A stretch of 64,000 bases of DNA from Oscillospiraceae bacterium (GTDB lineage Bacteria; Bacillota; Clostridia; Oscillospirales; Oscillospiraceae). Position 1 is the first letter of the stretch. Each line of letters begins with the position of its first letter. The notes below the pieces were generated by a model that saw nothing but the letters and a program-made list of their open reading frames with translations, searched no databases and was not told where the DNA came from. The DNA is taken from assembly GCA_029257695.1 (NCBI GenBank), contig JARIAU010000062.1:35041-99040 (forward strand). Direction: 5' to 3'. The position numbers and the translations under genes were made by a program. Positions 1 to 64,000 of this stretch are shown in pieces.

Positions 1-3
1 CAG

Positions 4-555
4 GTGTATACCGAGACCGCTTCTCTTCGTTCCGGTGCCGATGAGTCATTCTCTGTGCTGGCAGAGCTGCCGGAAGGCGAGTTACTGACCGTGGTGGGCA
101 ATCTTGGCGATTGGCTCATGGTGAAAACCGATTCCTCTATGGGCTTCCTTCCCTGCAGTGTAGTTTCTGCCACTTCGGAGAAGGGCTATCGGGTCGGCTC
201 TCTGTATGCCACCATGGGAGAAGAGGTCGCTGCTTATGCCACCCAGTTTCAAGGCAACCCCTATGTTTGGGGTGGTACCAGTCTGACCAACGGCGCCGAT
301 TGCTCTGGTTTTGTCATGAAGGTCTATCAGAATTTTGGCGTGTCCCTCCCCCACTCCTCTTCTGCCATGCGAGGCGTCGGTCATAGCGTCAGCTATGGCG
401 AGATGCGCCCCGGTGACATCGTTTGCTACAGCGGTCATGTGGGGATCTATGCCGGCAACGGCCAGATCATCAATGCACTTGGTGCAGAGTGGGGCATTAC
501 CTTGACCGATGTCAACTACAAAAATATTCTGACGATCCGCCGTGTGCTGGATTGA
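4..555 (+). CDS. NlpC/P60 (C40) cell-wall peptidase with SH3-like domain, 5' truncated by window edge
   Basis: Translation contains NPYVWGGTSLTNGADCSGFVMKVY (Cys active-site motif) and GHVGIYAGNGQIINA (His motif); reading frame open at left edge. Confidence 0.9.
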   Translation: MYTETASLRSGADESFSVLAELPEGELLTVVGNLGDWLMVKTDSSMGFLPCSVVSATSEKGYRVGSLYATMGEEVAAYATQFQGNPYVWGGTSLTNGADCSGFVMKVYQNFGVSLPHSSSAMRGVGHSVSYGEMRPGDIVCYSGHVGIYAGNGQIINALGAEWGITLTDVNYKNILTIRRVLD

Positions 556-571
556 TCCGATTAAACGAAAC

Positions 572-617
572 AAAACACACGCACTGTATGGCATGAGCTA
601 TGCGGTGCGTGTGTTTT
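572..617 (+). terminator. Hairpin AAAACACACGCAC...GTGCGTGTGTTTT
   Basis: 13-bp inverted repeat just after the NlpC/P60 stop. Confidence 0.75.
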
Positions 618-622
618 GCTCT

Positions 623-649
623 GTTTTGATAACAAATATCTATCAAAAC
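623..649. promoter_or_regulatory. Operator-like inverted repeat GTTTTGATA-N9-TATCAAAAC upstream of chromate transporter genes
   Basis: Perfect 9-bp arms; LysR-type geometry. Confidence 0.6.
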
Positions 650-728
650 GATTAAGTTAATGTATTTTACTTATCAATCAAACCATAGTATGATTGCATC
701 CGACATCACAAGGAGGAATTTACCGACT

Positions 729-1301
729 ATGAAAAAGAAAGCAGATGCAAAGACGCTTTGGAAGCTGTTTACTTCCATGTTTGTACTCAGTTCCTGCACC
801 TTTGGCGGCGGGTTCGTCATCGTATCCCTCATGAAGAAAAAATTCGTGGACGAGAAAAAGTGGCTGGACGAAGATGAGATGCTGGACATTACAGCCATCA
901 CTCAGTCGACACCCGGTCCCCTGCCGGTCAACGCATCCGTTATCATTGGGTATCGTATGGCTGGCATTCTGGGCTCTGCAATCGCCGTGCTCGGCACAAT
1001 CCTGCCCCCCATGATTATCATCTCTCTGATCAGTCTGTGCTATGAGCAGTTCCGCACCAATGTGGTGATTGCCACTGCACTTCGTGTGACTCGTGCCGGC
1101 GTAGCCGCCGTCATCATCGATGTGACGCTGAATCTGACCAGCAATGTTTTGAAAACTAAGCGCACCATGTACATCGCAATGATGGTCGTGTGCTTCATCG
1201 CCGTTGCGGTGTTCCATATCAGCGCCATGGTGGTTATTTTGACCTGCCTGCTGATCGGCATCGCCGATGCCGCTCTGGCTTATAGAAAGGTGGCCGCATA
1301 A
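729..1301 (+). CDS. Chromate transporter, first half (CHR family short subunit)
   Basis: LFTSMFVLSSCTFGGGFVIVSLMKKKFVDEKKWLDEDEMLDITAITQSTPGPLPVNASVIIGYR; start set at ATG 729. Confidence 0.9.
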   Translation: MKKKADAKTLWKLFTSMFVLSSCTFGGGFVIVSLMKKKFVDEKKWLDEDEMLDITAITQSTPGPLPVNASVIIGYRMAGILGSAIAVLGTILPPMIIISLISLCYEQFRTNVVIATALRVTRAGVAAVIIDVTLNLTSNVLKTKRTMYIAMMVVCFIAVAVFHISAMVVILTCLLIGIADAALAYRKVAA

Positions 1302-1302
1302 T

Positions 1303-1857
1303 ATGATTTGGAAACTCTTTTTTGCCTTCATTCAGGTCGGCATGTTCAGTGTCGGCGGCGGCTATGCTGCCATCCCCCTGATCCAGGATCAGATCGTCAA
1401 TATCCATCAGCTGATGACCCTGGAGCAGTTCAGCGATCTGGTCACCATTGCGGAAATGACCCCCGGACCCATTTCAATCAACTCTTCTACCTTTGTCGGC
1501 ATGCAGCTGAATGGAATCCCCGGTGTGCTGATTTGCACTTTGGGGTGCATTATTCCGTCCTTCATCATTTGCTTGACTCTGGCCCATGTCTACTACAAGT
1601 ACAGAGACCTTGGCGGTCTCCAGACCGTTCTGGCCGCTCTGAGACCCGCCGTAGTTTCTTTGATCGGTTCCGCCGGTCTTTCGATCCTGCTGATCGGTAT
1701 TTTCCAGGACGGCATCGTATCCGTGGCAAACATTCAGTATGTGGAAATAGCTCTGTTCGCCATCTGCCTTTTCCTGCTGAGAAAGTTCAAGGCAAATCCC
1801 ATTGCCATCATTTTAGGCAGTGGTGTGGTTGGAACTGCTATCTATATGCTCATCTAA
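1303..1857 (+). CDS. Chromate transporter, second half (CHR family short subunit)
   Basis: LFFAFIQVGMFSVGGGYAAIPLIQDQIV...EMTPGPISINSSTFVG; ATG 1303 directly after preceding stop. Confidence 0.9.
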   Translation: MIWKLFFAFIQVGMFSVGGGYAAIPLIQDQIVNIHQLMTLEQFSDLVTIAEMTPGPISINSSTFVGMQLNGIPGVLICTLGCIIPSFIICLTLAHVYYKYRDLGGLQTVLAALRPAVVSLIGSAGLSILLIGIFQDGIVSVANIQYVEIALFAICLFLLRKFKANPIAIILGSGVVGTAIYMLI

Positions 1858-2715
1858 CACCTGAATAAAAGCTTTCATTGCCGGCGACATATACTTGTTC
1901 TTATGATAGATCAAGCGGATCGAGCGTTTGATCCGCAGATCTGCCACCGGCAGCCTCGTCAGCAGTCCCTTCTCCTCCTCTTCTGCAATCATCATATGGG
2001 ACAATGCAGCGATGCTGTCGGTGTAAATCAGAGCTTGTTTGATGGCCTCAATACTACTGCAAGCGTAATTGGTTGTCAGTTTCAGCCCCAGTTTCTGGAG
2101 GTGAAGCTCCAGCTGATTACGCTTGCTGCTTCCATCTTCCCGTGACGCAAAGGGATAGCGCTCCAAATCTGCAAGGGTTACCTCCGGCTGCTCCAACAGA
2201 GGATGTCCCGTACGGACTGCAAGGACCAATTCGTCCTCCGCCAACTCATGCACAATTAAATTGGGATTTTCCACATAGCCTTCGACCAAACCCAAATCCA
2301 GTTCGTAATCGGTAACCAATCGTTCAATTCGGCTGGTATTATTGATGGTCACATCGTAAGAGACAGGCAAATTCTTCTGCGTGAGAAAGTGAATCATCCG
2401 TGGGAGGATGCAAGTTCCCACACTGACCGAGGCGCCGATGCGAATGTGAGTTGTCTGGCCATGGATGCTGATGTCATCCTCCATATGGTGGTACAGCTCC
2501 AATATATGCGTGGCATGGTCCAGCATCGTTTCTCCGATCGGCGTCAGGTAAAGACGATGGTTGATCCGTTCAAACAACTTGATGTGATAGTACTTTTCCA
2601 AATCTCCGATGGCCTTGGAGATGGATGGCTGGGATAAATTCAATTTTTCTGCGGCTGCGTGCATGGTTTTCTCCTCACATACAGCCACAAATATCTCTAA
2701 ATGGTGCAGTGTCAT
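1813..2715 (-). CDS. LysR family transcriptional regulator
   Basis: N-terminal HTH MTLHHLEIFVAVCEEKTMHAAAEKLNLSQPSISKAIGDLEKYYHIKLFER plus substrate-binding domain. Confidence 0.93.
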   Translation of the reverse strand: MTLHHLEIFVAVCEEKTMHAAAEKLNLSQPSISKAIGDLEKYYHIKLFERINHRLYLTPIGETMLDHATHILELYHHMEDDISIHGQTTHIRIGASVSVGTCILPRMIHFLTQKNLPVSYDVTINNTSRIERLVTDYELDLGLVEGYVENPNLIVHELAEDELVLAVRTGHPLLEQPEVTLADLERYPFASREDGSSKRNQLELHLQKLGLKLTTNYACSSIEAIKQALIYTDSIAALSHMMIAEEEEKGLLTRLPVADLRIKRSIRLIYHKNKYMSPAMKAFIQVLDEHIDSSSNHTTA

Positions 2716-2900
2716 ACTTTTCCTCCTGCCCGTCCGGCCCTTGGACTCCGGCACGGCATTTTACGCTTCTTCTCAACCATTTATACCACAGTCTCTTTTG
2801 CTTTTCAAATAAATCTCTGGTCCCTCTCACACCTCTCTTCCTTGACATTTTCACCTGTTTTCGATATTCTGAACTTATCAAAATGGAAAGCGGTGTATGT

Positions 2901-3359
2901 ATGTATCAAAAAAATCGCCCGATTGCTAAATCGCTGAACTCCCTGTGTCTGCTCCTCGTCCTCTCTCTCAGCCTAATTTTATCCAGCTGCGGCAACCATC
3001 AGCCCCCGACCAGTCAGATGCCAGGCAGCAGCTCCACCATCGTTTACGAAAACGATGCAACGCTCGGCAGCGGAGCTACCGCATTCTTTCTTGTTGTGGA
3101 TGACAGTGAAGAAGAACGCACCTTCACGATCCATACAGATGCAGAATCCGTTGGCGCAGCTTTGATTGAATGTGGGATTGCTTCCGGAACGGAAGGGCCC
3201 TACGGTCTTTATATCGACACGGTCAACGGAAAAACCGTGAACTATGAAACCGACCACGCTTACTGGGCCTTTTATGTGAACGGTGAGTACGCCGCCACCG
3301 GCGTAAGCGAAACACCGGTAGAGGCCGGTGCAGAATATGCCCTCAAGGTGGAATCCTAA
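2901..3359 (+). CDS. DUF4430-type lipoprotein
   Basis: Lipobox LSLSLILSSCG; C-terminal GLYIDTVNGKTVNYETDHAYWAFYVNGEYAATGVSETPVEAGAEYAL typical of DUF4430. Confidence 0.75.
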   Translation: MYQKNRPIAKSLNSLCLLLVLSLSLILSSCGNHQPPTSQMPGSSSTIVYENDATLGSGATAFFLVVDDSEEERTFTIHTDAESVGAALIECGIASGTEGPYGLYIDTVNGKTVNYETDHAYWAFYVNGEYAATGVSETPVEAGAEYALKVES

Positions 3360-3380
3360 CACCAGAGAACGATAAAAACC

Positions 3381-3412
3381 GAGCGCCCGTCCCTTATGAG
3401 GGACGGGCGCTC
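3381..3412. terminator. Intrinsic terminator hairpin GAGCGCCCGTCCCT/AGGGACGGGCGCTC
   Basis: 14-bp arms between convergent genes, T-rich 3' flank. Confidence 0.85.
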
Positions 3413-3428
3413 ATTTTCATCCGCTGCT

Positions 3429-3749
3429 TCAGGAACGCTCCCGTTCCTCTTCTGCAACCCAACGCTTAAAGGTTCCGGGGGATACTCCCAGACGCTGAGA
3501 GGCCGCTCGTGCGCTGATTTCGTGATTGGAGAACGCCAAATAAACACTGGCAAACTTGCGGGGACGCTTGATGGGCGGACGACCCAACTGGGTTCCCATT
3601 TCCCGTGCCCGTTTCAGCCCCTCCGTCTGCCGCTGGGCAATTTCTGCCCGACGGGAACGAAGGTCCGCCTCAATCAACGCCATGATTTGATTTGCCAGAG
3701 TATCATTCTGACAGAGCGCACGCAGCCGCTGTTCATTTTCGGGTAACAT
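3429..3749 (-). CDS. Stand-alone protein resembling the C-terminal (linker + HTH) part of serine recombinases/resolvases
   Basis: RRAEIAQRQTEGLKRAREMGTQLGRPPIKRP...ISARAASQRLGVSPGTFKRWV resembles resolvase C-terminus; good SD (GGGAGGGG) upstream of ATG 3749; no catalytic domain. Confidence 0.55.
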   Translation of the reverse strand: MLPENEQRLRALCQNDTLANQIMALIEADLRSRRAEIAQRQTEGLKRAREMGTQLGRPPIKRPRKFASVYLAFSNHEISARAASQRLGVSPGTFKRWVAEEERERS

Positions 3750-3770
3750 GGATGTGAAGAACCCCTCCCA

Positions 3771-5222
3771 TCAGCTACGGCTCCAATGGACACCCTCTTT
3801 GGTGTCCACCAGCGTAATGCCCATGGCGGTCAGTTCGTCACGAATACGGTCTGCCTCCGCCCAATTCTTGTCCTTACGGGCCTGCTGACGTGCCAGAACC
3901 AGTGCATCGATCTCCGGGTCTCCTTCGCCAAATACAGCCTGCTCTGCATCCGCAGCTGCGGCCACCTTCTTCGCCTTCTCCGCACGCACCTTCTCCGCTG
4001 CCTGCAGCAGATCCAGGCCCAACACTTCGTCGAACTTGCCAATAAGGGCCAGCTTCGTTGCCGGTGTCGTCTTGGCCTTCAGCACATCGTAAAGCACAGT
4101 GACCGCCAGAGCCGTGTTCAAGTCATTATCCAGTGCATCTGCAAATTTCTGCTTCAAAGCAGCTGCCGTCTCTTCGTCCACAGGGGCCTCATCCTTAGGA
4201 TCCAAATTGGCAATGCGATCCACCAGCTTGCGGTAGGCCGTTGCGGCATTGTCCAGATTTTCATAGCTGAACACCAACGCCTTGCGGTAATGGCTCTGCA
4301 AGCAGAACAGGCGATACACCAGCGGATTATACCCCTTGTCTTGCAGGAGAGAAACCGTCAGGAACTCGCCCTTGGACTTGGACATTTTTCCGCCATTGGT
4401 GTTCAGATGGTGCACATGGAACCAGTAATTGCACCACTTATGCCCCACATAGGCCTCGCTCTGCGCAATCTCATTGGTATGGTGCGGGAACGCATTGTCA
4501 ATGCCGCCGCAATGCAGATCCAACCGCTCACCCAGATACTTCATGCTGATGCAGGAGCACTCGATGTGCCAACCGGGATAACCGACACCCCAGGGCGAAT
4601 CCCACTTCAACGCCTGGTCTTCAAATTTGGACTTCGTGAACCACAGCACAAAGTCTGCCCGGTTTCGCTTATTCTCATCGGCCTCCACATCCTCACGGAC
4701 ACCCACGGCCAGATCTTCTTCATTGAAGTTCTGGAACACATAGTACTGCTTGAGCTTACTGGTATCAAAATAGATGTTTCCGCCGGCCTGATAGGCATAG
4801 CCATCCTCCAGCAGCTTGGTAATGACCTTGATAAACTCATCAATGCATCCGGTGGCAGGCTGAACCACATCCGGTGTCTTGATGTTCAGCTTTGCGCAGT
4901 CATCAAAGAAGGCATCGGTGTAGAACTGAGCAATTTCCATCACACTCTTATGCTCTCGCTTAGCGCCCTTAACCATCTTATCCTCGCCGGTATCGGCGTC
5001 ACTGGACAGATGTCCCACATCCGTGATATTCATAACACGGGTGACATCGTACCCGTCATAGCGCAAGTACTTCTCCAACACATCCTCCATGATGTAGCTG
5101 CGCAGGTTGCCAATGTGAGCAAAATGGTAAACCGTGGGGCCACAGGTGTACATCTTCACCTTGCCGGGCTCATTGGTCACAAACTCTTCCTTCCGTCTGG
5201 TCAGGGAATTATATAATTTCAT
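3771..5222 (-). CDS. cysS: Cysteinyl-tRNA synthetase
   Basis: [14 protein letters not shown]...[42 protein letters not shown] motif. Confidence 0.98.
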
Positions 5223-5246
5223 CGTATTCCTCTCCTTTACAATGGT

Positions 5247-5888
5247 TCATTGTGTTTTGTTCTGCTGTTCTTCCAAGGCTTCGACACGGCGCTGCAGCTG
5301 CTCCAGGTTCCGCATCACCGGATTGATGATGTCATGAATCTGATCCACATTGTCTGCATAGCTCACCTTACTGTTGCCGATACGCACAACCTGCGCCGGA
5401 ATACCGACCGCGGTTGCATTGGCCGGAACTTCCGACAGTACCACAGAATTGGCTGCAATGCGTGCGCCGTCACCCACCTTAAACGGGCCAAGCACCTTGG
5501 CGCCGCAACCGATCATCACTCCATCCCCAATGGTTGGGTGGCGTTTCCCCTGATCTTTTCCGGTGCCACCAAGGGTAACTCCGTGGTAAATCAACACATC
5601 ATCGCCGATTTCTGCCGTCTCACCAATAACAATACCCATACCGTGGTCAATCACAAAGCGCCGACCGATGGTTGCGCCCGGATGGATTTCAATTCCGGTG
5701 CAAAATCGGTTCCACTGGGATTCCAGTCGTGCCAGAAAGAACAGGCGGTGCTTATAAAAGAAATGTGCGATCCGATGCCGGATCAATGCATGCACGCCGG
5801 GATAAAGCAGAAAAATTTCCAGCTTGCTCCGGGCTGCGGGATCTCGGTCCTGATAGGCTCCGAGCAATTCCGTCAGACGATTCGCCAT
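5247..5888 (-). CDS. cysE: Serine O-acetyltransferase
   Basis: Lleft-handed beta-helix hexapeptides; GIEIHPGATIGRRFVIDHGMGIVIGETAEIGDDVLIYHGVTLGGTGK. Confidence 0.96.
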   Translation of the reverse strand: MANRLTELLGAYQDRDPAARSKLEIFLLYPGVHALIRHRIAHFFYKHRLFFLARLESQWNRFCTGIEIHPGATIGRRFVIDHGMGIVIGETAEIGDDVLIYHGVTLGGTGKDQGKRHPTIGDGVMIGCGAKVLGPFKVGDGARIAANSVVLSEVPANATAVGIPAQVVRIGNSKVSYADNVDQIHDIINPVMRNLEQLQRRVEALEEQQNKTQ

Positions 5889-6145
5889 AAGTCCCTCCGT
5901 TCCAGGAAACCGGGAAACAGAAAAAGATCGCCTCCTGCATTGCAAGAGGCGATCTGTAACTACAAAACGCGGTTCCACTCTTATTTGTCACTCAAATTGC
6001 CGATAACGGGGCCACCGGGGACATTACTCCCATGCTCCCGGGCGCACTTCACATCCCGTTGCAGAGGACGGCTTTCAGCCAGTGACCGTCCATCTCTGTC
6101 CGCTTTCGCAGATGTTACTCTTCCCGTTCCACGCATTTGATACTT
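5889..6145 (-). ncRNA. T-box leader (Cys-responsive candidate) upstream of cysE-cysS
   Basis: T-box core AGAGTGGAACCGCG on minus strand (5968-5982), preceded by long structured leader with candidate TGC specifier (about 6044-6046), followed by terminator hairpin AGATCGCCTC/GAGGCGATCT with T-run (5925-5955). Confidence 0.88.
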
Positions 6146-6149
6146 TAAT

Positions 6150-6178
6150 ATACTACCATTCCGGCCCTTTGGTGTCAA
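6150..6178 (-). promoter_or_regulatory. Sigma-A type promoter of T-box-cysE-cysS
   Basis: Minus strand TTGACA-17 bp-TAGTAT. Confidence 0.7.
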
Positions 6179-6202
6179 GAATGAGTGCCAAAAATCCGCA
6201 GC

Positions 6203-6730
6203 TTACATGTTGCTCCAGTCCAGCACATCCCGGTTTTTCACCATATACTCCACACCGGAATAGGCCGTAGTGACCAAAATCACGGCAGAACAAACCTGAT
6301 TGACCACCATGGGAAGCCCCAGCAGCATAATGCAAAGACAGACCATGGTGCTGGCCGTCTTGACCTTTCCGGACCAGCCTGCTGCAATGACTCGGCCATT
6401 GGTAGCTGCCACCAACCGGAGAGCGGACACAATAAACTCACGGGCAATGACCACAATGACCACCCATGCCGGCATCCAGCCCCAAGCCACAAACATCAGC
6501 ATCGCAGAAGTGACCAGCAATTTGTCGGCAATCGGGTCCATAAACTTGCCGAAATCTGTAATCATGTTATACTTGCGGGCAATTTTTCCGTCCAGCAGAT
6601 CAGTCACACTGGCCAAAATGAAAATTGCCAGAGCCACATAATTGTTGTAGTCAAACTCCAAATACAGCACCAGCACAAAGACCGGAATCAGGAGGATGCG
6701 CAGCATTGTCAGCTTATTGGCAGTATTCAC
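6203..6730 (-). CDS. pgsA: CDP-diacylglycerol-glycerol-3-phosphate 3-phosphatidyltransferase
   Basis: MNTANKLTMLRILLIPVFVLVLY...ASVTDLLDGKIARKYNMITDFGKFMDPIADKLLV (CDP-alcohol phosphatidyltransferase motif). Confidence 0.96.
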   Translation of the reverse strand: MNTANKLTMLRILLIPVFVLVLYLEFDYNNYVALAIFILASVTDLLDGKIARKYNMITDFGKFMDPIADKLLVTSAMLMFVAWGWMPAWVVIVVIAREFIVSALRLVAATNGRVIAAGWSGKVKTASTMVCLCIMLLGLPMVVNQVCSAVILVTTAYSGVEYMVKNRDVLDWSNM

Positions 6731-8067
6731 AGCTCCACTTCCTCCTCAAACTCACCCATCAGGTCGCCGTCCACGATATCCGTAATTCGTACCATCACAA
6801 AGGTACCCGGCCGCACAGCGCCGGCGGCTGTAAAGTAAACCTTACCGTCAATATCCACCGAATCGGCATAAGAACGGCCCACAAAGCAACCCATTTCTTC
6901 GTCAAAGCCTTCACACAGGACTTCCAGTGTCTCTCCCAGACGAGATTCGTTCATCTCATCCATCACGCGGGATTGGAGATCCACCACCAGCTCTACACGG
7001 CGGGCCGCCACATCGCTGTCCACCTGATGCTCCATAGCAGCCGCACGGGTTCCCTCCTCCGGAGAGTACTGGAACACACCGGCACGCTCGATGCGCTGCT
7101 CCTCCAAAAATTCGCACAATTCTTCAAAGGCAGCCTCGTCTTCTCCCGGCAGGCCACAGATCAAAGAGGTACGCAGCACCAAACCGGGCAGCTTCTCCCG
7201 CAGCTTGCGGAACAAACTGACGATCTGATCCTTAGTGCCCCGGCGGCACATAGCACGCAGAATCTGGTCGTTGCAGTGCTGAATCGGAATATCCAGATAG
7301 TTCAGGATTTTCTCTTCCTTTGCCATCACTTCAATCAACTCGTCGTTAATCATATCAGGATAGAGGTAGTGGAGCCGAATCCAATGGAAATCCATCTTAC
7401 AAAGCTCTGTCAGCAGCGCTGCCAACATGGGTTTCTTGTACAGATCCACACCATAGCGGGTAATATCCTGTGCAATCACGATCAACTCTTTGACGCCGGC
7501 GTCGCTCAGCTTCTTGGCTTCCGCCAGCAGCGATTCCATGCTGCGACTGCGGTAATGCCCACGCAAATACGGAATGATGCAGAACGCACAGTAGTTATCG
7601 CAGCCCTCCGCAATCTTCAGATAGGCGCTCCACGGCACCGTAGACACCACACGGTCACCATCGTCATAGGTACGGCTGATGTCTCCAAAGTATTCCGGCT
7701 TCTGATCCTCCATCAGCTGCTCAATGGCCGAAACCACATCGGTATAACTTCCGGTACCCAGCATGCCGTCCACCTCAGGCAGCTCGGTTTTGATGTCTTC
7801 CCGATAGCGCTGCGACAGGCATCCAGCCACCAGCAGCTTCCCCAGTTTCCCCTCATCCTTCAACCGAGCCAGATCCAAAATGTACTCAATGGCTTCGCTC
7901 TTGGCCGAATCAATGAAGCCGCAGGTGTTCAAAACGCAGACATCCGCCCCTGCCGGATCCGACACAATCTCATGTCCCGCATCCCGCACCAAGGCGGCCA
8001 TCTGCTCCGTATTTACCAAATTTTTCGCACAGCCCAGCGAAATAAAGGCCACTTTATACTTGCTCAA
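6727..8067 (-). CDS. rimO: Ribosomal protein uS12 methylthiotransferase
   Basis: KVAFISLGCAKNLVNTEQM; radical SAM motif AEGCDNYCAFCIIPYLRG; TRAM domain. Confidence 0.96.
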   Translation of the reverse strand: MSKYKVAFISLGCAKNLVNTEQMAALVRDAGHEIVSDPAGADVCVLNTCGFIDSAKSEAIEYILDLARLKDEGKLGKLLVAGCLSQRYREDIKTELPEVDGMLGTGSYTDVVSAIEQLMEDQKPEYFGDISRTYDDGDRVVSTVPWSAYLKIAEGCDNYCAFCIIPYLRGHYRSRSMESLLAEAKKLSDAGVKELIVIAQDITRYGVDLYKKPMLAALLTELCKMDFHWIRLHYLYPDMINDELIEVMAKEEKILNYLDIPIQHCNDQILRAMCRRGTKDQIVSLFRKLREKLPGLVLRTSLICGLPGEDEAAFEELCEFLEEQRIERAGVFQYSPEEGTRAAAMEHQVDSDVAARRVELVVDLQSRVMDEMNESRLGETLEVLCEGFDEEMGCFVGRSYADSVDIDGKVYFTAAGAVRPGTFVMVRITDIVDGDLMGEFEEEVEL

Positions 8068-8699
8068 ATGTGTTCCTCCTCCAATTCGGATCCGTACCGG
8101 GCCAAGCCCGTCCGAATCTCCTCCCAGCGAAAGCCCCGGCGCATCAGTGCATCGGTCACTCGCTTGATTTCTCGTTCATCCGAGGGTTGTTTTCCTCTTA
8201 AGCGGCGCTCTAAGAACCATTCCACCCGCTGCACCGGGTCGCTCTGTTCCTCCAGCGCTTCATCCCATAATTCTCTCGGCACACCCCTGCGCTGCAGTTC
8301 CATTCGAAGCTTCTGCACGCCATATCCCCGACCGCAGTAATGCCGCACGACTGCACGACCATACTCCAAATCGTTCAACGCTCCGATGTCCTCCAAATAG
8401 TCTGCTGCTGTTACGGCAAATTCCGGGGATTCTCCCTTTTCTTCCAGCCGCTGAATCAGCTCTTTTCGGGACAGCGGCCGCTGCCCCAACATACGAGCTG
8501 CTCTGGCCTTCGCCGAACTTTCGCCTCCGGAACGAAGCAATGCCTGTATCGTTTCCTCCTCCAGTTCTCTTCCTCGATAGAGAGAAAAGGACAGCACCTC
8601 ATTCTCCGTTACCTTGACCGGATCGGTTTCGTCCGAAAACCAGACCAGGAACCGCCCCGGGATATGCCGGGACGGTTCCAGTTTTTCCACAATCTTCAT
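8064..8699 (-). CDS. recX: Regulatory protein RecX
   Basis: RecX repeats, RPLSRKELIQRLEEKG, YGVQKLRMELQRRGVPRELWDEALEE; adjacent to recA. Confidence 0.92.
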   Translation of the reverse strand: MKIVEKLEPSRHIPGRFLVWFSDETDPVKVTENEVLSFSLYRGRELEEETIQALLRSGGESSAKARAARMLGQRPLSRKELIQRLEEKGESPEFAVTAADYLEDIGALNDLEYGRAVVRHYCGRGYGVQKLRMELQRRGVPRELWDEALEEQSDPVQRVEWFLERRLRGKQPSDEREIKRVTDALMRRGFRWEEIRTGLARYGSELEEEHI

Positions 8700-9829
8700 C
8701 AGCCCTCAAAATCCTCGGCTCCCACATCACCTGGGGTACCGGTTTCGATCGACTCGCCCACGCTGCGCCCGGCGGCACGGGCAGCCGCCAAAGACTGCCG
8801 ACTCATAAGCTTATAGGCATTCTGCCGGATGTCACTCTCCAATTTCTGGGCATCTTCCGGATGGGTGCGGAAATACTCCTTCGCCGCATCACGGCCCTGA
8901 CCCAGTCGGATTTCACCCATAGAGAACCAAGAGCCGGATTTCTGCACCAAGTCGAGCTTGGTGCCCAGATCCAGCAGCTCACCCAGTTTGGAGATACCTT
9001 CCCCATACATGATGTCAAACTCTGCCTCACGGAACGGGGGCGCCACCTTGTTTTTGACCACCTTCGCACGGGTGCGGTTACCGATCATCTCGCCGTTGGC
9101 CTTCATGGTCTCGATCCGGCGCACATCAATACGGACGCTGGCATAGAACTTCAGCGCACGGCCTCCGGTGGTGGTTTCGGGGTTGCCATACATGACACCA
9201 ATCTTTTCACGCAGCTGGTTAATAAAAATGACAATGCAGTTGGTCTTTGCAATACAGCCGGCCAGCTTTCGAAGGGCCTGGCTCATCAATCGAGCCTGCA
9301 CACCCACGAAGCTGTCGCCCATTTCACCCTCAATTTCCGCACGGGGAACCAGTGCAGCCACCGAGTCCACAACGACCACATCCAGCGCACCGGAGCGCAC
9401 CAGTGCTTCGCAAATTTCCAGTGCCTGCTCGCCGGTATCCGGCTGCGAAATCAGCATGGAATCAATATCCACGCCCAGCGCACGGGCATAATAGGGGTCC
9501 ATGGCGTGTTCAGCATCAATGTAAGCCACTTCACCGCCCAGCTTCTGGGCCTCCGCTACCACATGAAGGGCCAATGTAGTTTTACCGGAAGATTCCGGTC
9601 CATAGATCTCAATGATACGGCCCCGGGGCATACCGCCGATGCCCAGTGCCAGATCCAACGACAACGACCCGGTGGGAATGGCATCCACCACAATTTGGGC
9701 ATTCTCGCCCAATCTCATAATCGAGCCCTTACCAAAATTACGCTCAATCTGTGCGACCGCAGTCTCCAGTGCCTTATGCTTGTCGCTTGCCGGTGCGGCC
9801 GATTCCATTGCAGGCTTTTTTGCTGCCAT
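8699..9829 (-). CDS. recA: Recombinase RecA
   Basis: [24 protein letters not shown]...[30 protein letters not shown]. Confidence 0.98.
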
Positions 9830-9926
9830 ATCATTCCATCCTTTCCACGACCTCGGATTGGTCATGCTGCTTTATCTTCATTTCAGTTGTCAGTATAACA
9901 AACATCATGTCCAATATAACGGACAA

Positions 9927-10784
9927 TCAACAAATTCCTTCCACGGCACGCCAGATATTCTGGGTATCCATGCGGGAATCGATTTCGCTGTAGCCCTGAT
10001 GCGCCAGCAGCTGTTCCACATCGTCTGCCTGATCGTATCCCACTTCAAACAGCAAGGTCCCACCGGGTTTGAGGGCTCGTTTCCATTTTTCGGCAATGCT
10101 GCGGTAGAACATCAGACCATCCTCTCCGCCATCCAACGCCAGCATCGGCTCGAAATCCCGGACTGAACGGTCCAGTCCCGGCAGATCCTCCGAACGAATG
10201 TAAGGCGGATTGGATACAATCAGGTCAAACATCCCATTCATTCCTCGGGGCTCCTGCAAGGCATCCGCCTGAAGACACATTACCTGCCGATTCAACCCAT
10301 TGCGCCGGGTGTTGATTCGGGCCACATGAAGGGCCTGCTCATTGATGTCTGCCAGCACCACTCGTGCTCCGGGGACCTGCGCTGCCACCGCCAGACCGAT
10401 GCATCCGCTTCCCGTGCAAAGATCCAGCACGCGGCAGCCTTCTCCGGCCCGCTGAGCAATCTCAATCGCCCACTCGGCAATCACTTCCGTATCCGCCCGG
10501 GGGATGAGCACATCCCGATTCACATCTAAAGTCAATCCATAGAATTCCCACTCACCGATCAGATACGCCGCCGGCTCGCCGTCCAAACGCCGCTCCACCA
10601 GTTCCTGCAATCGCTCCTCCACACCATCGTTGGCATACAGCTGAGCATCTGCATAAAATTGATTTCTGCTTTTTCCCGCCGCAAAACACAGCAGTTCTCG
10701 TGCCTCCAAACTGGCGCCCTCGATTTCGCTGTGTTTCAGCTGGCGTCGGGCATCCAGATAGAGTTCGTTATATGTTTTTGGCAT
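9927..10784 (-). CDS. prmC: Peptide chain release factor N5-glutamine methyltransferase
   Basis: VLDLCTGSGCIGLAVAAQVPGARVVLADI...FDLIVSNPPYIRSEDL. Confidence 0.95.
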   Translation of the reverse strand: MPKTYNELYLDARRQLKHSEIEGASLEARELLCFAAGKSRNQFYADAQLYANDGVEERLQELVERRLDGEPAAYLIGEWEFYGLTLDVNRDVLIPRADTEVIAEWAIEIAQRAGEGCRVLDLCTGSGCIGLAVAAQVPGARVVLADINEQALHVARINTRRNGLNRQVMCLQADALQEPRGMNGMFDLIVSNPPYIRSEDLPGLDRSVRDFEPMLALDGGEDGLMFYRSIAEKWKRALKPGGTLLFEVGYDQADDVEQLLAHQGYSEIDSRMDTQNIWRAVEGIC

Positions 10785-10821
10785 GAACACTTCCGCCTTA
10801 CTCTCTCATTTTTCTCTTAGA

Positions 10822-11793
10822 TCACCAAAGATCTGCTCCACGCTCTTCCGGAAGCACCTGCTTGAGGGACTCGATGCCCACTTCAATCATGGAATCATCC
10901 GGTTCGAAGGTGGTAAAATTCTGCATCCATAAACCGGGTTTCGTTGCCACCCGGGTAAACCAGTTGTCATGTCGCCCCACATAGCGGTTGATTTCATAGG
11001 CAATCCCAACGATCAGCGGAATCAGCAGCAGCTGGAGCAAAATCCGCACCAAAGTGTTGGGCGGCGTAACAAAGGTAAACAGCACACTGTAACACAGAAT
11101 GGCCAAAACAATGACCACAAACATAAAACTGGTGCCGCACCGTGGATGGTGACGGGGCATCTTACGCACATTTTCCACCGTCAGTTCCAAACCACGCTCA
11201 TAACAGAAAATGGTTTTATGCTCGGCTCCGTGGTAAGAGAACACCCGACGAATATCCTTCATCCGAGAAATCATCACCAGATAGACCAGAAAAATCCCCA
11301 CTCGGATGATACCCTCCAACAAGTTATAGGCCAGCACATTCATGGGCACTACCAAATTCAACAGTCCCACCAGTACTGTTGGCAACAGAAAAAACAGTCC
11401 CACAGAAAACGCCACTGCGGTCACCGTGGCAATCCCCACCAGCAGGCTGTCCAGCGTCTTACTGGACACATGTTTTTCCAGCCACCGTTCCAACTTGGAT
11501 GGTTCTCCCGCCTCCTCCGGATAGAAGTCTGCGGAATACATCAGAGCTTTCACACCTTCGATCATGGTGCCCAAAAAAGCAAACGCCCCCCGAATCAGCG
11601 GAATCCCGAGAATCGGATAATGTTCCTTCGTCAGTTTCAGCTCCTCCGTTTTCACCACCAGAGTACCATCCTGATCCCGAACCACTACGGACTGCTTCTC
11701 CGGCCCTCGCATATAAATACCTTCGATTAGAGCCTGCCCACCGATGGTGGTGCGAAAGCCGGACTGCTGTTCTTCCGAAATTTGCTTGGACAT
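10822..11793 (-). CDS. DUF1385 membrane protein
   Basis: GGQALIEGIYMRGPEKQSVVVR...FSYHGAEHKTIFCYERGLELTVENVRKMPRHHPRCGTSF; next to prmC. Confidence 0.9.
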   Translation of the reverse strand: MSKQISEEQQSGFRTTIGGQALIEGIYMRGPEKQSVVVRDQDGTLVVKTEELKLTKEHYPILGIPLIRGAFAFLGTMIEGVKALMYSADFYPEEAGEPSKLERWLEKHVSSKTLDSLLVGIATVTAVAFSVGLFFLLPTVLVGLLNLVVPMNVLAYNLLEGIIRVGIFLVYLVMISRMKDIRRVFSYHGAEHKTIFCYERGLELTVENVRKMPRHHPRCGTSFMFVVIVLAILCYSVLFTFVTPPNTLVRILLQLLLIPLIVGIAYEINRYVGRHDNWFTRVATKPGLWMQNFTTFEPDDSMIEVGIESLKQVLPEERGADLW

Positions 11794-11865
11794 ATGGGTT
11801 TCCTTTCTCATTGAATCTTGCTTCAGTTTATCAAACACTTGTTCTATTTTCAAGTGTTTTCTTTG

Positions 11866-13506
11866 TCAATCTTCCCGTGTCTCTTTTGGAACTTCGGTCG
11901 TCTCCTCGACCCGCTCCTCCGAGTCCTCGGCAGGGGTCGTCTGCTCCACAGCAGGAGCTTCCGTTTCCTCCGGCAAAGGAGCTGCCAGCGTCACCGCTGC
12001 CGGTGTCGGTGCCGGAGCAGGAGTTGCCGTACTCTTGGGCAGCAGGATGGTCACCACGCAGCCTGTACCATCCGTGGCGTTGGTGATATCCAACCGACCA
12101 CCATGGCGCTGAATGATCTCATCACAGACTGCCAACCCAATTCCGTTGCCTCTGGCCTTGGAAGAGCCTTTATAGAACTTTTCCTTAATATGGGGAAGAT
12201 CTTTTTCCGGAACACCCGGACCATAATCCCGGATGACAATGGCCACATAGCCTTCTTCTTCACCAATGGTGGTGTCGATTCGTTTTCCAGCTCCGCCATG
12301 CTTGGCTGCATTGTCCAACAGATTGGAGAACACCTGGCGCAGCCGCTCCGGATCACCCGGCAACGGCGCAAAATCCCGCTCCGGTTCCTGATAATTCAGC
12401 GTGATGTCCTCTTTGCGGTAAAACTCCCGGTATGTATACACCGCATCCTCAAACTCTGCCTGAATGTCGATCATTTCCACATTCAGATTAAATCGGCCGT
12501 CTTCAATGCGGGAAAATTCCAACAACTCCTCCACCATTTTGGTCAAACGGTGGGACTCACTCACAATAATATTCAGGCCCTTTCGGAAGTCCTGTGCATT
12601 GTCCAACTTGCCGGAAATCAGCGTTTCACCCCAGCCATTGATGGCCGTCAGTGGTGTGCGCAGCTCATGGGACACAGAGGAAATGAATTCCCGCTTCATC
12701 TGTTCATTCTGACGGATGCGAGTGGACATATCGTTGATGGCATCCAACAGGTCTCCGATCTCATCGTCATATTCTTTCTCCAGTTGAATCCCGTAATACC
12801 CCGATGCAATGCGTTTTGCGGTTTCCGTAATGCCCGCCATCGGCTCAATAATCGAGCGGACAAAAAGCATATTGATCACATAGGTCATCAGAATCACAAA
12901 CAGCGCTCCGGTCAGCACCAAGGTGATAAGAAAGCCCAGCTGGTGATCCATCGGCCCCAAACTGGTGACCAAACGCATAATGGCTTTGATTTCTCCATTG
13001 AAGGTGATCGGCGCAGACACGGTCATAATATGCTCACCGGTGGCAGGATCCTTGCCTGTCCACGGCGCCATCTGGCCAGTGGCCAAAACTTGCATAATGT
13101 CCGGAGTACCGGGTTTGCTGCCCGCCATCAGCCCAAAAGAGGATAACTGAACACTGGGCTGCTCCTCCACGGACAAAAACTGCAATTCCAGCTGATCTTT
13201 TTCATCAAAGTCCCGAATATACGAGCGGGCCATCCATTCAAATTCCTGTTCCGATGTGGCGTAACTGGTAAAAAAGTCGCTCACCGTCTGGGCCTTGGTT
13301 TCCAGACCGGACAACATGGAGGCATGGTAATAATTGACCACACCCAATATCACGGCAATTGCCATTCCAAGCATGATGACCATGACCGCCATGAAGCTGT
13401 TTCGCATCCAGCGGTTACGGATCCCCCGCACACGCAACCGATGGCCCAAGTGCTTCAGATGTACTTTTTCCTTCTGCTCCAGTTCCGGCTTCTCCTGTTC
13501 CGGCAT
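11866..13506 (-). CDS. Sensor histidine kinase (HAMP-HisKA-HATPase) with Ala/Pro/Glu-rich C-terminal tail
   Basis: FISSVSHELRTPLTAINGWGETL; HATPase NLLDNAAKHG, RDYGPGVPEKDLP, GNGIGLAVCDEII. Confidence 0.93.
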   Translation of the reverse strand: MPEQEKPELEQKEKVHLKHLGHRLRVRGIRNRWMRNSFMAVMVIMLGMAIAVILGVVNYYHASMLSGLETKAQTVSDFFTSYATSEQEFEWMARSYIRDFDEKDQLELQFLSVEEQPSVQLSSFGLMAGSKPGTPDIMQVLATGQMAPWTGKDPATGEHIMTVSAPITFNGEIKAIMRLVTSLGPMDHQLGFLITLVLTGALFVILMTYVINMLFVRSIIEPMAGITETAKRIASGYYGIQLEKEYDDEIGDLLDAINDMSTRIRQNEQMKREFISSVSHELRTPLTAINGWGETLISGKLDNAQDFRKGLNIIVSESHRLTKMVEELLEFSRIEDGRFNLNVEMIDIQAEFEDAVYTYREFYRKEDITLNYQEPERDFAPLPGDPERLRQVFSNLLDNAAKHGGAGKRIDTTIGEEEGYVAIVIRDYGPGVPEKDLPHIKEKFYKGSSKARGNGIGLAVCDEIIQRHGGRLDITNATDGTGCVVTILLPKSTATPAPAPTPAAVTLAAPLPEETEAPAVEQTTPAEDSEERVEETTEVPKETRED

Positions 13507-13546
13507 GGCGCTCACCTCTCTGTTCGTTCGTGCTGCTCCGCTTCCA

Positions 13547-14233
13547 TCAGAAGCCCCACTTGTATCCATATCCCCAGACCGTAGTGATATAGGTGGGGCT
13601 GGTGGGGTCATCCTCCACCTTGATCCGGAGGCGGCGGATATTCACATCCACGATTTTCACTTCTCCGTAATAATCCCGACCCCAGACCGACTCCAGAATC
13701 TCATCTCGGGACAGTGCCTTTCCGGGATTGTCCATAAACAGCTTCATGACACTGTACTCCACCTGCGTCAGCTTGATCCGCACTCCATTCTTCTCCAAGG
13801 TCCGATTGCGGGTGTTCAGCAGGAAAGGCGGCTGCGAAATTTCCCCATTATCTGCCGACGCATCGCCGCCGGCACGACGGTAAAGCGCATCCACACGAGC
13901 CGTCAGTTCTGCCGGAGAGAACGGCTTGGTCACATAGTCATCCGCACCGGTCATCAATCCGGTAACTTTATCCATTTCCTGCGACCGAGCCGTCAACATA
14001 ATAATGCCGATTTTGGCATCGGTGCCCCGAATCCGGCGGCACACTTCAAATCCATCAATGCCGGGCAGCATCACATCCAGCAATGCCACCTTCACATCCG
14101 GATTGCGTTTGAGCTTTTCCAGCGCTTCTTCTCCGCTGGCTGCCTCGATCGTATCGTAACCGGCACGCTTCAGGTTAATGACCACAAAGCTGCGGATATT
14201 ATCCTCATCTTCCAGGACCAGAACTTTCTTCAT
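13547..14233 (-). CDS. OmpR/PhoB-type response regulator
   Basis: MKKVLVLEDEDNIRSFVVINL...ALLDVMLPGIDG; C-terminal winged helix ESVWGRDYYGEVKIVDVNIRRLRIKVEDDP. Confidence 0.95.
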   Translation of the reverse strand: MKKVLVLEDEDNIRSFVVINLKRAGYDTIEAASGEEALEKLKRNPDVKVALLDVMLPGIDGFEVCRRIRGTDAKIGIIMLTARSQEMDKVTGLMTGADDYVTKPFSPAELTARVDALYRRAGGDASADNGEISQPPFLLNTRNRTLEKNGVRIKLTQVEYSVMKLFMDNPGKALSRDEILESVWGRDYYGEVKIVDVNIRRLRIKVEDDPTSPTYITTVWGYGYKWGF

Positions 14234-14255
14234 GATGTTGTCCTCCTTTATTCAC

Positions 14256-15587
14256 TCAATCATTTGACCAATCGTTCATAATCAGATAGAACCGGGCCTG
14301 CACATCAAATTCGGTCAGCCCAATCGCATCCTCGTCCAACAGCAGTTCTGCCGAGTAGGTCGCCTCTGCATCCTCGGCCAGCAGGAACCGTGCACCCATC
14401 TCTGCTCGGCTTTCCCGATTGTCACCGGTGTTTTTATGGATGGCTAGGAACGGGATCTCCTCCCCGGTTTCCTCATCCAAATGACAGAAGGTCATGCTTC
14501 GCTCCACCGTAGAACCAGTGTTTGCCTCTTCCCGAAGCACCGTCAGGCTCTGGATCCACTCATCCGGTAAAACGAAGTACCACCCGTCAGCCGTGTTGTG
14601 GATGGTGTAACAAGCCGTCCGTTTCTTTCCATCCAGATCATACTGCACCCAGTCCATGGCATTGTTTCCGGATGTCAGCGGCCGTGGAATCGGAATCTCC
14701 ATCGCCAAATCATCATTGATGTCCTTGATGTCCGGCTGGACCAGATGGCTGGTGTCGCTATCCCCTACCACTGGGTCCAGTGTGATATTGGTCAGGATGC
14801 CTTCCCGCAGGGCCAGAATATCACAAATCAGATAAATGTGATTTTCTCTCCGGAATCCGTTCACATAGAGGGCCGGATCACCGCCCTGCAGGTAGCCATA
14901 GGTGACACTGTCCAGTGCCTCTACCGAAGCGGACATAGGAACCGAGTTGACCTCCATCATGGTGCCTTCGCTCCAATCATAGTAGGTCGCCACATTGCCG
15001 CCATCTTCCGGATTGTTCATCTGAATGGAGATGATTTCTTCCTGTCCGTCCTGGTCCAGATCCGTGACAGAATATCGGGTATAACTGGATGTGGTCATCA
15101 GCTGGGTCAGATTCCCGTTTTCCAGCGAATACGCAGACAAGGCATATACTGTACCGGAAATACGCCAACCCACCACCAACTCCTTAGTCGGTGTATCGTT
15201 CAGCTGACAGTACACCACCGAATTGATGGCATCGCCGTCACTTTCAATCTGTCCAGCCAGCTCATAACCGTTTTCGGCGTCACCACGGAAAATGCAGATT
15301 TTCAGCGGATGATCTTTTGCACCGCTCTCACGAAAAAAAGCCACCGCTTCGTCCACTCCGTCGCCATCCAGATCCTCCAGCTGCACAGACTGGGTGTTGT
15401 TGCCGGACAGCGGAGCGGCATACTCGTACCCGCTCTTCAGCAGTGCATCCAGGTTCCCCTGCAAGCTTTCATACTGCGGGGTAGGTTTCGGCAGCTGATA
15501 CAGCTCATCCGGAGATTTCAGACCACATCCGGTCAGCACCACCAACAGCATCGCCGCCAGCATTAAAAATCTCACTTTTTTCTTCAT
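14256..15587 (-). CDS. Uncharacterised lipoprotein with FG-GAP/VCBS-like repeats
   Basis: Lipobox MLLVVLTGCG; repeated DLDGDGVDEAVAFF / DLDQDGQEEIISI motifs. Confidence 0.75.
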   Translation of the reverse strand: MKKKVRFLMLAAMLLVVLTGCGLKSPDELYQLPKPTPQYESLQGNLDALLKSGYEYAAPLSGNNTQSVQLEDLDGDGVDEAVAFFRESGAKDHPLKICIFRGDAENGYELAGQIESDGDAINSVVYCQLNDTPTKELVVGWRISGTVYALSAYSLENGNLTQLMTTSSYTRYSVTDLDQDGQEEIISIQMNNPEDGGNVATYYDWSEGTMMEVNSVPMSASVEALDSVTYGYLQGGDPALYVNGFRRENHIYLICDILALREGILTNITLDPVVGDSDTSHLVQPDIKDINDDLAMEIPIPRPLTSGNNAMDWVQYDLDGKKRTACYTIHNTADGWYFVLPDEWIQSLTVLREEANTGSTVERSMTFCHLDEETGEEIPFLAIHKNTGDNRESRAEMGARFLLAEDAEATYSAELLLDEDAIGLTEFDVQARFYLIMNDWSND

Positions 15588-15812
15588 GCGGTCTGCCTCC
15601 CTGAGCATAAAATTCCAGAAAACATTATATCACATACATTGGAAGATAGATAGTGCTTTTTCTTGTATTCCATCGGTTTTCCTGCCGTTTTTTGCGTCTT
15701 TCCTTACGCATCTGTCACGCAGACACGACCTCTTCGCAGAAAGTTTTTGATCTTCACAGATTTTCCTCTTGCCAATTCCAAAATTATCTTGTATAATAAA
15801 CTTGCTTTCCAT

Positions 15813-15899
15813 GCCGGTGTGATGGAATTGGTAGACGTAGTGGACTCAAAATCCACCGCCAGCGATGGCGTACCGGTTCGACTCCGGTCACCGGCACCA
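15813..15899 (+). tRNA. tRNA-Leu (anticodon CAA), CCA encoded
   Basis: Acceptor GCCGGTG/CACCGGC, GGTTCGACTCC T-arm, anticodon loop CTCAAAA, variable arm. Confidence 0.95.
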
Positions 15900-15903
15900 A
15901 AGC

Positions 15904-15937
15904 AATCCCCTCGGGTTGTAAACCCGAGGGGATTTTT
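15904..15937 (+). terminator. Terminator after tRNA-Leu
   Basis: ATCCCCTCGGGTT-GTA-AACCCGAGGGGAT followed by TTTTT. Confidence 0.9.
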
Positions 15938-15952
15938 GTATTTCTGTAGGAA

Positions 15953-15990
15953 CACCCCCGTTTGCCTGTAACCACAGACAAACGGGGGTG
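15953..15990 (-). terminator. Hairpin downstream of YitT-family gene
   Basis: CACCCCCGTTTGCCTGT...ACAGACAAACGGGGGTG. Confidence 0.75.
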
Positions 15991-15996
15991 CACGCT

Positions 15997-16860
15997 TCAA
16001 AGCGAATCTTGGGAATACCGGGCAAAGCCGTCTCCCAGAACTTGATGACTCTCCTGCAGGATGATAAAGGCATTTGGATCGATCTTAACCACCAGCTCCT
16101 TCAAATCCGCTACCTGCTGGCGTTTAATGGCCGTCAGAATCACTTTGGTATCTTTCCCACTGTACGAGCCTTGCCCGTAGAGATATGTGACACCCCGATA
16201 CAGTTTACTTCCAATGACCTGTGCCACCTCATCGTATTTTGAGGTGACGATCAGCGCCACCTTGGAGTAATCAAAGTGGTACACCACCGCATCCATCAAC
16301 TGAGAGCAGCAGAACAGCGTGATGCCACAATACAGCAGGGTTGCGGCATTGCGGAAGGTAACTGCAGTCAGCAGAATAATCATACCGTCCAACACCATAA
16401 AAATCTTGCCCAGCGGGACATGGCGGAAATGCTGCTTGAGCAGCCGCACCGCAATATCAGCTCCACCGGTGGAGGCCCCGGACAAAAACACCAGTCCGCT
16501 GCCCAGGCCACAGAGCAATCCTCCATACAGCGCCCCCAGCATAGGATCGGTCACAAAATCCGGCAGCAGTTCAAAGAGCTCCACAAACACGGACAACGCC
16601 ACCGACCCAATGAGCGATCCCACAAAAAACTTCCGACCGATTTTCTTCCAACCGATCAGAAATAACGGGATGTTTGCAAGCAGTGTGACCCAACCGACGC
16701 TGCCAAATCCGGTCAATTCAACCACGATCATCGCAAGGCCGCTCAAGCCGCCGGCGTTCAAGTCATTGGGCACTAAAAACAGATCAAATCCCAAAGCGAA
16801 AATCGCACAGCCACATATGATTTTGGTGACCCAAATCACGACTTTCCCTGTTTTTTTCAC
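15997..16860 (-). CDS. YitT family membrane protein (DUF161/DUF2179), GTG start proposed
   Basis: VWVTKIICGCAIFALGFDLFLVPNDLNAGGLSGLAMIV; C-terminal DUF2179 YDEVAQVIGSKLYRGVTYLYGQGSYSGKDTKVILTAIKRQQVADLKELV. Confidence 0.9.
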   Translation of the reverse strand: MKKTGKVVIWVTKIICGCAIFALGFDLFLVPNDLNAGGLSGLAMIVVELTGFGSVGWVTLLANIPLFLIGWKKIGRKFFVGSLIGSVALSVFVELFELLPDFVTDPMLGALYGGLLCGLGSGLVFLSGASTGGADIAVRLLKQHFRHVPLGKIFMVLDGMIILLTAVTFRNAATLLYCGITLFCCSQLMDAVVYHFDYSKVALIVTSKYDEVAQVIGSKLYRGVTYLYGQGSYSGKDTKVILTAIKRQQVADLKELVVKIDPNAFIILQESHQVLGDGFARYSQDSL

Positions 16861-16966
16861 GCTACCATCCCTTTCGTCGTTTTTTGCACAGTCTTTCCAT
16901 TGCAGGCACTGCACCTTCCCTGTACACAACTACAAAATCCTACGCCGTTCCATCCGGTGTGGTGCG

Positions 16967-17344
16967 TTATCCTGCCAATCGCTTCCGCCGAGTCCACCAA
17001 CACCAGAGGTGACCTCCCAGCACACCAACCACCCCGGGTATCAAGGTCAGAAGCAAAAGGACCGGCTCCCAAATCTGAAATACCGCAATGGGCAATGTCC
17101 AATAAAACAGCGCATACAGCACCGGGGTCACCCACTTGAACCATCCGGTTCCGCAAGCAACCCAAGCACACCCTGCCAGCGCGGCCAGCGGCTGCACCAA
17201 GTAAAAGGAAAGCAGGCTATAGCCCATCATATCACTCGGAGAGAGAACACGGCTCATCCCGTACAGCACCACCCAAATCACTGCCACCGGCGGCAGGGTC
17301 AGCATCCATCGCTGCTGAGATGTTTGCTTCGATTGATGTTTCAT
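16967..17344 (-). CDS. Hypothetical multi-pass membrane protein
   Basis: About four predicted hydrophobic segments; SD-like AGGAGG upstream of ATG. Confidence 0.6.
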   Translation of the reverse strand: MKHQSKQTSQQRWMLTLPPVAVIWVVLYGMSRVLSPSDMMGYSLLSFYLVQPLAALAGCAWVACGTGWFKWVTPVLYALFYWTLPIAVFQIWEPVLLLLTLIPGVVGVLGGHLWCWWTRRKRLAG

Positions 17345-17480
17345 TCTGCTTCCTCCTTAGATTCCAAGTTCCACACGGCAGAAGTTCCATTCTGTTCCAG
17401 TTTATAGTGTTATTATACTCGCTTTTTTCAGTCGCTTCAATCTCTACTTTCCTTTGTTCTGTCTCCTTCTCCAGCCGAAA

Positions 17481-17518
17481 AAAGGCCCACGCACTTCTCT
17501 GGGTGCGTGGGCCTTTTT
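17481..17518 (-). terminator. Terminator of the first ABC importer operon
   Basis: AAAGGCCCACGCAC...GTGCGTGGGCCTTT hairpin. Confidence 0.85.
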
Positions 17519-17529
17519 CATTGATTTGT

Positions 17530-18264
17530 TTACTCTGCCGCTGCCAAAAGCTGGCGGGTATAGGGATGCTGCGGATGATCGAACAATTCCTCTACATCAT
17601 TTTGTTCCACGATCACACCATTCTTCATCACCATCACTCGATGGCACAACTGATACACCACATTCAGATCATGACTGATCAACAGATAGCTCAAGCCAAA
17701 ATCCCTCTGCAGCTGCACCAAAAGCTCCAAGATCTGGGCCTGAATGGTCACATCCAAGGCACTGACCGGTTCGTCGGCAATCACCAATCCCGGCCGAGCA
17801 ATCACCGCACAGGCGATGCTCACCCGCTGCCGCTGTCCTCCGGACAGCTCGTGCGGTTTGCGCTTGGCGTATTCCGCTCCCAGTCCGATGCGGTCCAGCA
17901 TATCCAGCACTGCCATTTTTCGTTCACTGCGATTCAGTTTCCCCTGCATCCGGAGGGGCTCTTCCAAGATCCAGCCAATGGTCCTGGCCGGATTCAGGCT
18001 GCTGTACGGGTCCTGAAACACCATTTGAGGGCGCTCGGTATAGTGGTGAATTTCCCCCTGATAGTCCCGATTCAACCCCAGCAGAGTACGGCAAAGGGTG
18101 GTTTTTCCGCTGCCCGACTCTCCCACCAGCCCCACGATCTCTCCCCGACCAATCTGAAAACTCACATCGTGAAGCACCTGACGGCGGTGCGCCTTGCGTG
18201 GAACCCCTGCCATCTCATCGGTATAAAACGAGTTCAGTCCCCGCACTTCTAAAACCGGTTCCAC
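17530..18264 (-). CDS. Peptide/nickel-type ABC transporter ATP-binding protein (DppF/OppF-like)
   Basis: Walker [44 protein letters not shown]. Confidence 0.93.
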
Positions 18265-18278
18265 TTAGCTCCCTCCCC

Positions 18279-19070
18279 TCAAATCAGTCGATGTTCCCGT
18301 GTGGGAATGGCAGCAATCAACTTCCGGGTGTATTCTGCCTTGGGTTGGCGGAACACCGATTCCACCTCCCCTTCTTCCACCAGGTGCCCTCGCTGCATCA
18401 CTGCCACACGGCTGCAAAGCTTACGGACTACCTGTAGGTTGTGACTGATAAACAAAATCGACATTCCCGTCTCCCGGTTCAGCTTTTTCAGCAGGGTCAG
18501 AATCTGACCCTGGATGGTCACATCCAGTGCTGTGGTAGGCTCATCCGCCAAAAGCAGCTTGGGCCGCAGCACAATCGCCGCCGCAATCATAACCCGCTGG
18601 AGCATACCGCCGGACAACTGATGTGGGTACTTCTCGTAAATTCCGGCCGGATCCGGCAGATCAACCTCTTCCATAGCTTCAAGTGCCCGCTGTTTTCGTT
18701 CCTTAGCAGACAGTTTGGTATGGATGCGGAGACTCTCCTCCACTTGCGGTCCGATCCGCATCAGCGGGTCCAGACTGGTCATCGGCTCTTGAAAAACCAC
18801 CGCAATTTCGTTTCCCCGAATGGCCCGCAGCTCCCGCTCCGAGCATTGCAGCACCTCTTTTCCATCCAAAGTGATGCTGCCATCGACCTCTGCGCTGCGT
18901 TCCGGCAGCAAGCCGCTGACACACATGGCAGTCACGGTCTTCCCACTGCCCGATTCCCCGACCAAACCAAGAATTTCTCCCGGGGCAATGGAAAACGACA
19001 CCCCATCCACTGCCATGCGATCTTTGTCCGCACGATAAAAGTGGACACGCAGATTTTTTACTTCCAACAT
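18279..19070 (-). CDS. Peptide/nickel-type ABC transporter ATP-binding protein (DppD/OppD-like)
   Basis: [52 protein letters not shown]. Confidence 0.93.
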
Positions 19071-19086
19071 TGCCGTCTTCCTCCTC

Positions 19087-19893
19087 TCACCGCCGCCAAT
19101 CGGTCTGCTGCAGTCCTTCCGCAAGCAGACTGAATCCCAGCATCATCAGCACAATGGTTCCGCCCACACTCAAGGCATACCACGGGGCACTGTTGAGGTA
19201 GGTCTGGCTTTCACTCAGCATAGAGCCAAGGCTCGCCTGCGGCGGCTGGATGCCGATCCCGAGGAAACTCATGCTGGCCTCACTCAGCATGGCATTGTTC
19301 AGTCCAATGCTGACCGCCGGGAGCAAAACCGGCAAGGTGTTGGGGAGAATATGCAAGAACATCAGCCGCAGATCTCCCACCCCCATCAATTTGGCGCTTT
19401 TGACATAATTCAAATGACGGCATCGGGCAAACTCTCCCCGTACCACACGGGCAAAACTGGGAATAAACAGCACACCCAATGCCAAAATGATGTTGTAGGT
19501 TCCTCCCCCCACGACGCTAATGATAACAAGCGCCAACAAAATGGCCGGGAAGGCTGTGATCGAATCACAAATCCGGGTAAGGATCAAATCCGGAATTCCT
19601 CCGTAGTAGCCGCAAAAGCTGCCGATCAGAATGCCAAACACACTTCCAATCAGCACCACACAGAGCGCAATCAGCAGACTGGTTCCGGCCCCTTCCAAAA
19701 TACGGCTGAATAAATCCCGTCCGAACTGATCGGTCCCCAGCCAGTGGGCAGCGCTGGGGGGCTGCCGTTTTGCTGCTGCATCCATCATTGTTGTGGAATA
19801 GGGGGTCCAGACAAAGCCCAGTAAAATCAATGCAGTTACAACACCGGACAGGGCTCCGCCCACCCAGACAAAGGGATGTTTCGTTCGTTTCAT
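19087..19893 (-). CDS. ABC transporter permease (DppC/OppC-like)
   Basis: HWLGTDQFGRDLFSRILEGAGTSLLIAL; BPD_transp_1 EAA region. Confidence 0.93.
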   Translation of the reverse strand: MKRTKHPFVWVGGALSGVVTALILLGFVWTPYSTTMMDAAAKRQPPSAAHWLGTDQFGRDLFSRILEGAGTSLLIALCVVLIGSVFGILIGSFCGYYGGIPDLILTRICDSITAFPAILLALVIISVVGGGTYNIILALGVLFIPSFARVVRGEFARCRHLNYVKSAKLMGVGDLRLMFLHILPNTLPVLLPAVSIGLNNAMLSEASMSFLGIGIQPPQASLGSMLSESQTYLNSAPWYALSVGGTIVLMMLGFSLLAEGLQQTDWRR

Positions 19894-19908
19894 GATGTTC
19901 CCCCTTTC

Positions 19909-20850
19909 TCAGTGGGTTCGGATGCGGGGATCCACCCAGGAAGACAGCAGATCTGCCAGAAAGTGAACCAGCACAATCCATGCGGCCATCAGCACCACAA
20001 TGGCTTGCACCACCGGAAAATCCCGGTTCCCAATGCTGGCCAGCAGCAGCCGTCCTATCCCGGGGATGGTAAACACCTGCTCGATGACAATGGTTCCGGT
20101 CATGATTTCCGCTGCAGACACCGCAAGAAACGCAATGGTGGGAATCAAGGCATTGCGCAGCACATGCCGCCGCAATGCATAACCTCTGGATGCCCCCCGA
20201 CTTTGCGAAGTGCGCACATAGTCCTGTCTCAATTCCGCTCCAATCGCTCCCCGAAGCATTTTCACTGTCATGGCAATGCGAGGAATGGCAATGGACAGTG
20301 CCGGAAACACCAGATAACCAAGGCATCCGGCCCAACTGTCGGTATAAGAAATAAAATTTCCCGGAACAAACAGATGGAAGGTCAGGCCAAAGATAAAACA
20401 GGCCAAAATGCCCACAAAAAAAGCAGGAACACTCATAACGACCTGATCCACTGCCGTAATCATCGTGTCTGCCCAGCGATTTCGAACTCGCCCTGCCAGA
20501 ATTCCCAGCGGAAGTGAGAGAATCACAGTAAACCCAAACGCCAGCAAGATGAGAAGGGCTGTCACCGGCAGCTTGTCTGCCAACATCGCCCGCACCGGCA
20601 TATGGTAGCTGTAACTCATACCAAAATCGCCCTGTACAAAAGCCGTGAGCCAGTGCCAATACCGCACAAAAAACGGGAGATCCAAACCAAGCTCAGACCG
20701 GAGTTCCGAAACCGCCTCCGGCGTTGCTTCGGTTCCCAGCATCTTGGTGGTCGGATCTCCCGGAATGATCTGGAATGCAAGAAAGGCGAGAAACGAAACA
20801 ATGAACAATGTAATAATGAGAGCAACTAGCTTTTTGGCTATGTTTTTCAC
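19909..20850 (-). CDS. ABC transporter permease (DppB/OppB-like)
   Basis: KKLVALIITLFIVSFLAFLAFQIIPGDP; RTSQSRGASRGYALRRHVLRNALIP. Confidence 0.93.
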   Translation of the reverse strand: MKNIAKKLVALIITLFIVSFLAFLAFQIIPGDPTTKMLGTEATPEAVSELRSELGLDLPFFVRYWHWLTAFVQGDFGMSYSYHMPVRAMLADKLPVTALLILLAFGFTVILSLPLGILAGRVRNRWADTMITAVDQVVMSVPAFFVGILACFIFGLTFHLFVPGNFISYTDSWAGCLGYLVFPALSIAIPRIAMTVKMLRGAIGAELRQDYVRTSQSRGASRGYALRRHVLRNALIPTIAFLAVSAAEIMTGTIVIEQVFTIPGIGRLLLASIGNRDFPVVQAIVVLMAAWIVLVHFLADLLSSWVDPRIRTH

Positions 20851-20896
20851 GCTTCTCGCCTTCCTTTTTCAAACAGTGGGACGGTATTCCGTCCCC

Positions 20897-22435
20897 TCAG
20901 TGCAGTGTGGACAGATCCATCACATACATGGGGTAAAACTGATACCCCTCCAGTGCAGGATGAATGGCCACAAAGTCTGCCAGATCCTGCAGATACACAT
21001 TAGCCGCCGTGTCGCTGAGAATGCGCAGGCACCGGCGGTACAACTCGGTGCGCTCAGCATCATCACCGGCATTTTGAGCGGCGGCATAGGTCTGATCATA
21101 CTCCGGATTATTGTAGTTGATCAGATTTTTACTGCTGTCACTGACCCAGCGAGACAGCAATGCAGTGGGACTCAGGATACTGGCATCAAAACCCACCACC
21201 GTAGCCTCAAAGGACCGATTGGCATAAACATCAGTCAGCCAGGTATTCCAGTCGATCTGTTCGATCTTGGCATTGATGCCTGCCGCAGCCAGCTGCTCCG
21301 CCAGCACCACTGCAGTATCCACATGGGGCTGGTAATTGCTGGGGACCTTGATGGTAAAGCTCAGTCCGTCCGGATAGCCCGCCTCAGTCAGCAGCGCCTT
21401 CGCCCGCTCCACATCGTGGGGATAGGCCTCAGCCAACTCCGGCTCAAAATACTTAGAAAAGCTGGGATACATAGAGGAGCCCAGTTTTGCTCCATGGCCG
21501 TCCGCCGTCAGCTCCATCATGGCATCCTTGTCCACCGCATAGCAAAGGGCCTGCCGCACCTTTTCGTTGGCAAAGGGCGCAAACGCCTCATTCAGGTAGA
21601 TCCCTTGCACCAGATTCATAGTGCCTTCCAGCACTTGGTACCCATTGGACAGGTTGTTGATCTGATCTGCAGTCAAATGACTCACCAGATCCAGTGCCCC
21701 GCTGTTCAAGGCAGTGAACAGTGCATTGGAGTCTTCATAAATCTGGAAAGTCACTCGCTCCAGTGCCGGAATGGCACCATAATAATCATCATTACGCTCC
21801 AGCACAAAGTTCTGCTGTACGCTCCGAGACACAAAGCGGAACGGGCCGGTACCCACCGGAGCGGTCGCCTGCTCTGCATAGTCCTTCGGCAGAATGAATA
21901 CGCTGGCGATGACACTCATAAAATCACTGTTCGGCTCGCCGAGGTGGAAGGTAAGGGTGTTTCCCTCCACCGTGCGCTCCTGAACAGCAGAAAGCGCCTC
22001 TACCACATGCTTGTAAACCGAGGTAGCGGCGCAGGTATCAAAGGAATAGAGCACATCGTCCATGGTGCAAGGCTTCCCATTGTGGAACACCACACCATCC
22101 CGAAGTGTAAAGGCATAGCTCCGCCCATCCTCCGAAACCTCCACAGAGGAAGCAACAGCTTCCACAAAGTTTCCGGTGGCATCAGGTTTCACCAAACCCT
22201 CAAAGACATTAAACATGACCTCTCTAGTTCCTGCGTCCGATGATTGAAACGGGTCAAGACTATCATCCAGGTCTTGGGCAATGCCCACGGAAATTTCTTT
22301 CTTCGTGGTCGCCGCCCCATCAGAAGATGAAGTTTCGTCGCTGGAAGTGCTGGGCTTGGTCGTTGCTCCTCCGCACGCGCTGAGTGAACACGCCAGCATG
22401 GCCACCGCCAGGAAAACTGCAAGAATTCGTTTCAT
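20897..22435 (-). CDS. ABC transporter substrate-binding lipoprotein, SBP family 5
   Basis: Lipobox VAMLACSLSACGG; YAFTLRDGVVFHNGKPCTMDDVLYSFD. Confidence 0.93.
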   Translation of the reverse strand: MKRILAVFLAVAMLACSLSACGGATTKPSTSSDETSSSDGAATTKKEISVGIAQDLDDSLDPFQSSDAGTREVMFNVFEGLVKPDATGNFVEAVASSVEVSEDGRSYAFTLRDGVVFHNGKPCTMDDVLYSFDTCAATSVYKHVVEALSAVQERTVEGNTLTFHLGEPNSDFMSVIASVFILPKDYAEQATAPVGTGPFRFVSRSVQQNFVLERNDDYYGAIPALERVTFQIYEDSNALFTALNSGALDLVSHLTADQINNLSNGYQVLEGTMNLVQGIYLNEAFAPFANEKVRQALCYAVDKDAMMELTADGHGAKLGSSMYPSFSKYFEPELAEAYPHDVERAKALLTEAGYPDGLSFTIKVPSNYQPHVDTAVVLAEQLAAAGINAKIEQIDWNTWLTDVYANRSFEATVVGFDASILSPTALLSRWVSDSSKNLINYNNPEYDQTYAAAQNAGDDAERTELYRRCLRILSDTAANVYLQDLADFVAIHPALEGYQFYPMYVMDLSTLH

Positions 22436-22624
22436 TGCTGTTCATTCTCCTTCCATTCATAGCATCATGAATGTTACAACAAAATAACTTCTTCTCCCAT
22501 TATTAAATTGCCATTCCTATTATAATTCATCGCAAAAAAATAGCAAGTGCCATTCTTCCGGATTCCTTCGCATTTTTCCGCCCCACTTCCCACAAATTTA
22601 ACAAACATTTTACCCTTTTCCCCG

Positions 22625-22653
22625 TTGTCACCCCCCATGTTCTCCTGTATAAT
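22625..22653 (+). promoter_or_regulatory. Promoter of the hemolysin/CBS-domain gene
   Basis: TTGTCA-17 bp-TATAAT. Confidence 0.75.
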
Positions 22654-22739
22654 ATATCTTGCTTTACTTTAAGCATCTGCCAAGGAGGATGTACCTCAGC
22701 AGATCAACAAATTTGAACATAAGGAGAGAATCTCACCCC

Positions 22740-24005
22740 ATGAATGACGATACTATATCATCGATCATCCTCATCGTATTCCTGCTCGTTTGCTCGGCCT
22801 ATTTTTCCGCCACGGAAACTGCGTTTTCTTCACTGAACCGCACCCGCTTGAAAACACTGGCTGAAAAAGGCAACAAACGCGCAAAACAGACGCTGGAGCT
22901 GGCGGACAAATACGATCAGCTGCTCAGTTCCATTCTGGTTGGCAACAATGTGGTCAACATTGCCATGTCCTCCGTCGCCACTTTGATCTTTGTGGCTGCA
23001 TTCCCCAAGTATGGTGCATCCCTTTCCACCCTGATCATCACCATCGTGGTGTTGATCTTCGGCGAAATTTCCCCTAAGAGCCTGGCCAAAGAAAACCCGG
23101 AAAAACTGGCTATGCTTTCCACTCCCCTGCTTCGCATCATCATCTGGATCCTCACTCCCATCAACTTCCTGTTCTCTCAGTGGAAGCGCCTGCTGAACAA
23201 GCTGTTCAAGACCAGCACTGACCGGAGAATGACGCAGGACGAGCTTTTGATGCTGGTGGACGAGGTTTCTCACGATGGCAGCATCGACGAAGAGGAAGGC
23301 GACCTGCTGCGCAGTGCCATCGAATTCACCGATCTGGATGCCGAGGATATTCTGACGCACCGTGTGGATCTGGACGCCGTTCCGATCAATGCTACCAAAG
23401 AGGAAGTGGCACGCGTCTTTTGTGAGACTCGTTTCTCCCGCTTGCCCGTCTATGACGGCACCATCGACAACATTGTCGGTGTGCTGCATCAGAAGGACTT
23501 TTATACCGGCAGCGGCATCAGCGATCAGCCCCTGACGGAGCTGATGAAGGAGCCGGTGTATGTGCCGGAATCCGTAAAAATCAGCGATCTTCTTAAGGTG
23601 CTGCAAAAGCACAAATCTCATATCGCCGTGGTCAGCGATGAGTACGGCGGCACCGTTGGCATCGTCACCATGGAGGATATTCTGGAAGAACTGGTGGGTG
23701 ACATCTGGGATGAACACGACGAAGTCATTGAAACCTTCCACAAACTGGATGAAAACTCTTACTCCGTGCTGTGTTCGGAAAATCTGGAGGAGCTGGAACG
23801 CTTTTTCGATTTGGACCTGGATTCCGACTGCACTTCTATCAGTGGATGGGTGCTGGAACAGCTCCAGCGCATCCCGGAGGAAGGCGACAGCTTTGACTAC
23901 GGTCCTCTGCACATTACCGTAACTTCCACCGATTCCCACCGTGTGATGGAAATTCGCGTGGACCGTGCAACCCCCTCTTCCGAAGCCGAGGCAAAAATCA
24001 ACTAA
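22740..24005 (+). CDS. Hemolysin-like CNNM/CorC-family protein (DUF21 + CBS pair + CorC_HlyC)
   Basis: SAYFSATETAFSSLNRTRLK; DEYGGTVGIVTMEDILEELVGDIWDEHD. Confidence 0.95.
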   Translation: MNDDTISSIILIVFLLVCSAYFSATETAFSSLNRTRLKTLAEKGNKRAKQTLELADKYDQLLSSILVGNNVVNIAMSSVATLIFVAAFPKYGASLSTLIITIVVLIFGEISPKSLAKENPEKLAMLSTPLLRIIIWILTPINFLFSQWKRLLNKLFKTSTDRRMTQDELLMLVDEVSHDGSIDEEEGDLLRSAIEFTDLDAEDILTHRVDLDAVPINATKEEVARVFCETRFSRLPVYDGTIDNIVGVLHQKDFYTGSGISDQPLTELMKEPVYVPESVKISDLLKVLQKHKSHIAVVSDEYGGTVGIVTMEDILEELVGDIWDEHDEVIETFHKLDENSYSVLCSENLEELERFFDLDLDSDCTSISGWVLEQLQRIPEEGDSFDYGPLHITVTSTDSHRVMEIRVDRATPSSEAEAKIN

Positions 24006-24013
24006 AATTTCCT

Positions 24014-24032
24014 GATAATGCTTTGCATTATC
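24014..24032. promoter_or_regulatory. Fur-family-like box GATAATGCTTTGCATTATC overlapping the fprA promoter -35
   Basis: Perfect 8-3-8 palindrome with GATAATG/CATTATC half-sites; promoter TTGCAT (24023)-17-CATAAT (24046). Confidence 0.6.
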
Positions 24033-24063
24033 GTGCATTTTATGGCATAATAAGGCTATGTCC

Positions 24064-24087
24064 GGGCTGTCCCCCTGGGGACAGCCC
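24064..24087 (+). terminator. Strong hairpin GGGCTGTCCCC-CT-GGGGACAGCCC then T-rich run, between hemolysin gene and fprA
   Basis: 11-bp arms followed by GATTCTTTTT; lies downstream of the predicted fprA promoter. Confidence 0.7.
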
Positions 24088-24112
24088 GATTCTTTTTCTG
24101 GAGGCGTTGCAT

Positions 24113-25261
24113 ATGATAAGTAAAGAGATCCGTTATATCGGCGTCAATGACCACGACCTTGATCTGTTTGAAGGGCAGTATCCCGTATACAGCGGTATGT
24201 CCTACAATTCCTATTTGATTCTGGATGAAAAGATTGCGGTTATGGACACTGTGGATGCCAGCAAGGGCCCTGAGTTTTTGGACAACCTGCAGCGTGAGCT
24301 GGGCGGGCGTTCTCCCGATTATCTTGTGGTTCACCATATGGAACCGGATCACTCTGCCAGCATTCAGGCTTTGGTAGAGCGCTATCCTCAGGTGCGCATT
24401 GTCGCCTCTGCAAAAGCGCTGCAGATGATGCCTCAGTACTTCGATCTGGACCTAAGTCAGGCGATTGCCGTCAAAGAAGGCGATCTGCTGAATTTGGGTC
24501 GTCACAAGCTGTCCTTTGTCATGGCACCCATGGTCCATTGGCCCGAGGTCATGTTCAGTTTTGAAACCACGGAAAAGGTTTTGTTCAGTGCCGATGCCTT
24601 TGGCAAGTTCGGTGCTTTGGATGTGGATCAGCCTTGGGAAAGCGAAGCCTGCCGCTACTATTTCAATATTGTGGGTAAATACGGTCCCCAGGTACAGGCG
24701 GTCTTGAAAAAAGCTGCCGCTCTGGATATTCAAACGATTTGCCCCCTGCACGGCCCCATCCTCTCGGCGCCTGTGGAGCCTTACATCGATCTCTACCGCA
24801 CTTGGAGCAGCTACACTCCGGAATGCGAGGGCGTATTCCTCGCTTACGCTTCCATTCACGGAAATACAGCTGACACCGCTCATCACCTGAAGGCATTGCT
24901 GGAAGAGCAGCATTGCCCCCATGTGGAGATGCTGGACCTGACCCGAGACGACCTCTCCGATGCCTTGGCTGAAGCATTCCGCTATGGAAAGATGATTCTG
25001 TGCGCCTCCAGCTACAACGCCAATGTCATGCCGGCCATGGAGGACTTCCTCCATCACCTGCAAGGAAAAAACTACCAGAACCGCACAGTAGCTCTGGTGG
25101 AAAACGGCTCTTGGGCTCCTTCGGCCAACCGTGCCATGACCGCTCTTCTGGAACCCATGAAAAATGTCACGATTCTGCCTGAAACCGTCACCATCCGTGG
25201 CAAGGAAAAGGAAAGTGATCTTCCCGCCATGCAGGCTTTGGTTCAGGCCATTTTGAAATAA
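24113..25261 (+). CDS. FprA family A-type flavoprotein (flavodiiron protein)
   Basis: Metallo-beta-lactamase diiron motif HHMEPDHSASIQ; flavodoxin domain VFLAYASIHGNTADTAHHLKALL. Confidence 0.95.
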   Translation: MISKEIRYIGVNDHDLDLFEGQYPVYSGMSYNSYLILDEKIAVMDTVDASKGPEFLDNLQRELGGRSPDYLVVHHMEPDHSASIQALVERYPQVRIVASAKALQMMPQYFDLDLSQAIAVKEGDLLNLGRHKLSFVMAPMVHWPEVMFSFETTEKVLFSADAFGKFGALDVDQPWESEACRYYFNIVGKYGPQVQAVLKKAAALDIQTICPLHGPILSAPVEPYIDLYRTWSSYTPECEGVFLAYASIHGNTADTAHHLKALLEEQHCPHVEMLDLTRDDLSDALAEAFRYGKMILCASSYNANVMPAMEDFLHHLQGKNYQNRTVALVENGSWAPSANRAMTALLEPMKNVTILPETVTIRGKEKESDLPAMQALVQAILK

Positions 25262-25274
25262 TCTGCAAACGACG

Positions 25275-25314
25275 AAACCCCCGAAGTGATTCGCTCAAAT
25301 CACTTCGGGGGTTT
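25275..25314. terminator. Terminator hairpin AAACCCCCGAAGTGATT/AATCACTTCGGGGGTTT
   Basis: 17-bp arms between convergent genes. Confidence 0.9.
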
Positions 25315-25330
25315 GTTTTATCAAATAGGT

Positions 25331-26242
25331 TTATTCCGCAGCTTTCACTCGGATGACCACTTCCACCTTCTCCATGCCGGAGGTGACCGTCATCTTCGTC
25401 TTTCCTGCCGTCACGCCCGTCACCGTGGCCACATTGCCATCGGCAGAAACGGTTGCAATGGAAGAATCCACCATCTCAAAGGTATAGTTGCTGCCATCGC
25501 CGCCGGCCGCCTTCAGAGGAATGCTCTCTCCGGCCTTCAGGGTGAAGTCATCACTCTCCCAATCATAGCAGGTCAAGACAATGGTGGATGCACCGGGCTC
25601 CGCCACCGTTGCCTCTGCACAGGTAACTGCACATTCTGCCGTCACGCCGGCCGCAGACGCTGTGATGGTGCAGCTTCCTTCTGCCACCGTAGTGACATTG
25701 CCGGAGGCATCTACCGTAGCCACTTCAGGATCACTGGTGGACCAAACCACCTGACCAACCCAATTTTCCGGATTCAGTGTCGCCGTCAGCTGCGCAGAAG
25801 AACCGGGTGTCAGGCTCAACTCGGTCTGATCCAGCGTCAAGCCATCCGGTGCCACCACAGCGCCGGGATCTGTCGCTCCACTGCCGGCCCCATTCGGCTC
25901 CACCTGACTGCTGACCGCACCACCGGGTGTGTTCTGCTTCATATCTGCCAGCATAGAATGCACAAAAAATCCAATCAGCACCACCGCTGCCACAATCAGC
26001 ACCACAGACAGCACAATACCCGCCACCGCAAGGGGGCTTCTGGCGCCGCCGTAGCCGCCGCCACGGGTGTTGGTATGCACCCGGTCACCGGCCCGTGTTT
26101 TGCGTCCGGACCCTCGGTTTACTTTTTTCCCGTTAGGCGCCGTGTCACAGAAGGGGCAGGCACGGTAAGTGGCTGCATAATCTTCTCCGCAAAACTCACA
26201 ATGAATCAGCTCCGGCTGATTATCGCTGTAAAATTCGCTCAT
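25331..26242 (-). CDS. Zinc-ribbon, single-TM protein with extracellular bacterial Ig-like (BIG2) domains
   Basis: HCEFCGEDYAATYRACPFCD zinc ribbon; TM SPLAVAGIVLSVVLIVAAVVLIGFFV; LTLDQTELSLTPGSSAQLTATLNPENWVGQVVWSTSDPEVATVDASGNVTTVAEGSCTITA. Confidence 0.85.
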   Translation of the reverse strand: MSEFYSDNQPELIHCEFCGEDYAATYRACPFCDTAPNGKKVNRGSGRKTRAGDRVHTNTRGGGYGGARSPLAVAGIVLSVVLIVAAVVLIGFFVHSMLADMKQNTPGGAVSSQVEPNGAGSGATDPGAVVAPDGLTLDQTELSLTPGSSAQLTATLNPENWVGQVVWSTSDPEVATVDASGNVTTVAEGSCTITASAAGVTAECAVTCAEATVAEPGASTIVLTCYDWESDDFTLKAGESIPLKAAGGDGSNYTFEMVDSSIATVSADGNVATVTGVTAGKTKMTVTSGMEKVEVVIRVKAAE

Positions 26243-26370
26243 GATAGATGTCTCCTCTCGTTGGGTCTACATAAAAACATCAATTATACCTTAATATAAT
26301 ACCCAATTCTCCTTCCCCCGTCAACAGGAAATCCGTAAACAAATTGCTTTTCCGACCCTTCGGCTATCCC

Positions 26371-26399
26371 TTGACCGGTCGGAATGACTCCTTTATAAT
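26371..26399 (+). promoter_or_regulatory. Promoter of the AAA+ gene, with 8-bp inverted repeat TTCCGACC-N19-GGTCGGAA flanking the -35
   Basis: TTGACC-17 bp-TATAAT; IR arms 26350-26357 and 26377-26384. Confidence 0.65.
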
Positions 26400-26449
26400 A
26401 TAGGCAGATTCGAATTGCAGCCCCGGTCTTGTCCGGGCAGGAGGTTCTT

Positions 26450-27895
26450 ATGAACAACGAAAAAATCACCACCGAGCTGGTGAGTAAAAAATATAAAGCA
26501 GGCATTCGGGCATACGGAAAGCTGTTGGGTGATCCCACGCTGCGACTAAATTTCACCCAAGAAGCGGATGCATTTTTCCGCCGCAGTGCTCTGTGTGTCT
26601 GGCAACACGGCGGTCCGGTCACTCAGCGCCATGTGGACGCCTACAACGCCATTCACTCCGGCGACAACCAAGCTCCCTCCATTCTGTTCTTTGAACTATC
26701 TGCCGCCGTGGCGTCTGCGCCGGACTTCACTCCTCCCGGTTTTTTTCATGAACTACTCCTTCGGGATCGGACCACCGGGCGAAATTGTGCCGAAAAATTT
26801 GCCGAGCTTTGCTCCATTCTGCTGCTGCTGTTTGCTGCGGTGGACGATCAGGTGGATGAATCGGAAACGGCTTATGTGGATCTCTGTACTCAAGTACTGA
26901 AGGCTCAGATCGATCGTAAGATCGACCCGATCGCTCCCTATACTCCCTTCTCCCCCAGCGAACCTCCCGTCCCTGTGCAGCCGCAAACGGCCGCAGCTAC
27001 CGCGGCCGCTCCTGCTCCGGATACGCCGGCAGAACCGACCGAATCAGTGGAAGACCTGCTGGCACAATTGGATGCACTGTGCGGCTTGGATGCCGTCAAA
27101 AAAGAGGTCCGCAGCCTGATCAATCTGGTAAAGGTTCGCAAGATGCGGGAAGAGCATGGTCTGGCAGTTCCTCCGATGAGCCTCCATCTGGTCTTTATGG
27201 GCAACCCGGGCACCGGAAAAACTACGGTGGCCCGTCTGCTGGCGAAGCTATACCACGCCATCGGTGTGCTTGGCACCGGCCAGCTGGTGGAAACCGACCG
27301 CTCCGGCCTAGTAGCCGGATTTGTCGGTCAAACCGCCTTAAAAACACAGGAGGTCATCGACAAAGCCCTCGGCGGTATTCTGTTCATCGACGAAGCATAC
27401 GCTTTGACCAACAAAGAGGGTGGCACAGACTTCGGGCAGGAGGCCGTGGAGGTCTTGCTGAAAAACATGGAGGATCACCGGGATGATTTGGTGGTCATTG
27501 TGGCTGGCTATACCAACCTGATGCAGCAGTTTATCCATTCCAACCCCGGACTGGAATCCCGCTTCAATAAATACCTGTATTTTGAAGATTACAATGCCCA
27601 GCAGCTCCTGCTGATTTTGGAATCTACCTGCAAGAAAAACTGCTATCAGCTGGCGGAGGATGCCAAAGAAAAGGCCGCACAGCTGTTGTCAGAAGCCTAC
27701 GAAACCCGGGATGTGAACTTTGGCAATGCCCGTGATGTCCGCAATCTTTTTGAGAAATTGGTCGCTCGTCAGTCGGATCGAATCGCCAATGCAGAACACC
27801 CCAGCAAAGAGGATTTGATGTTGTTGACCGTCGCCGATTTGAACGCCGTGTTGGCGGAAGAAGACCCGGACTCCGAGAAAGCATCGACAACTTGA
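26450..27895 (+). CDS. AAA+ ATPase of the CbxX/CfqX (SpoVK-like) family with helical N-terminal domain
   Basis: LVFMGNPGTGKTTVARLLAKLYHAIGVLGTGQLVETDRSGLVAGFVGQTALKTQEVIDKALGGILFIDEAYAL. Confidence 0.9.
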   Translation: MNNEKITTELVSKKYKAGIRAYGKLLGDPTLRLNFTQEADAFFRRSALCVWQHGGPVTQRHVDAYNAIHSGDNQAPSILFFELSAAVASAPDFTPPGFFHELLLRDRTTGRNCAEKFAELCSILLLLFAAVDDQVDESETAYVDLCTQVLKAQIDRKIDPIAPYTPFSPSEPPVPVQPQTAAATAAAPAPDTPAEPTESVEDLLAQLDALCGLDAVKKEVRSLINLVKVRKMREEHGLAVPPMSLHLVFMGNPGTGKTTVARLLAKLYHAIGVLGTGQLVETDRSGLVAGFVGQTALKTQEVIDKALGGILFIDEAYALTNKEGGTDFGQEAVEVLLKNMEDHRDDLVVIVAGYTNLMQQFIHSNPGLESRFNKYLYFEDYNAQQLLLILESTCKKNCYQLAEDAKEKAAQLLSEAYETRDVNFGNARDVRNLFEKLVARQSDRIANAEHPSKEDLMLLTVADLNAVLAEEDPDSEKASTT

Positions 27896-27907
27896 CTTAA
27901 AAAAACA

Positions 27908-27940
27908 GTGCCGGACACAGTACCATTCTGTGTCCGGCAC
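27908..27940. terminator. Terminator hairpin GTGCCGGACACAG/CTGTGTCCGGCAC
   Basis: 13-bp arms between convergent genes. Confidence 0.85.
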
Positions 27941-27945
27941 ATTTG

Positions 27946-28527
27946 TCATTCCGCTTTGATACAACGATTGGTCAGAGCCGCCGCCGTGGCCGTCAGTGTT
28001 TCGATTTCCTCCTGACAGTGGCTTTCCAGCCAACGCCGGAAAATAGCATAAAATCCATAGGTCAGAAACAACAAGATGTTTTGCTGCTCATCCATAGACA
28101 ATCCGGAATAATAGGTGCTTTCCTGCTTCAATTTGACCCAGAAGAGATCCTGAATTCGGCGATCCAGCTGATTCCAAAAAACCACATCCCGATGCTCCAC
28201 CACAAAGACACGCAGCAGCACCTGATGCTCTCGAATCATCATCAAAATCAGATGCATCACCTGATCAGAGGAGAGAGTCTGTTCTTTAATCATTCGACAC
28301 TGTACATCCACCTGTTCCAAAAAGCAGACAAATAAATCATCCCGCAGAGCAGCCAGGTCATCGTAATGCTGGTAAAAGGTGGAGCGATTGATGTCTGCTG
28401 CTCGGCACACCCCAGCTACCGTGATTTTCGCCTCCGGCAGATGTTCCAACTGGTTCAAATAGGCCTGATGCAGCATAGCACAGGTACGACAAACGCGTTT
28501 ATCCGGATTCAACGGGGCAGCTCTCAT
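27946..28527 (-). CDS. TetR/AcrR-family regulator
   Basis: ITVAGVCRAADINRSTFYQHYDDLAALRDDLF; start ambiguous (28527 or 28539). Confidence 0.85.
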   Translation of the reverse strand: MRAAPLNPDKRVCRTCAMLHQAYLNQLEHLPEAKITVAGVCRAADINRSTFYQHYDDLAALRDDLFVCFLEQVDVQCRMIKEQTLSSDQVMHLILMMIREHQVLLRVFVVEHRDVVFWNQLDRRIQDLFWVKLKQESTYYSGLSMDEQQNILLFLTYGFYAIFRRWLESHCQEEIETLTATAAALTNRCIKAE

Positions 28528-28627
28528 AATAGCCTCCATAGTTTGTGAAATAATAAACAACACTTTTCTTCCGCTGCGTTGGTTATCCAACAGGTTCCCT
28601 CTTTGTGTTGTTCGTTTTTGGGTATGG

Positions 28628-28647
28628 CTTGTTTATAATATAACAAG
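28628..28647. promoter_or_regulatory. Operator-like palindrome CTTGTT-TATAATAT-AACAAG between divergent TetR and SDR genes
   Basis: Perfect 6-8-6 inverted repeat overlapping a TATAAT -10. Confidence 0.65.
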
Positions 28648-28734
28648 AGGCCGGTCGGTTTGCAACAACAATCCAGACAACCCGGCGCAAGCACAGTGTG
28701 CTGCAACTTACCAACAATCAAGGGAGTGTGTGGA

Positions 28735-29493
28735 ATGAAAAACTACATGGATTTGACAGGCCGTGTGGCCATTGTGACCGGTGCGTCTTCCGGTCTTGGA
28801 TACGCATACAGCAAAGCTTTGGCCGAAAACGGTGCAAAAGTGGCTGCCTTTGCCCGCCGTCTGGACAAGCTGGAGCAGCTGAAGGCAGAAATCGAGGCCG
28901 CCGGCGGTGTCTGTCTGCCGGTCCGTTGTGATGTGACCAAGGAAGAAGATGTGGTCAACGGTGTTCAAACGGTCGTTGACGCTTTCGGAACCGTAGATAT
29001 TCTGGTCAACAATGCCGGCGCGATCGAGGTCTGTCCCACCGTGGACCTCCCCCTGGACAAATGGAAAAAGGTGGTGGATATCAGCCTGACCGGATACTTT
29101 CTGATGGCTCGGGAGTGTGGCAAGCACATGATTGCACACCGCTACGGCAGAATCATCAATACCGCCTCTATGTATGGCGAAATCGCTTCGCACCACAATC
29201 CCATTCTGGTCTACAACGCCACAAAGGGCGCCATTCCGAACTTCACCCGTGGTTTGGCACAGGAATGGGCCGAGTATAACATTACCGTCAATGCCATCGG
29301 CCCCGGTATGTTCCCCTCGGAAATGATGGTGATTGACGATACGACCCGCCAGTTCCTGCAGTTCCGTGCTCCGATTGGTCGTCCCGGCAAGGTGGAAGAG
29401 CTCTGCGGTCAGCTGTTGCTGTTCGCATCGGAATCTTCTTCTTACACAACCGGTCAGACCATCTATATCGACGGCGGTATTACCAGCGTGTGA
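28735..29493 (+). CDS. SDR-family oxidoreductase (gluconate 5-dehydrogenase/3-oxoacyl-ACP reductase-like)
   Basis: GRVAIVTGASSGLGYAYSKALAENGAKVAAFARR; NNAGAIEVCP; YNATKGAIPNFTRGLAQEWAEYNITVNAIGPG (note YNATKG). Confidence 0.92.
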   Translation: MKNYMDLTGRVAIVTGASSGLGYAYSKALAENGAKVAAFARRLDKLEQLKAEIEAAGGVCLPVRCDVTKEEDVVNGVQTVVDAFGTVDILVNNAGAIEVCPTVDLPLDKWKKVVDISLTGYFLMARECGKHMIAHRYGRIINTASMYGEIASHHNPILVYNATKGAIPNFTRGLAQEWAEYNITVNAIGPGMFPSEMMVIDDTTRQFLQFRAPIGRPGKVEELCGQLLLFASESSSYTTGQTIYIDGGITSV

Positions 29494-29529
29494 TTGCCGA
29501 ATCCGTCCCGTCCTATCTTTTATCCTCCC

Positions 29530-29555
29530 AGCCGACCCTCCATATAGGGTCGGCT
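29530..29555 (+). terminator. Terminator of the SDR gene
   Basis: AGCCGACCCT/AGGGTCGGCT hairpin. Confidence 0.8.
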
Positions 29556-29573
29556 GTGTTCTTTGCAAAAAAA

Positions 29574-29607
29574 CATCCCCACCGGAGTTTCAGTTCCAGT
29601 GGGGATG
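29574..29607 (-). terminator. Terminator of the histidine-kinase-like gene
   Basis: Minus strand CATCCCCACTGGAAC...GTTCC-like...GTGGGGATG followed by TTTTTTT. Confidence 0.75.
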
Positions 29608-29632
29608 ACACAAAATCAACCCTAGTATAGCA

Positions 29633-30694
29633 TCAGCTGTCTTCCCCTAGGAAACACTCCCAAGGTAACGCATGGGACAGCTGCACCAGCGCCGAATTCC
29701 ATCCGCCGCTGTGATCGATTGCTATACTGTGCAGCTGGCCACCGTCCACATACTCGCAAAGAGGCAGGTCGATCATCACCGTACCTCCCTTTCCGCTTAG
29801 CAGTGCAATCCGGCCACCCAAGCGCTCCACAATCAAACGGCAGATCGATACACCCATGCCCAGCCCTTTCCCGGGAGCCATGCCGTCCACACCTTTCGAT
29901 ACATCAAAGGCGCAGGCCAACTCTTCCGACGAGAACCCCTCTCCGGAATGTCCTACCGTGATTCGGGCTCGGTGCCCATCCCGTGCCACTTTGACCCAGA
30001 CACGCCCCGGATGCGTCACCGAACGCAGTGCATTCGCCAACAGCTCATAGAGCATATGGCGCATAGCCCACTCGTTTCCCTGCACCAAGAGCGTGGAGTC
30101 TTTCTGCTCAAAGGCCAGTGTACAGCCGGCCTGCTCAAACAGGGTTTCCACCTCTGTGACTACCTCTTTGCACAGCCCGGATACATCCAGCAGCTGCATT
30201 TGCAGCGCAGTTGCCTCATCCTCCAGCCAGCACAAGGTTTCCACATTCTCCATCATTCGGTGGAGCATATAATAGTTCTTTCGGCGGATTGCCTGGTACA
30301 TTTGTACTTTTTTTTCGTTTGCACCCACCGATGGAGTTTCCAACATCTGAATGGCGCTATACAAATTGCCCAACGGCACCTGCATTGTACCTACCAGCTG
30401 ATTGACCCGCTCCAAACTCATGGAAACAGATCGCAACTTGGCAAACTGGAGCAGCACACCATCCCCCATCTGTTCTGTGCGGCAAGTCCACCGCACCTTC
30501 TTCCAATGGGCAGAGAACAACTTTTCCTCATTCTCTGCTCGAAATTCCATGGGAAGCAACTGGCCAACCTCTAGTCCCAAATCTGCTGCCGCAGGATTGC
30601 AGTAGGCAATTCTATTTTCTTTTACCCACAATACAGGGTCATTTACTCCGTCAAACCACACCGGTCCGGAGATCATAAACTGATCCATTTGCAC
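29633..30694 (-). CDS. Histidine-kinase-like protein (PAS-like N-term, degenerate HisKA, HATPase)
   Basis: LLANALRSVTHPGRVWVKV (N-box), GKGLGMGVSICRLIVERLGGRIAL (G2 box); HisKA H-box reads LVGTMQVPLGNLYSAI. Confidence 0.8.
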   Translation of the reverse strand: MQMDQFMISGPVWFDGVNDPVLWVKENRIAYCNPAAADLGLEVGQLLPMEFRAENEEKLFSAHWKKVRWTCRTEQMGDGVLLQFAKLRSVSMSLERVNQLVGTMQVPLGNLYSAIQMLETPSVGANEKKVQMYQAIRRKNYYMLHRMMENVETLCWLEDEATALQMQLLDVSGLCKEVVTEVETLFEQAGCTLAFEQKDSTLLVQGNEWAMRHMLYELLANALRSVTHPGRVWVKVARDGHRARITVGHSGEGFSSEELACAFDVSKGVDGMAPGKGLGMGVSICRLIVERLGGRIALLSGKGGTVMIDLPLCEYVDGGQLHSIAIDHSGGWNSALVQLSHALPWECFLGEDS

Positions 30695-31069
30695 CCTCCG
30701 TCCGTCCGATTCTTCCTTCAGATCATAGGATACCCATTATGACTCCATCTTTGTGATGGAAGTATAGCAAATTCCGCCTGTATTATCAATCATTCCCGCA
30801 TAAACTTCAAGAAATCTCAATACTTTTCCGTTTGTTCTTTACCCAGATATAGTCTTTTTTCGTTCTGAATTTTGTACAAACTTTTGAAAAACTTCTTTTT
30901 ATCCAGCAAATTGTTGCTTTTTTTGTCTTTTTTACCATTGTTTCGTCAATCTGACGATGGTTTCCGTCCGTAAATATTTTTTTCTCAATTTCAAACCGTG
31001 AAAATGCTGAAAGTGCAGAATCCCCCTTCCTTTTCGAAACAATTCGGGTTATAATAGGCTCGTAACTGA

Positions 31070-32122
<1,053 letters not shown>

Positions 32123-32151
32123 TTTGCACTCCCTTTGTATCCGTAATTGAG

Positions 32152-32199
32152 ATACGCTCCTGTCCTGCGGCTTTGCCGTGGTTCAGGAGCGTATTTTTA
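32152..32199 (+). terminator. gap terminator
   Basis: ATACGCTCCTG...CAGGAGCGTAT followed by TTTTT. Confidence 0.85.
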
Positions 32200-32279
32200 T
32201 ATAGCGTTTTCTCGGCTCTCTCCCCGCCGTACAGCACACATTCTGTAAATTATATCTGCTCCCAAACCTCAAATTCAAG

Positions 32280-32422
32280 GCACAACAAGGAGCTTTCGAC
32301 CAGTATACTATCCCTCTTTGCACGGTTGCAGTCTTAGCGCAGCCCTGTACGGCATATGTCCCGGCCCCATTTTCCATACTTGGCTCCCTTCCTTTCTATG
32401 CCATCCCCATCCCTTGTTGTGC
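32280..32422. other. Orphan intergenic segment closed by perfect 11-bp inverted repeat (candidate structured RNA, strand and class unknown)
   Basis: GCACAACAAGG (32280-32290) pairs with CCTTGTTGTGC (32412-32422); no CDS; lies between two terminators. Confidence 0.35.
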
Positions 32423-32459
32423 TTCCCTTTCGTTTCTAACTTGGATTTCCATGCTAAAA

Positions 32460-32499
32460 TCAGCGCCGCCGCATCCGATTCGAGATGCGGCGGCGCTGA
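32460..32499. terminator. Terminator hairpin TCAGCGCCGCCGCATC/GATGCGGCGGCGCTGA
   Basis: 16-bp arms directly after the XRE stop codon, T-run on minus side. Confidence 0.85.
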
Positions 32500-32500
32500 T

Positions 32501-32755
32501 TTACTCTTCTTCTGGATCATACTCAATCTGATCAAACAGTGGACTCTCCCAAAATTCCCGAAACGAAATTCCCATGCCATAACAAAGTTTCAGCACCGTA
32601 TCCGTAGATGTGTTTTTCACGGTTGCATACGACTTAACGGTTCGGTTCAGCGTGCTGGATGCAATACCAGAACGCTCTGCCAAATGATTCAGCGTCCAAT
32701 TTCGTTCTCGGATCAGCTCCACGATTCGTAGGGCAATGGCCTGCTGCAGCTTCAT
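32501..32755 (-). CDS. XRE-family HTH regulator
   Basis: IALRIVELIRERNWTLNHLAERSGIASSTLNRTVKSYATVKNTSTDTVLKLCYGMGISFREFW. Confidence 0.88.
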   Translation of the reverse strand: MKLQQAIALRIVELIRERNWTLNHLAERSGIASSTLNRTVKSYATVKNTSTDTVLKLCYGMGISFREFWESPLFDQIEYDPEEE

Positions 32756-32822
32756 GTTATTATCGTTCCCCCTGGATCACACAATTATGCTTTATCCAGT
32801 TTAGAAGAGTATTTCAAAATAA

Positions 32823-32842
32823 GTTGTGCATACATGCACAAC
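32823..32842. promoter_or_regulatory. Operator-like palindrome GTTGTGCAT-AC-ATGCACAAC between divergent XRE and Ltp-repeat genes
   Basis: Perfect 9-2-9 inverted repeat just upstream of TATAAT (32848-32853). Confidence 0.7.
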
Positions 32843-32926
32843 TATGCTATAATTATGACACAAAGTGCTCGATGCAAGAGAGGCGCCCTCGTGGATCGAA
32901 CACAAACTTCAAAAAGGAGAATACAA

Positions 32927-33691
32927 ATGAAACAAAAACAGCACATATGCCCCACCTGTGGGCAAAATTTGTCCTCAAGTATGAAGGTTTGTCCCAACTG
33001 CGGCACAAAGCAGAAAAAACCATTTTACTCTAAACCTTGGTTTTGGATCCTAATTGTTATTCTTTTCCTTGCTATTATGGGTTCTTCAAATACAGATGAG
33101 ACAGAAAAGCCCAACCACACCACCTCCCCTGATTCTTCCGTGTCCTCTCAGGCAGATGCCGATTCCTCTTCTCAGCAAGACACACCGGACACATCCAGTG
33201 AACCGGAGACATCAACCGAGGACAATTCCGTTCCAAGAGAATATCGCTCTGCACTTGCCAAAGCACGCATTTATAGCGATACCATGCACATGTCTAAAAT
33301 TGGTATTTATGAGCAACTCACTTCATCTTACGGAGAACAATTCTCTGCGGATGCGGCCCAATATGCTGTGGACAACTTGAGTGCAGACTGGAATGCAAAT
33401 GCATTGGTCAAAGCAAAAAGCTATTCCGATACCATGCATATGTCAAAAGTCGGTGTCTATGAGCAACTGATTTCCGAATATGGCGAACAGTTTACCGCAG
33501 AGGAAGCACAGTATGCAGTTGACAACTTGGATGCGGATTGGAATGCAAACGCATTGGCCAAAGCAAAAAGCTATTCTGAATCGATGCATATGTCCCAGAG
33601 TGCAATTTATGATCAATTGATTTCGAAATATGGCGAACAGTTTACCGCAGAGGAAGCCCAGTACGCAATTGATCATTTAGAGAACAATTGA
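32927..33691 (+). CDS. Zinc-ribbon, single-TM protein with three tandem Ltp-family (host cell surface-exposed lipoprotein-like) repeats
   Basis: ICPTCGQNLSSSMKVCPNCGTKQ; TM PWFWILIVILFLAIMG; three repeats of ALxKAxxYSDTMHMSKxGIYEQLxSxYGEQFxAEEAQYAVDNLxADWNAN. Confidence 0.88.
   Translation: MKQKQHICPTCGQNLSSSMKVCPNCGTKQKKPFYSKPWFWILIVILFLAIMGSSNTDETEKPNHTTSPDSSVSSQADADSSSQQDTPDTSSEPETSTEDNSVPREYRSALAKARIYSDTMHMSKIGIYEQLTSSYGEQFSADAAQYAVDNLSADWNANALVKAKSYSDTMHMSKVGVYEQLISEYGEQFTAEEAQYAVDNLDADWNANALAKAKSYSESMHMSQSAIYDQLISKYGEQFTAEEAQYAIDHLENN
33241..33686 (+). repeat. Three in-frame 150-bp (50-aa) tandem repeats inside the Ltp-repeat gene
   Basis: Repeat-to-repeat offset of 150 bp, e.g. GACTGGAATGCAAATGCATTGG at 33386 and GATTGGAATGCAAACGCATTGG at 33536. 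Confidence 0.85.
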
Positions 33692-33711
33692 CATCTTTCT
33701 TGAGAAGAGTG

Positions 33712-33743
33712 ATCGCCCCCAAACCAATCGGTTTGGGGGCGAT
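33712..33743. terminator. Terminator hairpin ATCGCCCCCAAACC/GGTTTGGGGGCGAT
   Basis: 14-bp arms between convergent genes. Confidence 0.85.
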
Positions 33744-33775
33744 TTGCTGCGAACATATCCACAAAGGACTTTGAC

Positions 33776-35569
33776 TTACTGGGTCAGTGCATCCATCTCA
33801 TCCACCAAGGAATCGAACAGACGGAGTGCATCGTCGATGGGTTTTGCGGTTGCCATGTCCACACCGGCTCCACGGAGCAATTCAATAGGCGGCTTGGAGC
33901 AGCCACCGCTCAAGAAGTTCACATAATCTTCCACTGCATCTGCACCTTCATTCAGAATTCGTTCAGACAAAGCAATCGCAGCGGCATAACCCGTGGAATA
34001 CTGGTAGACATAATAGTTGTAATAAAAATGAGGAATGCGTGCCCACTCCAGCTTGATTTCCTCATCCAGCACAATATCGGGGCCGAAGTACTCTCGGTTC
34101 AGACGACCATACAGCTCGTTGAGTGCATCCGCCGTCAAACCCTCTCCCCGCTCATTCATACGGTTGATTTCCAGTTCAAATTCAGCGAACATGGTCTGTC
34201 GGTAGAGTGTGGTTCGGAACTGCTCCAGGAAGTAGTTAATGAGGTAAGCACGCTGACGCAGATCCGTGGTGTGCTTGAGCAGGTACTGCATCAAGAGCGC
34301 CTCATTGCAGGTGGAAGCCACCTCTGCCACAAAGATGACATACTCCGAATAGCGAGGTGCCTGCGTACGGCGGGAGAAATAACTGTGCATGGAGTGCCCC
34401 ATCTCATGAATCAGGGTAAACACATCATTCAGTGTACCATGGAAGTTCAGCAGAATGAACGGATTGATGCCATAGCTTCCGGAGGAATACGCACCGGAGC
34501 GCTTACCGGGATTCTCATATACATCGATCCAACGGCTTTCCAGTCCGTGCTTCACAATGGCGCAATATTCCTCACCCATAGGCTCCAAGGCCTTCAGGAT
34601 CAAATCACAGGCTTCCGGATAAGTGAAGGTCATCTCAACATCGCCAACCATGGGGGTATAGAGATCATAGAAGTGCAGCTCATCCACACCCAGCAGTTTA
34701 CGGCGCAGCCGGGTGTACTTGTACATAGCCGGCAGATTACGGTGTACAGCGTCAATCAGATTGGTATAGACCTGCTCCGGCACCTCCGTGCCGTCCAGTG
34801 CGGCGGACAGCGTGTTAGAATACTTGCGGGCATCGGCATAAAACTTCAACTGCTTGCACTGAGAGGCCAAAATAGCCGCACAAGTGTTGCGATACTGGCC
34901 GTAAACAGAATAATGCTGTTCAAAGGCAGACTTCCGCAACACACGGTCACTGCTCATCAGCAGCGGCACAAAACTGCCATGGGTCACGGCATGGGTCTTT
35001 CCTTCCGCATCCACTGCGTCAGGGAAGGTCATATCTGCATCCGCAAACATGGAATAGATGTTGTCCGGCTGCTGCGCCATTTCACCGGCAGCGGCCAGCA
35101 GCGCTTCCTCACCAGGCGACAAGGTGTGTGCCTTGCGGCGAAATTCACGGTCCAAGCTGCGGCGATAGTGCTCCAATTCAGGACACTGTGCATAGAATTT
35201 CTCCATATCCGCCGCATCCAGCGTCAGAAGTTCAGGCGTAAACCAAGCCTCTGCGCCAGAGATAGCCACATCCAAACTCATCACCTGCCCCACATACTCC
35301 TGATACTTGGAGATGCGGGTATCTTCATCGCTCTTGCGCTGGGCATAGTTGGCCAGTTTGGAGAGGTTCACATACACCTCATCCTCCAACTTGAGATAGC
35401 CGAGCAGTGCATCCGCACTCTGCGAAATTTTCCCCTGATAGGCAGTCAGCTGTGCTGCAAAGCCCTTGGCCCGCTCCAGCTCCTCCACAAACGCCTCATC
35501 GGTTGCATAAATCGTGCTCAAGTCCCAATGGTAACGAGGCTCGATCTCTTCTCTGGATTTGATTTCCAC
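33776..35569 (-). CDS. pepF: Oligoendopeptidase F (M3 family), GTG start proposed
   Basis: LIHEMGHSMHSYFSR zinc motif; SD AAAGGAGG upstream of GTG 35569. Confidence 0.95.
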   Translation of the reverse strand: MEIKSREEIEPRYHWDLSTIYATDEAFVEELERAKGFAAQLTAYQGKISQSADALLGYLKLEDEVYVNLSKLANYAQRKSDEDTRISKYQEYVGQVMSLDVAISGAEAWFTPELLTLDAADMEKFYAQCPELEHYRRSLDREFRRKAHTLSPGEEALLAAAGEMAQQPDNIYSMFADADMTFPDAVDAEGKTHAVTHGSFVPLLMSSDRVLRKSAFEQHYSVYGQYRNTCAAILASQCKQLKFYADARKYSNTLSAALDGTEVPEQVYTNLIDAVHRNLPAMYKYTRLRRKLLGVDELHFYDLYTPMVGDVEMTFTYPEACDLILKALEPMGEEYCAIVKHGLESRWIDVYENPGKRSGAYSSGSYGINPFILLNFHGTLNDVFTLIHEMGHSMHSYFSRRTQAPRYSEYVIFVAEVASTCNEALLMQYLLKHTTDLRQRAYLINYFLEQFRTTLYRQTMFAEFELEINRMNERGEGLTADALNELYGRLNREYFGPDIVLDEEIKLEWARIPHFYYNYYVYQYSTGYAAAIALSERILNEGADAVEDYVNFLSGGCSKPPIELLRGAGVDMATAKPIDDALRLFDSLVDEMDALTQ

Positions 35570-35595
35570 GGGAGTTCCTCCTTTAAGCAATAAAA

Positions 35596-36225
35596 TTACG
35601 AAAGATCACGCACTAATTTCTGCGCCACGCCCACAATCATGGCGTTTCCCAGCGCAAAATCGCTGATCGGCAAAATACGCGGATCGTACTCCGGATTTTC
35701 CGGCTGGAGAATCACAAAATCACCTTGACGACGATACCGCTTCAAGGTCGCGGCTTCCCCGTCCACAATACAGGCCACAATCTGGCCATTCTCCGCCTGT
35801 GACTGGCGATGGATCAGCACCAAATCATTGGAATGGATTCCGGCATTGATCATGCTGTTCCCCACAACCCGAAGGTAAAAATAACCTTCCGTTTCCGGCA
35901 CCGGCGCCGGTGCCCAACCCAGAATATCCTCCTGGGCCAATTCCGGATTCCCTGCCCGTATCGTCCCAACGATGGGCAGCATCGCTTCCCCCGGCAGGGC
36001 CGAACGCACCGCAGGAACATCATAACCCTGCAGCCAGCGCTCATCCACGCCGAGCCGATCCGCCATATCGATCAAGACACTCGCCTTGGGCTCTCGCTGC
36101 CCAAGCACATAACGATTCAGCGTCTGAGGCTTCATATCCAGCAGCTGGCCCAACGCTTCATAATTGAGTCCCCGCTCCTGCATCAACTGTTTGAGCCGAC
36201 CGCCCAAGGTGTCGATTTGTTCCAT
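35596..36225 (-). CDS. HTH + S24 peptidase (LexA/CI-like) repressor
   Basis: N-term HTH LGQLLDMKPQTLNRYVLGQREPKASVLIDMADRLGV; S24 VVGNSMINAGIHSNDLVLIHRQSQAENGQIVACIVDGEAATLKRYRR. Confidence 0.88.
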   Translation of the reverse strand: MEQIDTLGGRLKQLMQERGLNYEALGQLLDMKPQTLNRYVLGQREPKASVLIDMADRLGVDERWLQGYDVPAVRSALPGEAMLPIVGTIRAGNPELAQEDILGWAPAPVPETEGYFYLRVVGNSMINAGIHSNDLVLIHRQSQAENGQIVACIVDGEAATLKRYRRQGDFVILQPENPEYDPRILPISDFALGNAMIVGVAQKLVRDLS

Positions 36226-36360
36226 ATCAGTGCCTCCTTCCCCGGTGGTTTCTCACGCTGTTAGTTTATCACAACGCATCCTCAAATACAACGATTGCTC
36301 CGGATTGTTCATAGAAAAATCACCATTCTGTGACCACGCAAACCGACTCTGCGTCAAAAA

Positions 36361-36407
36361 AACAGCATCTGAGGTGTCCCTCGCTCGGAACACCTTCAGA
36401 CACTGTT
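36361..36407 (-). terminator. Terminator of the 9-gene operon (36439-46803)
   Basis: Minus strand ACAG-tg-TCTGAAGGTGT...ACACCTCAGATGCTGTTTTTTT. Confidence 0.85.
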
Positions 36408-36438
36408 TTCAGTCATTTCAATCGATTTGTTCTTGCGT

Positions 36439-37572
36439 TTATCCTTCGGTGGCTCCGTGGGCTTCCTCCCGAATGTGCGCTTGCAGCAGGGCATTGTAGC
36501 ATTCTCCATCGATGGGCAGCGTCACCGGTTCCTTCCGCCATGATGATAAATAAGCGCCATTCGCCAACATCACCGACGCCAATCCATCCTCCCCGGATTC
36601 CAGCAACGGTTCTCCCTGCAAAATATGGGCAGCAAAATTGTCAAATACCCGCCGATAACTGTCGCTGCAATCCTCACTGACCGGGATCTGACGGCATTGA
36701 TGCGGTGGCACACCATAAATTTCCGTATTCATGCGGGCAAAGGTTTCGGTATCTACCAAATTTTCATCGAGGGTAACCATTGTATGATTTTCCACACACA
36801 ACTTCCCTTTGCTGCCCCAGATTTCCAAACGATTGACTCCCGGATGTTCTCCGCTGGATGCAATGTAGGTTCCATGCAGACCATTGGCATACCGCATCTG
36901 CATATCCACCGCATCATCCACCTGAAACGGATTATATCGTCCGTAAGAAATGTCGGCGCTGATCTGCTCCGGCAGCCCAAACAGAGACTGCCAAATATCA
37001 AAACAATGCTGACTTTGATTGATCAGCAGTCCACCTCGTTCACCAGCCCAAGTACTCCGCCATGCGGAGGAGCGATGGTAAGCCGGAGAGCGATACCAGC
37101 TGTTGCAAACCCAGAGCGCACGCTGCAGCCGCCCCAGTACTCCGCTGTCCAAAATCTCCTTCGCCTTGCGGTAGGCCGGATACATCCGTACATTAAAAAT
37201 CGTTCCACAGACCACCTGATTTTGCTTGACGCAGTCCAGCAGCCGCTGTACTTCCTGCACAGTGGTCCCAATAGGCTTATCAATCAGAATGTGCTTCCCT
37301 GCCTGTGCGGCACGCATTCCCAGCTCCACATGACTGGTATGCGGCGTCACAATAATCAACGCATCATACGCATCCCTGTGGGCAAACAATTCCTCTGCAT
37401 CGGCATACACCGCAACATTCGGATATTCCTTATTTAGCAGCTCGATTCCGGCAGCATTACGGCAGCAGACCCCGGTCAGCACCATGCGATCCACTTCCCC
37501 ATCCCGAAGCATCTGGGCATATTGTTTCCCCATGCCGCCAAATCCAATCAGAGCCACTCTCAGTTTTTCCAT
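36439..37572 (-). CDS. Gfo/Idh/MocA family NAD(P)-dependent oxidoreductase
   Basis: LRVALIGFGGMGKQYAQML; HILIDKPIGTT (EKP-like); AGERGGLLINQSQHCFDIWQSLFG. Confidence 0.93.
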   Translation of the reverse strand: MEKLRVALIGFGGMGKQYAQMLRDGEVDRMVLTGVCCRNAAGIELLNKEYPNVAVYADAEELFAHRDAYDALIIVTPHTSHVELGMRAAQAGKHILIDKPIGTTVQEVQRLLDCVKQNQVVCGTIFNVRMYPAYRKAKEILDSGVLGRLQRALWVCNSWYRSPAYHRSSAWRSTWAGERGGLLINQSQHCFDIWQSLFGLPEQISADISYGRYNPFQVDDAVDMQMRYANGLHGTYIASSGEHPGVNRLEIWGSKGKLCVENHTMVTLDENLVDTETFARMNTEIYGVPPHQCRQIPVSEDCSDSYRRVFDNFAAHILQGEPLLESGEDGLASVMLANGAYLSSWRKEPVTLPIDGECYNALLQAHIREEAHGATEG

Positions 37573-37594
37573 GTTGCACGATCCTTTCTTCCTC

Positions 37595-38410
37595 TTAGCC
37601 CGAATGTTTCTGACTCCACAAATTCAGCTGTTTCAAGTGTTCATCCTCAAAGGCATTGATCCGCTCATGTCCATATTTCGGGTAAACGAGATGTCGTTTT
37701 GGGCCGTTGGCACGGTGAACACAGGCATACTGTCCCCACGGGGTCGCAACTTCGTCCATGAGGGCCGTCCCCAGCAGCAAAGGACCCCGCAAATGCTCTG
37801 CAAACACTTCCACATCCAGATAAGACCACCCCTCCGGAAGTTCGGTCGGCATAGGATGGAGTGCTGTACAATGCACCGTCTGCGGCAGTAAAGCCGCCAC
37901 AACGATTGCAAGTCCTCCGCCAAATCCTTCTCCCCAAACGGCCAAACGATCCGAATCGGTTTCCGGCAGACACAGGGCGGCTTTTGCCGCAGCCAACGCA
38001 TCCAGCTCACATCGTTCCAGTGTTTCTTCTTCCATCTGTTCTGGCAGAAGCAAAGGGTCCATTCGGTTTTCCAGTGCAACAACCGCATAGCCAATTCCGA
38101 CAAATCGAGTCATATGGTGCCATCCCCGCATCCCTCGCCCCAAATCATGATACATCAGCAAGGTAGGATACGGGCCGTCTCCCTGCGCCGGCCGTAGATA
38201 GCGAGCCGTGATCTCCTCTCCCTGCGCCGTGGTGATGTGCAGCCGTTCATAAAGTGCACCGGAATTGGCCGATGGCACAGGCTCTCTTCTCACCTGAACA
38301 CGACCCATTTGCTCCACTGATGTCTTCCAGTGGTCCAGAAAATCATCCGGGCACACTGTTTTTCCCGGATAGCACTCCAACTGGTGCCGTTTTTCCGAAA
38401 TGGTCACCAC
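37595..38410 (-). CDS. CE7/acetylxylan-esterase-like alpha/beta-hydrolase lacking the nucleophile Ser
   Basis: Fold motifs LLMYHDLGRGMRGWH, LMDEVATP, YPKYGHE present; expected GxSQGG reads GEGFGG. Confidence 0.8.
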   Translation of the reverse strand: MVTISEKRHQLECYPGKTVCPDDFLDHWKTSVEQMGRVQVRREPVPSANSGALYERLHITTAQGEEITARYLRPAQGDGPYPTLLMYHDLGRGMRGWHHMTRFVGIGYAVVALENRMDPLLLPEQMEEETLERCELDALAAAKAALCLPETDSDRLAVWGEGFGGGLAIVVAALLPQTVHCTALHPMPTELPEGWSYLDVEVFAEHLRGPLLLGTALMDEVATPWGQYACVHRANGPKRHLVYPKYGHERINAFEDEHLKQLNLWSQKHSG

Positions 38411-39372
38411 TGCACCTCCTCTGCTCCAAAGAAATTCAACAGCAAATCATCAAAATCCGCAATTTCCTCGTGTCCCATTCCGGGATACAGGTACCGCTTT
38501 TTCTGACAACGCAGTGCATTATACACCGCACACTGCGTCACCGGCAGCACCCACGCATCCTCCATTCCCGTTCCAAACAACACCGGACACTGAATGCGGT
38601 GGGCAAAATTTTTGGAGTCAATGTAGCCCAATTTCAAAAACCATTGGTCTTCCTTCGCTCCATCCGGATCGAACCACCGAGCATAATACCGCAACCCCTC
38701 GTAGGGAATCAAATCCGCATTCTGTTCCCAAATCATGCGAAAATCACTGAGAAAGGGATACAAAATCGCTGCCCGCCGAATCAACTCCGGGTTCAGCGCA
38801 CAGCAGGCCAGTCCAAGGGCTCCTCCCTGCGATGCACCATTGACAAATACCCTGCTGCAATCAATTCCCTCCAACTGCTGCACAATACGGCACAGAATCC
38901 GGATGTTCTGATGCAAACGCACATAATACATCTCCTGCGCCGGACCGTCCAATCCGGCGACCAAATGTCCGCTGACCGTCGTGCCCTGATAGCCGCCCAG
39001 GTCCTGTCCCAGTCCCCCCTGTCCGGGACAGTCCAGTGCCAACACCGCACACCCCATCCCCAAAAAGGACGCTTGCTCCAGCCAACTGCGGCTGGCCCCC
39101 GGATAGCCGTGGAATTGCAGCACCAGCGGCACCGGAGCGCTCCCCTTTGGCTTCAGATATTTGGCGCACAACTTGGCTCCGCCCATCCCCTGATACCACA
39201 AATATCGAAAGGTGCCGGTCGGACTATCCGGAATCTCGGATGGGCAAATCTCATAAACCAAGGGCTGGGCATCTGCTTCTGCAATGCGCTGATCCCAGAA
39301 TACATCAAAATCCTCCGGCATGGGGGTCAGTCCTTGATATTGACTGTACTTCTCCAGTTCTTGCTCCATCAT
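38404..39372 (-). CDS. CE7 family acetylxylan esterase/cephalosporin-C deacetylase-like protein
   Basis: VFVNGASQGGALGLACCALNPELIRRA; DAWVLPVTQCAVYNAL; YPGMGHEEI. Confidence 0.88.
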   Translation of the reverse strand: MMEQELEKYSQYQGLTPMPEDFDVFWDQRIAEADAQPLVYEICPSEIPDSPTGTFRYLWYQGMGGAKLCAKYLKPKGSAPVPLVLQFHGYPGASRSWLEQASFLGMGCAVLALDCPGQGGLGQDLGGYQGTTVSGHLVAGLDGPAQEMYYVRLHQNIRILCRIVQQLEGIDCSRVFVNGASQGGALGLACCALNPELIRRAAILYPFLSDFRMIWEQNADLIPYEGLRYYARWFDPDGAKEDQWFLKLGYIDSKNFAHRIQCPVLFGTGMEDAWVLPVTQCAVYNALRCQKKRYLYPGMGHEEIADFDDLLLNFFGAEEVQW

Positions 39373-39380
39373 CTCGTTTT

Positions 39381-40991
39381 CTATCTCCTCTCCTGCTCCA
39401 GAAAACACCCACGCACTTGTCCGATTTCTCCCTGCAGCACAATCGGCCGATTCATATCCGCGTGCTCTTCCGGATAATCCGACCGATAGTGCGAGCCTCG
39501 ACTCTCCTTCCGCAGCAAACTTGCCCGCAAAATAGCCTCCGCTGTGTGCAGTCGGCAGCGGAAACGCATGGTATCCGCAATGCAGCGAGGATGTTCCGTG
39601 CGGTACATCGGCATATTGGTTTCCATCTCCAAGACCGTCTGCAGCGCCTTGTTTAATCCCTCTTCCTCACGGACCACCATGGCATACTGTGACATGAGTC
39701 CTTGCAGCTGTGTCTGCATCTCCCCACACCCAGCGGCAGCAACACCATCCACCGTACAGTACCCCACGGGATTCGGTGCAGATGCAGCCTCCCGAGCGGC
39801 TGTCCGTCCGGCAATACCACCAAACACCAGCCCGTTGGCTGTGGACAGTCCGCCCAAACGGTCGGCTCCGTGCATTCCGCCGGTGACCTCCCCCGCAGCA
39901 TACAGGCCGGGAACGCCTGTGCAAGCATTGGAATCGATCCGAACTCCACCATTTGCCGCATGGGCAAACAGTCCGATCTGTGCCCGATCCGCCATGGTCA
40001 ATCCTTTGGCCCGCTCCAACCAGTCAAAATAGGTTTGAACAAATTCCGGCGGATGCTTCTGCATTTCCGTACTATACGACACAGTCACAGGTTTCCCCTG
40101 CCGCCACGCATCATGCAAAGCAAGATCCACCGCTTTTGAATCTAAACGAGAGGTAAATGGGCCGTGCCCAGACCGTAAATCCCAGATTCGTCCCGCATCA
40201 TCCGGAAGCAGTTTCGTTCCATCTTCCATGCAAAATTCTGCAAACCGGAAGGTTTTTTCGTTGAACACCGTCTTATAGGCCGGATTCAAATAGCCGGGCA
40301 TTACCTGCATAAACTCCATATTTACCAGTGTACACCCCATGTCCAGAGCCATTGCCTGTCCAATGCCTTCCACATCTTCCGTGCAGAGGTGATGCTGAAA
40401 CAGACTTCCATAGCCGCCGGTTGCCAGAACCAACGCTTTGCATCCAAGATACCGGAGCTGTCCCTCCCAAAATACGACGGCGCCGCACACACGCCCTTGA
40501 TGACGGACCAGTGTGACTGCGTCACAATCGGTCAGCACCGTGATCCCCAAGCGCTGGATTTTCTGTCCGAGAACCGTTCTCACACGATCAAACTCAATTC
40601 CATTCCAGTTGCGATGTTTGTGATCAAAGCAGGGGATAAATTCCCTCTGCGTACTGTGGTCTGCCTGCCGCAGCTTGACCCCTTCGGCCTGCAATTCATC
40701 CAGTGCCGGTGGAATTCCCGAAACCAGTGTCCGTACCAGTTGCGGATCGGTCATCTGACAGCCAACGCGGGCAATGGTCTCTGCTAAATCCACCTCATCC
40801 TTCGAATCGGCCGGACCGATCAATCCCAATCCCCATGTACCCGGATAAAAACTGGATCCAGAGAAAAGCGGGCCTTTGGCTGCCAGAATCACAGATGAAC
40901 CCTCTTCGGCCGCATGAATTGCGGCCGAAATGCCAGCCAGGCCCGCTCCTAGAACCAGGACATCCACTGTATGTTCAAGTTCTATGTTCAT
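39381..40991 (-). CDS. FAD-dependent oxidoreductase of the fumarate reductase/L-aspartate oxidase flavoprotein family
   Basis: VDVLVLGAGLAGISAAIHAAEEGSSVILAAKG; CTGVPGLYAAGEVTGGMHGADRLGGLSTANGLVFGGIAG. Confidence 0.9.
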   Translation of the reverse strand: MNIELEHTVDVLVLGAGLAGISAAIHAAEEGSSVILAAKGPLFSGSSFYPGTWGLGLIGPADSKDEVDLAETIARVGCQMTDPQLVRTLVSGIPPALDELQAEGVKLRQADHSTQREFIPCFDHKHRNWNGIEFDRVRTVLGQKIQRLGITVLTDCDAVTLVRHQGRVCGAVVFWEGQLRYLGCKALVLATGGYGSLFQHHLCTEDVEGIGQAMALDMGCTLVNMEFMQVMPGYLNPAYKTVFNEKTFRFAEFCMEDGTKLLPDDAGRIWDLRSGHGPFTSRLDSKAVDLALHDAWRQGKPVTVSYSTEMQKHPPEFVQTYFDWLERAKGLTMADRAQIGLFAHAANGGVRIDSNACTGVPGLYAAGEVTGGMHGADRLGGLSTANGLVFGGIAGRTAAREAASAPNPVGYCTVDGVAAAGCGEMQTQLQGLMSQYAMVVREEEGLNKALQTVLEMETNMPMYRTEHPRCIADTMRFRCRLHTAEAILRASLLRKESRGSHYRSDYPEEHADMNRPIVLQGEIGQVRGCFLEQERR

Positions 40992-40997
40992 ATAAAC

Positions 40998-42029
40998 TTA
41001 CGCTTCTTCCTTTTTTACCTCAGCCATTTCATCATACAAATGGCAGGCGCAGAAGTGCTCCTCTCCATCGATGACATACCGTTTCAATTCCGGCTTTACT
41101 TTTTTACAAATCTCCATACATTTCTTACAACGAGGATGGAAATGGCATCCCTCCGGCGGATGCACCGGATTCGGCACATCGCCCTCCAACACAATCCGAC
41201 TGTGCTTTTCATCCGGGTCCAAAATCGGGATGGCGGACAGCAGCGCCTCTGTGTACGGATGCATCGTATGAGAAAATACCTGTTCTGTTGTGCTCAATTC
41301 TACGATTCGGCCCAAATACATAACTGCAATTCGATCCGAAATATACTCCACCACGGAAAGATTATGCGTAATGAAGATATAAGTCAGGTCCCGCTCTTCC
41401 TTAAGCTTCATTAACAGATTCAGGACCTGTGCCTGAATGGAAACATCCAGTGCCGACACCGCTTCATCACAGATGACCATCTCCGGGTTGACCATCAGTG
41501 CACGGGCAATTCCGATTCGCTGCCGCTGACCGCCGGAAAACTCATGTGGATAGCGATCCATATATTCCCGGCGCATATTGACTGCCTCCAGAATATCACC
41601 AATCAGCTGACGCTGCTCCTGCTTGTCTTTTATGCCAAAATGACGCAGCGGATCGGCCAAGGACTGGAAAATTGTAAACACCGGATTGAGGGACGAATAC
41701 GGGTCCTGAAATACAATCTGAATCCGCTTATGGAGCAGCTGCTCCCCTGCTTTATCCAGCGTGCGCAGGTCCTTTTTCCCTTCCTCTCCAAAGTCATACT
41801 CCATCGTGCCATCGGTGGCGTGCACCAGTTGGATAATCGACTTGCCAAGTGTGGTTTTTCCGCAGCCAGACTCGCCAACCAGGCCCAAAGTTTCTCCCCG
41901 ATAAATGTCCAGGTCAATATCATTGACCGCCTGCACATGGTCGGTCACTTTATTGAAAAATCCACTCCTGACAGGAAAGAATGTCTTGACCCCTCGCAGC
42001 TTCAGCAATACCTCTTTTTCCTTGCTCAT
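40998..42029 (-). CDS. PepT-type ABC transporter ATP-binding protein (OppF-like)
   Basis: GESGCGKTTLGKSIIQLV; FSGGQRQRIGIARALMVNPEMVICDEAVSALDVSIQAQ; oligo_HPY C-terminus. Confidence 0.94.
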   Translation of the reverse strand: MSKEKEVLLKLRGVKTFFPVRSGFFNKVTDHVQAVNDIDLDIYRGETLGLVGESGCGKTTLGKSIIQLVHATDGTMEYDFGEEGKKDLRTLDKAGEQLLHKRIQIVFQDPYSSLNPVFTIFQSLADPLRHFGIKDKQEQRQLIGDILEAVNMRREYMDRYPHEFSGGQRQRIGIARALMVNPEMVICDEAVSALDVSIQAQVLNLLMKLKEERDLTYIFITHNLSVVEYISDRIAVMYLGRIVELSTTEQVFSHTMHPYTEALLSAIPILDPDEKHSRIVLEGDVPNPVHPPEGCHFHPRCKKCMEICKKVKPELKRYVIDGEEHFCACHLYDEMAEVKKEEA

Positions 42030-43054
42030 ACCTTTGCCTCCTCCCCTCTGGGCCCTGCATAGACCTGCTCCCAATTCCAGCAGCGGACAGTATGCCCATC
42101 CTTGGCTTGGGTTTCCGGCGGCATCTCCTGCAGGCATTTTTCACAGCAGTGTTCGCATCTGGGTGCAAACTGACACCCTTTTGGCCGGTTATAGGGATCT
42201 GGAGTGGAGCCGACGATCGGCTCCAGCTTCTGCTTCTTTCCCTTATGGAGCACAGGAATCGACTTCAACAGTGCTGCTGTATAGGGATGGGCGGGATACT
42301 TGAGCACATCATGTGCCGAGCCCTGCTCCACAATGCTGCCCATATACATGACCGCTACATCATCTGCCAACTCACTGACCACGCCCATATCATGGGTAAT
42401 CAGCATTACAGCCGTGTCATGTTCCCGCTTCAACTGCTCCATCAACTCAAAAATCTGAGCCTGAATGGTTACATCCAATGCCGTGGTAGGTTCGTCTGCA
42501 ATCAGCACCTTCGGTTCACAGCTCATGGCCATGGCAATCATGGCACGCTGACGCATACCACCGGAAAACTCAAACGGATACTGGTCAATGCGCTTTTCCG
42601 GTGTGGAAATTCCCATTTGCGTAATCAGTTCCAAGGTACGGGCTCGGCGGGCCTTTTTATCCAGCTTGGTGTGATAACGCAAATCTTCATCAATTTGGTA
42701 TCCAATGGTATACACCGGATTCAATGCAGTCATAGGGTCTTGGAAGATCATCGCCAAATCATGCCCTCGAAGCGCTCTCATTTCCTTTCCATTTCGCTTG
42801 AGCTGATCGATGCGAATATCACCATGCTCACTATGGTAGGTAATCGAACCCTGCTCAATGCGAGAAAGCTTTGGCAGAAGCTGCATCACGCAAGAGGCCG
42901 TTACACTTTTCCCACAGCCGGATTCGCCCACGATGCACAGCGTGCGTCCCTTGTACAACCGGAATGAAATGCCGTTCAGCACCTTATTGCAACGTTTGTC
43001 GGAGTAGAAATAGGTGTGGAGATCGTTTACTGTAATAATTGCTTGCTGTTCCAT
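42026..43054 (-). CDS. PepT-type ABC transporter ATP-binding protein (OppD-like)
   Basis: [57 protein letters not shown]. Confidence 0.94.
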   Translation of the reverse strand: MEQQAIITVNDLHTYFYSDKRCNKVLNGISFRLYKGRTLCIVGESGCGKSVTASCVMQLLPKLSRIEQGSITYHSEHGDIRIDQLKRNGKEMRALRGHDLAMIFQDPMTALNPVYTIGYQIDEDLRYHTKLDKKARRARTLELITQMGISTPEKRIDQYPFEFSGGMRQRAMIAMAMSCEPKVLIADEPTTALDVTIQAQIFELMEQLKREHDTAVMLITHDMGVVSELADDVAVMYMGSIVEQGSAHDVLKYPAHPYTAALLKSIPVLHKGKKQKLEPIVGSTPDPYNRPKGCQFAPRCEHCCEKCLQEMPPETQAKDGHTVRCWNWEQVYAGPRGEEAKV

Positions 43055-43069
43055 ACTCTTTCTCCCTTC

Positions 43070-44008
43070 TTAACCCTGCTGTGTCGGGTCCGTGGAATCA
43101 CGCAGCCCATCGCCGATGCAGTTAATGCTGATGACGAAGAGAGAGACTACAATGCCCACCGGCAGCCACATCCACCAGTAGTTCTGCATGACATAGAGAT
43201 CCTGCGAGGCGTTAAGGATATTGCCCCAAGTTGCAATTTCCGGAGGCACACCCAAGCCCAAAAAGCTCATGGCTGCTTCGTCCAGAATGAACATAGCGGT
43301 AGACAGGGTGATATTTACCACCACAGGGCCAATGGCGTTTGGCAGCATATGCTTATAGCAGATAACAAAATCAGACAGTCCAAACGCCTGCATAGATTGA
43401 ACATACTCTTCCTCACGCAGAGACAGCATTTTTGCGCGGGCCTGACGATAAACTGCTCCCCAACCGGTCAGAATAAAGATGAAAATCAAATTCCAGAGGC
43501 CACGGCCAAAAATGGTTCCCAGCATCATCACCAGAATGAGCTGCGGAAAAGACATAAAAATCTCGGAGAAACGCAGGACGAACTTGTCAAACAGCCCACC
43601 TTTATAGCCGCCATAGCACCCAAGCAGCACCCCAATGACCGCCGCACCCAGCGCAGAGCCCAATCCAATCAGAATGGAAAGGCGGCCGCCGTACAGGGTT
43701 CGTGTGAAAATGTCACGCCCCAGCTTGTCCGTGCCAAACAGATGCTGCCAAGAAGGAGCCTGGGTCATGCTGCGCAAATCCGTAGCACCGGGATCATAGG
43801 GTGAAATCAACGGTGCAAGGATACAGGCGAGGACAATCACGCAAAAAATCACCAATCCAACAATGGCCAGCCGATTTTCCAGCAATTTTCGCAGTGAGCG
43901 ATTCATTTTCCGCTGTCCCAGTTTTCCTGCCTCTTCTGCAGCACGGATTTTGTCAAATTTTTTATCCAATCGGGTGCGCTTTTTTGTATTTGTCATTTCA
44001 GCACTCAT
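43070..44008 (-). CDS. PepT-type ABC transporter permease (OppC-like)
   Basis: HLFGTDKLGRDIFTRTLYGGRLSILIGLGSAL. Confidence 0.94.
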   Translation of the reverse strand: MSAEMTNTKKRTRLDKKFDKIRAAEEAGKLGQRKMNRSLRKLLENRLAIVGLVIFCVIVLACILAPLISPYDPGATDLRSMTQAPSWQHLFGTDKLGRDIFTRTLYGGRLSILIGLGSALGAAVIGVLLGCYGGYKGGLFDKFVLRFSEIFMSFPQLILVMMLGTIFGRGLWNLIFIFILTGWGAVYRQARAKMLSLREEEYVQSMQAFGLSDFVICYKHMLPNAIGPVVVNITLSTAMFILDEAAMSFLGLGVPPEIATWGNILNASQDLYVMQNYWWMWLPVGIVVSLFVISINCIGDGLRDSTDPTQQG

Positions 44009-44020
44009 GTGATTACCCCC

Positions 44021-44989
44021 TTACTCCAACTCAACACGAGGATCGATCACTGCGGTCAGCACATCCACCAAGAAACTGGCGCAAAGGACGGCTAGGACCG
44101 AAAACAGTGCAATCATCATAACCAGAGGATAATTTTGGCCTGTGACTGCCGTCTTAAAGGCATTACCAATGCCGGGCCACTGGAAGATCGTTTCAATCAC
44201 CACAGAGCCGCCAATCAGTGTGGGCAAACGGAATCCCACCAAAACGACCACCGGTGTCATAGCAACACGGAATCCGTGCACCAGATTCACACGCCACTCC
44301 GGAAGGCCCTTTGCACGAGCCGTCTTGATATAATCTTTATTCATCGTGTCCAGCATACTGGATCTTGCATAGCGCATGACACCGGCAGTCAAGGAAATAC
44401 CAAGCACACTGGCCGGCAAAATCAGGTATTTGAAGTGCGCCCAAATTCCTGTTTCACCCGGTGCCATGCGTCCTCCAATGGGCAGCAGCTTCCAATTCAA
44501 CGCAAACAGCAGGATCATCAGCATACCAAAGAAAAATTGAGGAATCGAAACGCCGATCATACCGAAGACAGTCAGCGCATTGTCGCCGATGGAGCCCTTC
44601 TTCAATGCACTCAAAACACCCAGCACGCTGCCCAACACCGTGGAAATAATCAGCGCTGCAAGGGACAGTTCCAGGGTAGCCGGAAACAGTTCTTTCAAAA
44701 TATCTTTGATTGCAACACCACTGGTCATGGAATAGCCAAAATTGCCATGCAGCAACTGTCCAAGCCAGCGGACATACCGCACCAAAAACGGATCGTTGAT
44801 ACCCAGCGAATCACGCAGTGCCTCCAGCTGGGCCGGATCCATATTGGCCATTTGATCCGGAGGGATCATATGGGATACGGCATCGCCCGGGGTCAATTCC
44901 AATCCACTGTAAATCAAAAATGTGATGACCAAAACCATGGGAATCATCATCAGCAATTTTTTCAGAATATACTGTAATTTGTTTCGCAT
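44021..44989 (-). CDS. PepT-type ABC transporter permease (OppB-like)
   Basis: YILKKLLMMIPMVLVITFLIYSGLELTPGDAVSHM; KTARAKGLPEWRVNLVHGFRVAMTPVV. Confidence 0.94.
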   Translation of the reverse strand: MRNKLQYILKKLLMMIPMVLVITFLIYSGLELTPGDAVSHMIPPDQMANMDPAQLEALRDSLGINDPFLVRYVRWLGQLLHGNFGYSMTSGVAIKDILKELFPATLELSLAALIISTVLGSVLGVLSALKKGSIGDNALTVFGMIGVSIPQFFFGMLMILLFALNWKLLPIGGRMAPGETGIWAHFKYLILPASVLGISLTAGVMRYARSSMLDTMNKDYIKTARAKGLPEWRVNLVHGFRVAMTPVVVLVGFRLPTLIGGSVVIETIFQWPGIGNAFKTAVTGQNYPLVMMIALFSVLAVLCASFLVDVLTAVIDPRVELE

Positions 44990-45010
44990 AGACTGCCTCC
45001 CTGTTAAAAA

Positions 45011-45037
45011 AGGGGGTGGCTGCGGACGCCACCCCCT
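45011..45037 (-). terminator. Intercistronic terminator-like hairpin between SBP gene and permease gene
   Basis: Minus strand AGGGGGTGGC-N7-GCCACCCCCT followed by TTTTT. Confidence 0.75.
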
Positions 45038-45123
45038 ACAAACGATCGTTTCATTCCGTGATTCGGTTCGTTTCAACCGAAACCACTTGTGTCACAGGCT
45101 TCGTTGTTTGATCATAATCTTGC

Positions 45124-46803
45124 TTACTGAATATCCCAGTGCTGAATATCCCAATCGTAGCAGAACTGCGGATTTCCGTCCTTGATCTGACCCACACGAT
45201 CACTGGTGATCATAAAAATGGGCTGATAGTACAGAGCCATAGTGAACAAGGTATCATTCTCGTACTTGATGAGGTCCTTAAAGGCTTCATTCTGCTCGTT
45301 GACATCCGTGGAGGCACTGGTGGCCTCGATCAGCTTGTTCAGCTCGGGATCTTCCGGCGTATGAGAGTTTGCAGGGTTACCGGTATGGTAACGATCATAG
45401 TACTCATGGAGGGACAACGCTGCATTCGCTGCATAGCAAATATCCCAGTCCACTGCACGAGGACCCTTGGTCTGATCCGCAGGTGCACTCCAGAGAATGG
45501 TGCCCAAATCGCCCTCAACCAGTTCAAACTCCATCTTGATGCCCACATCAGCCAGATAGGCCTGAACCGCAGTCATCAGATCAACGGTTGCCTGATCGGT
45601 ATAATAGAACACGGCCTTCAAAACTGTGTTGGAATCCCAGTTTGCTTCAGCCAGCAATTCCTTGGCCTTTTCAGGATTATACTTATAGTCGTTCAAATCG
45701 CCGCTCTTCAGTGCTGCATCGGGAGCCAGGCTGTTTGCGGGGACTGCTGCACCCTGGAACAGGGTCTCGCAGATGGTATCCATATCAATGGCATAAGCCA
45801 TAGCCTGACGCACACGGACATCGGCCAGAGGAGACGGAGTTCCGTCCTTGCGGTCAAACTTGTTCAAATAGAACAGGCGGGTGTAGCGGACATCGACAGG
45901 GGTCACCGTAATGCCGTTAGTGTTTTCGATGGCCTGCACATCGGTCACTGCCTTGGTATAGCCATAGTCCAAATTGCCGGACTTCACACGAGTTGCCAGG
46001 TTTGCGTCGGAATCGCCGGGGCTGGGCAGCAGCTGGATCTTGAAATCAGCCACGCCGTTATAGTACTGGTCAAAGGGCTCCAGAATGGTGTAGTTCTTCA
46101 TGTTGACTTCGCCAACCTTGAAGGGACCGGAGCCGATGGGATGCTGGAAGAAGGGGGCCTGCTGGACCATCATGGGATCCACTCCCTCAAATTCGCTCTT
46201 GGGGACGGGAGCAAACTGAGTGAAGGCAAGCAGTGCATCCGGTGCAATCTGGGAGAACTGGATGGTGATGTCCTGCCCATCAATGGTGATACCGGAGAAT
46301 GTATCGTTGAATTTTCCGTCCGTAGTGCTGCCTTCAATGGCAGTAAAGGTGCTCACGAACACGGCATTGCAGACAGGCGTCTTTGCCACAAATTCGATGC
46401 TCCACTTGATGTCTTCGGGCGTCACGGGCTGACCGTTGTGCCAGAATGCATCGTCACGGAGGTGGAATACCAGCGTCTTGCCGTCTTCGCTGTAATCGTA
46501 GGTGGCCAGAGCGTCGGGATGATCGGGAATCGGATTCAGATTCTTATCCGCAACCAAGAGGTGGGAATAGACCGTCTTGTTATAGGTATATGTACCGGGG
46601 TTCAACCAAGGGGTTTCAAAGAACTCTTCCGGACCACCGTTGCTGTAAATCATTTTGGCTCCGGTGGGATCCGCCTTGTTCCCGCTGGAGGTGCCGCCGG
46701 AACCGCTTCCGGACTGCTGTCCTCCGCCGCCGCAGGCAGCCAAACTGAACAGCATCGCTGCACCAAGCAGGGTACACAGCACTCGCTTCATCATTTTCTT
46801 CAT
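45124..46803 (-). CDS. ABC transporter substrate-binding lipoprotein, SBP family 5
   Basis: Lipobox AAMLFSLAACGGG; LVFHLRDDAFWHNGQPVTPEDIKWSIEFV. Confidence 0.94.
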   Translation of the reverse strand: MKKMMKRVLCTLLGAAMLFSLAACGGGGQQSGSGSGGTSSGNKADPTGAKMIYSNGGPEEFFETPWLNPGTYTYNKTVYSHLLVADKNLNPIPDHPDALATYDYSEDGKTLVFHLRDDAFWHNGQPVTPEDIKWSIEFVAKTPVCNAVFVSTFTAIEGSTTDGKFNDTFSGITIDGQDITIQFSQIAPDALLAFTQFAPVPKSEFEGVDPMMVQQAPFFQHPIGSGPFKVGEVNMKNYTILEPFDQYYNGVADFKIQLLPSPGDSDANLATRVKSGNLDYGYTKAVTDVQAIENTNGITVTPVDVRYTRLFYLNKFDRKDGTPSPLADVRVRQAMAYAIDMDTICETLFQGAAVPANSLAPDAALKSGDLNDYKYNPEKAKELLAEANWDSNTVLKAVFYYTDQATVDLMTAVQAYLADVGIKMEFELVEGDLGTILWSAPADQTKGPRAVDWDICYAANAALSLHEYYDRYHTGNPANSHTPEDPELNKLIEATSASTDVNEQNEAFKDLIKYENDTLFTMALYYQPIFMITSDRVGQIKDGNPQFCYDWDIQHWDIQ

Positions 46804-46910
46804 CGTGTTGTTCTCCTTTCTCCAAGTGGGGCTTCCAGATTCAGGTCGCAGGATACGGTTTTCCCCTTTGTCCGCTGTTTCAGGTGACTCCGACCTTTGT
46901 CTTTCAAGCA

Positions 46911-46940
46911 CATTGTACTACAATGTATTTTTCTTTTCAA
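46911..46940 (-). promoter_or_regulatory. Promoter of the SBP operon with overlapping FCD-GntR-like operator CATTGTACTACAATG
   Basis: Minus strand TTGAAA-17 bp-TACAAT; 7-1-7 palindrome 46911-46925 matches TNGTNNNACNA. Confidence 0.75.
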
Positions 46941-47120
46941 TTATGAACAAATACCAACTATTGCACTCTATTTTTGTATGATTGCATAATATCTTCTCTG
47001 TGTCAAATATATTTCTTGTCTTTTTTTACAAGTGAAGTTAAAATAGTACCACGGTTTTCTGATTTTCCTGTCTCTTTCGTCTGCGCATCGAAATCACCAA
47101 TGAAAGCGAGGCATTCTGCG

Positions 47121-47576
47121 ATGATATATGACACTTTGAACCACTTGGATCGATACCAGGGTCTTTCCCCTGCCATTGACACTGCGATTCGTTTTTTGAA
47201 GTCCGCAGATTTGAACCATCTGCCCTCCGGCCGTGTTGAAATCAGCGGTGACACGGTTTATGCTAATCACTTTAGCTACGAAACCGCCCCTTTCTCGTCT
47301 TCTTCGATTTTTGAGGCTCATCAACAATATCTGGACCTTCATATTGTCCTTTCCGGTCAGGAAACCGTCGGTCTCACGCCCACAGATCAGCTGCTCAACC
47401 CAGACATTCAAACCGACCAGGATGCCGTGTTATATACCGGCGTGCCTCATGAATCCCTGTCGCTCTCCCCGGGTCAATTTCTTCTGCTGTACCCGGGAGA
47501 AGGCCATCTTCCTAAGCTGATCCACGAAACTCCTTGTCATGTGGATAAACTCGTTGTGAAAATCGCTTTATTTTGA
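47121..47576 (+). CDS. YhcH/YjgK/YiaL family protein (NanQ-like sialic acid anomerase family)
   Basis: MIYDTLNHLDRYQGLSPAIDTAIRFLKSADL...FEAHQQYLDLHIVLSGQETVGL...LYPGEGHLPKLIHETPCHVDKLVVKI. Confidence 0.92.
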   Translation: MIYDTLNHLDRYQGLSPAIDTAIRFLKSADLNHLPSGRVEISGDTVYANHFSYETAPFSSSSIFEAHQQYLDLHIVLSGQETVGLTPTDQLLNPDIQTDQDAVLYTGVPHESLSLSPGQFLLLYPGEGHLPKLIHETPCHVDKLVVKIALF

Positions 47577-47580
47577 AGAC

Positions 47581-47629
47581 AAAAAGAAGCCCCGATGTTC
47601 GTTTCGTCCGAACACAGGGGCTTCTTTTT
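47581..47629. terminator. Terminator hairpin AAAAAGAAGCCCC...GGGGCTTCTTTTT
   Basis: Long arms between convergent genes. Confidence 0.85.
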
Positions 47630-47644
47630 GCTTCCTTGCTCCTT

Positions 47645-48403
47645 TTATACCAGTGGTTCTTCATCCGGTTCCGTTTTATAGGTCCGTTTGAAATGCTCTT
47701 CCATTGCGGCTTGATAGGCATCCCAATCCTGCGCTTTGAGTGCATCCACAATCCGTCTGTGCCGCTCCACCGTGGATTTCAAATGCGCCAAACGCACGGT
47801 TTGGGTGTAAAACCGATCACAGCGCCAAATCGCATCGACAATGGAAATCAGCACCCGATTGCCCGTTCTGCCATTCAGCACAAGGTGAAATTCCGCGTCT
47901 ACACTGGAAAACTCCTGTCCTCGCCGCAGATCACCGCTTTCGGTAGAGCGCCGATGAAAAATCGCATCCATTTCATCCACCAATGCAGAGAGGCGTTCAA
48001 TATCCTCCGGCTCCACCGTAGCAAACGATTCCTCCATAAACCCCAATTCCAGCACACGCCGGATAGCCATGGTCTGATCCACCATGGCTTCACTGTCATA
48101 AGTCAAATTATAAAACAAGGTCTGGAACAAAAAATCCGGATTGAATTCCTGAATGATGATTCCAACGCCGGGCTTGGAGGCAACCACACCGGTGATTTCC
48201 AGCGCCTTAATGGCCTCCCGCAGTACATTCCGGCTGATTCCAAACGCAGCACACATTTCCATCTCTGTCGGGAGTTTGTCCCCGGGACAAAGCTTTTTTT
48301 CCACAATATACGCTCGAATTTCATCGTATACCTGCATATACAGCTTCTTGCTTTTCGAATTTTTCAACTCTCTTATCGGTTGATTTGTCGTCAGTATTTC
48401 CAT
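47645..48403 (-). CDS. GntR-family regulator, FadR/FCD subfamily
   Basis: HTH YDEIRAYIVEKKLCPGDKLPTEMEMCAAFGISRNVLREAIKALEITGVVASKPGVGIIIQ; FCD domain AEFHLVLNGRTGNRVLI. Confidence 0.93.
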   Translation of the reverse strand: MEILTTNQPIRELKNSKSKKLYMQVYDEIRAYIVEKKLCPGDKLPTEMEMCAAFGISRNVLREAIKALEITGVVASKPGVGIIIQEFNPDFLFQTLFYNLTYDSEAMVDQTMAIRRVLELGFMEESFATVEPEDIERLSALVDEMDAIFHRRSTESGDLRRGQEFSSVDAEFHLVLNGRTGNRVLISIVDAIWRCDRFYTQTVRLAHLKSTVERHRRIVDALKAQDWDAYQAAMEEHFKRTYKTEPDEEPLV

Positions 48404-48582
48404 GTTATGCTCCCGTTTTGATTCCAATCAGTTCTTTTATATCATTTCATCTTACTGGATTCTTTTCACTTCGTCAAGCCCGCTCTTCCGTCCGTCCGCT
48501 AACTGTGCGCCTTCCCATGGACGCTTCCGTTTGCCAAATCAACAAAAGAACCTTCCGTTTCTTGTCTAATTTTCCGATTGAT

Positions 48583-48622
48583 ATTTGTCCTACAAACATT
48601 CATACTGATTTGTAGGACAAAT
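48583..48622. promoter_or_regulatory. Paired FCD-GntR-like operators ATTTGTCCTACAAA and TTTGTAGGACAAAT upstream of the NanA-like gene
   Basis: 14-bp perfect inverted repeat, each half matching TTGT-N3-ACAA. Confidence 0.75.
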
Positions 48623-48723
48623 GCGTTTCTTGTCTGGTCTTCGGTGTCTGCATCCATTTCTTTTGTCCGATGCATACCACTGATTTGCCCGTATCCCCCA
48701 TCAACTGAAAAGGAGCATGCGCA

Positions 48724-49656
48724 ATGGCTAAGTTTGACATGAAGCAGATCACCGGTGTCATCGCCGCAATGATCACCCCCTTTGATGAACAAGAACAGGT
48801 GGATGTTGTACGCACACAGGCGCTCGTGGATTTCCTGCTGGAGCGTGGCATCGACGGATTATATTTAACCGGCAGCACCGGTGAAGGCTTTCTCATGAAT
48901 GCCGAGGAACGAAAACAAGTGGTGGAAACCGTGATGGAGCGGGTCGCCGGACGGGTCCCGGTCATCGTCCATGTCGGTGACATCGGCACCCGTAAATCAA
49001 TAGAGCTGGCTCGCCACGCCTATGCAGTCGGTGCGGATGCCATCTCCTCCGTTCCTCCTTTTTATTGGCACTTCTCTGAACACGACATTTACCGGTACTA
49101 CAAGGATCTTTCCGAAGCCACTCCTTTGCCGCTCGTAATCTACAATGTGCCGTTAGCTGGTTTAATGGGGACAGATCTACTGCGGCAGCTGGCCCAGCTT
49201 CCCCATGTGCAAGGGCTCAAATTTACCGGAAAAGATCACGACCAGATGAGTCTGCTAAAGGCGGAACTGGGTCCGGATTTTATGGTCTATTCCGGATGTG
49301 ATGAAATGGCCTTCTCCGGCCTTTCGGTCGGTGCGGACGGCATCATCGGTTCCTTTTATAATGTCATGCCGGAAACCTTCCAACACATTTATCGGTATGC
49401 ACAGGACGGAAATATGGCTGCTGCAACCCGTTTGCAGCATGTGGCAACAGAAATCATCTTGGAAGCCATTCAATACGAAATGATACCTCTGCTGCATGAT
49501 ATGATCTCCTGGCAAGGCACCGATGTGGGTTATTCTCGCAGGCCCTTCTCTCCGTGTACCCCAGAGCAGACGGCCGCCTTCCAAGCCAAATGCCGTGACA
49601 TCCGAGCCAAATACAAAGTGCAGCCTGACGAAGTTCGGTTTCTTTTCTGTATTTGA
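48724..49656 (+). CDS. DHDPS/NAL superfamily aldolase, N-acetylneuraminate lyase type
   Basis: GIDGLYLTGSTGEGF, VIYNVPLAG (Tyr), VQGLKFTG (Schiff-base Lys), VYSGCDEMAFSGLSVGADGIIGSFYNVMP, RRPFSP. Confidence 0.9.
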   Translation: MAKFDMKQITGVIAAMITPFDEQEQVDVVRTQALVDFLLERGIDGLYLTGSTGEGFLMNAEERKQVVETVMERVAGRVPVIVHVGDIGTRKSIELARHAYAVGADAISSVPPFYWHFSEHDIYRYYKDLSEATPLPLVIYNVPLAGLMGTDLLRQLAQLPHVQGLKFTGKDHDQMSLLKAELGPDFMVYSGCDEMAFSGLSVGADGIIGSFYNVMPETFQHIYRYAQDGNMAAATRLQHVATEIILEAIQYEMIPLLHDMISWQGTDVGYSRRPFSPCTPEQTAAFQAKCRDIRAKYKVQPDEVRFLFCI

Positions 49657-49702
49657 GGGATGCTTTGGGATGAAATCTGTGAAAAACTAAGGAGGGTTTC
49701 GT

Positions 49703-50386
49703 ATGAAACGCAGCGAAATCAATGCAGCTCTTCGCGAAATGGAGGCAATGCTTCAACAATATCACTTCGCTCTGCCTCCATTTTGTCACTTCACTCCAGA
49801 GGAGTGGGCGGAAAAAGGCCATGAATACGACGAGATTCGGGATAACATGCTTGGCTGGGACATTACAGACTACGGCATGGGCCAGTTTGACAAACTAGGG
49901 TTTTCCCTCATCACGCTTCGCAACGGCAATTTGCACAACGACCGATACACCAAAACCTATGCAGAAAAGCTGCTGTATTTGAAAGAAGGGCAGTACGCTC
50001 CCATGCACTTCCATTGGTCGAAAATGGAAGACATTATCAACCGTGGCGGCGGTACCGTTTTGATTCGGGTTTACAACTCCACGCCGGACGAAGCACTGGA
50101 TAAGAACGGCGAAGTTCATGTCCATGTGGATGGATGCGAACGAATTGTTCCCGCCGGCACGCAGGTTCGCTTGATGCCGGGCGAAAGCATCACCATCCAT
50201 CCGTATCTCTATCACGATTTTGAGGTGGAAACTGGCAGCGGTCCGGTTCTCCTCGGCGAGGTCAGCCAGTGCAATGATGATCAGACCGACAACCGGTTCT
50301 ACTCCGCTGTGGGTCGCTTTCCCGCCATTGAGGAGGACGAAGCGCCCTATCGGCTTCTCTGCACCGAATATCCTCCTGCAACATGA
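49703..50386 (+). CDS. D-lyxose/D-mannose isomerase family (cupin)
   Basis: MKRSEINAALREMEAML...YDEIRDNMLGWDITDYGMGQFDK; YAPMHFHWSKMEDIINRGGG; HPYLYHDFEVE. Confidence 0.9.
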   Translation: MKRSEINAALREMEAMLQQYHFALPPFCHFTPEEWAEKGHEYDEIRDNMLGWDITDYGMGQFDKLGFSLITLRNGNLHNDRYTKTYAEKLLYLKEGQYAPMHFHWSKMEDIINRGGGTVLIRVYNSTPDEALDKNGEVHVHVDGCERIVPAGTQVRLMPGESITIHPYLYHDFEVETGSGPVLLGEVSQCNDDQTDNRFYSAVGRFPAIEEDEAPYRLLCTEYPPAT

Positions 50387-50437
50387 GTGCGCCACTTCGA
50401 TTCTGCCGCACCTTTGTCCGGAAATGCGTATTTTTAT

Positions 50438-50475
50438 AAACGAAGCGGGGACCCTTTCGGATCCCCGCTTCGTTT
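50438..50475. terminator. Terminator hairpin AAACGAAGCGGGGA/TCCCCGCTTCGTTT
   Basis: Long arms between convergent genes. Confidence 0.9.
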
Positions 50476-50486
50476 TTCTTCTCGGC

Positions 50487-51527
50487 TTACCTATCCAACA
50501 CATAAGCCAAAAGCAGATTTGTGGTAGCCTCCAAGCCCTTGACATGGGTGCGCTCCATGCCATGACTGCAATAGACTGCCATTCCAAAGGTGGCTGCTCG
50601 GAGATTATTACCGCCTCGCATGGCAGTATTGGCATCCGTTCCATACCGGAAGTACACATCCACGGCATAGGGACACTCTGCCCGCTCCGCACAGGCAATC
50701 AGGCGATTGGTCAACTCATAATCATAGGGCGCAATATTATCCTTGGCGCAGATACTGACCGAAAACTCATTTCCGTCGTAGTCCGGGCCGATCAATCCGA
50801 TGTCCAACGCCACATACTCCGACACCTCCGGCGGTACATAAGTTCCACCCAATCCAATCTCTTCGTTATGAGGGATCGCCAAAATCGTGCGGTATTTCGG
50901 CTTCAGACCGTGGGTTTTCAGATAGCGGATCATGGTGAATGCACAGGCAATGGCCGCCTTATCATCCAAAAAGCGGGACTTTACATAGCCTTTCTCGGTC
51001 CGCTGAAATCTGGGTGCAATCGAAATATAGTCTCCGTGCCGAATCCCCAAAGCCCGGACCTCCTGCTCGCTGCGGATTGGTTCATCCAGCAGCACCATCA
51101 TGGTATCTTCATTGCGTTCCAGCGTCCTGGCATCGGCAAACACATGGACGGAATGAGACTGACAGCAAAGCAGGCCGGTATACTGCTGTCCGGTTCTGGT
51201 GTGGATGGTCACTGTCTCCCCTTCCAAATTGCAATAATTGATGCCCCCCAGATTTCGAACCCGAAGCGTCCCGTTTGGTTCAATGCGCCGAACCATCAGT
51301 CCCAGCGTGTCTGCATGTGCACCCACCATCACTGTTTTGGAGTTGTCCTCTCCCTCCATAGCGATATAGGCCGTAGAGCGGTGATCATAGGTCACGGCCA
51401 GCCCCTCTTCCGCAGCATACTGCTCCAGTCGAGGATTCAATTCCACATAGTAGCCCACCGGGCTGGGTGTGTTGACCAATTCCTCTAAACGCTGCAATAA
51501 GAATTCCGTATCAATGGTGAATTTCAT
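50487..51527 (-). CDS. M42 family metallopeptidase (glutamyl aminopeptidase/deblocking aminopeptidase-like)
   Basis: LEELVNTPSPVGYY; MVGAHADTLGLMVRRI; AIPHNEEIGLGG; CSHGMERTH. Confidence 0.92.
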   Translation of the reverse strand: MKFTIDTEFLLQRLEELVNTPSPVGYYVELNPRLEQYAAEEGLAVTYDHRSTAYIAMEGEDNSKTVMVGAHADTLGLMVRRIEPNGTLRVRNLGGINYCNLEGETVTIHTRTGQQYTGLLCCQSHSVHVFADARTLERNEDTMMVLLDEPIRSEQEVRALGIRHGDYISIAPRFQRTEKGYVKSRFLDDKAAIACAFTMIRYLKTHGLKPKYRTILAIPHNEEIGLGGTYVPPEVSEYVALDIGLIGPDYDGNEFSVSICAKDNIAPYDYELTNRLIACAERAECPYAVDVYFRYGTDANTAMRGGNNLRAATFGMAVYCSHGMERTHVKGLEATTNLLLAYVLDR

Positions 51528-51782
51528 AATTTCTCTCCTTTTCTTTGTGTCGCTAAACTTTAATCCCATCATACCACAGTCCGCACCAAACGGAAACGGT
51601 TCTTTCTACCGAATTACACTGCATTGGAATGTTTTTGGAAAAGAATTTTAATTTGTACTTGACTATATCTCCATTCGGTGATATTATAGGCACTGTAATC
51701 GAACATTTGTTCTGTTTGTATCAATTCACATGCCATGTACACGAAATACAATCACCATTCTGTGACAGAGATAAAAAAAGAA

Positions 51783-51805
51783 AACCCGCAACCGAAGTTG
51801 CGGGT
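51783..51805 (-). terminator. Terminator downstream of tRNA-Thr/tRNA-Tyr pair
   Basis: AACCCGCAAC-CGAA-GTTGCGGGTT followed by T-rich tract on minus strand. Confidence 0.85.
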
Positions 51806-51890
51806 TGGTGGAAGAGGATGGATTCGAACCATCGTAGGCGGTGCCAACAGATTTACAGTCTGCCCCCTTTAGCCACTTGGGTACTCTTCC
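51806..51890 (-). tRNA. tRNA-Tyr (anticodon GTA), CCA encoded
   Basis: GGAAGAG...CTCTTCCACCA, anticodon loop CTGTAAA, variable arm. Confidence 0.96.
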
Positions 51891-51899
51891 GTATAAAAT

Positions 51900-51975
51900 T
51901 GGAGCTGGTGGACGGACTCGAACCCCCGACCTGCTGATTACAAATCAGCTGCTCTACCAGCTGAGCTACACCAGC
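51900..51975 (-). tRNA. tRNA-Thr (anticodon TGT), CCA encoded
   Basis: GCTGGTGTAGCTCAGCTGGTAGAGC...CTGATTTGTAATCAG...GGTTCGAGTCC...CACCAGCTCCA. Confidence 0.96.
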
Positions 51976-52075
51976 GTTTGCTGATCTCGTGTCTCAACAA
52001 TGAATATCTTACCAGAACAAGTGTCGTTTGTCAACACCTTTTTTCAATTTTTTATTTTTTTAGGAGGAACTGAAT

Positions 52076-52384
52076 ATGGCTCGTACCGCATACCGCAGAA
52101 ACCACGCATTTGTCGAAGATCTATCCGTCTGCACCGTGCATATGCACAACGGAGATGAAGTCGGATTGTCCGGCAAACGCCGTGCCATCGTCCGTGCACT
52201 CAACCAAACCGCAACCGCCAGACAGCGCCAATGCCTGTATCTTTACTACGGCAGAGGTCTGCGTCAGGCCGACATCGCCAAAACGCTTGGCATTGATATT
52301 TCCACCGTCAGTCGCACCATTCAGCGAGGAGAAGATCATGTCACCTCTGCACTGGAATTGTCCGAAGCACTGACCCAGCTGTAA
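52076..52384 (+). CDS. Small sigma-70 region 4-like HTH protein
   Basis: TARQRQCLYLYYGRGLRQADIAKTLGIDISTVSRTIQRGEDHVTSAL; SD TAGGAGGAAC upstream. Confidence 0.75.
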   Translation: MARTAYRRNHAFVEDLSVCTVHMHNGDEVGLSGKRRAIVRALNQTATARQRQCLYLYYGRGLRQADIAKTLGIDISTVSRTIQRGEDHVTSALELSEALTQL

Positions 52385-52385
52385 C

Positions 52386-52422
52386 ACAGAGGGAGCAAAG
52401 ACAACCGCCTTGCCCCCTCTGT
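52386..52422 (+). terminator. Hairpin ACAGAGGG...CCCTCTGT after sigma4-like gene
   Basis: Inverted repeat directly after stop. Confidence 0.65.
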
Positions 52423-52534
52423 ATATTTGACTCTCTCCGCCGCAGACAGCCGCACCACAGCTGCCTGCGGCGGTTTGACATTTTTCTGTGCGAAATGCTC
52501 CGGCACCGATTCGATTGCCCCGATGGTCCTTCCC

Positions 52535-53173
52535 TTAGGGCATGGACCATCCGTTGACGACACCTGCATTCCGGAACGGAAAAGCGATCATCATAACACC
52601 GCCGATGACATATCGTTCATCCACCATACCCAATTCCGCCACACGGCTGTCACTGGAATGGTTGCGGTTATCACCGCAAACAAACAAACTTCCCTCCGGT
52701 ACCACAAAGGTCTGGTTGATGTACTGCGGATCCAATCCGTAAATCAAATCCATATAGTCATCCCCATAGGTGGGGTCCGATGCAAAATTCAGATACGGCT
52801 CTTCCAGTACCTGCCCGTCCACCGTTACTGTATTGGTGCCATAGTCGATATAAACCTCTTGTCCACCGGTTGCAATGACTCGCTTCACAATGGCTCGGTT
52901 CTGAAAGGCATTTTCCTTCCGCAGCACAACCACATCGCCCTGCTCCGGCGTGTAGGCCATGCGCTGCACCAGCATCAGGTCTCCATGCTCCAAGGTCGGA
53001 TACATGGACGAACCATCCACACGGACAACTCCCACCACGAAGGTAAACAATCCTACCACAATTACCAGCACAACCACCAACAGCTGCAGCCAGTCATACA
53101 GATCCCGCTGCCAGCCCTCTCCCTGTTGGGCCGATTCCATGCAGCGCTTGGGACGCTTTTCCTCCTCCATCAA
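52535..53173 (-). CDS. lepB: Signal peptidase I
   Basis: VDGSSMYPTLEHGDLMLVQRM; AIVKRVIATGG; VCGDNRNHSSDSR. Confidence 0.95.
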   Translation of the reverse strand: MMEEEKRPKRCMESAQQGEGWQRDLYDWLQLLVVVLVIVVGLFTFVVGVVRVDGSSMYPTLEHGDLMLVQRMAYTPEQGDVVVLRKENAFQNRAIVKRVIATGGQEVYIDYGTNTVTVDGQVLEEPYLNFASDPTYGDDYMDLIYGLDPQYINQTFVVPEGSLFVCGDNRNHSSDSRVAELGMVDERYVIGGVMMIAFPFRNAGVVNGWSMP

Positions 53174-55422
53174 GGCGCCTCCTTCCCCGCTGCACCGTGT
53201 GCACGGTAGAGCTGCTGCTCACGGGCATGGCAGGTAAACAACAGCACCTGACGGCGTCTGCTGATTTCTTCCAGCAGATCCAATGCCGTTACCGTCCGTT
53301 CATCGTCGAAATTCACCAATGCATCGTCCAGCACCAGCGGACAGGTGTGGTCCTGTGGCAGTGCCAGATCACAGACGGCCAAACGCACCGCCAACCACAG
53401 CTGATCTGCCGTACCTTGACTCAATTCCAGAACATCGTGGGCCACCACACTGTCCGGCAGCTCGGCACCGGCGTCCATTTCCCGATTGATGCGAACCTTG
53501 GCATACTTTCCCTTGGTCAATCGGTTGAAGTAAGCTCCGGCACGACGATTCAGCGCTGGGGAGAACCGATTCTGCATCTCCACATCCGCTTCATCCAATG
53601 CTTCCAGCGCAATGGTCAGGGCTTGATAGTCCCGGCGGTACTCTTCCAAACTGCGCTCCACTTGTTCCAGCTTTTCCTGCACTTCTTCCTGATCGCCGAT
53701 GGCCTTTCGCTGCCCCATGGCCATATCCAACTGGGACTGGAAGCTCATGATCCGCCGATTGGCCTCATTCAGACCTTCCTGTGCCTTTTCCAGCGGGATT
53801 GCGGGTTCCTCCAGCACTGACCCTGCGCCACAGCCAGAGCCATGCACAGAAACCGCTTCAAACAGCTTTTGTGCCTGCTGGACCCGCTCTTCAGCGTTGG
53901 CCACCGCATCCATCAAAGTGAGCGACCGGGTGATTGCAGCCGAGAAACCAAACACATCCTTCACTTCCGGGGCAAAGGCATGAACCAGCTGATGCAGGTG
54001 GTTCCATGTGCGCTCCCGCTCCTGTTTCTGCTGAACTTCCTCGTTACGCAGCCGCTCCAACCCTGCTTGGGCCTGATGGACTCCATCCAGCCGTCCGCAA
54101 TAGGCTTCGGTCATCTCGGAAATCTGGTCTTTCCGCTCCACATGGAACTGCGCCAGCAATTCCTGCATCTGCCGCTGGCACCGGCCAGCCGTACGGCGGC
54201 AGAACACACCACGGAGCAACCCAATCAGAAAAATCAATGCACAGCAAAGGGCAATCACCGGAAGCTGCTTCGGATTCGGCAGCTTCCACCAGCTGATGCC
54301 AAAGGCACCTCCGCCCAGCACGGCTGCCAGCAGCGGAACCAGCCATGCATTGCGCTGCTCCGTGACCTGCTTCTGTTCCAACTGTTCCAATTTGGTTTTG
54401 GCCTCCTCGGCCTTGCTTCGGGCCTCGGCGGCAGTGCCGTCAAACACCGGATTGCGGGCAATCTCTTCTGCGTGTGCGACCGTCTGCTCTGCCTCCGGCA
54501 ATTCCTTCGCCAACTGTTTGAGCCGCTGATCGACGGTGCGCAGATAGGCCACCTCATCCCGTCCGGCTTCCAGCTCTGCCTTTTGCGGCAGATCCTCTGC
54601 GGCAGGCATCTGTCCTTCCAGCCGCTCCAGCTGCTGCTTCGCGTCCGACAGCTCTTGTTCCGCCTGCTGATAGGCTTTGGCCTGGGCGCTGTCCGCCCGG
54701 GCCTGATGAAGGGCCACTTGATAACGCAGCTGCGCCGCCAGCGTTTCCAGTTTGTCGATTTCCACTCGATACCGGCGAATGGAGGAAGTCAGATCCCTTG
54801 CAGAATCTTCCGCTCCCTCCAGCTCCGCTTTCTGCGCCTCCAAGGTAGGAATGGCCCCTCGGGTCTTGTACATCCGCTTGCGCTGCCAATCCGACAGCTT
54901 TTCCCGGACCTGAGAGGCAGACACCCCCTCCTCTCCGGAGGAAACCACAGCAGAAAGCTGCCGCTCCAGCTGGGGGTCCTGCGTCACCGTCAGCTGGGAC
55001 TGGTTCAAAAAGGCCGACCGCTCAAACACATTGCGGCTGATGCCCAGCAGTGCTTCCCCTACATTGTCCCGGGTCAGGCCCTTGACCTCGGCACCGGTGT
55101 CAGCATAGATCGCCTCAAATCCACCCATCGGTGTGCTGCCTACGGTAAAGCGGCGAATCAGAATATCTCTTCCTCCCCACTCACACAGCAGCTCGCCTTC
55201 CATATTGCCGCCATTCCAAGGCTGGTAATGGGTTTTATCCGCCAAATAGTCCTTTCTGGACCGCTCTCTGGTGTTGAGTCCGTACAGCATCACACGCAGG
55301 AACGCACACCATGTGGACTTTCCGCCCTCATTGGGCAGCGTCACAATATTGATTCCATCCTTCAGCTCCAGCGTTTCGTGATCCAGTCGGCCAAAGGTGG
55401 CAGTCATCCGTTTAATGTTCAT
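53170..55422 (-). CDS. SMC/Rad50-like AAA ATPase (YhaN-like) with central TM pair
   Basis: INIVTLPNEGGKSTWCAFLRVMLYG; coiled coils; AWLVPLLAAVLGGGAFGISWW / ALCCALIFLIGLLRGV; LSQGTADQLWLAVRLAV; LVLDDALVNFDDER. Confidence 0.88.
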   Translation of the reverse strand: MNIKRMTATFGRLDHETLELKDGINIVTLPNEGGKSTWCAFLRVMLYGLNTRERSRKDYLADKTHYQPWNGGNMEGELLCEWGGRDILIRRFTVGSTPMGGFEAIYADTGAEVKGLTRDNVGEALLGISRNVFERSAFLNQSQLTVTQDPQLERQLSAVVSSGEEGVSASQVREKLSDWQRKRMYKTRGAIPTLEAQKAELEGAEDSARDLTSSIRRYRVEIDKLETLAAQLRYQVALHQARADSAQAKAYQQAEQELSDAKQQLERLEGQMPAAEDLPQKAELEAGRDEVAYLRTVDQRLKQLAKELPEAEQTVAHAEEIARNPVFDGTAAEARSKAEEAKTKLEQLEQKQVTEQRNAWLVPLLAAVLGGGAFGISWWKLPNPKQLPVIALCCALIFLIGLLRGVFCRRTAGRCQRQMQELLAQFHVERKDQISEMTEAYCGRLDGVHQAQAGLERLRNEEVQQKQERERTWNHLHQLVHAFAPEVKDVFGFSAAITRSLTLMDAVANAEERVQQAQKLFEAVSVHGSGCGAGSVLEEPAIPLEKAQEGLNEANRRIMSFQSQLDMAMGQRKAIGDQEEVQEKLEQVERSLEEYRRDYQALTIALEALDEADVEMQNRFSPALNRRAGAYFNRLTKGKYAKVRINREMDAGAELPDSVVAHDVLELSQGTADQLWLAVRLAVCDLALPQDHTCPLVLDDALVNFDDERTVTALDLLEEISRRRQVLLFTCHAREQQLYRAHGAAGKEAP

Positions 55423-56516
55423 CGAGGTTCCTCCCTTCCTTCCAGTGCGGCCAAACCATAGCGCACCGCACGCTCCAGAATGGGCATCTCCTCCGAAGAG
55501 GCATGGTTCATCCGATCCCGCATCTGCCGCAGGAACAACCCGGTCAAGCTGTCCTCGTCCTCCCGCTCCCAGAGATCTTGAACAGGCACCGTTTCATCAA
55601 TGACCTGAACGGAATAGAAGCGATTTTTCACCTTGCGTTCCAGTACCGCCGGGTCCGGACGGTCTCCGGCTCGCTCTCCCACCAGTCGGAACCGGTAAAT
55701 ATCCGAGGCAGCGTTCTGGGGGAGGGCTTGCAGCAAAGCCAATCCGGCCTCTTTGCCATCCACCTGAACCGTAACTTCCTCGTACCGTCGGCCGCAGATG
55801 GGGACAAACTCCGCCCGCACACTGCCTCGTTCCACTTCCGCTACGATTACGCCCTTGTCACCGGTTTCATCGAACCCACGGCCTTCCGGACAGCCGCAGT
55901 AGGCATAGCAGGTTTCTCCCGTTTTCTGCACCGTTCCTCCTTGATGGATATGACCCAATGCCACATAATCCATACCGGTACGGCCCAAATCATCCGGACG
56001 GATGGCTCCATAGCGGCTGCGGCCGGTGGTCACATCTCCGTGCAGCACCATCAGGCGCACCAGATTGTCGTCATAGTCCGCTTTGAATCGCTCCAGCGGT
56101 GCGTCATCCCGGTACTTGGAGGTAAAGGCCGTTCCATACACGACTGCTCCCAGTTCCGGCAACTCCACACGCTCAAAGTAGTCGGACTGGAACAGGTGGA
56201 CATTTTCCGGCCAAGCAACGCCCAGATAGGGGGAAAACTCCGAATAGGGGTCGTGATTGCCCGGCGCAATAAATACATGGGCCTTCATGCGGCCAAGCTC
56301 ATCCGCCAGCATGTGGGTGGTTTCATAATACACACTGTCACTGTCAAACAGGTCGCCGGCAATCAGGACCACATTGATGTTCCGTTCCTCCACCAGCAGC
56401 CGCATCCGCTCCAGCAGCTTGCGCTGCTCGCTCCGGCGCTCCCGTGCCTGCTCCGAGGACAGGCCGTGAAATGCCGTATCCAGATGCAGATCGCCGGTAT
56501 GTAAAATCCGAATCAT
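55419..56516 (-). CDS. SbcD/Mre11-like metallophosphoesterase (YhaO-like)
   Basis: MIRILHTGDLHLDTAF; VVLIAGDLFDSD; FIAPGNHDPYS; YVALGHIHQ. Confidence 0.92.
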   Translation of the reverse strand: MIRILHTGDLHLDTAFHGLSSEQARERRSEQRKLLERMRLLVEERNINVVLIAGDLFDSDSVYYETTHMLADELGRMKAHVFIAPGNHDPYSEFSPYLGVAWPENVHLFQSDYFERVELPELGAVVYGTAFTSKYRDDAPLERFKADYDDNLVRLMVLHGDVTTGRSRYGAIRPDDLGRTGMDYVALGHIHQGGTVQKTGETCYAYCGCPEGRGFDETGDKGVIVAEVERGSVRAEFVPICGRRYEEVTVQVDGKEAGLALLQALPQNAASDIYRFRLVGERAGDRPDPAVLERKVKNRFYSVQVIDETVPVQDLWEREDEDSLTGLFLRQMRDRMNHASSEEMPILERAVRYGLAALEGREEPR

Positions 56517-56526
56517 AATCTATTCA

Positions 56527-57306
56527 TCACTCCAAAAGATCAACCCGCTCCACACGGGTGCAATGTTTTGTCTTGGTATCAATGGTAAACAGGGCTGCTT
56601 CCAGCTTGCACTTGCCAGATGCCGCCTCATAGCGTCTGGGCAGCCCGCCCAAAAATAGGTTGATGGACTGCTCCGGACGAATGCCCAAAATAGAGTCCAC
56701 CGGGCCGGTCATTCCCAAATCGGTGATATGTCCCGTCCCCTTGGGCAGCACCTTCGGGTCCGCGGTGGGCACATGGGTGTGGGTCCCCCACACAGCGCTC
56801 ACCCGTCCGTCCAGATACCAGCCCATGGCCAGTTTCTCGCTAGTGGCCTCGGCATGAAAATCCACCAGATAAAGATCGGCATCTGCTTGGTCTAGGATGG
56901 CATCCGCCGTGGTAAAGGGATTGTCCACATTGGGATTCATTTCCACCCGACCGATGAGGTTCATGACGCCGATCCGCAGTCCGTGAGGACCGTCAAACAC
57001 GCCATACCCCACGCCGGGCAGCCGCTTTGCAAAATTGGCCGGACGCAGCACACAGGGCGCATCCTCTAAATAATCCGCTATCTGCGTTTTGCCCCAAGTG
57101 TGGTTTCCCAAGGTCACCACATCCGCTCCGGCATCCAGCATCTCCTCTGCCTGATTGGGAAACAACCCGATCCCAGCTGCATTTTCGCCGTTGACCACGG
57201 TAAAATCCACCTGATACTGCCGCTTCAGCCCTCTCAGTCTGCGCTGTAAAAAGTCCAATCCGTTCTGAGAGACCACATCTCCTACGGCCAGCACCTTCAA
57301 CTCCAT
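56527..57306 (-). CDS. TIGR00282/YmdB-family metallophosphoesterase
   Basis: MELKVLAVGDVVSQNGLDFL; VNGENAAGIGLFPNQAEEMLDAGADVVTLGNHTWGK; GTHTHVPTADPKVLPKGTGHITDLGMTG. Confidence 0.94.
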   Translation of the reverse strand: MELKVLAVGDVVSQNGLDFLQRRLRGLKRQYQVDFTVVNGENAAGIGLFPNQAEEMLDAGADVVTLGNHTWGKTQIADYLEDAPCVLRPANFAKRLPGVGYGVFDGPHGLRIGVMNLIGRVEMNPNVDNPFTTADAILDQADADLYLVDFHAEATSEKLAMGWYLDGRVSAVWGTHTHVPTADPKVLPKGTGHITDLGMTGPVDSILGIRPEQSINLFLGGLPRRYEAASGKCKLEAALFTIDTKTKHCTRVERVDLLE

Positions 57307-57408
57307 GGTCACTACCTCCATATGTACAGATACTTCTTTTTAGTATACTATACCTCGCCAAAATCTGCAACGAAAAAGGACGCCCTAGGCGTCCTTTTTT
57401 CGCAGGAA

Positions 57409-58077
57409 TCAGGAACAAAAACGGTGCTTTCCGATGACCGTAATAAGGGGTCTGGACCAAATCCATTTGCTGGTGGCCGTTTCCGGATTGAAATAGTAGA
57501 TGGCTCCTCCGGTCGGGTCCGCTCCATTCAGCGCATCCCGTGCCGCACGGAAGGCAGACTCCGCAATCGGCTGGTCAATCTGTCCGTCCACCATACAGGT
57601 GAAGGCTCCCTTTTCATAGACCACTCCGGAAATGGAATTCGGGAACGAGGGATGCTCCACTCGGTTCAGGATGACCGCACCCACGGCAACCTGTCCGGTG
57701 TATGGCTCCCCTCGGGCTTCGGCGGAAATAACTTTGGCCAGCAGATACTCTTCTCCGCTGCCACTGTCGCTCCCGCTGTTCCCCGCAGGCATTCCCAGCG
57801 CACGCAAGGTAGCACTGCCGGTGACTCCATCTGCCGTCAGGCCATTTTTCTCCTGAAAGCTGCGGACGGCATCTTCCGTACCTTTGCCGTAGATTCCATC
57901 CACAGTACCGGAATAATACCCCCAATTTTTCAATTTGGTCTGAATGGTGGTGACTTTGCTGCCCTGATCGCCTCGGCGATAAGTGGCCGCCGCTGCCGTC
58001 ATTGTCAGTGTACTTAGGGTCATGACGCAGGTCAGCGTCAAAACCAACAGTCGCTTCCATACATTTGCTTGTTTCAT
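57409..58077 (-). CDS. sleB: Spore cortex-lytic enzyme SleB-like (PG-binding + hydrolase_2 domains)
   Basis: YRRGDQGSKVTTIQTKLKNWGYYSGTVDGIYGKGTEDAVRSFQ; LLAKVISAEARGEPYTGQVAVGAVILNRVEHPSFPNSISGVVYE. Confidence 0.92.
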   Translation of the reverse strand: MKQANVWKRLLVLTLTCVMTLSTLTMTAAAATYRRGDQGSKVTTIQTKLKNWGYYSGTVDGIYGKGTEDAVRSFQEKNGLTADGVTGSATLRALGMPAGNSGSDSGSGEEYLLAKVISAEARGEPYTGQVAVGAVILNRVEHPSFPNSISGVVYEKGAFTCMVDGQIDQPIAESAFRAARDALNGADPTGGAIYYFNPETATSKWIWSRPLITVIGKHRFCS

Positions 58078-58186
58078 ATCGGATTACCGACCTTTCTCCC
58101 ATGGTACACCTAGTATGGGAGCCTTTGGCAAAACTTATACCAAAAATTTTTGGCGGCAATGCACCGCACCGCCGCCAAAACAATGA

Positions 58187-59035
58187 TTATTCCGAAAGAT
58201 ATGCCATCATCTCGTCCCAGCGAGCCTTGGCATCGTCATAGCCGTTCTGATAGAGGGCAAGGATTTTCTCCTTGTCCTTTTCCGTCCGGGAAAAGCCCTC
58301 CGTATTCTTGGGCCGATACAAAAACAGCTTTCCTTCCCGCTCCGCCTCAAACAGTTCTTCCCGATTGCGGTTATAGCGATCGGCACGGGTTTCGATGACC
58401 TTCACGAATTCGGGATACTTCCGAAATGCACAGCGAATGAGCGGCAAGGCCTTTTCGTCTCCCCGGCGATAAGAATCCTCACGCGTAGAGATCACCACCA
58501 CCCGGTCACAGCCCATATCCAATGCACGCTTCCACGGAATGGCATCCACACAGCCGCCGTCCATCACTTCTTTCCCGTCATAATGGAAAATGGGGAACAT
58601 AATTGGCAGCGCACAGGTTGCACGCATCAAATAGAAGGAGCGGTCCGTCCGGTCCGGCTCGTAATAATGGACCTGTCCGGTCGCCAAGTCAGTGAGTCCC
58701 GTTTCCACCACACCGGGGTAGTTCTCATAGGCTTCAAAATCAAAATGCTCCAGTTTCGGGATCTCTTCATACACAAAATCCAGATTAAAGAAGGATCTAT
58801 TCTTCCGATTGAGCAGGTGGCGCAGTCCCATGTAACGGGGATCTCCGCCATATTTCAGCACGGAATTCAGATTGCCTCCCGGCTGATTGGACAAATAGTT
58901 GATGCCAAACGCAATTCCGGCAGACACACCGACCACATAATCAAACACGAGCCCTTGCTCGTTGAAATAATCCAACACTCCACTGGAATAGATTGTGCGG
59001 ACTGCGCCGCCTTCCAGAACCAGACCAGTTTTCAC
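58187..59035 (-). CDS. Patatin-like phospholipase family protein
   Basis: KTGLVLEGGAVRTIYSSGVLDYF; VVGVSAGIAFGINYLS (nucleophile elbow GVSAG); DGGCVDAIP. Confidence 0.93.
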   Translation of the reverse strand: MKTGLVLEGGAVRTIYSSGVLDYFNEQGLVFDYVVGVSAGIAFGINYLSNQPGGNLNSVLKYGGDPRYMGLRHLLNRKNRSFFNLDFVYEEIPKLEHFDFEAYENYPGVVETGLTDLATGQVHYYEPDRTDRSFYLMRATCALPIMFPIFHYDGKEVMDGGCVDAIPWKRALDMGCDRVVVISTREDSYRRGDEKALPLIRCAFRKYPEFVKVIETRADRYNRNREELFEAEREGKLFLYRPKNTEGFSRTEKDKEKILALYQNGYDDAKARWDEMMAYLSE

Positions 59036-59143
59036 GGTTCTACACGCTCCTTTATGCGAAAAAACTTACCCATCATTATATCTCATTTGTCAAGATATGC
59101 AACAGAAAGTGTGTTTTCCCCCTATTTGCTCCAGTTTTTCCTG

Positions 59144-59764
59144 TCACAGCAACCACTGCAGTTCCTCCGCTGTCAATGCACGATACTCCCCCGGACGCAG
59201 GCTTTCATCCAGTGCAACCCCGCCAAAGGCCACTCGTTTCAAGTAGACCACCGTGCAGCCCACCGCCTCCAGCATCCGCTTGACCTGATGCCGTTTTCCC
59301 TCGGTCAGCCACAAATACCCTTCCACCGCCGGCGCATTCAGATCCTCTTCCACCATAGGCTTGCGGTAAGGAAAGATCGGCTCCGGGATCTGGGCTGCGA
59401 CGGCTCGCCGCAGCACCTCCACCTTAGCCGGTTTGGTGGGGTCCTCCAATCCCTTCAGATACACCCCTTCCCGAAGTTGAGCCAATTCTCCCTCACCCAA
59501 TGTACCAAGACACCAGAACAGATACTGCTTCTCCACATGATTCTCCGGATCCAGCAGCCGCCGATTCAGCTTGCCGTCATCCGTCACCAACAGCAGCCCT
59601 TCCGTATTTTTGTCCAACCGTCCCAGTGGAAACAATGTGGTGCGGTCTTGCTCCGGAAAGTAATCCATCACGGTGGTGTGTTCTGCATCTGTACGGGCCG
59701 ATACACAGCCAGCCGGTTTGTAAAAATGATAGTAACGGTACACGGTCTTCCTCCTGCGTTTCAT
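59144..59764 (-). CDS. RsuA/RluB-type pseudouridine synthase
   Basis: YRYYHFYKPAGCVSAR; LFPLGRLDKNTEGLLLVTDDG; LTEGKRHQVKRMLEAVGCTVVYLKRVAFG. Confidence 0.92.
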   Translation of the reverse strand: MKRRRKTVYRYYHFYKPAGCVSARTDAEHTTVMDYFPEQDRTTLFPLGRLDKNTEGLLLVTDDGKLNRRLLDPENHVEKQYLFWCLGTLGEGELAQLREGVYLKGLEDPTKPAKVEVLRRAVAAQIPEPIFPYRKPMVEEDLNAPAVEGYLWLTEGKRHQVKRMLEAVGCTVVYLKRVAFGGVALDESLRPGEYRALTAEELQWLL

Positions 59765-59876
59765 TTTATCCCGTTTAGCATACACAACCCATCCCAAAAA
59801 GGCAAGTAAAATCCTCCCTGACAAGCAGACACCGGGCCGTGGGCAACCACGGTCCGGTGTGAATGTTCGTATGATG

Positions 59877-60689
59877 TTAGTGCACTCCATAGACGGCAGA
59901 CAAGTATTCTTCCAAGCACAGATGATCCTGATTCATTGCCTCCGCCGCCTCCTTCCCCACATAACGATAGTGCCAAGGCTCATATTCCACTCCGGTCACT
60001 TTGGCTCGGTCGGTGGGGTATCGGAGCACAAAGCCATATTCCCAACTGTGGGCGAGCAGCCACTGCTGTGCCGGCGTGTCCTCCTGCTTTTCATCCAGCA
60101 TCTGATAGGACTTGTCCACGATGTCCAACGCCAAGCCCAACTCATGCTCACTGGTCCCTGGCTGGGCCACCCATTCCGCAGCAGCTGCCACTACCTGACT
60201 CGGATTGCATCCATCTTCCCGCAAACGGCGGCATTTATCCTCAAACAACTCCTTTTGGCGCTTTCGGGCGCGATAGGAGGAACAAATGACCGGTTCCACT
60301 CCGTCTGCCCGGGCCGCGTCCATCATGCGCTGGAGCGATTCATAGATGCGGGCATCCACCGCCTGTCCATTCTGTAGCTCGGTCAACTCCGGCGGGTCCT
60401 GTTCCTCCAGTGGATGATCGGCGTTGACCAGTCGGAGATACCACGGAAGGTCGGTTCCTTTTTTGTCTTCCGTAGGTTCCAAGTTCCCCGCTGCGTTCGA
60501 TTTTCCTCCATAGCAAACTACATCGTGTTCGTTGGTGCGACCTCGGCCGGCCCCCTCTGCGGAACAGCGGCCCAGAAGAAAACCAAAACCCACCAAAAGC
60601 AGTGCTGCCGCTGCTACTACCAAATAGACAGAGGGCCGAGATCCCCGTTTTCTGTGTCTGCACTTCCTTGTGCGATCGTGTTCTTCCAT
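59877..60689 (-). CDS. M15 family D-alanyl-D-alanine carboxypeptidase (VanY-like), membrane anchored
   Basis: AQPGTSEHELGLALDIVDKSYQ; SWEYGFVLRYPTDRAKVTGVEYEPWHYRYVG. Confidence 0.93.
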   Translation of the reverse strand: MEEHDRTRKCRHRKRGSRPSVYLVVAAAALLLVGFGFLLGRCSAEGAGRGRTNEHDVVCYGGKSNAAGNLEPTEDKKGTDLPWYLRLVNADHPLEEQDPPELTELQNGQAVDARIYESLQRMMDAARADGVEPVICSSYRARKRQKELFEDKCRRLREDGCNPSQVVAAAAEWVAQPGTSEHELGLALDIVDKSYQMLDEKQEDTPAQQWLLAHSWEYGFVLRYPTDRAKVTGVEYEPWHYRYVGKEAAEAMNQDHLCLEEYLSAVYGVH

Positions 60690-60793
60690 CGGACATCACC
60701 CTTTTTATGTACTGTCCTGCATGGTACTCCGTCTAACCATCAAACTTGCATCAAATGACACGGTCCTCTTCCGTTTTTCTTGCACGACCGTGC

Positions 60794-61555
60794 TCAGGAT
60801 GCTTGTGCTCTCCCCTCAGGGGCTTCCATCGCCCCCTCTCTGTAAGGTCTTCCCTCAAGGATCCCCCACTCAAAATTACTCAAATTGAAGTTATAATAAA
60901 TATTGGTTTCGTTCAGCTGCATTTCCACCGCTGTACCGGTTTTATTTTCCCATCTGCATGAAGCTGTGACACCCAGTCGATCCATAAAGAATTCTGCAAA
61001 GGCTCGCATTGGTTTTTGCAAGTTCAGATCAGGCAGCGTAAATTCAAAAACCAAAATACGCCCGGTTTCTTCATCCATTGTGATCCACAGATGTATATCG
61101 GACTGTTTGCTCAGCCGTTCATAAGTAATCACCCGTGTGGTCGCCCGTGTCTGTTCATCTTGTAAATACATTCGAGAGCCAAAGGCCAAAGCGTCTTCCT
61201 CTGTAAGCTCACGATGTATTTCCTGATAGTACTCCTGCGCAATATAGCCTTCGTTTACAAAGGCCTCCAACTCTCTCCACATAGCCTCATCCGCAGCCTG
61301 CAGTTCTTCCTTGATCAAGGTCTGCATCATACTGCTGACTCCATCCCCGTTTTGTTCTCGCATCAACAGATCAAGACGCTGCTCCATCGAAAGAGCATAG
61401 TTGGGTAAGTGAATGTCAGTCTCACTTGGTTCTCGATGAATACGCTTTATCTGTGTCTGATCTTTCCAGTGGGACAGCTGCCCCGGCAGCACAATGGCAC
61501 CCAGTACCATCAAAGCCGTTGCCAACGGCAAGAGGACTTGTTTAATTCGCTGCAT
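60794..61555 (-). CDS. Uncharacterised exported/membrane-anchored protein encoded 3' of a histidine kinase
   Basis: N-terminal TM VLLPLATALMVLGAIVLPG; start overlaps end of HK gene by 14 bp. Confidence 0.7.
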   Translation of the reverse strand: MQRIKQVLLPLATALMVLGAIVLPGQLSHWKDQTQIKRIHREPSETDIHLPNYALSMEQRLDLLMREQNGDGVSSMMQTLIKEELQAADEAMWRELEAFVNEGYIAQEYYQEIHRELTEEDALAFGSRMYLQDEQTRATTRVITYERLSKQSDIHLWITMDEETGRILVFEFTLPDLNLQKPMRAFAEFFMDRLGVTASCRWENKTGTAVEMQLNETNIYYNFNLSNFEWGILEGRPYREGAMEAPEGRAQAS

Positions 61556-62969
61556 GCTCGCCCTCCCCCTTCCATCGCACCGTGACACAGGTTCCATGTC
61601 CCACCATGCTTTCGATGGACAATGTGCCTCCGTGGATGTCCGCAATTCGCTGGCACAAAGCCAGTCCTAATCCTGCTCCGCCCTGCGCTCGGGCACGAGA
61701 TTTATCTACCATATAAAAGGCCTCGGTCACTCGGCTCAATTCCTCCGGCGGAATTCCCCGCCCATTGTCTGATACTCGAATCACCCAATCCTCTTCTTCC
61801 TGATAGCCCTCCAGCAAAATTCTTCCGTCCTTTCGATGGGCCAGCGCTTTCCGGGCATTGTCTACCAGGTTCAGGCACATGGTTTCCAAAAGATCCGCTT
61901 CCATCCACACGGCAATCGGTTCTGCTCGCACCACCAATTCAATGTCTGCCTGTTCCAATGTCGGATGAAGTGCTCCGCCTACTCGAGTCAAAAAGGAATC
62001 CATTTGTGTTGCTCTCATCTGGAAGGTCTGCTTTTTTACCACAATCAAATCCAGAAGTTTTCGACTCAGGCGCTCCAATCGGCGGCCTTCATTAAAGATA
62101 TAGCCCAGGTAGATCTGTCTTTGCTCCGGTGTGACCGGTCTTGACTGCATCAAATCCGCATATCCAATGATGGAAGTCAGAGGTGTCTTGATTTCATGCG
62201 CAAAGCTGGCAATAAAATCTTCCTGCCGGCGGCTGGCATCCTTTAACTCCTGCATTTGCCGTTCCAACTGTTCTGCCATTGTGTTGAAATCTTTGGACAA
62301 CTCTCCCAATTCGTCCTGACGATCCTCTGGGACTCGAACTTCTACTGCAGTACCTGCTGCCATCTGTCGTGTGGCGGCTGATAGCCGCTTCAGCGGTTTC
62401 AGCAACACAGCGGTCAACAAATAAATCAGTGCGCCAAGCACCAGCACCATACCAATCATTAGATAGGTAAAACTCCGATACTGCTCGCTGCGGGTTTGAT
62501 AAAGTTCCGTCACATCTCTGCAGTTTTCTAAAAATAAACCGCCGTCTTCCGTTGCAATTGGAGTTGCCGCATGAAGATATATGTGTCCATTGCGTGCCTC
62601 CTCGATCATCCATCCCCGCTCCTCTGTCTTTAAGGATTGCACCAGAGACATCTGCTCCACCGGAAAATCTTTGCCGTCACCTACTGTAGTTCCCTCTTGA
62701 TTACTGATGCGAAACGGTACCGCACCTCGGCTCGTCTGAATGGAAATCGTTTGTGCAATATGGCCTAATTCATCCCATGTAATGACCGGATAGGCACTGG
62801 CTTTTGCCCCGATTGCATAACGAAGCATATCATTTTCCTCATAGAGTGCGGAAACCTCTCGATTTAACGCCGTATCAAATTGCTGATCAATCAGCAAAAA
62901 TCCTCCGACAGAACAAGTCAGCGCCGCAATCAGTACCATGCTGCAAAAAAATTTCCAAAACAGCCGCAT
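61542..62969 (-). CDS. Sensor histidine kinase (HAMP-HisKA-HATPase)
   Basis: FIASFAHEIKTPLTSIIGYADLM; NLVDNARKAL; VSDNGRGIPPEEL; GAGLGLALCQRIADIHGG. Confidence 0.95.
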   Translation of the reverse strand: MRLFWKFFCSMVLIAALTCSVGGFLLIDQQFDTALNREVSALYEENDMLRYAIGAKASAYPVITWDELGHIAQTISIQTSRGAVPFRISNQEGTTVGDGKDFPVEQMSLVQSLKTEERGWMIEEARNGHIYLHAATPIATEDGGLFLENCRDVTELYQTRSEQYRSFTYLMIGMVLVLGALIYLLTAVLLKPLKRLSAATRQMAAGTAVEVRVPEDRQDELGELSKDFNTMAEQLERQMQELKDASRRQEDFIASFAHEIKTPLTSIIGYADLMQSRPVTPEQRQIYLGYIFNEGRRLERLSRKLLDLIVVKKQTFQMRATQMDSFLTRVGGALHPTLEQADIELVVRAEPIAVWMEADLLETMCLNLVDNARKALAHRKDGRILLEGYQEEEDWVIRVSDNGRGIPPEELSRVTEAFYMVDKSRARAQGGAGLGLALCQRIADIHGGTLSIESMVGHGTCVTVRWKGEGEHAAN

Positions 62970-62972
62970 TCA

Positions 62973-63626
62973 TCACGCCTCCAAACGATAGCCAACCTTA
63001 TAGACCGCAACCAGACGATGTTCCAGCCCCAACTTTTTTCGCATCCGCTGAATGTGTAAGTCCACCGTTCTGGAATCTCCTGTAAATTCCTCTCCCCATA
63101 CACGCTCATAGATCCGGTCCCGATAAAGGGCAATATTCTTGTTTTGCACAAACAACAGCAAGACATCATATTCTTTTGCTGTCAGCGCCACCGGCTCACC
63201 TTTCCGATAGACCACACGGCTTGCCGTGTCGATCGTAATGTCCGGTGGCAGCTGCAACATCCGCCCTGTCTTTCCGCAGCGGCGCAGCACCGTCTCAATG
63301 CGGGCCATCAGCTCCATCAACTCAAATGGTTTGGTAATGTAATCTTCTGCACCTAATTTTAAGCCTTTCACACGATCGTTTAATTCGCCCTTCGCAGTTA
63401 GGAAAATAACTGGAACTTCCAAACTGTTACAGTAATCCAACAATTCATATCCGTCCACTTTGGGGAGCATAATATCCAGTAAAACTAAGTCAAAGGTTTC
63501 CTCTTCCAGATAATCTGCCGCCTTTGCTCCATCATCTGCCCATTTACATTCGTACTCTTCTTGTAGGGTGGCCAAAAGTAAATTTGCAATGGGAGCTTCA
63601 TCTTCTGCAATCAAAATTCGGTTCAT
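62973..63626 (-). CDS. OmpR-type response regulator
   Basis: MNRILIAEDEAPIANLLLATL; LVLLDIMLPKVDGYELL; ERVWGEEFTGDSRTVDLHIQRMRKKL. Confidence 0.95.
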   Translation of the reverse strand: MNRILIAEDEAPIANLLLATLQEEYECKWADDGAKAADYLEEETFDLVLLDIMLPKVDGYELLDYCNSLEVPVIFLTAKGELNDRVKGLKLGAEDYITKPFELMELMARIETVLRRCGKTGRMLQLPPDITIDTASRVVYRKGEPVALTAKEYDVLLLFVQNKNIALYRDRIYERVWGEEFTGDSRTVDLHIQRMRKKLGLEHRLVAVYKVGYRLEA

Positions 63627-63875
63627 ATCCTTCACCTCTCCTTTATTAGAACACAGTTTCCCGTAAGAAGCCATCATTTTTGCATCAAAACTTAGTTTCC
63701 ATTGTGCAAAAATGGCGCTTCTTAAGCAAAAACGCATCGTGACAACTCTGTGCCCCGATGCGCAATCAATTCTCTTGTCTCATGCCATTGGGGAAACCAC
63801 TTCGAACAAGCCAAGATATTTCAATCCATTTTCACTTTTATCATAAATTTCATCCATCAATTCTCCACAAAAGAA

Positions 63876-63903
63876 AAAGCGGTCAGATTTCTCTGACCGC
63901 TTT
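63876..63903 (-). terminator. Terminator hairpin 3' of 5S rRNA
   Basis: AAAGCGGTCAGA-N4-TCTGACCGCTTT. Confidence 0.85.
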
Positions 63904-63908
63904 GTGTT

Positions 63909-64000
63909 GGCATTACCTATTTTCCCGGGCCGTCGCCAGCCAAGTATTTTCGGCGCAGGTGAGCTTAACTGCCGTGTTCGGAATGGGAACGGGTGGACCC
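63909..64000 (-). rRNA. rrf: 5S rRNA, truncated by right window edge
   Basis: Minus-strand GGGTCCACCCGTTCCCATTCCGAACACGGCAGTTAAGCTCACCTGCGCCGAAAATACTTGGCTGGCGACGGCCCGGGAAAATAGGTAATGCC. Confidence 0.92.

Follow-up and report, generated by a model that had tools for sequence, protein, structure and literature searches.

Genes and predicted regulatory features of the locus

The window, meaning the whole stretch of DNA that we analyzed, is 64,000 nt long and comes from an Oscillospiraceae bacterium (GCA_029257695.1, contig JARIAU010000062.1, positions 35,041 to 99,040 of the forward strand). It contains a gene for a 252-amino-acid regulator, with a transporter operon on one side and a short operon headed by an aldolase gene on the other (Table 1). 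The regulator is a GntR protein of the FCD/FadR subfamily: a PF00392 helix-turn-helix domain is followed by a PF07729 effector domain, both over their cut-offs, and the genome, which is 97% complete, contains no second FCD match. Two arginines of the recognition-helix region, R58 and R62, are shared by all of five homologues. The best NCBIfam match is NanR (NF003011), at 93.9 bits against a cut-off of 260. The regulator has no close solved structure; its best sequence matches are weak, and E. coli NanR (6on4) is among them.

Since its same-strand genes lie close together or overlap, we infer that the transporter operon runs from 36439 to 46803. It begins with a solute-binding protein (SBP) and includes genes of the DppB, DppC, DppD, and DppF types. 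The Gfo/Idh dehydrogenase at its far end has glucuronide-3-dehydrogenase as its best solved match (8tdi, E 2.5e-61), a similarity that may mean that the substrate is a glycoside or a uronide.

Table 1. Coordinates of genes, predicted promoters, and candidate operators in the window
Feature	Coordinates	Strand	Remarks
Gfo/Idh dehydrogenase	36439-37572	-	End of presumed transporter operon
AXE1-type esterase	37595-38410	-	Presumed transporter operon
AXE1-type esterase	38404-39408	-	Presumed transporter operon
FAD oxidoreductase	39381-40991	-	Presumed transporter operon
DppB, DppC, DppD, DppF-type permeases and ATPases	40998-44989	-	Transporter operon
SBP_bac_5 solute-binding lipoprotein	45124-46803	-	First gene of transporter operon; PF00496, 2e-59
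Operator 1 (site 1), candidate	46911-46925		CATTGTACTACAATG; single central base between 7-bp arms; overlies predicted -10 of transporter operon promoter
Transporter operon promoter (predicted)	46912-46940	-	TTGAAA-17-TACAAT; consensus match 10/12
YhcH/YjgK/YiaL protein	47121-47576	+	Divergent from transporter operon; under NanQ anomerase cut-off
FCD/FadR-subfamily GntR regulator	47645-48403	-	252 aa; PF00392 + PF07729
Aldolase operon promoter (predicted)	48578-48606	+	TTGATA-17-CATACT; consensus match 9/12
Operator 2 (site 2), candidate	48583-48596		ATTTGTCCTACAAA; within spacer of predicted aldolase promoter
Operator 3 (site 3), candidate	48609-48622		TTTGTAGGACAAAT; begins 2 bp downstream of predicted -10
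DHDPS-superfamily aldolase	48724-49656	+	Closest to N-acetylneuraminate lyases
D-lyxose/D-mannose isomerase-like cupin	49703-50386	+	Second gene of aldolase operon

A rare palindrome that recurs beside the regulator

A first-pass annotation of this DNA had pointed out three palindromes around the regulator gene, and we find its sequences and coordinates for them to be exact. The 14-bp inverted repeat that it described before the aldolase gene is equally real: sites 2 and 3 are exact reverse complements. Each site is near-palindromic in itself, and the orientation of sites 2 and 3 depends solely on a 3-bp center, CCT versus AGG. The CCT center is absent from the other loci described below. The outer positions of site 1 are A/T.

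All three sites had also been matched to the FCD consensus TNGTNNNACNA, and this match near the regulator gene holds, both here and in five other loci. The loose pattern is not enriched in the window, where 6 copies are found and 9.85 are expected, so it proves nothing on its own; taken alone, it would suit a reading in which the palindromes are chance matches. The tighter pattern TTGT-N3-ACAA is rare. It occurs 18 times in the whole genome of 1,847,716 bp, compared with 32 times for the reversed control pattern, and 3 of these 18 sites fall within 1.7 kb around the GntR gene, where the genome rate predicts 0.014; the corresponding Poisson P of ~4e-7 is a post hoc value. The perfect form TTTGTNNNACAAA is found four times in the genome, and two of these are the aldolase-side pair. 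This rarity, together with conservation beside the regulator in six genomes, strongly disfavors chance, which we regard as extremely unlikely. When the surroundings of 12 of the 15 remaining genomic TTGT-N3-ACAA sites were read, no clear further member of the regulon emerged.

Phylogenetic footprinting had been proposed as a check on these sites. We looked for homologues of the regulator in ~390 genomes of the order, ~390 of the class, and ~400 of the family of locus L017, which belongs to the metagenome-assembled genome Lachnospiraceae S29_Bin8 (identical with genome G768). Distribution of the regulator is sparse: besides that of the window, there was one homologue in the order sample, one in the class sample, and two in the L017-family sample. 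A genome of the same genus (G001, 79% complete) has no homologue, and close-range footprinting within the genus was therefore not possible. The five other loci are the pairs L017/L032, L019/L030, and L020/L031, along with L029 and L058. The last of these, from a congener of G1139, was found after the pattern scan described below and added later; L029 and L058 are congeneric, have nearly the same promoter, and are not fully independent.

In all five of these genomes, whose regulators are 38 to 57% identical to that of the window, the intergenic region adjoining the regulator gene contains TTGT-N3-ACAA, mostly as TTTGTAnTACAAA. At four of the five loci the sequence is TTGTA[CG]TACAA, which also forms the core of site 1 in the window. 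The individual sites are TTTGTACTACAAA at L029 (regulator identity, ~44%), TTTGTATGACAAA at L019/L030 (~39%), TTGTAGTACAA at L020/L031 (~40%), and TTTGTAGTACAAA at L058. L017/L032 (56%) has TTTGTACTACAAA and, directly ahead of the regulator gene, a second copy with one mismatch, TATGTACTACAAA. We did not rely on a multiple DNA alignment of the promoter stretches, in which one site was misplaced. We scanned the five loci available at that point (the window among them) with 2,816 palindromic patterns, that is, all 4-bp palindromic words with gaps of 0 to 10. TTGT-N3-ACAA was the sole pattern common to all five; none of 200 shuffled sets reached five loci, and the maximum of four was seen once. 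A matrix was then built from the non-window sites only and applied to the 64-kb window. Sites 2 and 3 tied for first place (19.8 bits), and site 1 ranked third at 13.62 bits, only narrowly above an unrelated fourth match at 13.57. The proposed operators thus passed the footprinting check, both by conservation of TTGT-N3-ACAA in five other genomes and by their ranking with an independent matrix. A perfect TTTGTACTACAAA also lies away from the GntR cluster, between HxlR-type regulator and radical-SAM genes (L021:1501-1513; G768:C107:3133-3145).

We assign the sites to this regulator on the strength of their recurrence, since five other genomes carry the same site next to the same regulator; they are very probably real operators of the neighboring FCD-GntR protein. 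They could instead be operators of another regulator, a non-FCD GntR or a member of a different family, with the neighboring protein controlling something else. The genome-wide count in which the regulator stands alone covered FCD proteins, and the general FCD consensus is loose and common to many regulators (PMC2230225). But the motif follows the FCD-GntR gene through five other genomes even where the neighboring transporter differs, being a sugar ABC system in L017 and of the Dpp type in L029 and the window; in L031 and L032, moreover, a site stands immediately before the regulator gene. We therefore think that control by a different regulator is unlikely.

The Dpp-type transporter set beside the regulator in L029 is 60 to 64% identical to that of the window. 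The SBPs of the two congeneric species (L029:6042-7769 and L058:3869-5605) are circularly permuted relative to the SBP_bac_5 protein of the window: the two halves have changed places, the C-terminal one coming first, and a single open frame that starts with a signal peptide encodes both. Treponema is known to have a permuted sugar-binding protein of another family (PMC4990184).

Promoter geometry and a candidate repressor circuit

The promoter TTGAAA-17-TACAAT that the first-pass annotation had placed before the SBP operon is present on the minus strand (46940-46912), and the palindrome of site 1 covers its -10. In the other genomes, the operator starts 2 to 12 bp after a sigma-70-like -10 box (six operator-promoter pairs, the promoters matching 9 to 12 of 12 positions); the example from L030 reads TTGACA-17-TATAAT. 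Window site 3, starting 2 bp past CATACT, is within this range. These promoter calls are consensus matches, and within these regions a promoter of the same quality lies equally near to 3 to 9% of positions. The predicted promoter of the regulator gene itself in the window has no adjacent operator.

Such positions are the geometry expected of a repressor that blocks polymerase, and we favor repression because the sites overlap or directly follow the -10. We consider it highly likely, judging from the sequence, that the local FCD-GntR protein represses both the SBP5-type ABC transporter operon and the aldolase/lyxose-isomerase operon through the three sites. A dimer of the regulator would bind the palindrome TTTGTAnTACAAA, which lies on the -10 or directly downstream of it. 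Once bound, it would block RNA polymerase at both promoters, acting through site 1 on the transporter operon and through sites 2 and 3 on the aldolase-isomerase operon. The inducer that releases the regulator would be an intermediate of the sugar acid that is taken up, probably a nonulosonic acid or a related 2-keto-3-deoxy acid.

Two other readings concern the paired sites. The first-pass annotation had tied one FCD-GntR protein to both operons and had further suggested cooperative binding or looping from the paired, oppositely oriented sites. The shared operators stand, having passed footprinting; the second suggestion is not supported. Sites 2 and 3 are nearly symmetric, their centers are merely 25 bp (~2.4 helical turns) apart, and the orthologous promoters have a single site, with no double site at one promoter in any of the five other loci. 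A related idea is that the regulator activates at some promoters, or forms a loop across the 1.7 kb between the promoters of the two operons. There are indeed two operator groups at a distance, and FadR-type regulators can activate: for ptsG, activation by Corynebacterium glutamicum GntR1/2 has been reported (PMC2230225). Against this, the sites occupy a repressing position at the -10, and the spacing and the single sites elsewhere that argue against cooperativity apply here too, so that activation or long-range looping seems very improbable. An RNA hairpin, serving as a leader structure or attenuator, could also account for the inverted repeat before the aldolase gene. Positions 48583 to 48622 would fold strongly as RNA, more stably than shuffled sequences (z = -3.0), if transcribed from an upstream start. 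But the start predicted from TTGATA-17-CATACT would lie inside the repeat, and the full hairpin would therefore not be transcribed from that promoter. There is no T-run after the repeat, the other loci have single sites and no hairpin, and each arm is itself an operator sequence. We give a mainly hairpin role very little credence, and repression through an operator pair remains our preferred reading.

Substrate of the operons and relation to known systems

The aldolase had been called NanA-like. The family resemblance is sound, its nearest solved relatives being N-acetylneuraminate lyases, but the protein falls under the curated equivalog cut-offs for that enzyme (259.8 versus 281 and 224.8 versus 382 bits). 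We found no PF04131 (NanE) match in the window genome (G000); NanE is present in G719, G768, and G1139. With the aldolase under the cut-offs and no NanE, a sialic acid is therefore only one candidate for the effector. At L029, the aldolase beside the regulator is 54% identical to that of the window, and a NanE gene lies near the regulator there and at L058, the latter gene being judged by its resemblance to the former. A single GlcNAc 2-epimerase-family gene elsewhere in the window genome makes a Neu5Ac route via GlcNAc conceivable.

The isomerase gene directly after the aldolase encodes the sole lyxose/mannose isomerase found in the genome. Instead of Neu5Ac, the regulon might serve a different nonulosonate, for example KDN. 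Mannose, not ManNAc, would then be the aldolase product, and the isomerase would convert it to fructose, replacing NanK-NanE under the same GntR operators. We offer this as a speculative and rather doubtful proposal. A KDN-specific aldolase has been reported to depend on Asp50 (PMC10017367); around this region the window aldolase reads GSTGEGF, whose Glu might be the equivalent position. A literature search returned no papers on KDN with mannose isomerase or on sialic acid with D-lyxose isomerase.

Overall, the locus seems to be a local repressor circuit for sugar-acid use of an ordinary sort, with new details but of a known kind. For an uncharacterized lineage of FCD regulators in Clostridia, it supplies an operator that can be tested, TTTGTAnTACAAA, and a defined local regulon. 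It also links a peptide-type ABC transporter to sugar-acid breakdown rather than peptide uptake. If the substrate is indeed KDN-like, the locus would represent a catabolic route in which an isomerase replaces NanE.

The locus resembles sialic-acid loci of the SatABCD type. SatA resembles peptide-type SBPs (PMC10017367), as the window SBP does, and NanA-like and YhcH-like genes are nearby. However, the window SBP has only a weak match to the SatA entry 5z99 (E 4e-13) and a better one to DppA, and unlike SatABCD loci, the window genome has a lyxose isomerase instead of NanE. E. coli NanR is also an FCD-GntR protein over sialic-acid aldolase and transporter genes and also binds downstream of the polymerase site, but it recognizes (GGTATA)3 direct repeats as three cooperative dimers (PMC8012715). 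Such repeats are absent between 46701 and 48800 of the window, where the plus strand has TATACC only three times, each copy isolated, and lacks GGTATA. The C. glutamicum regulators GntR1 and GntR2 likewise combine a helix-turn-helix with an FCD domain, bind sites agreeing with TNGTNNNACNA, and act at several promoters to control how sugar acids are taken up and catabolized (PMC2230225). The window regulator differs from them in the genes it is proposed to control and in its tighter site, TTTGTAnTACAAA.
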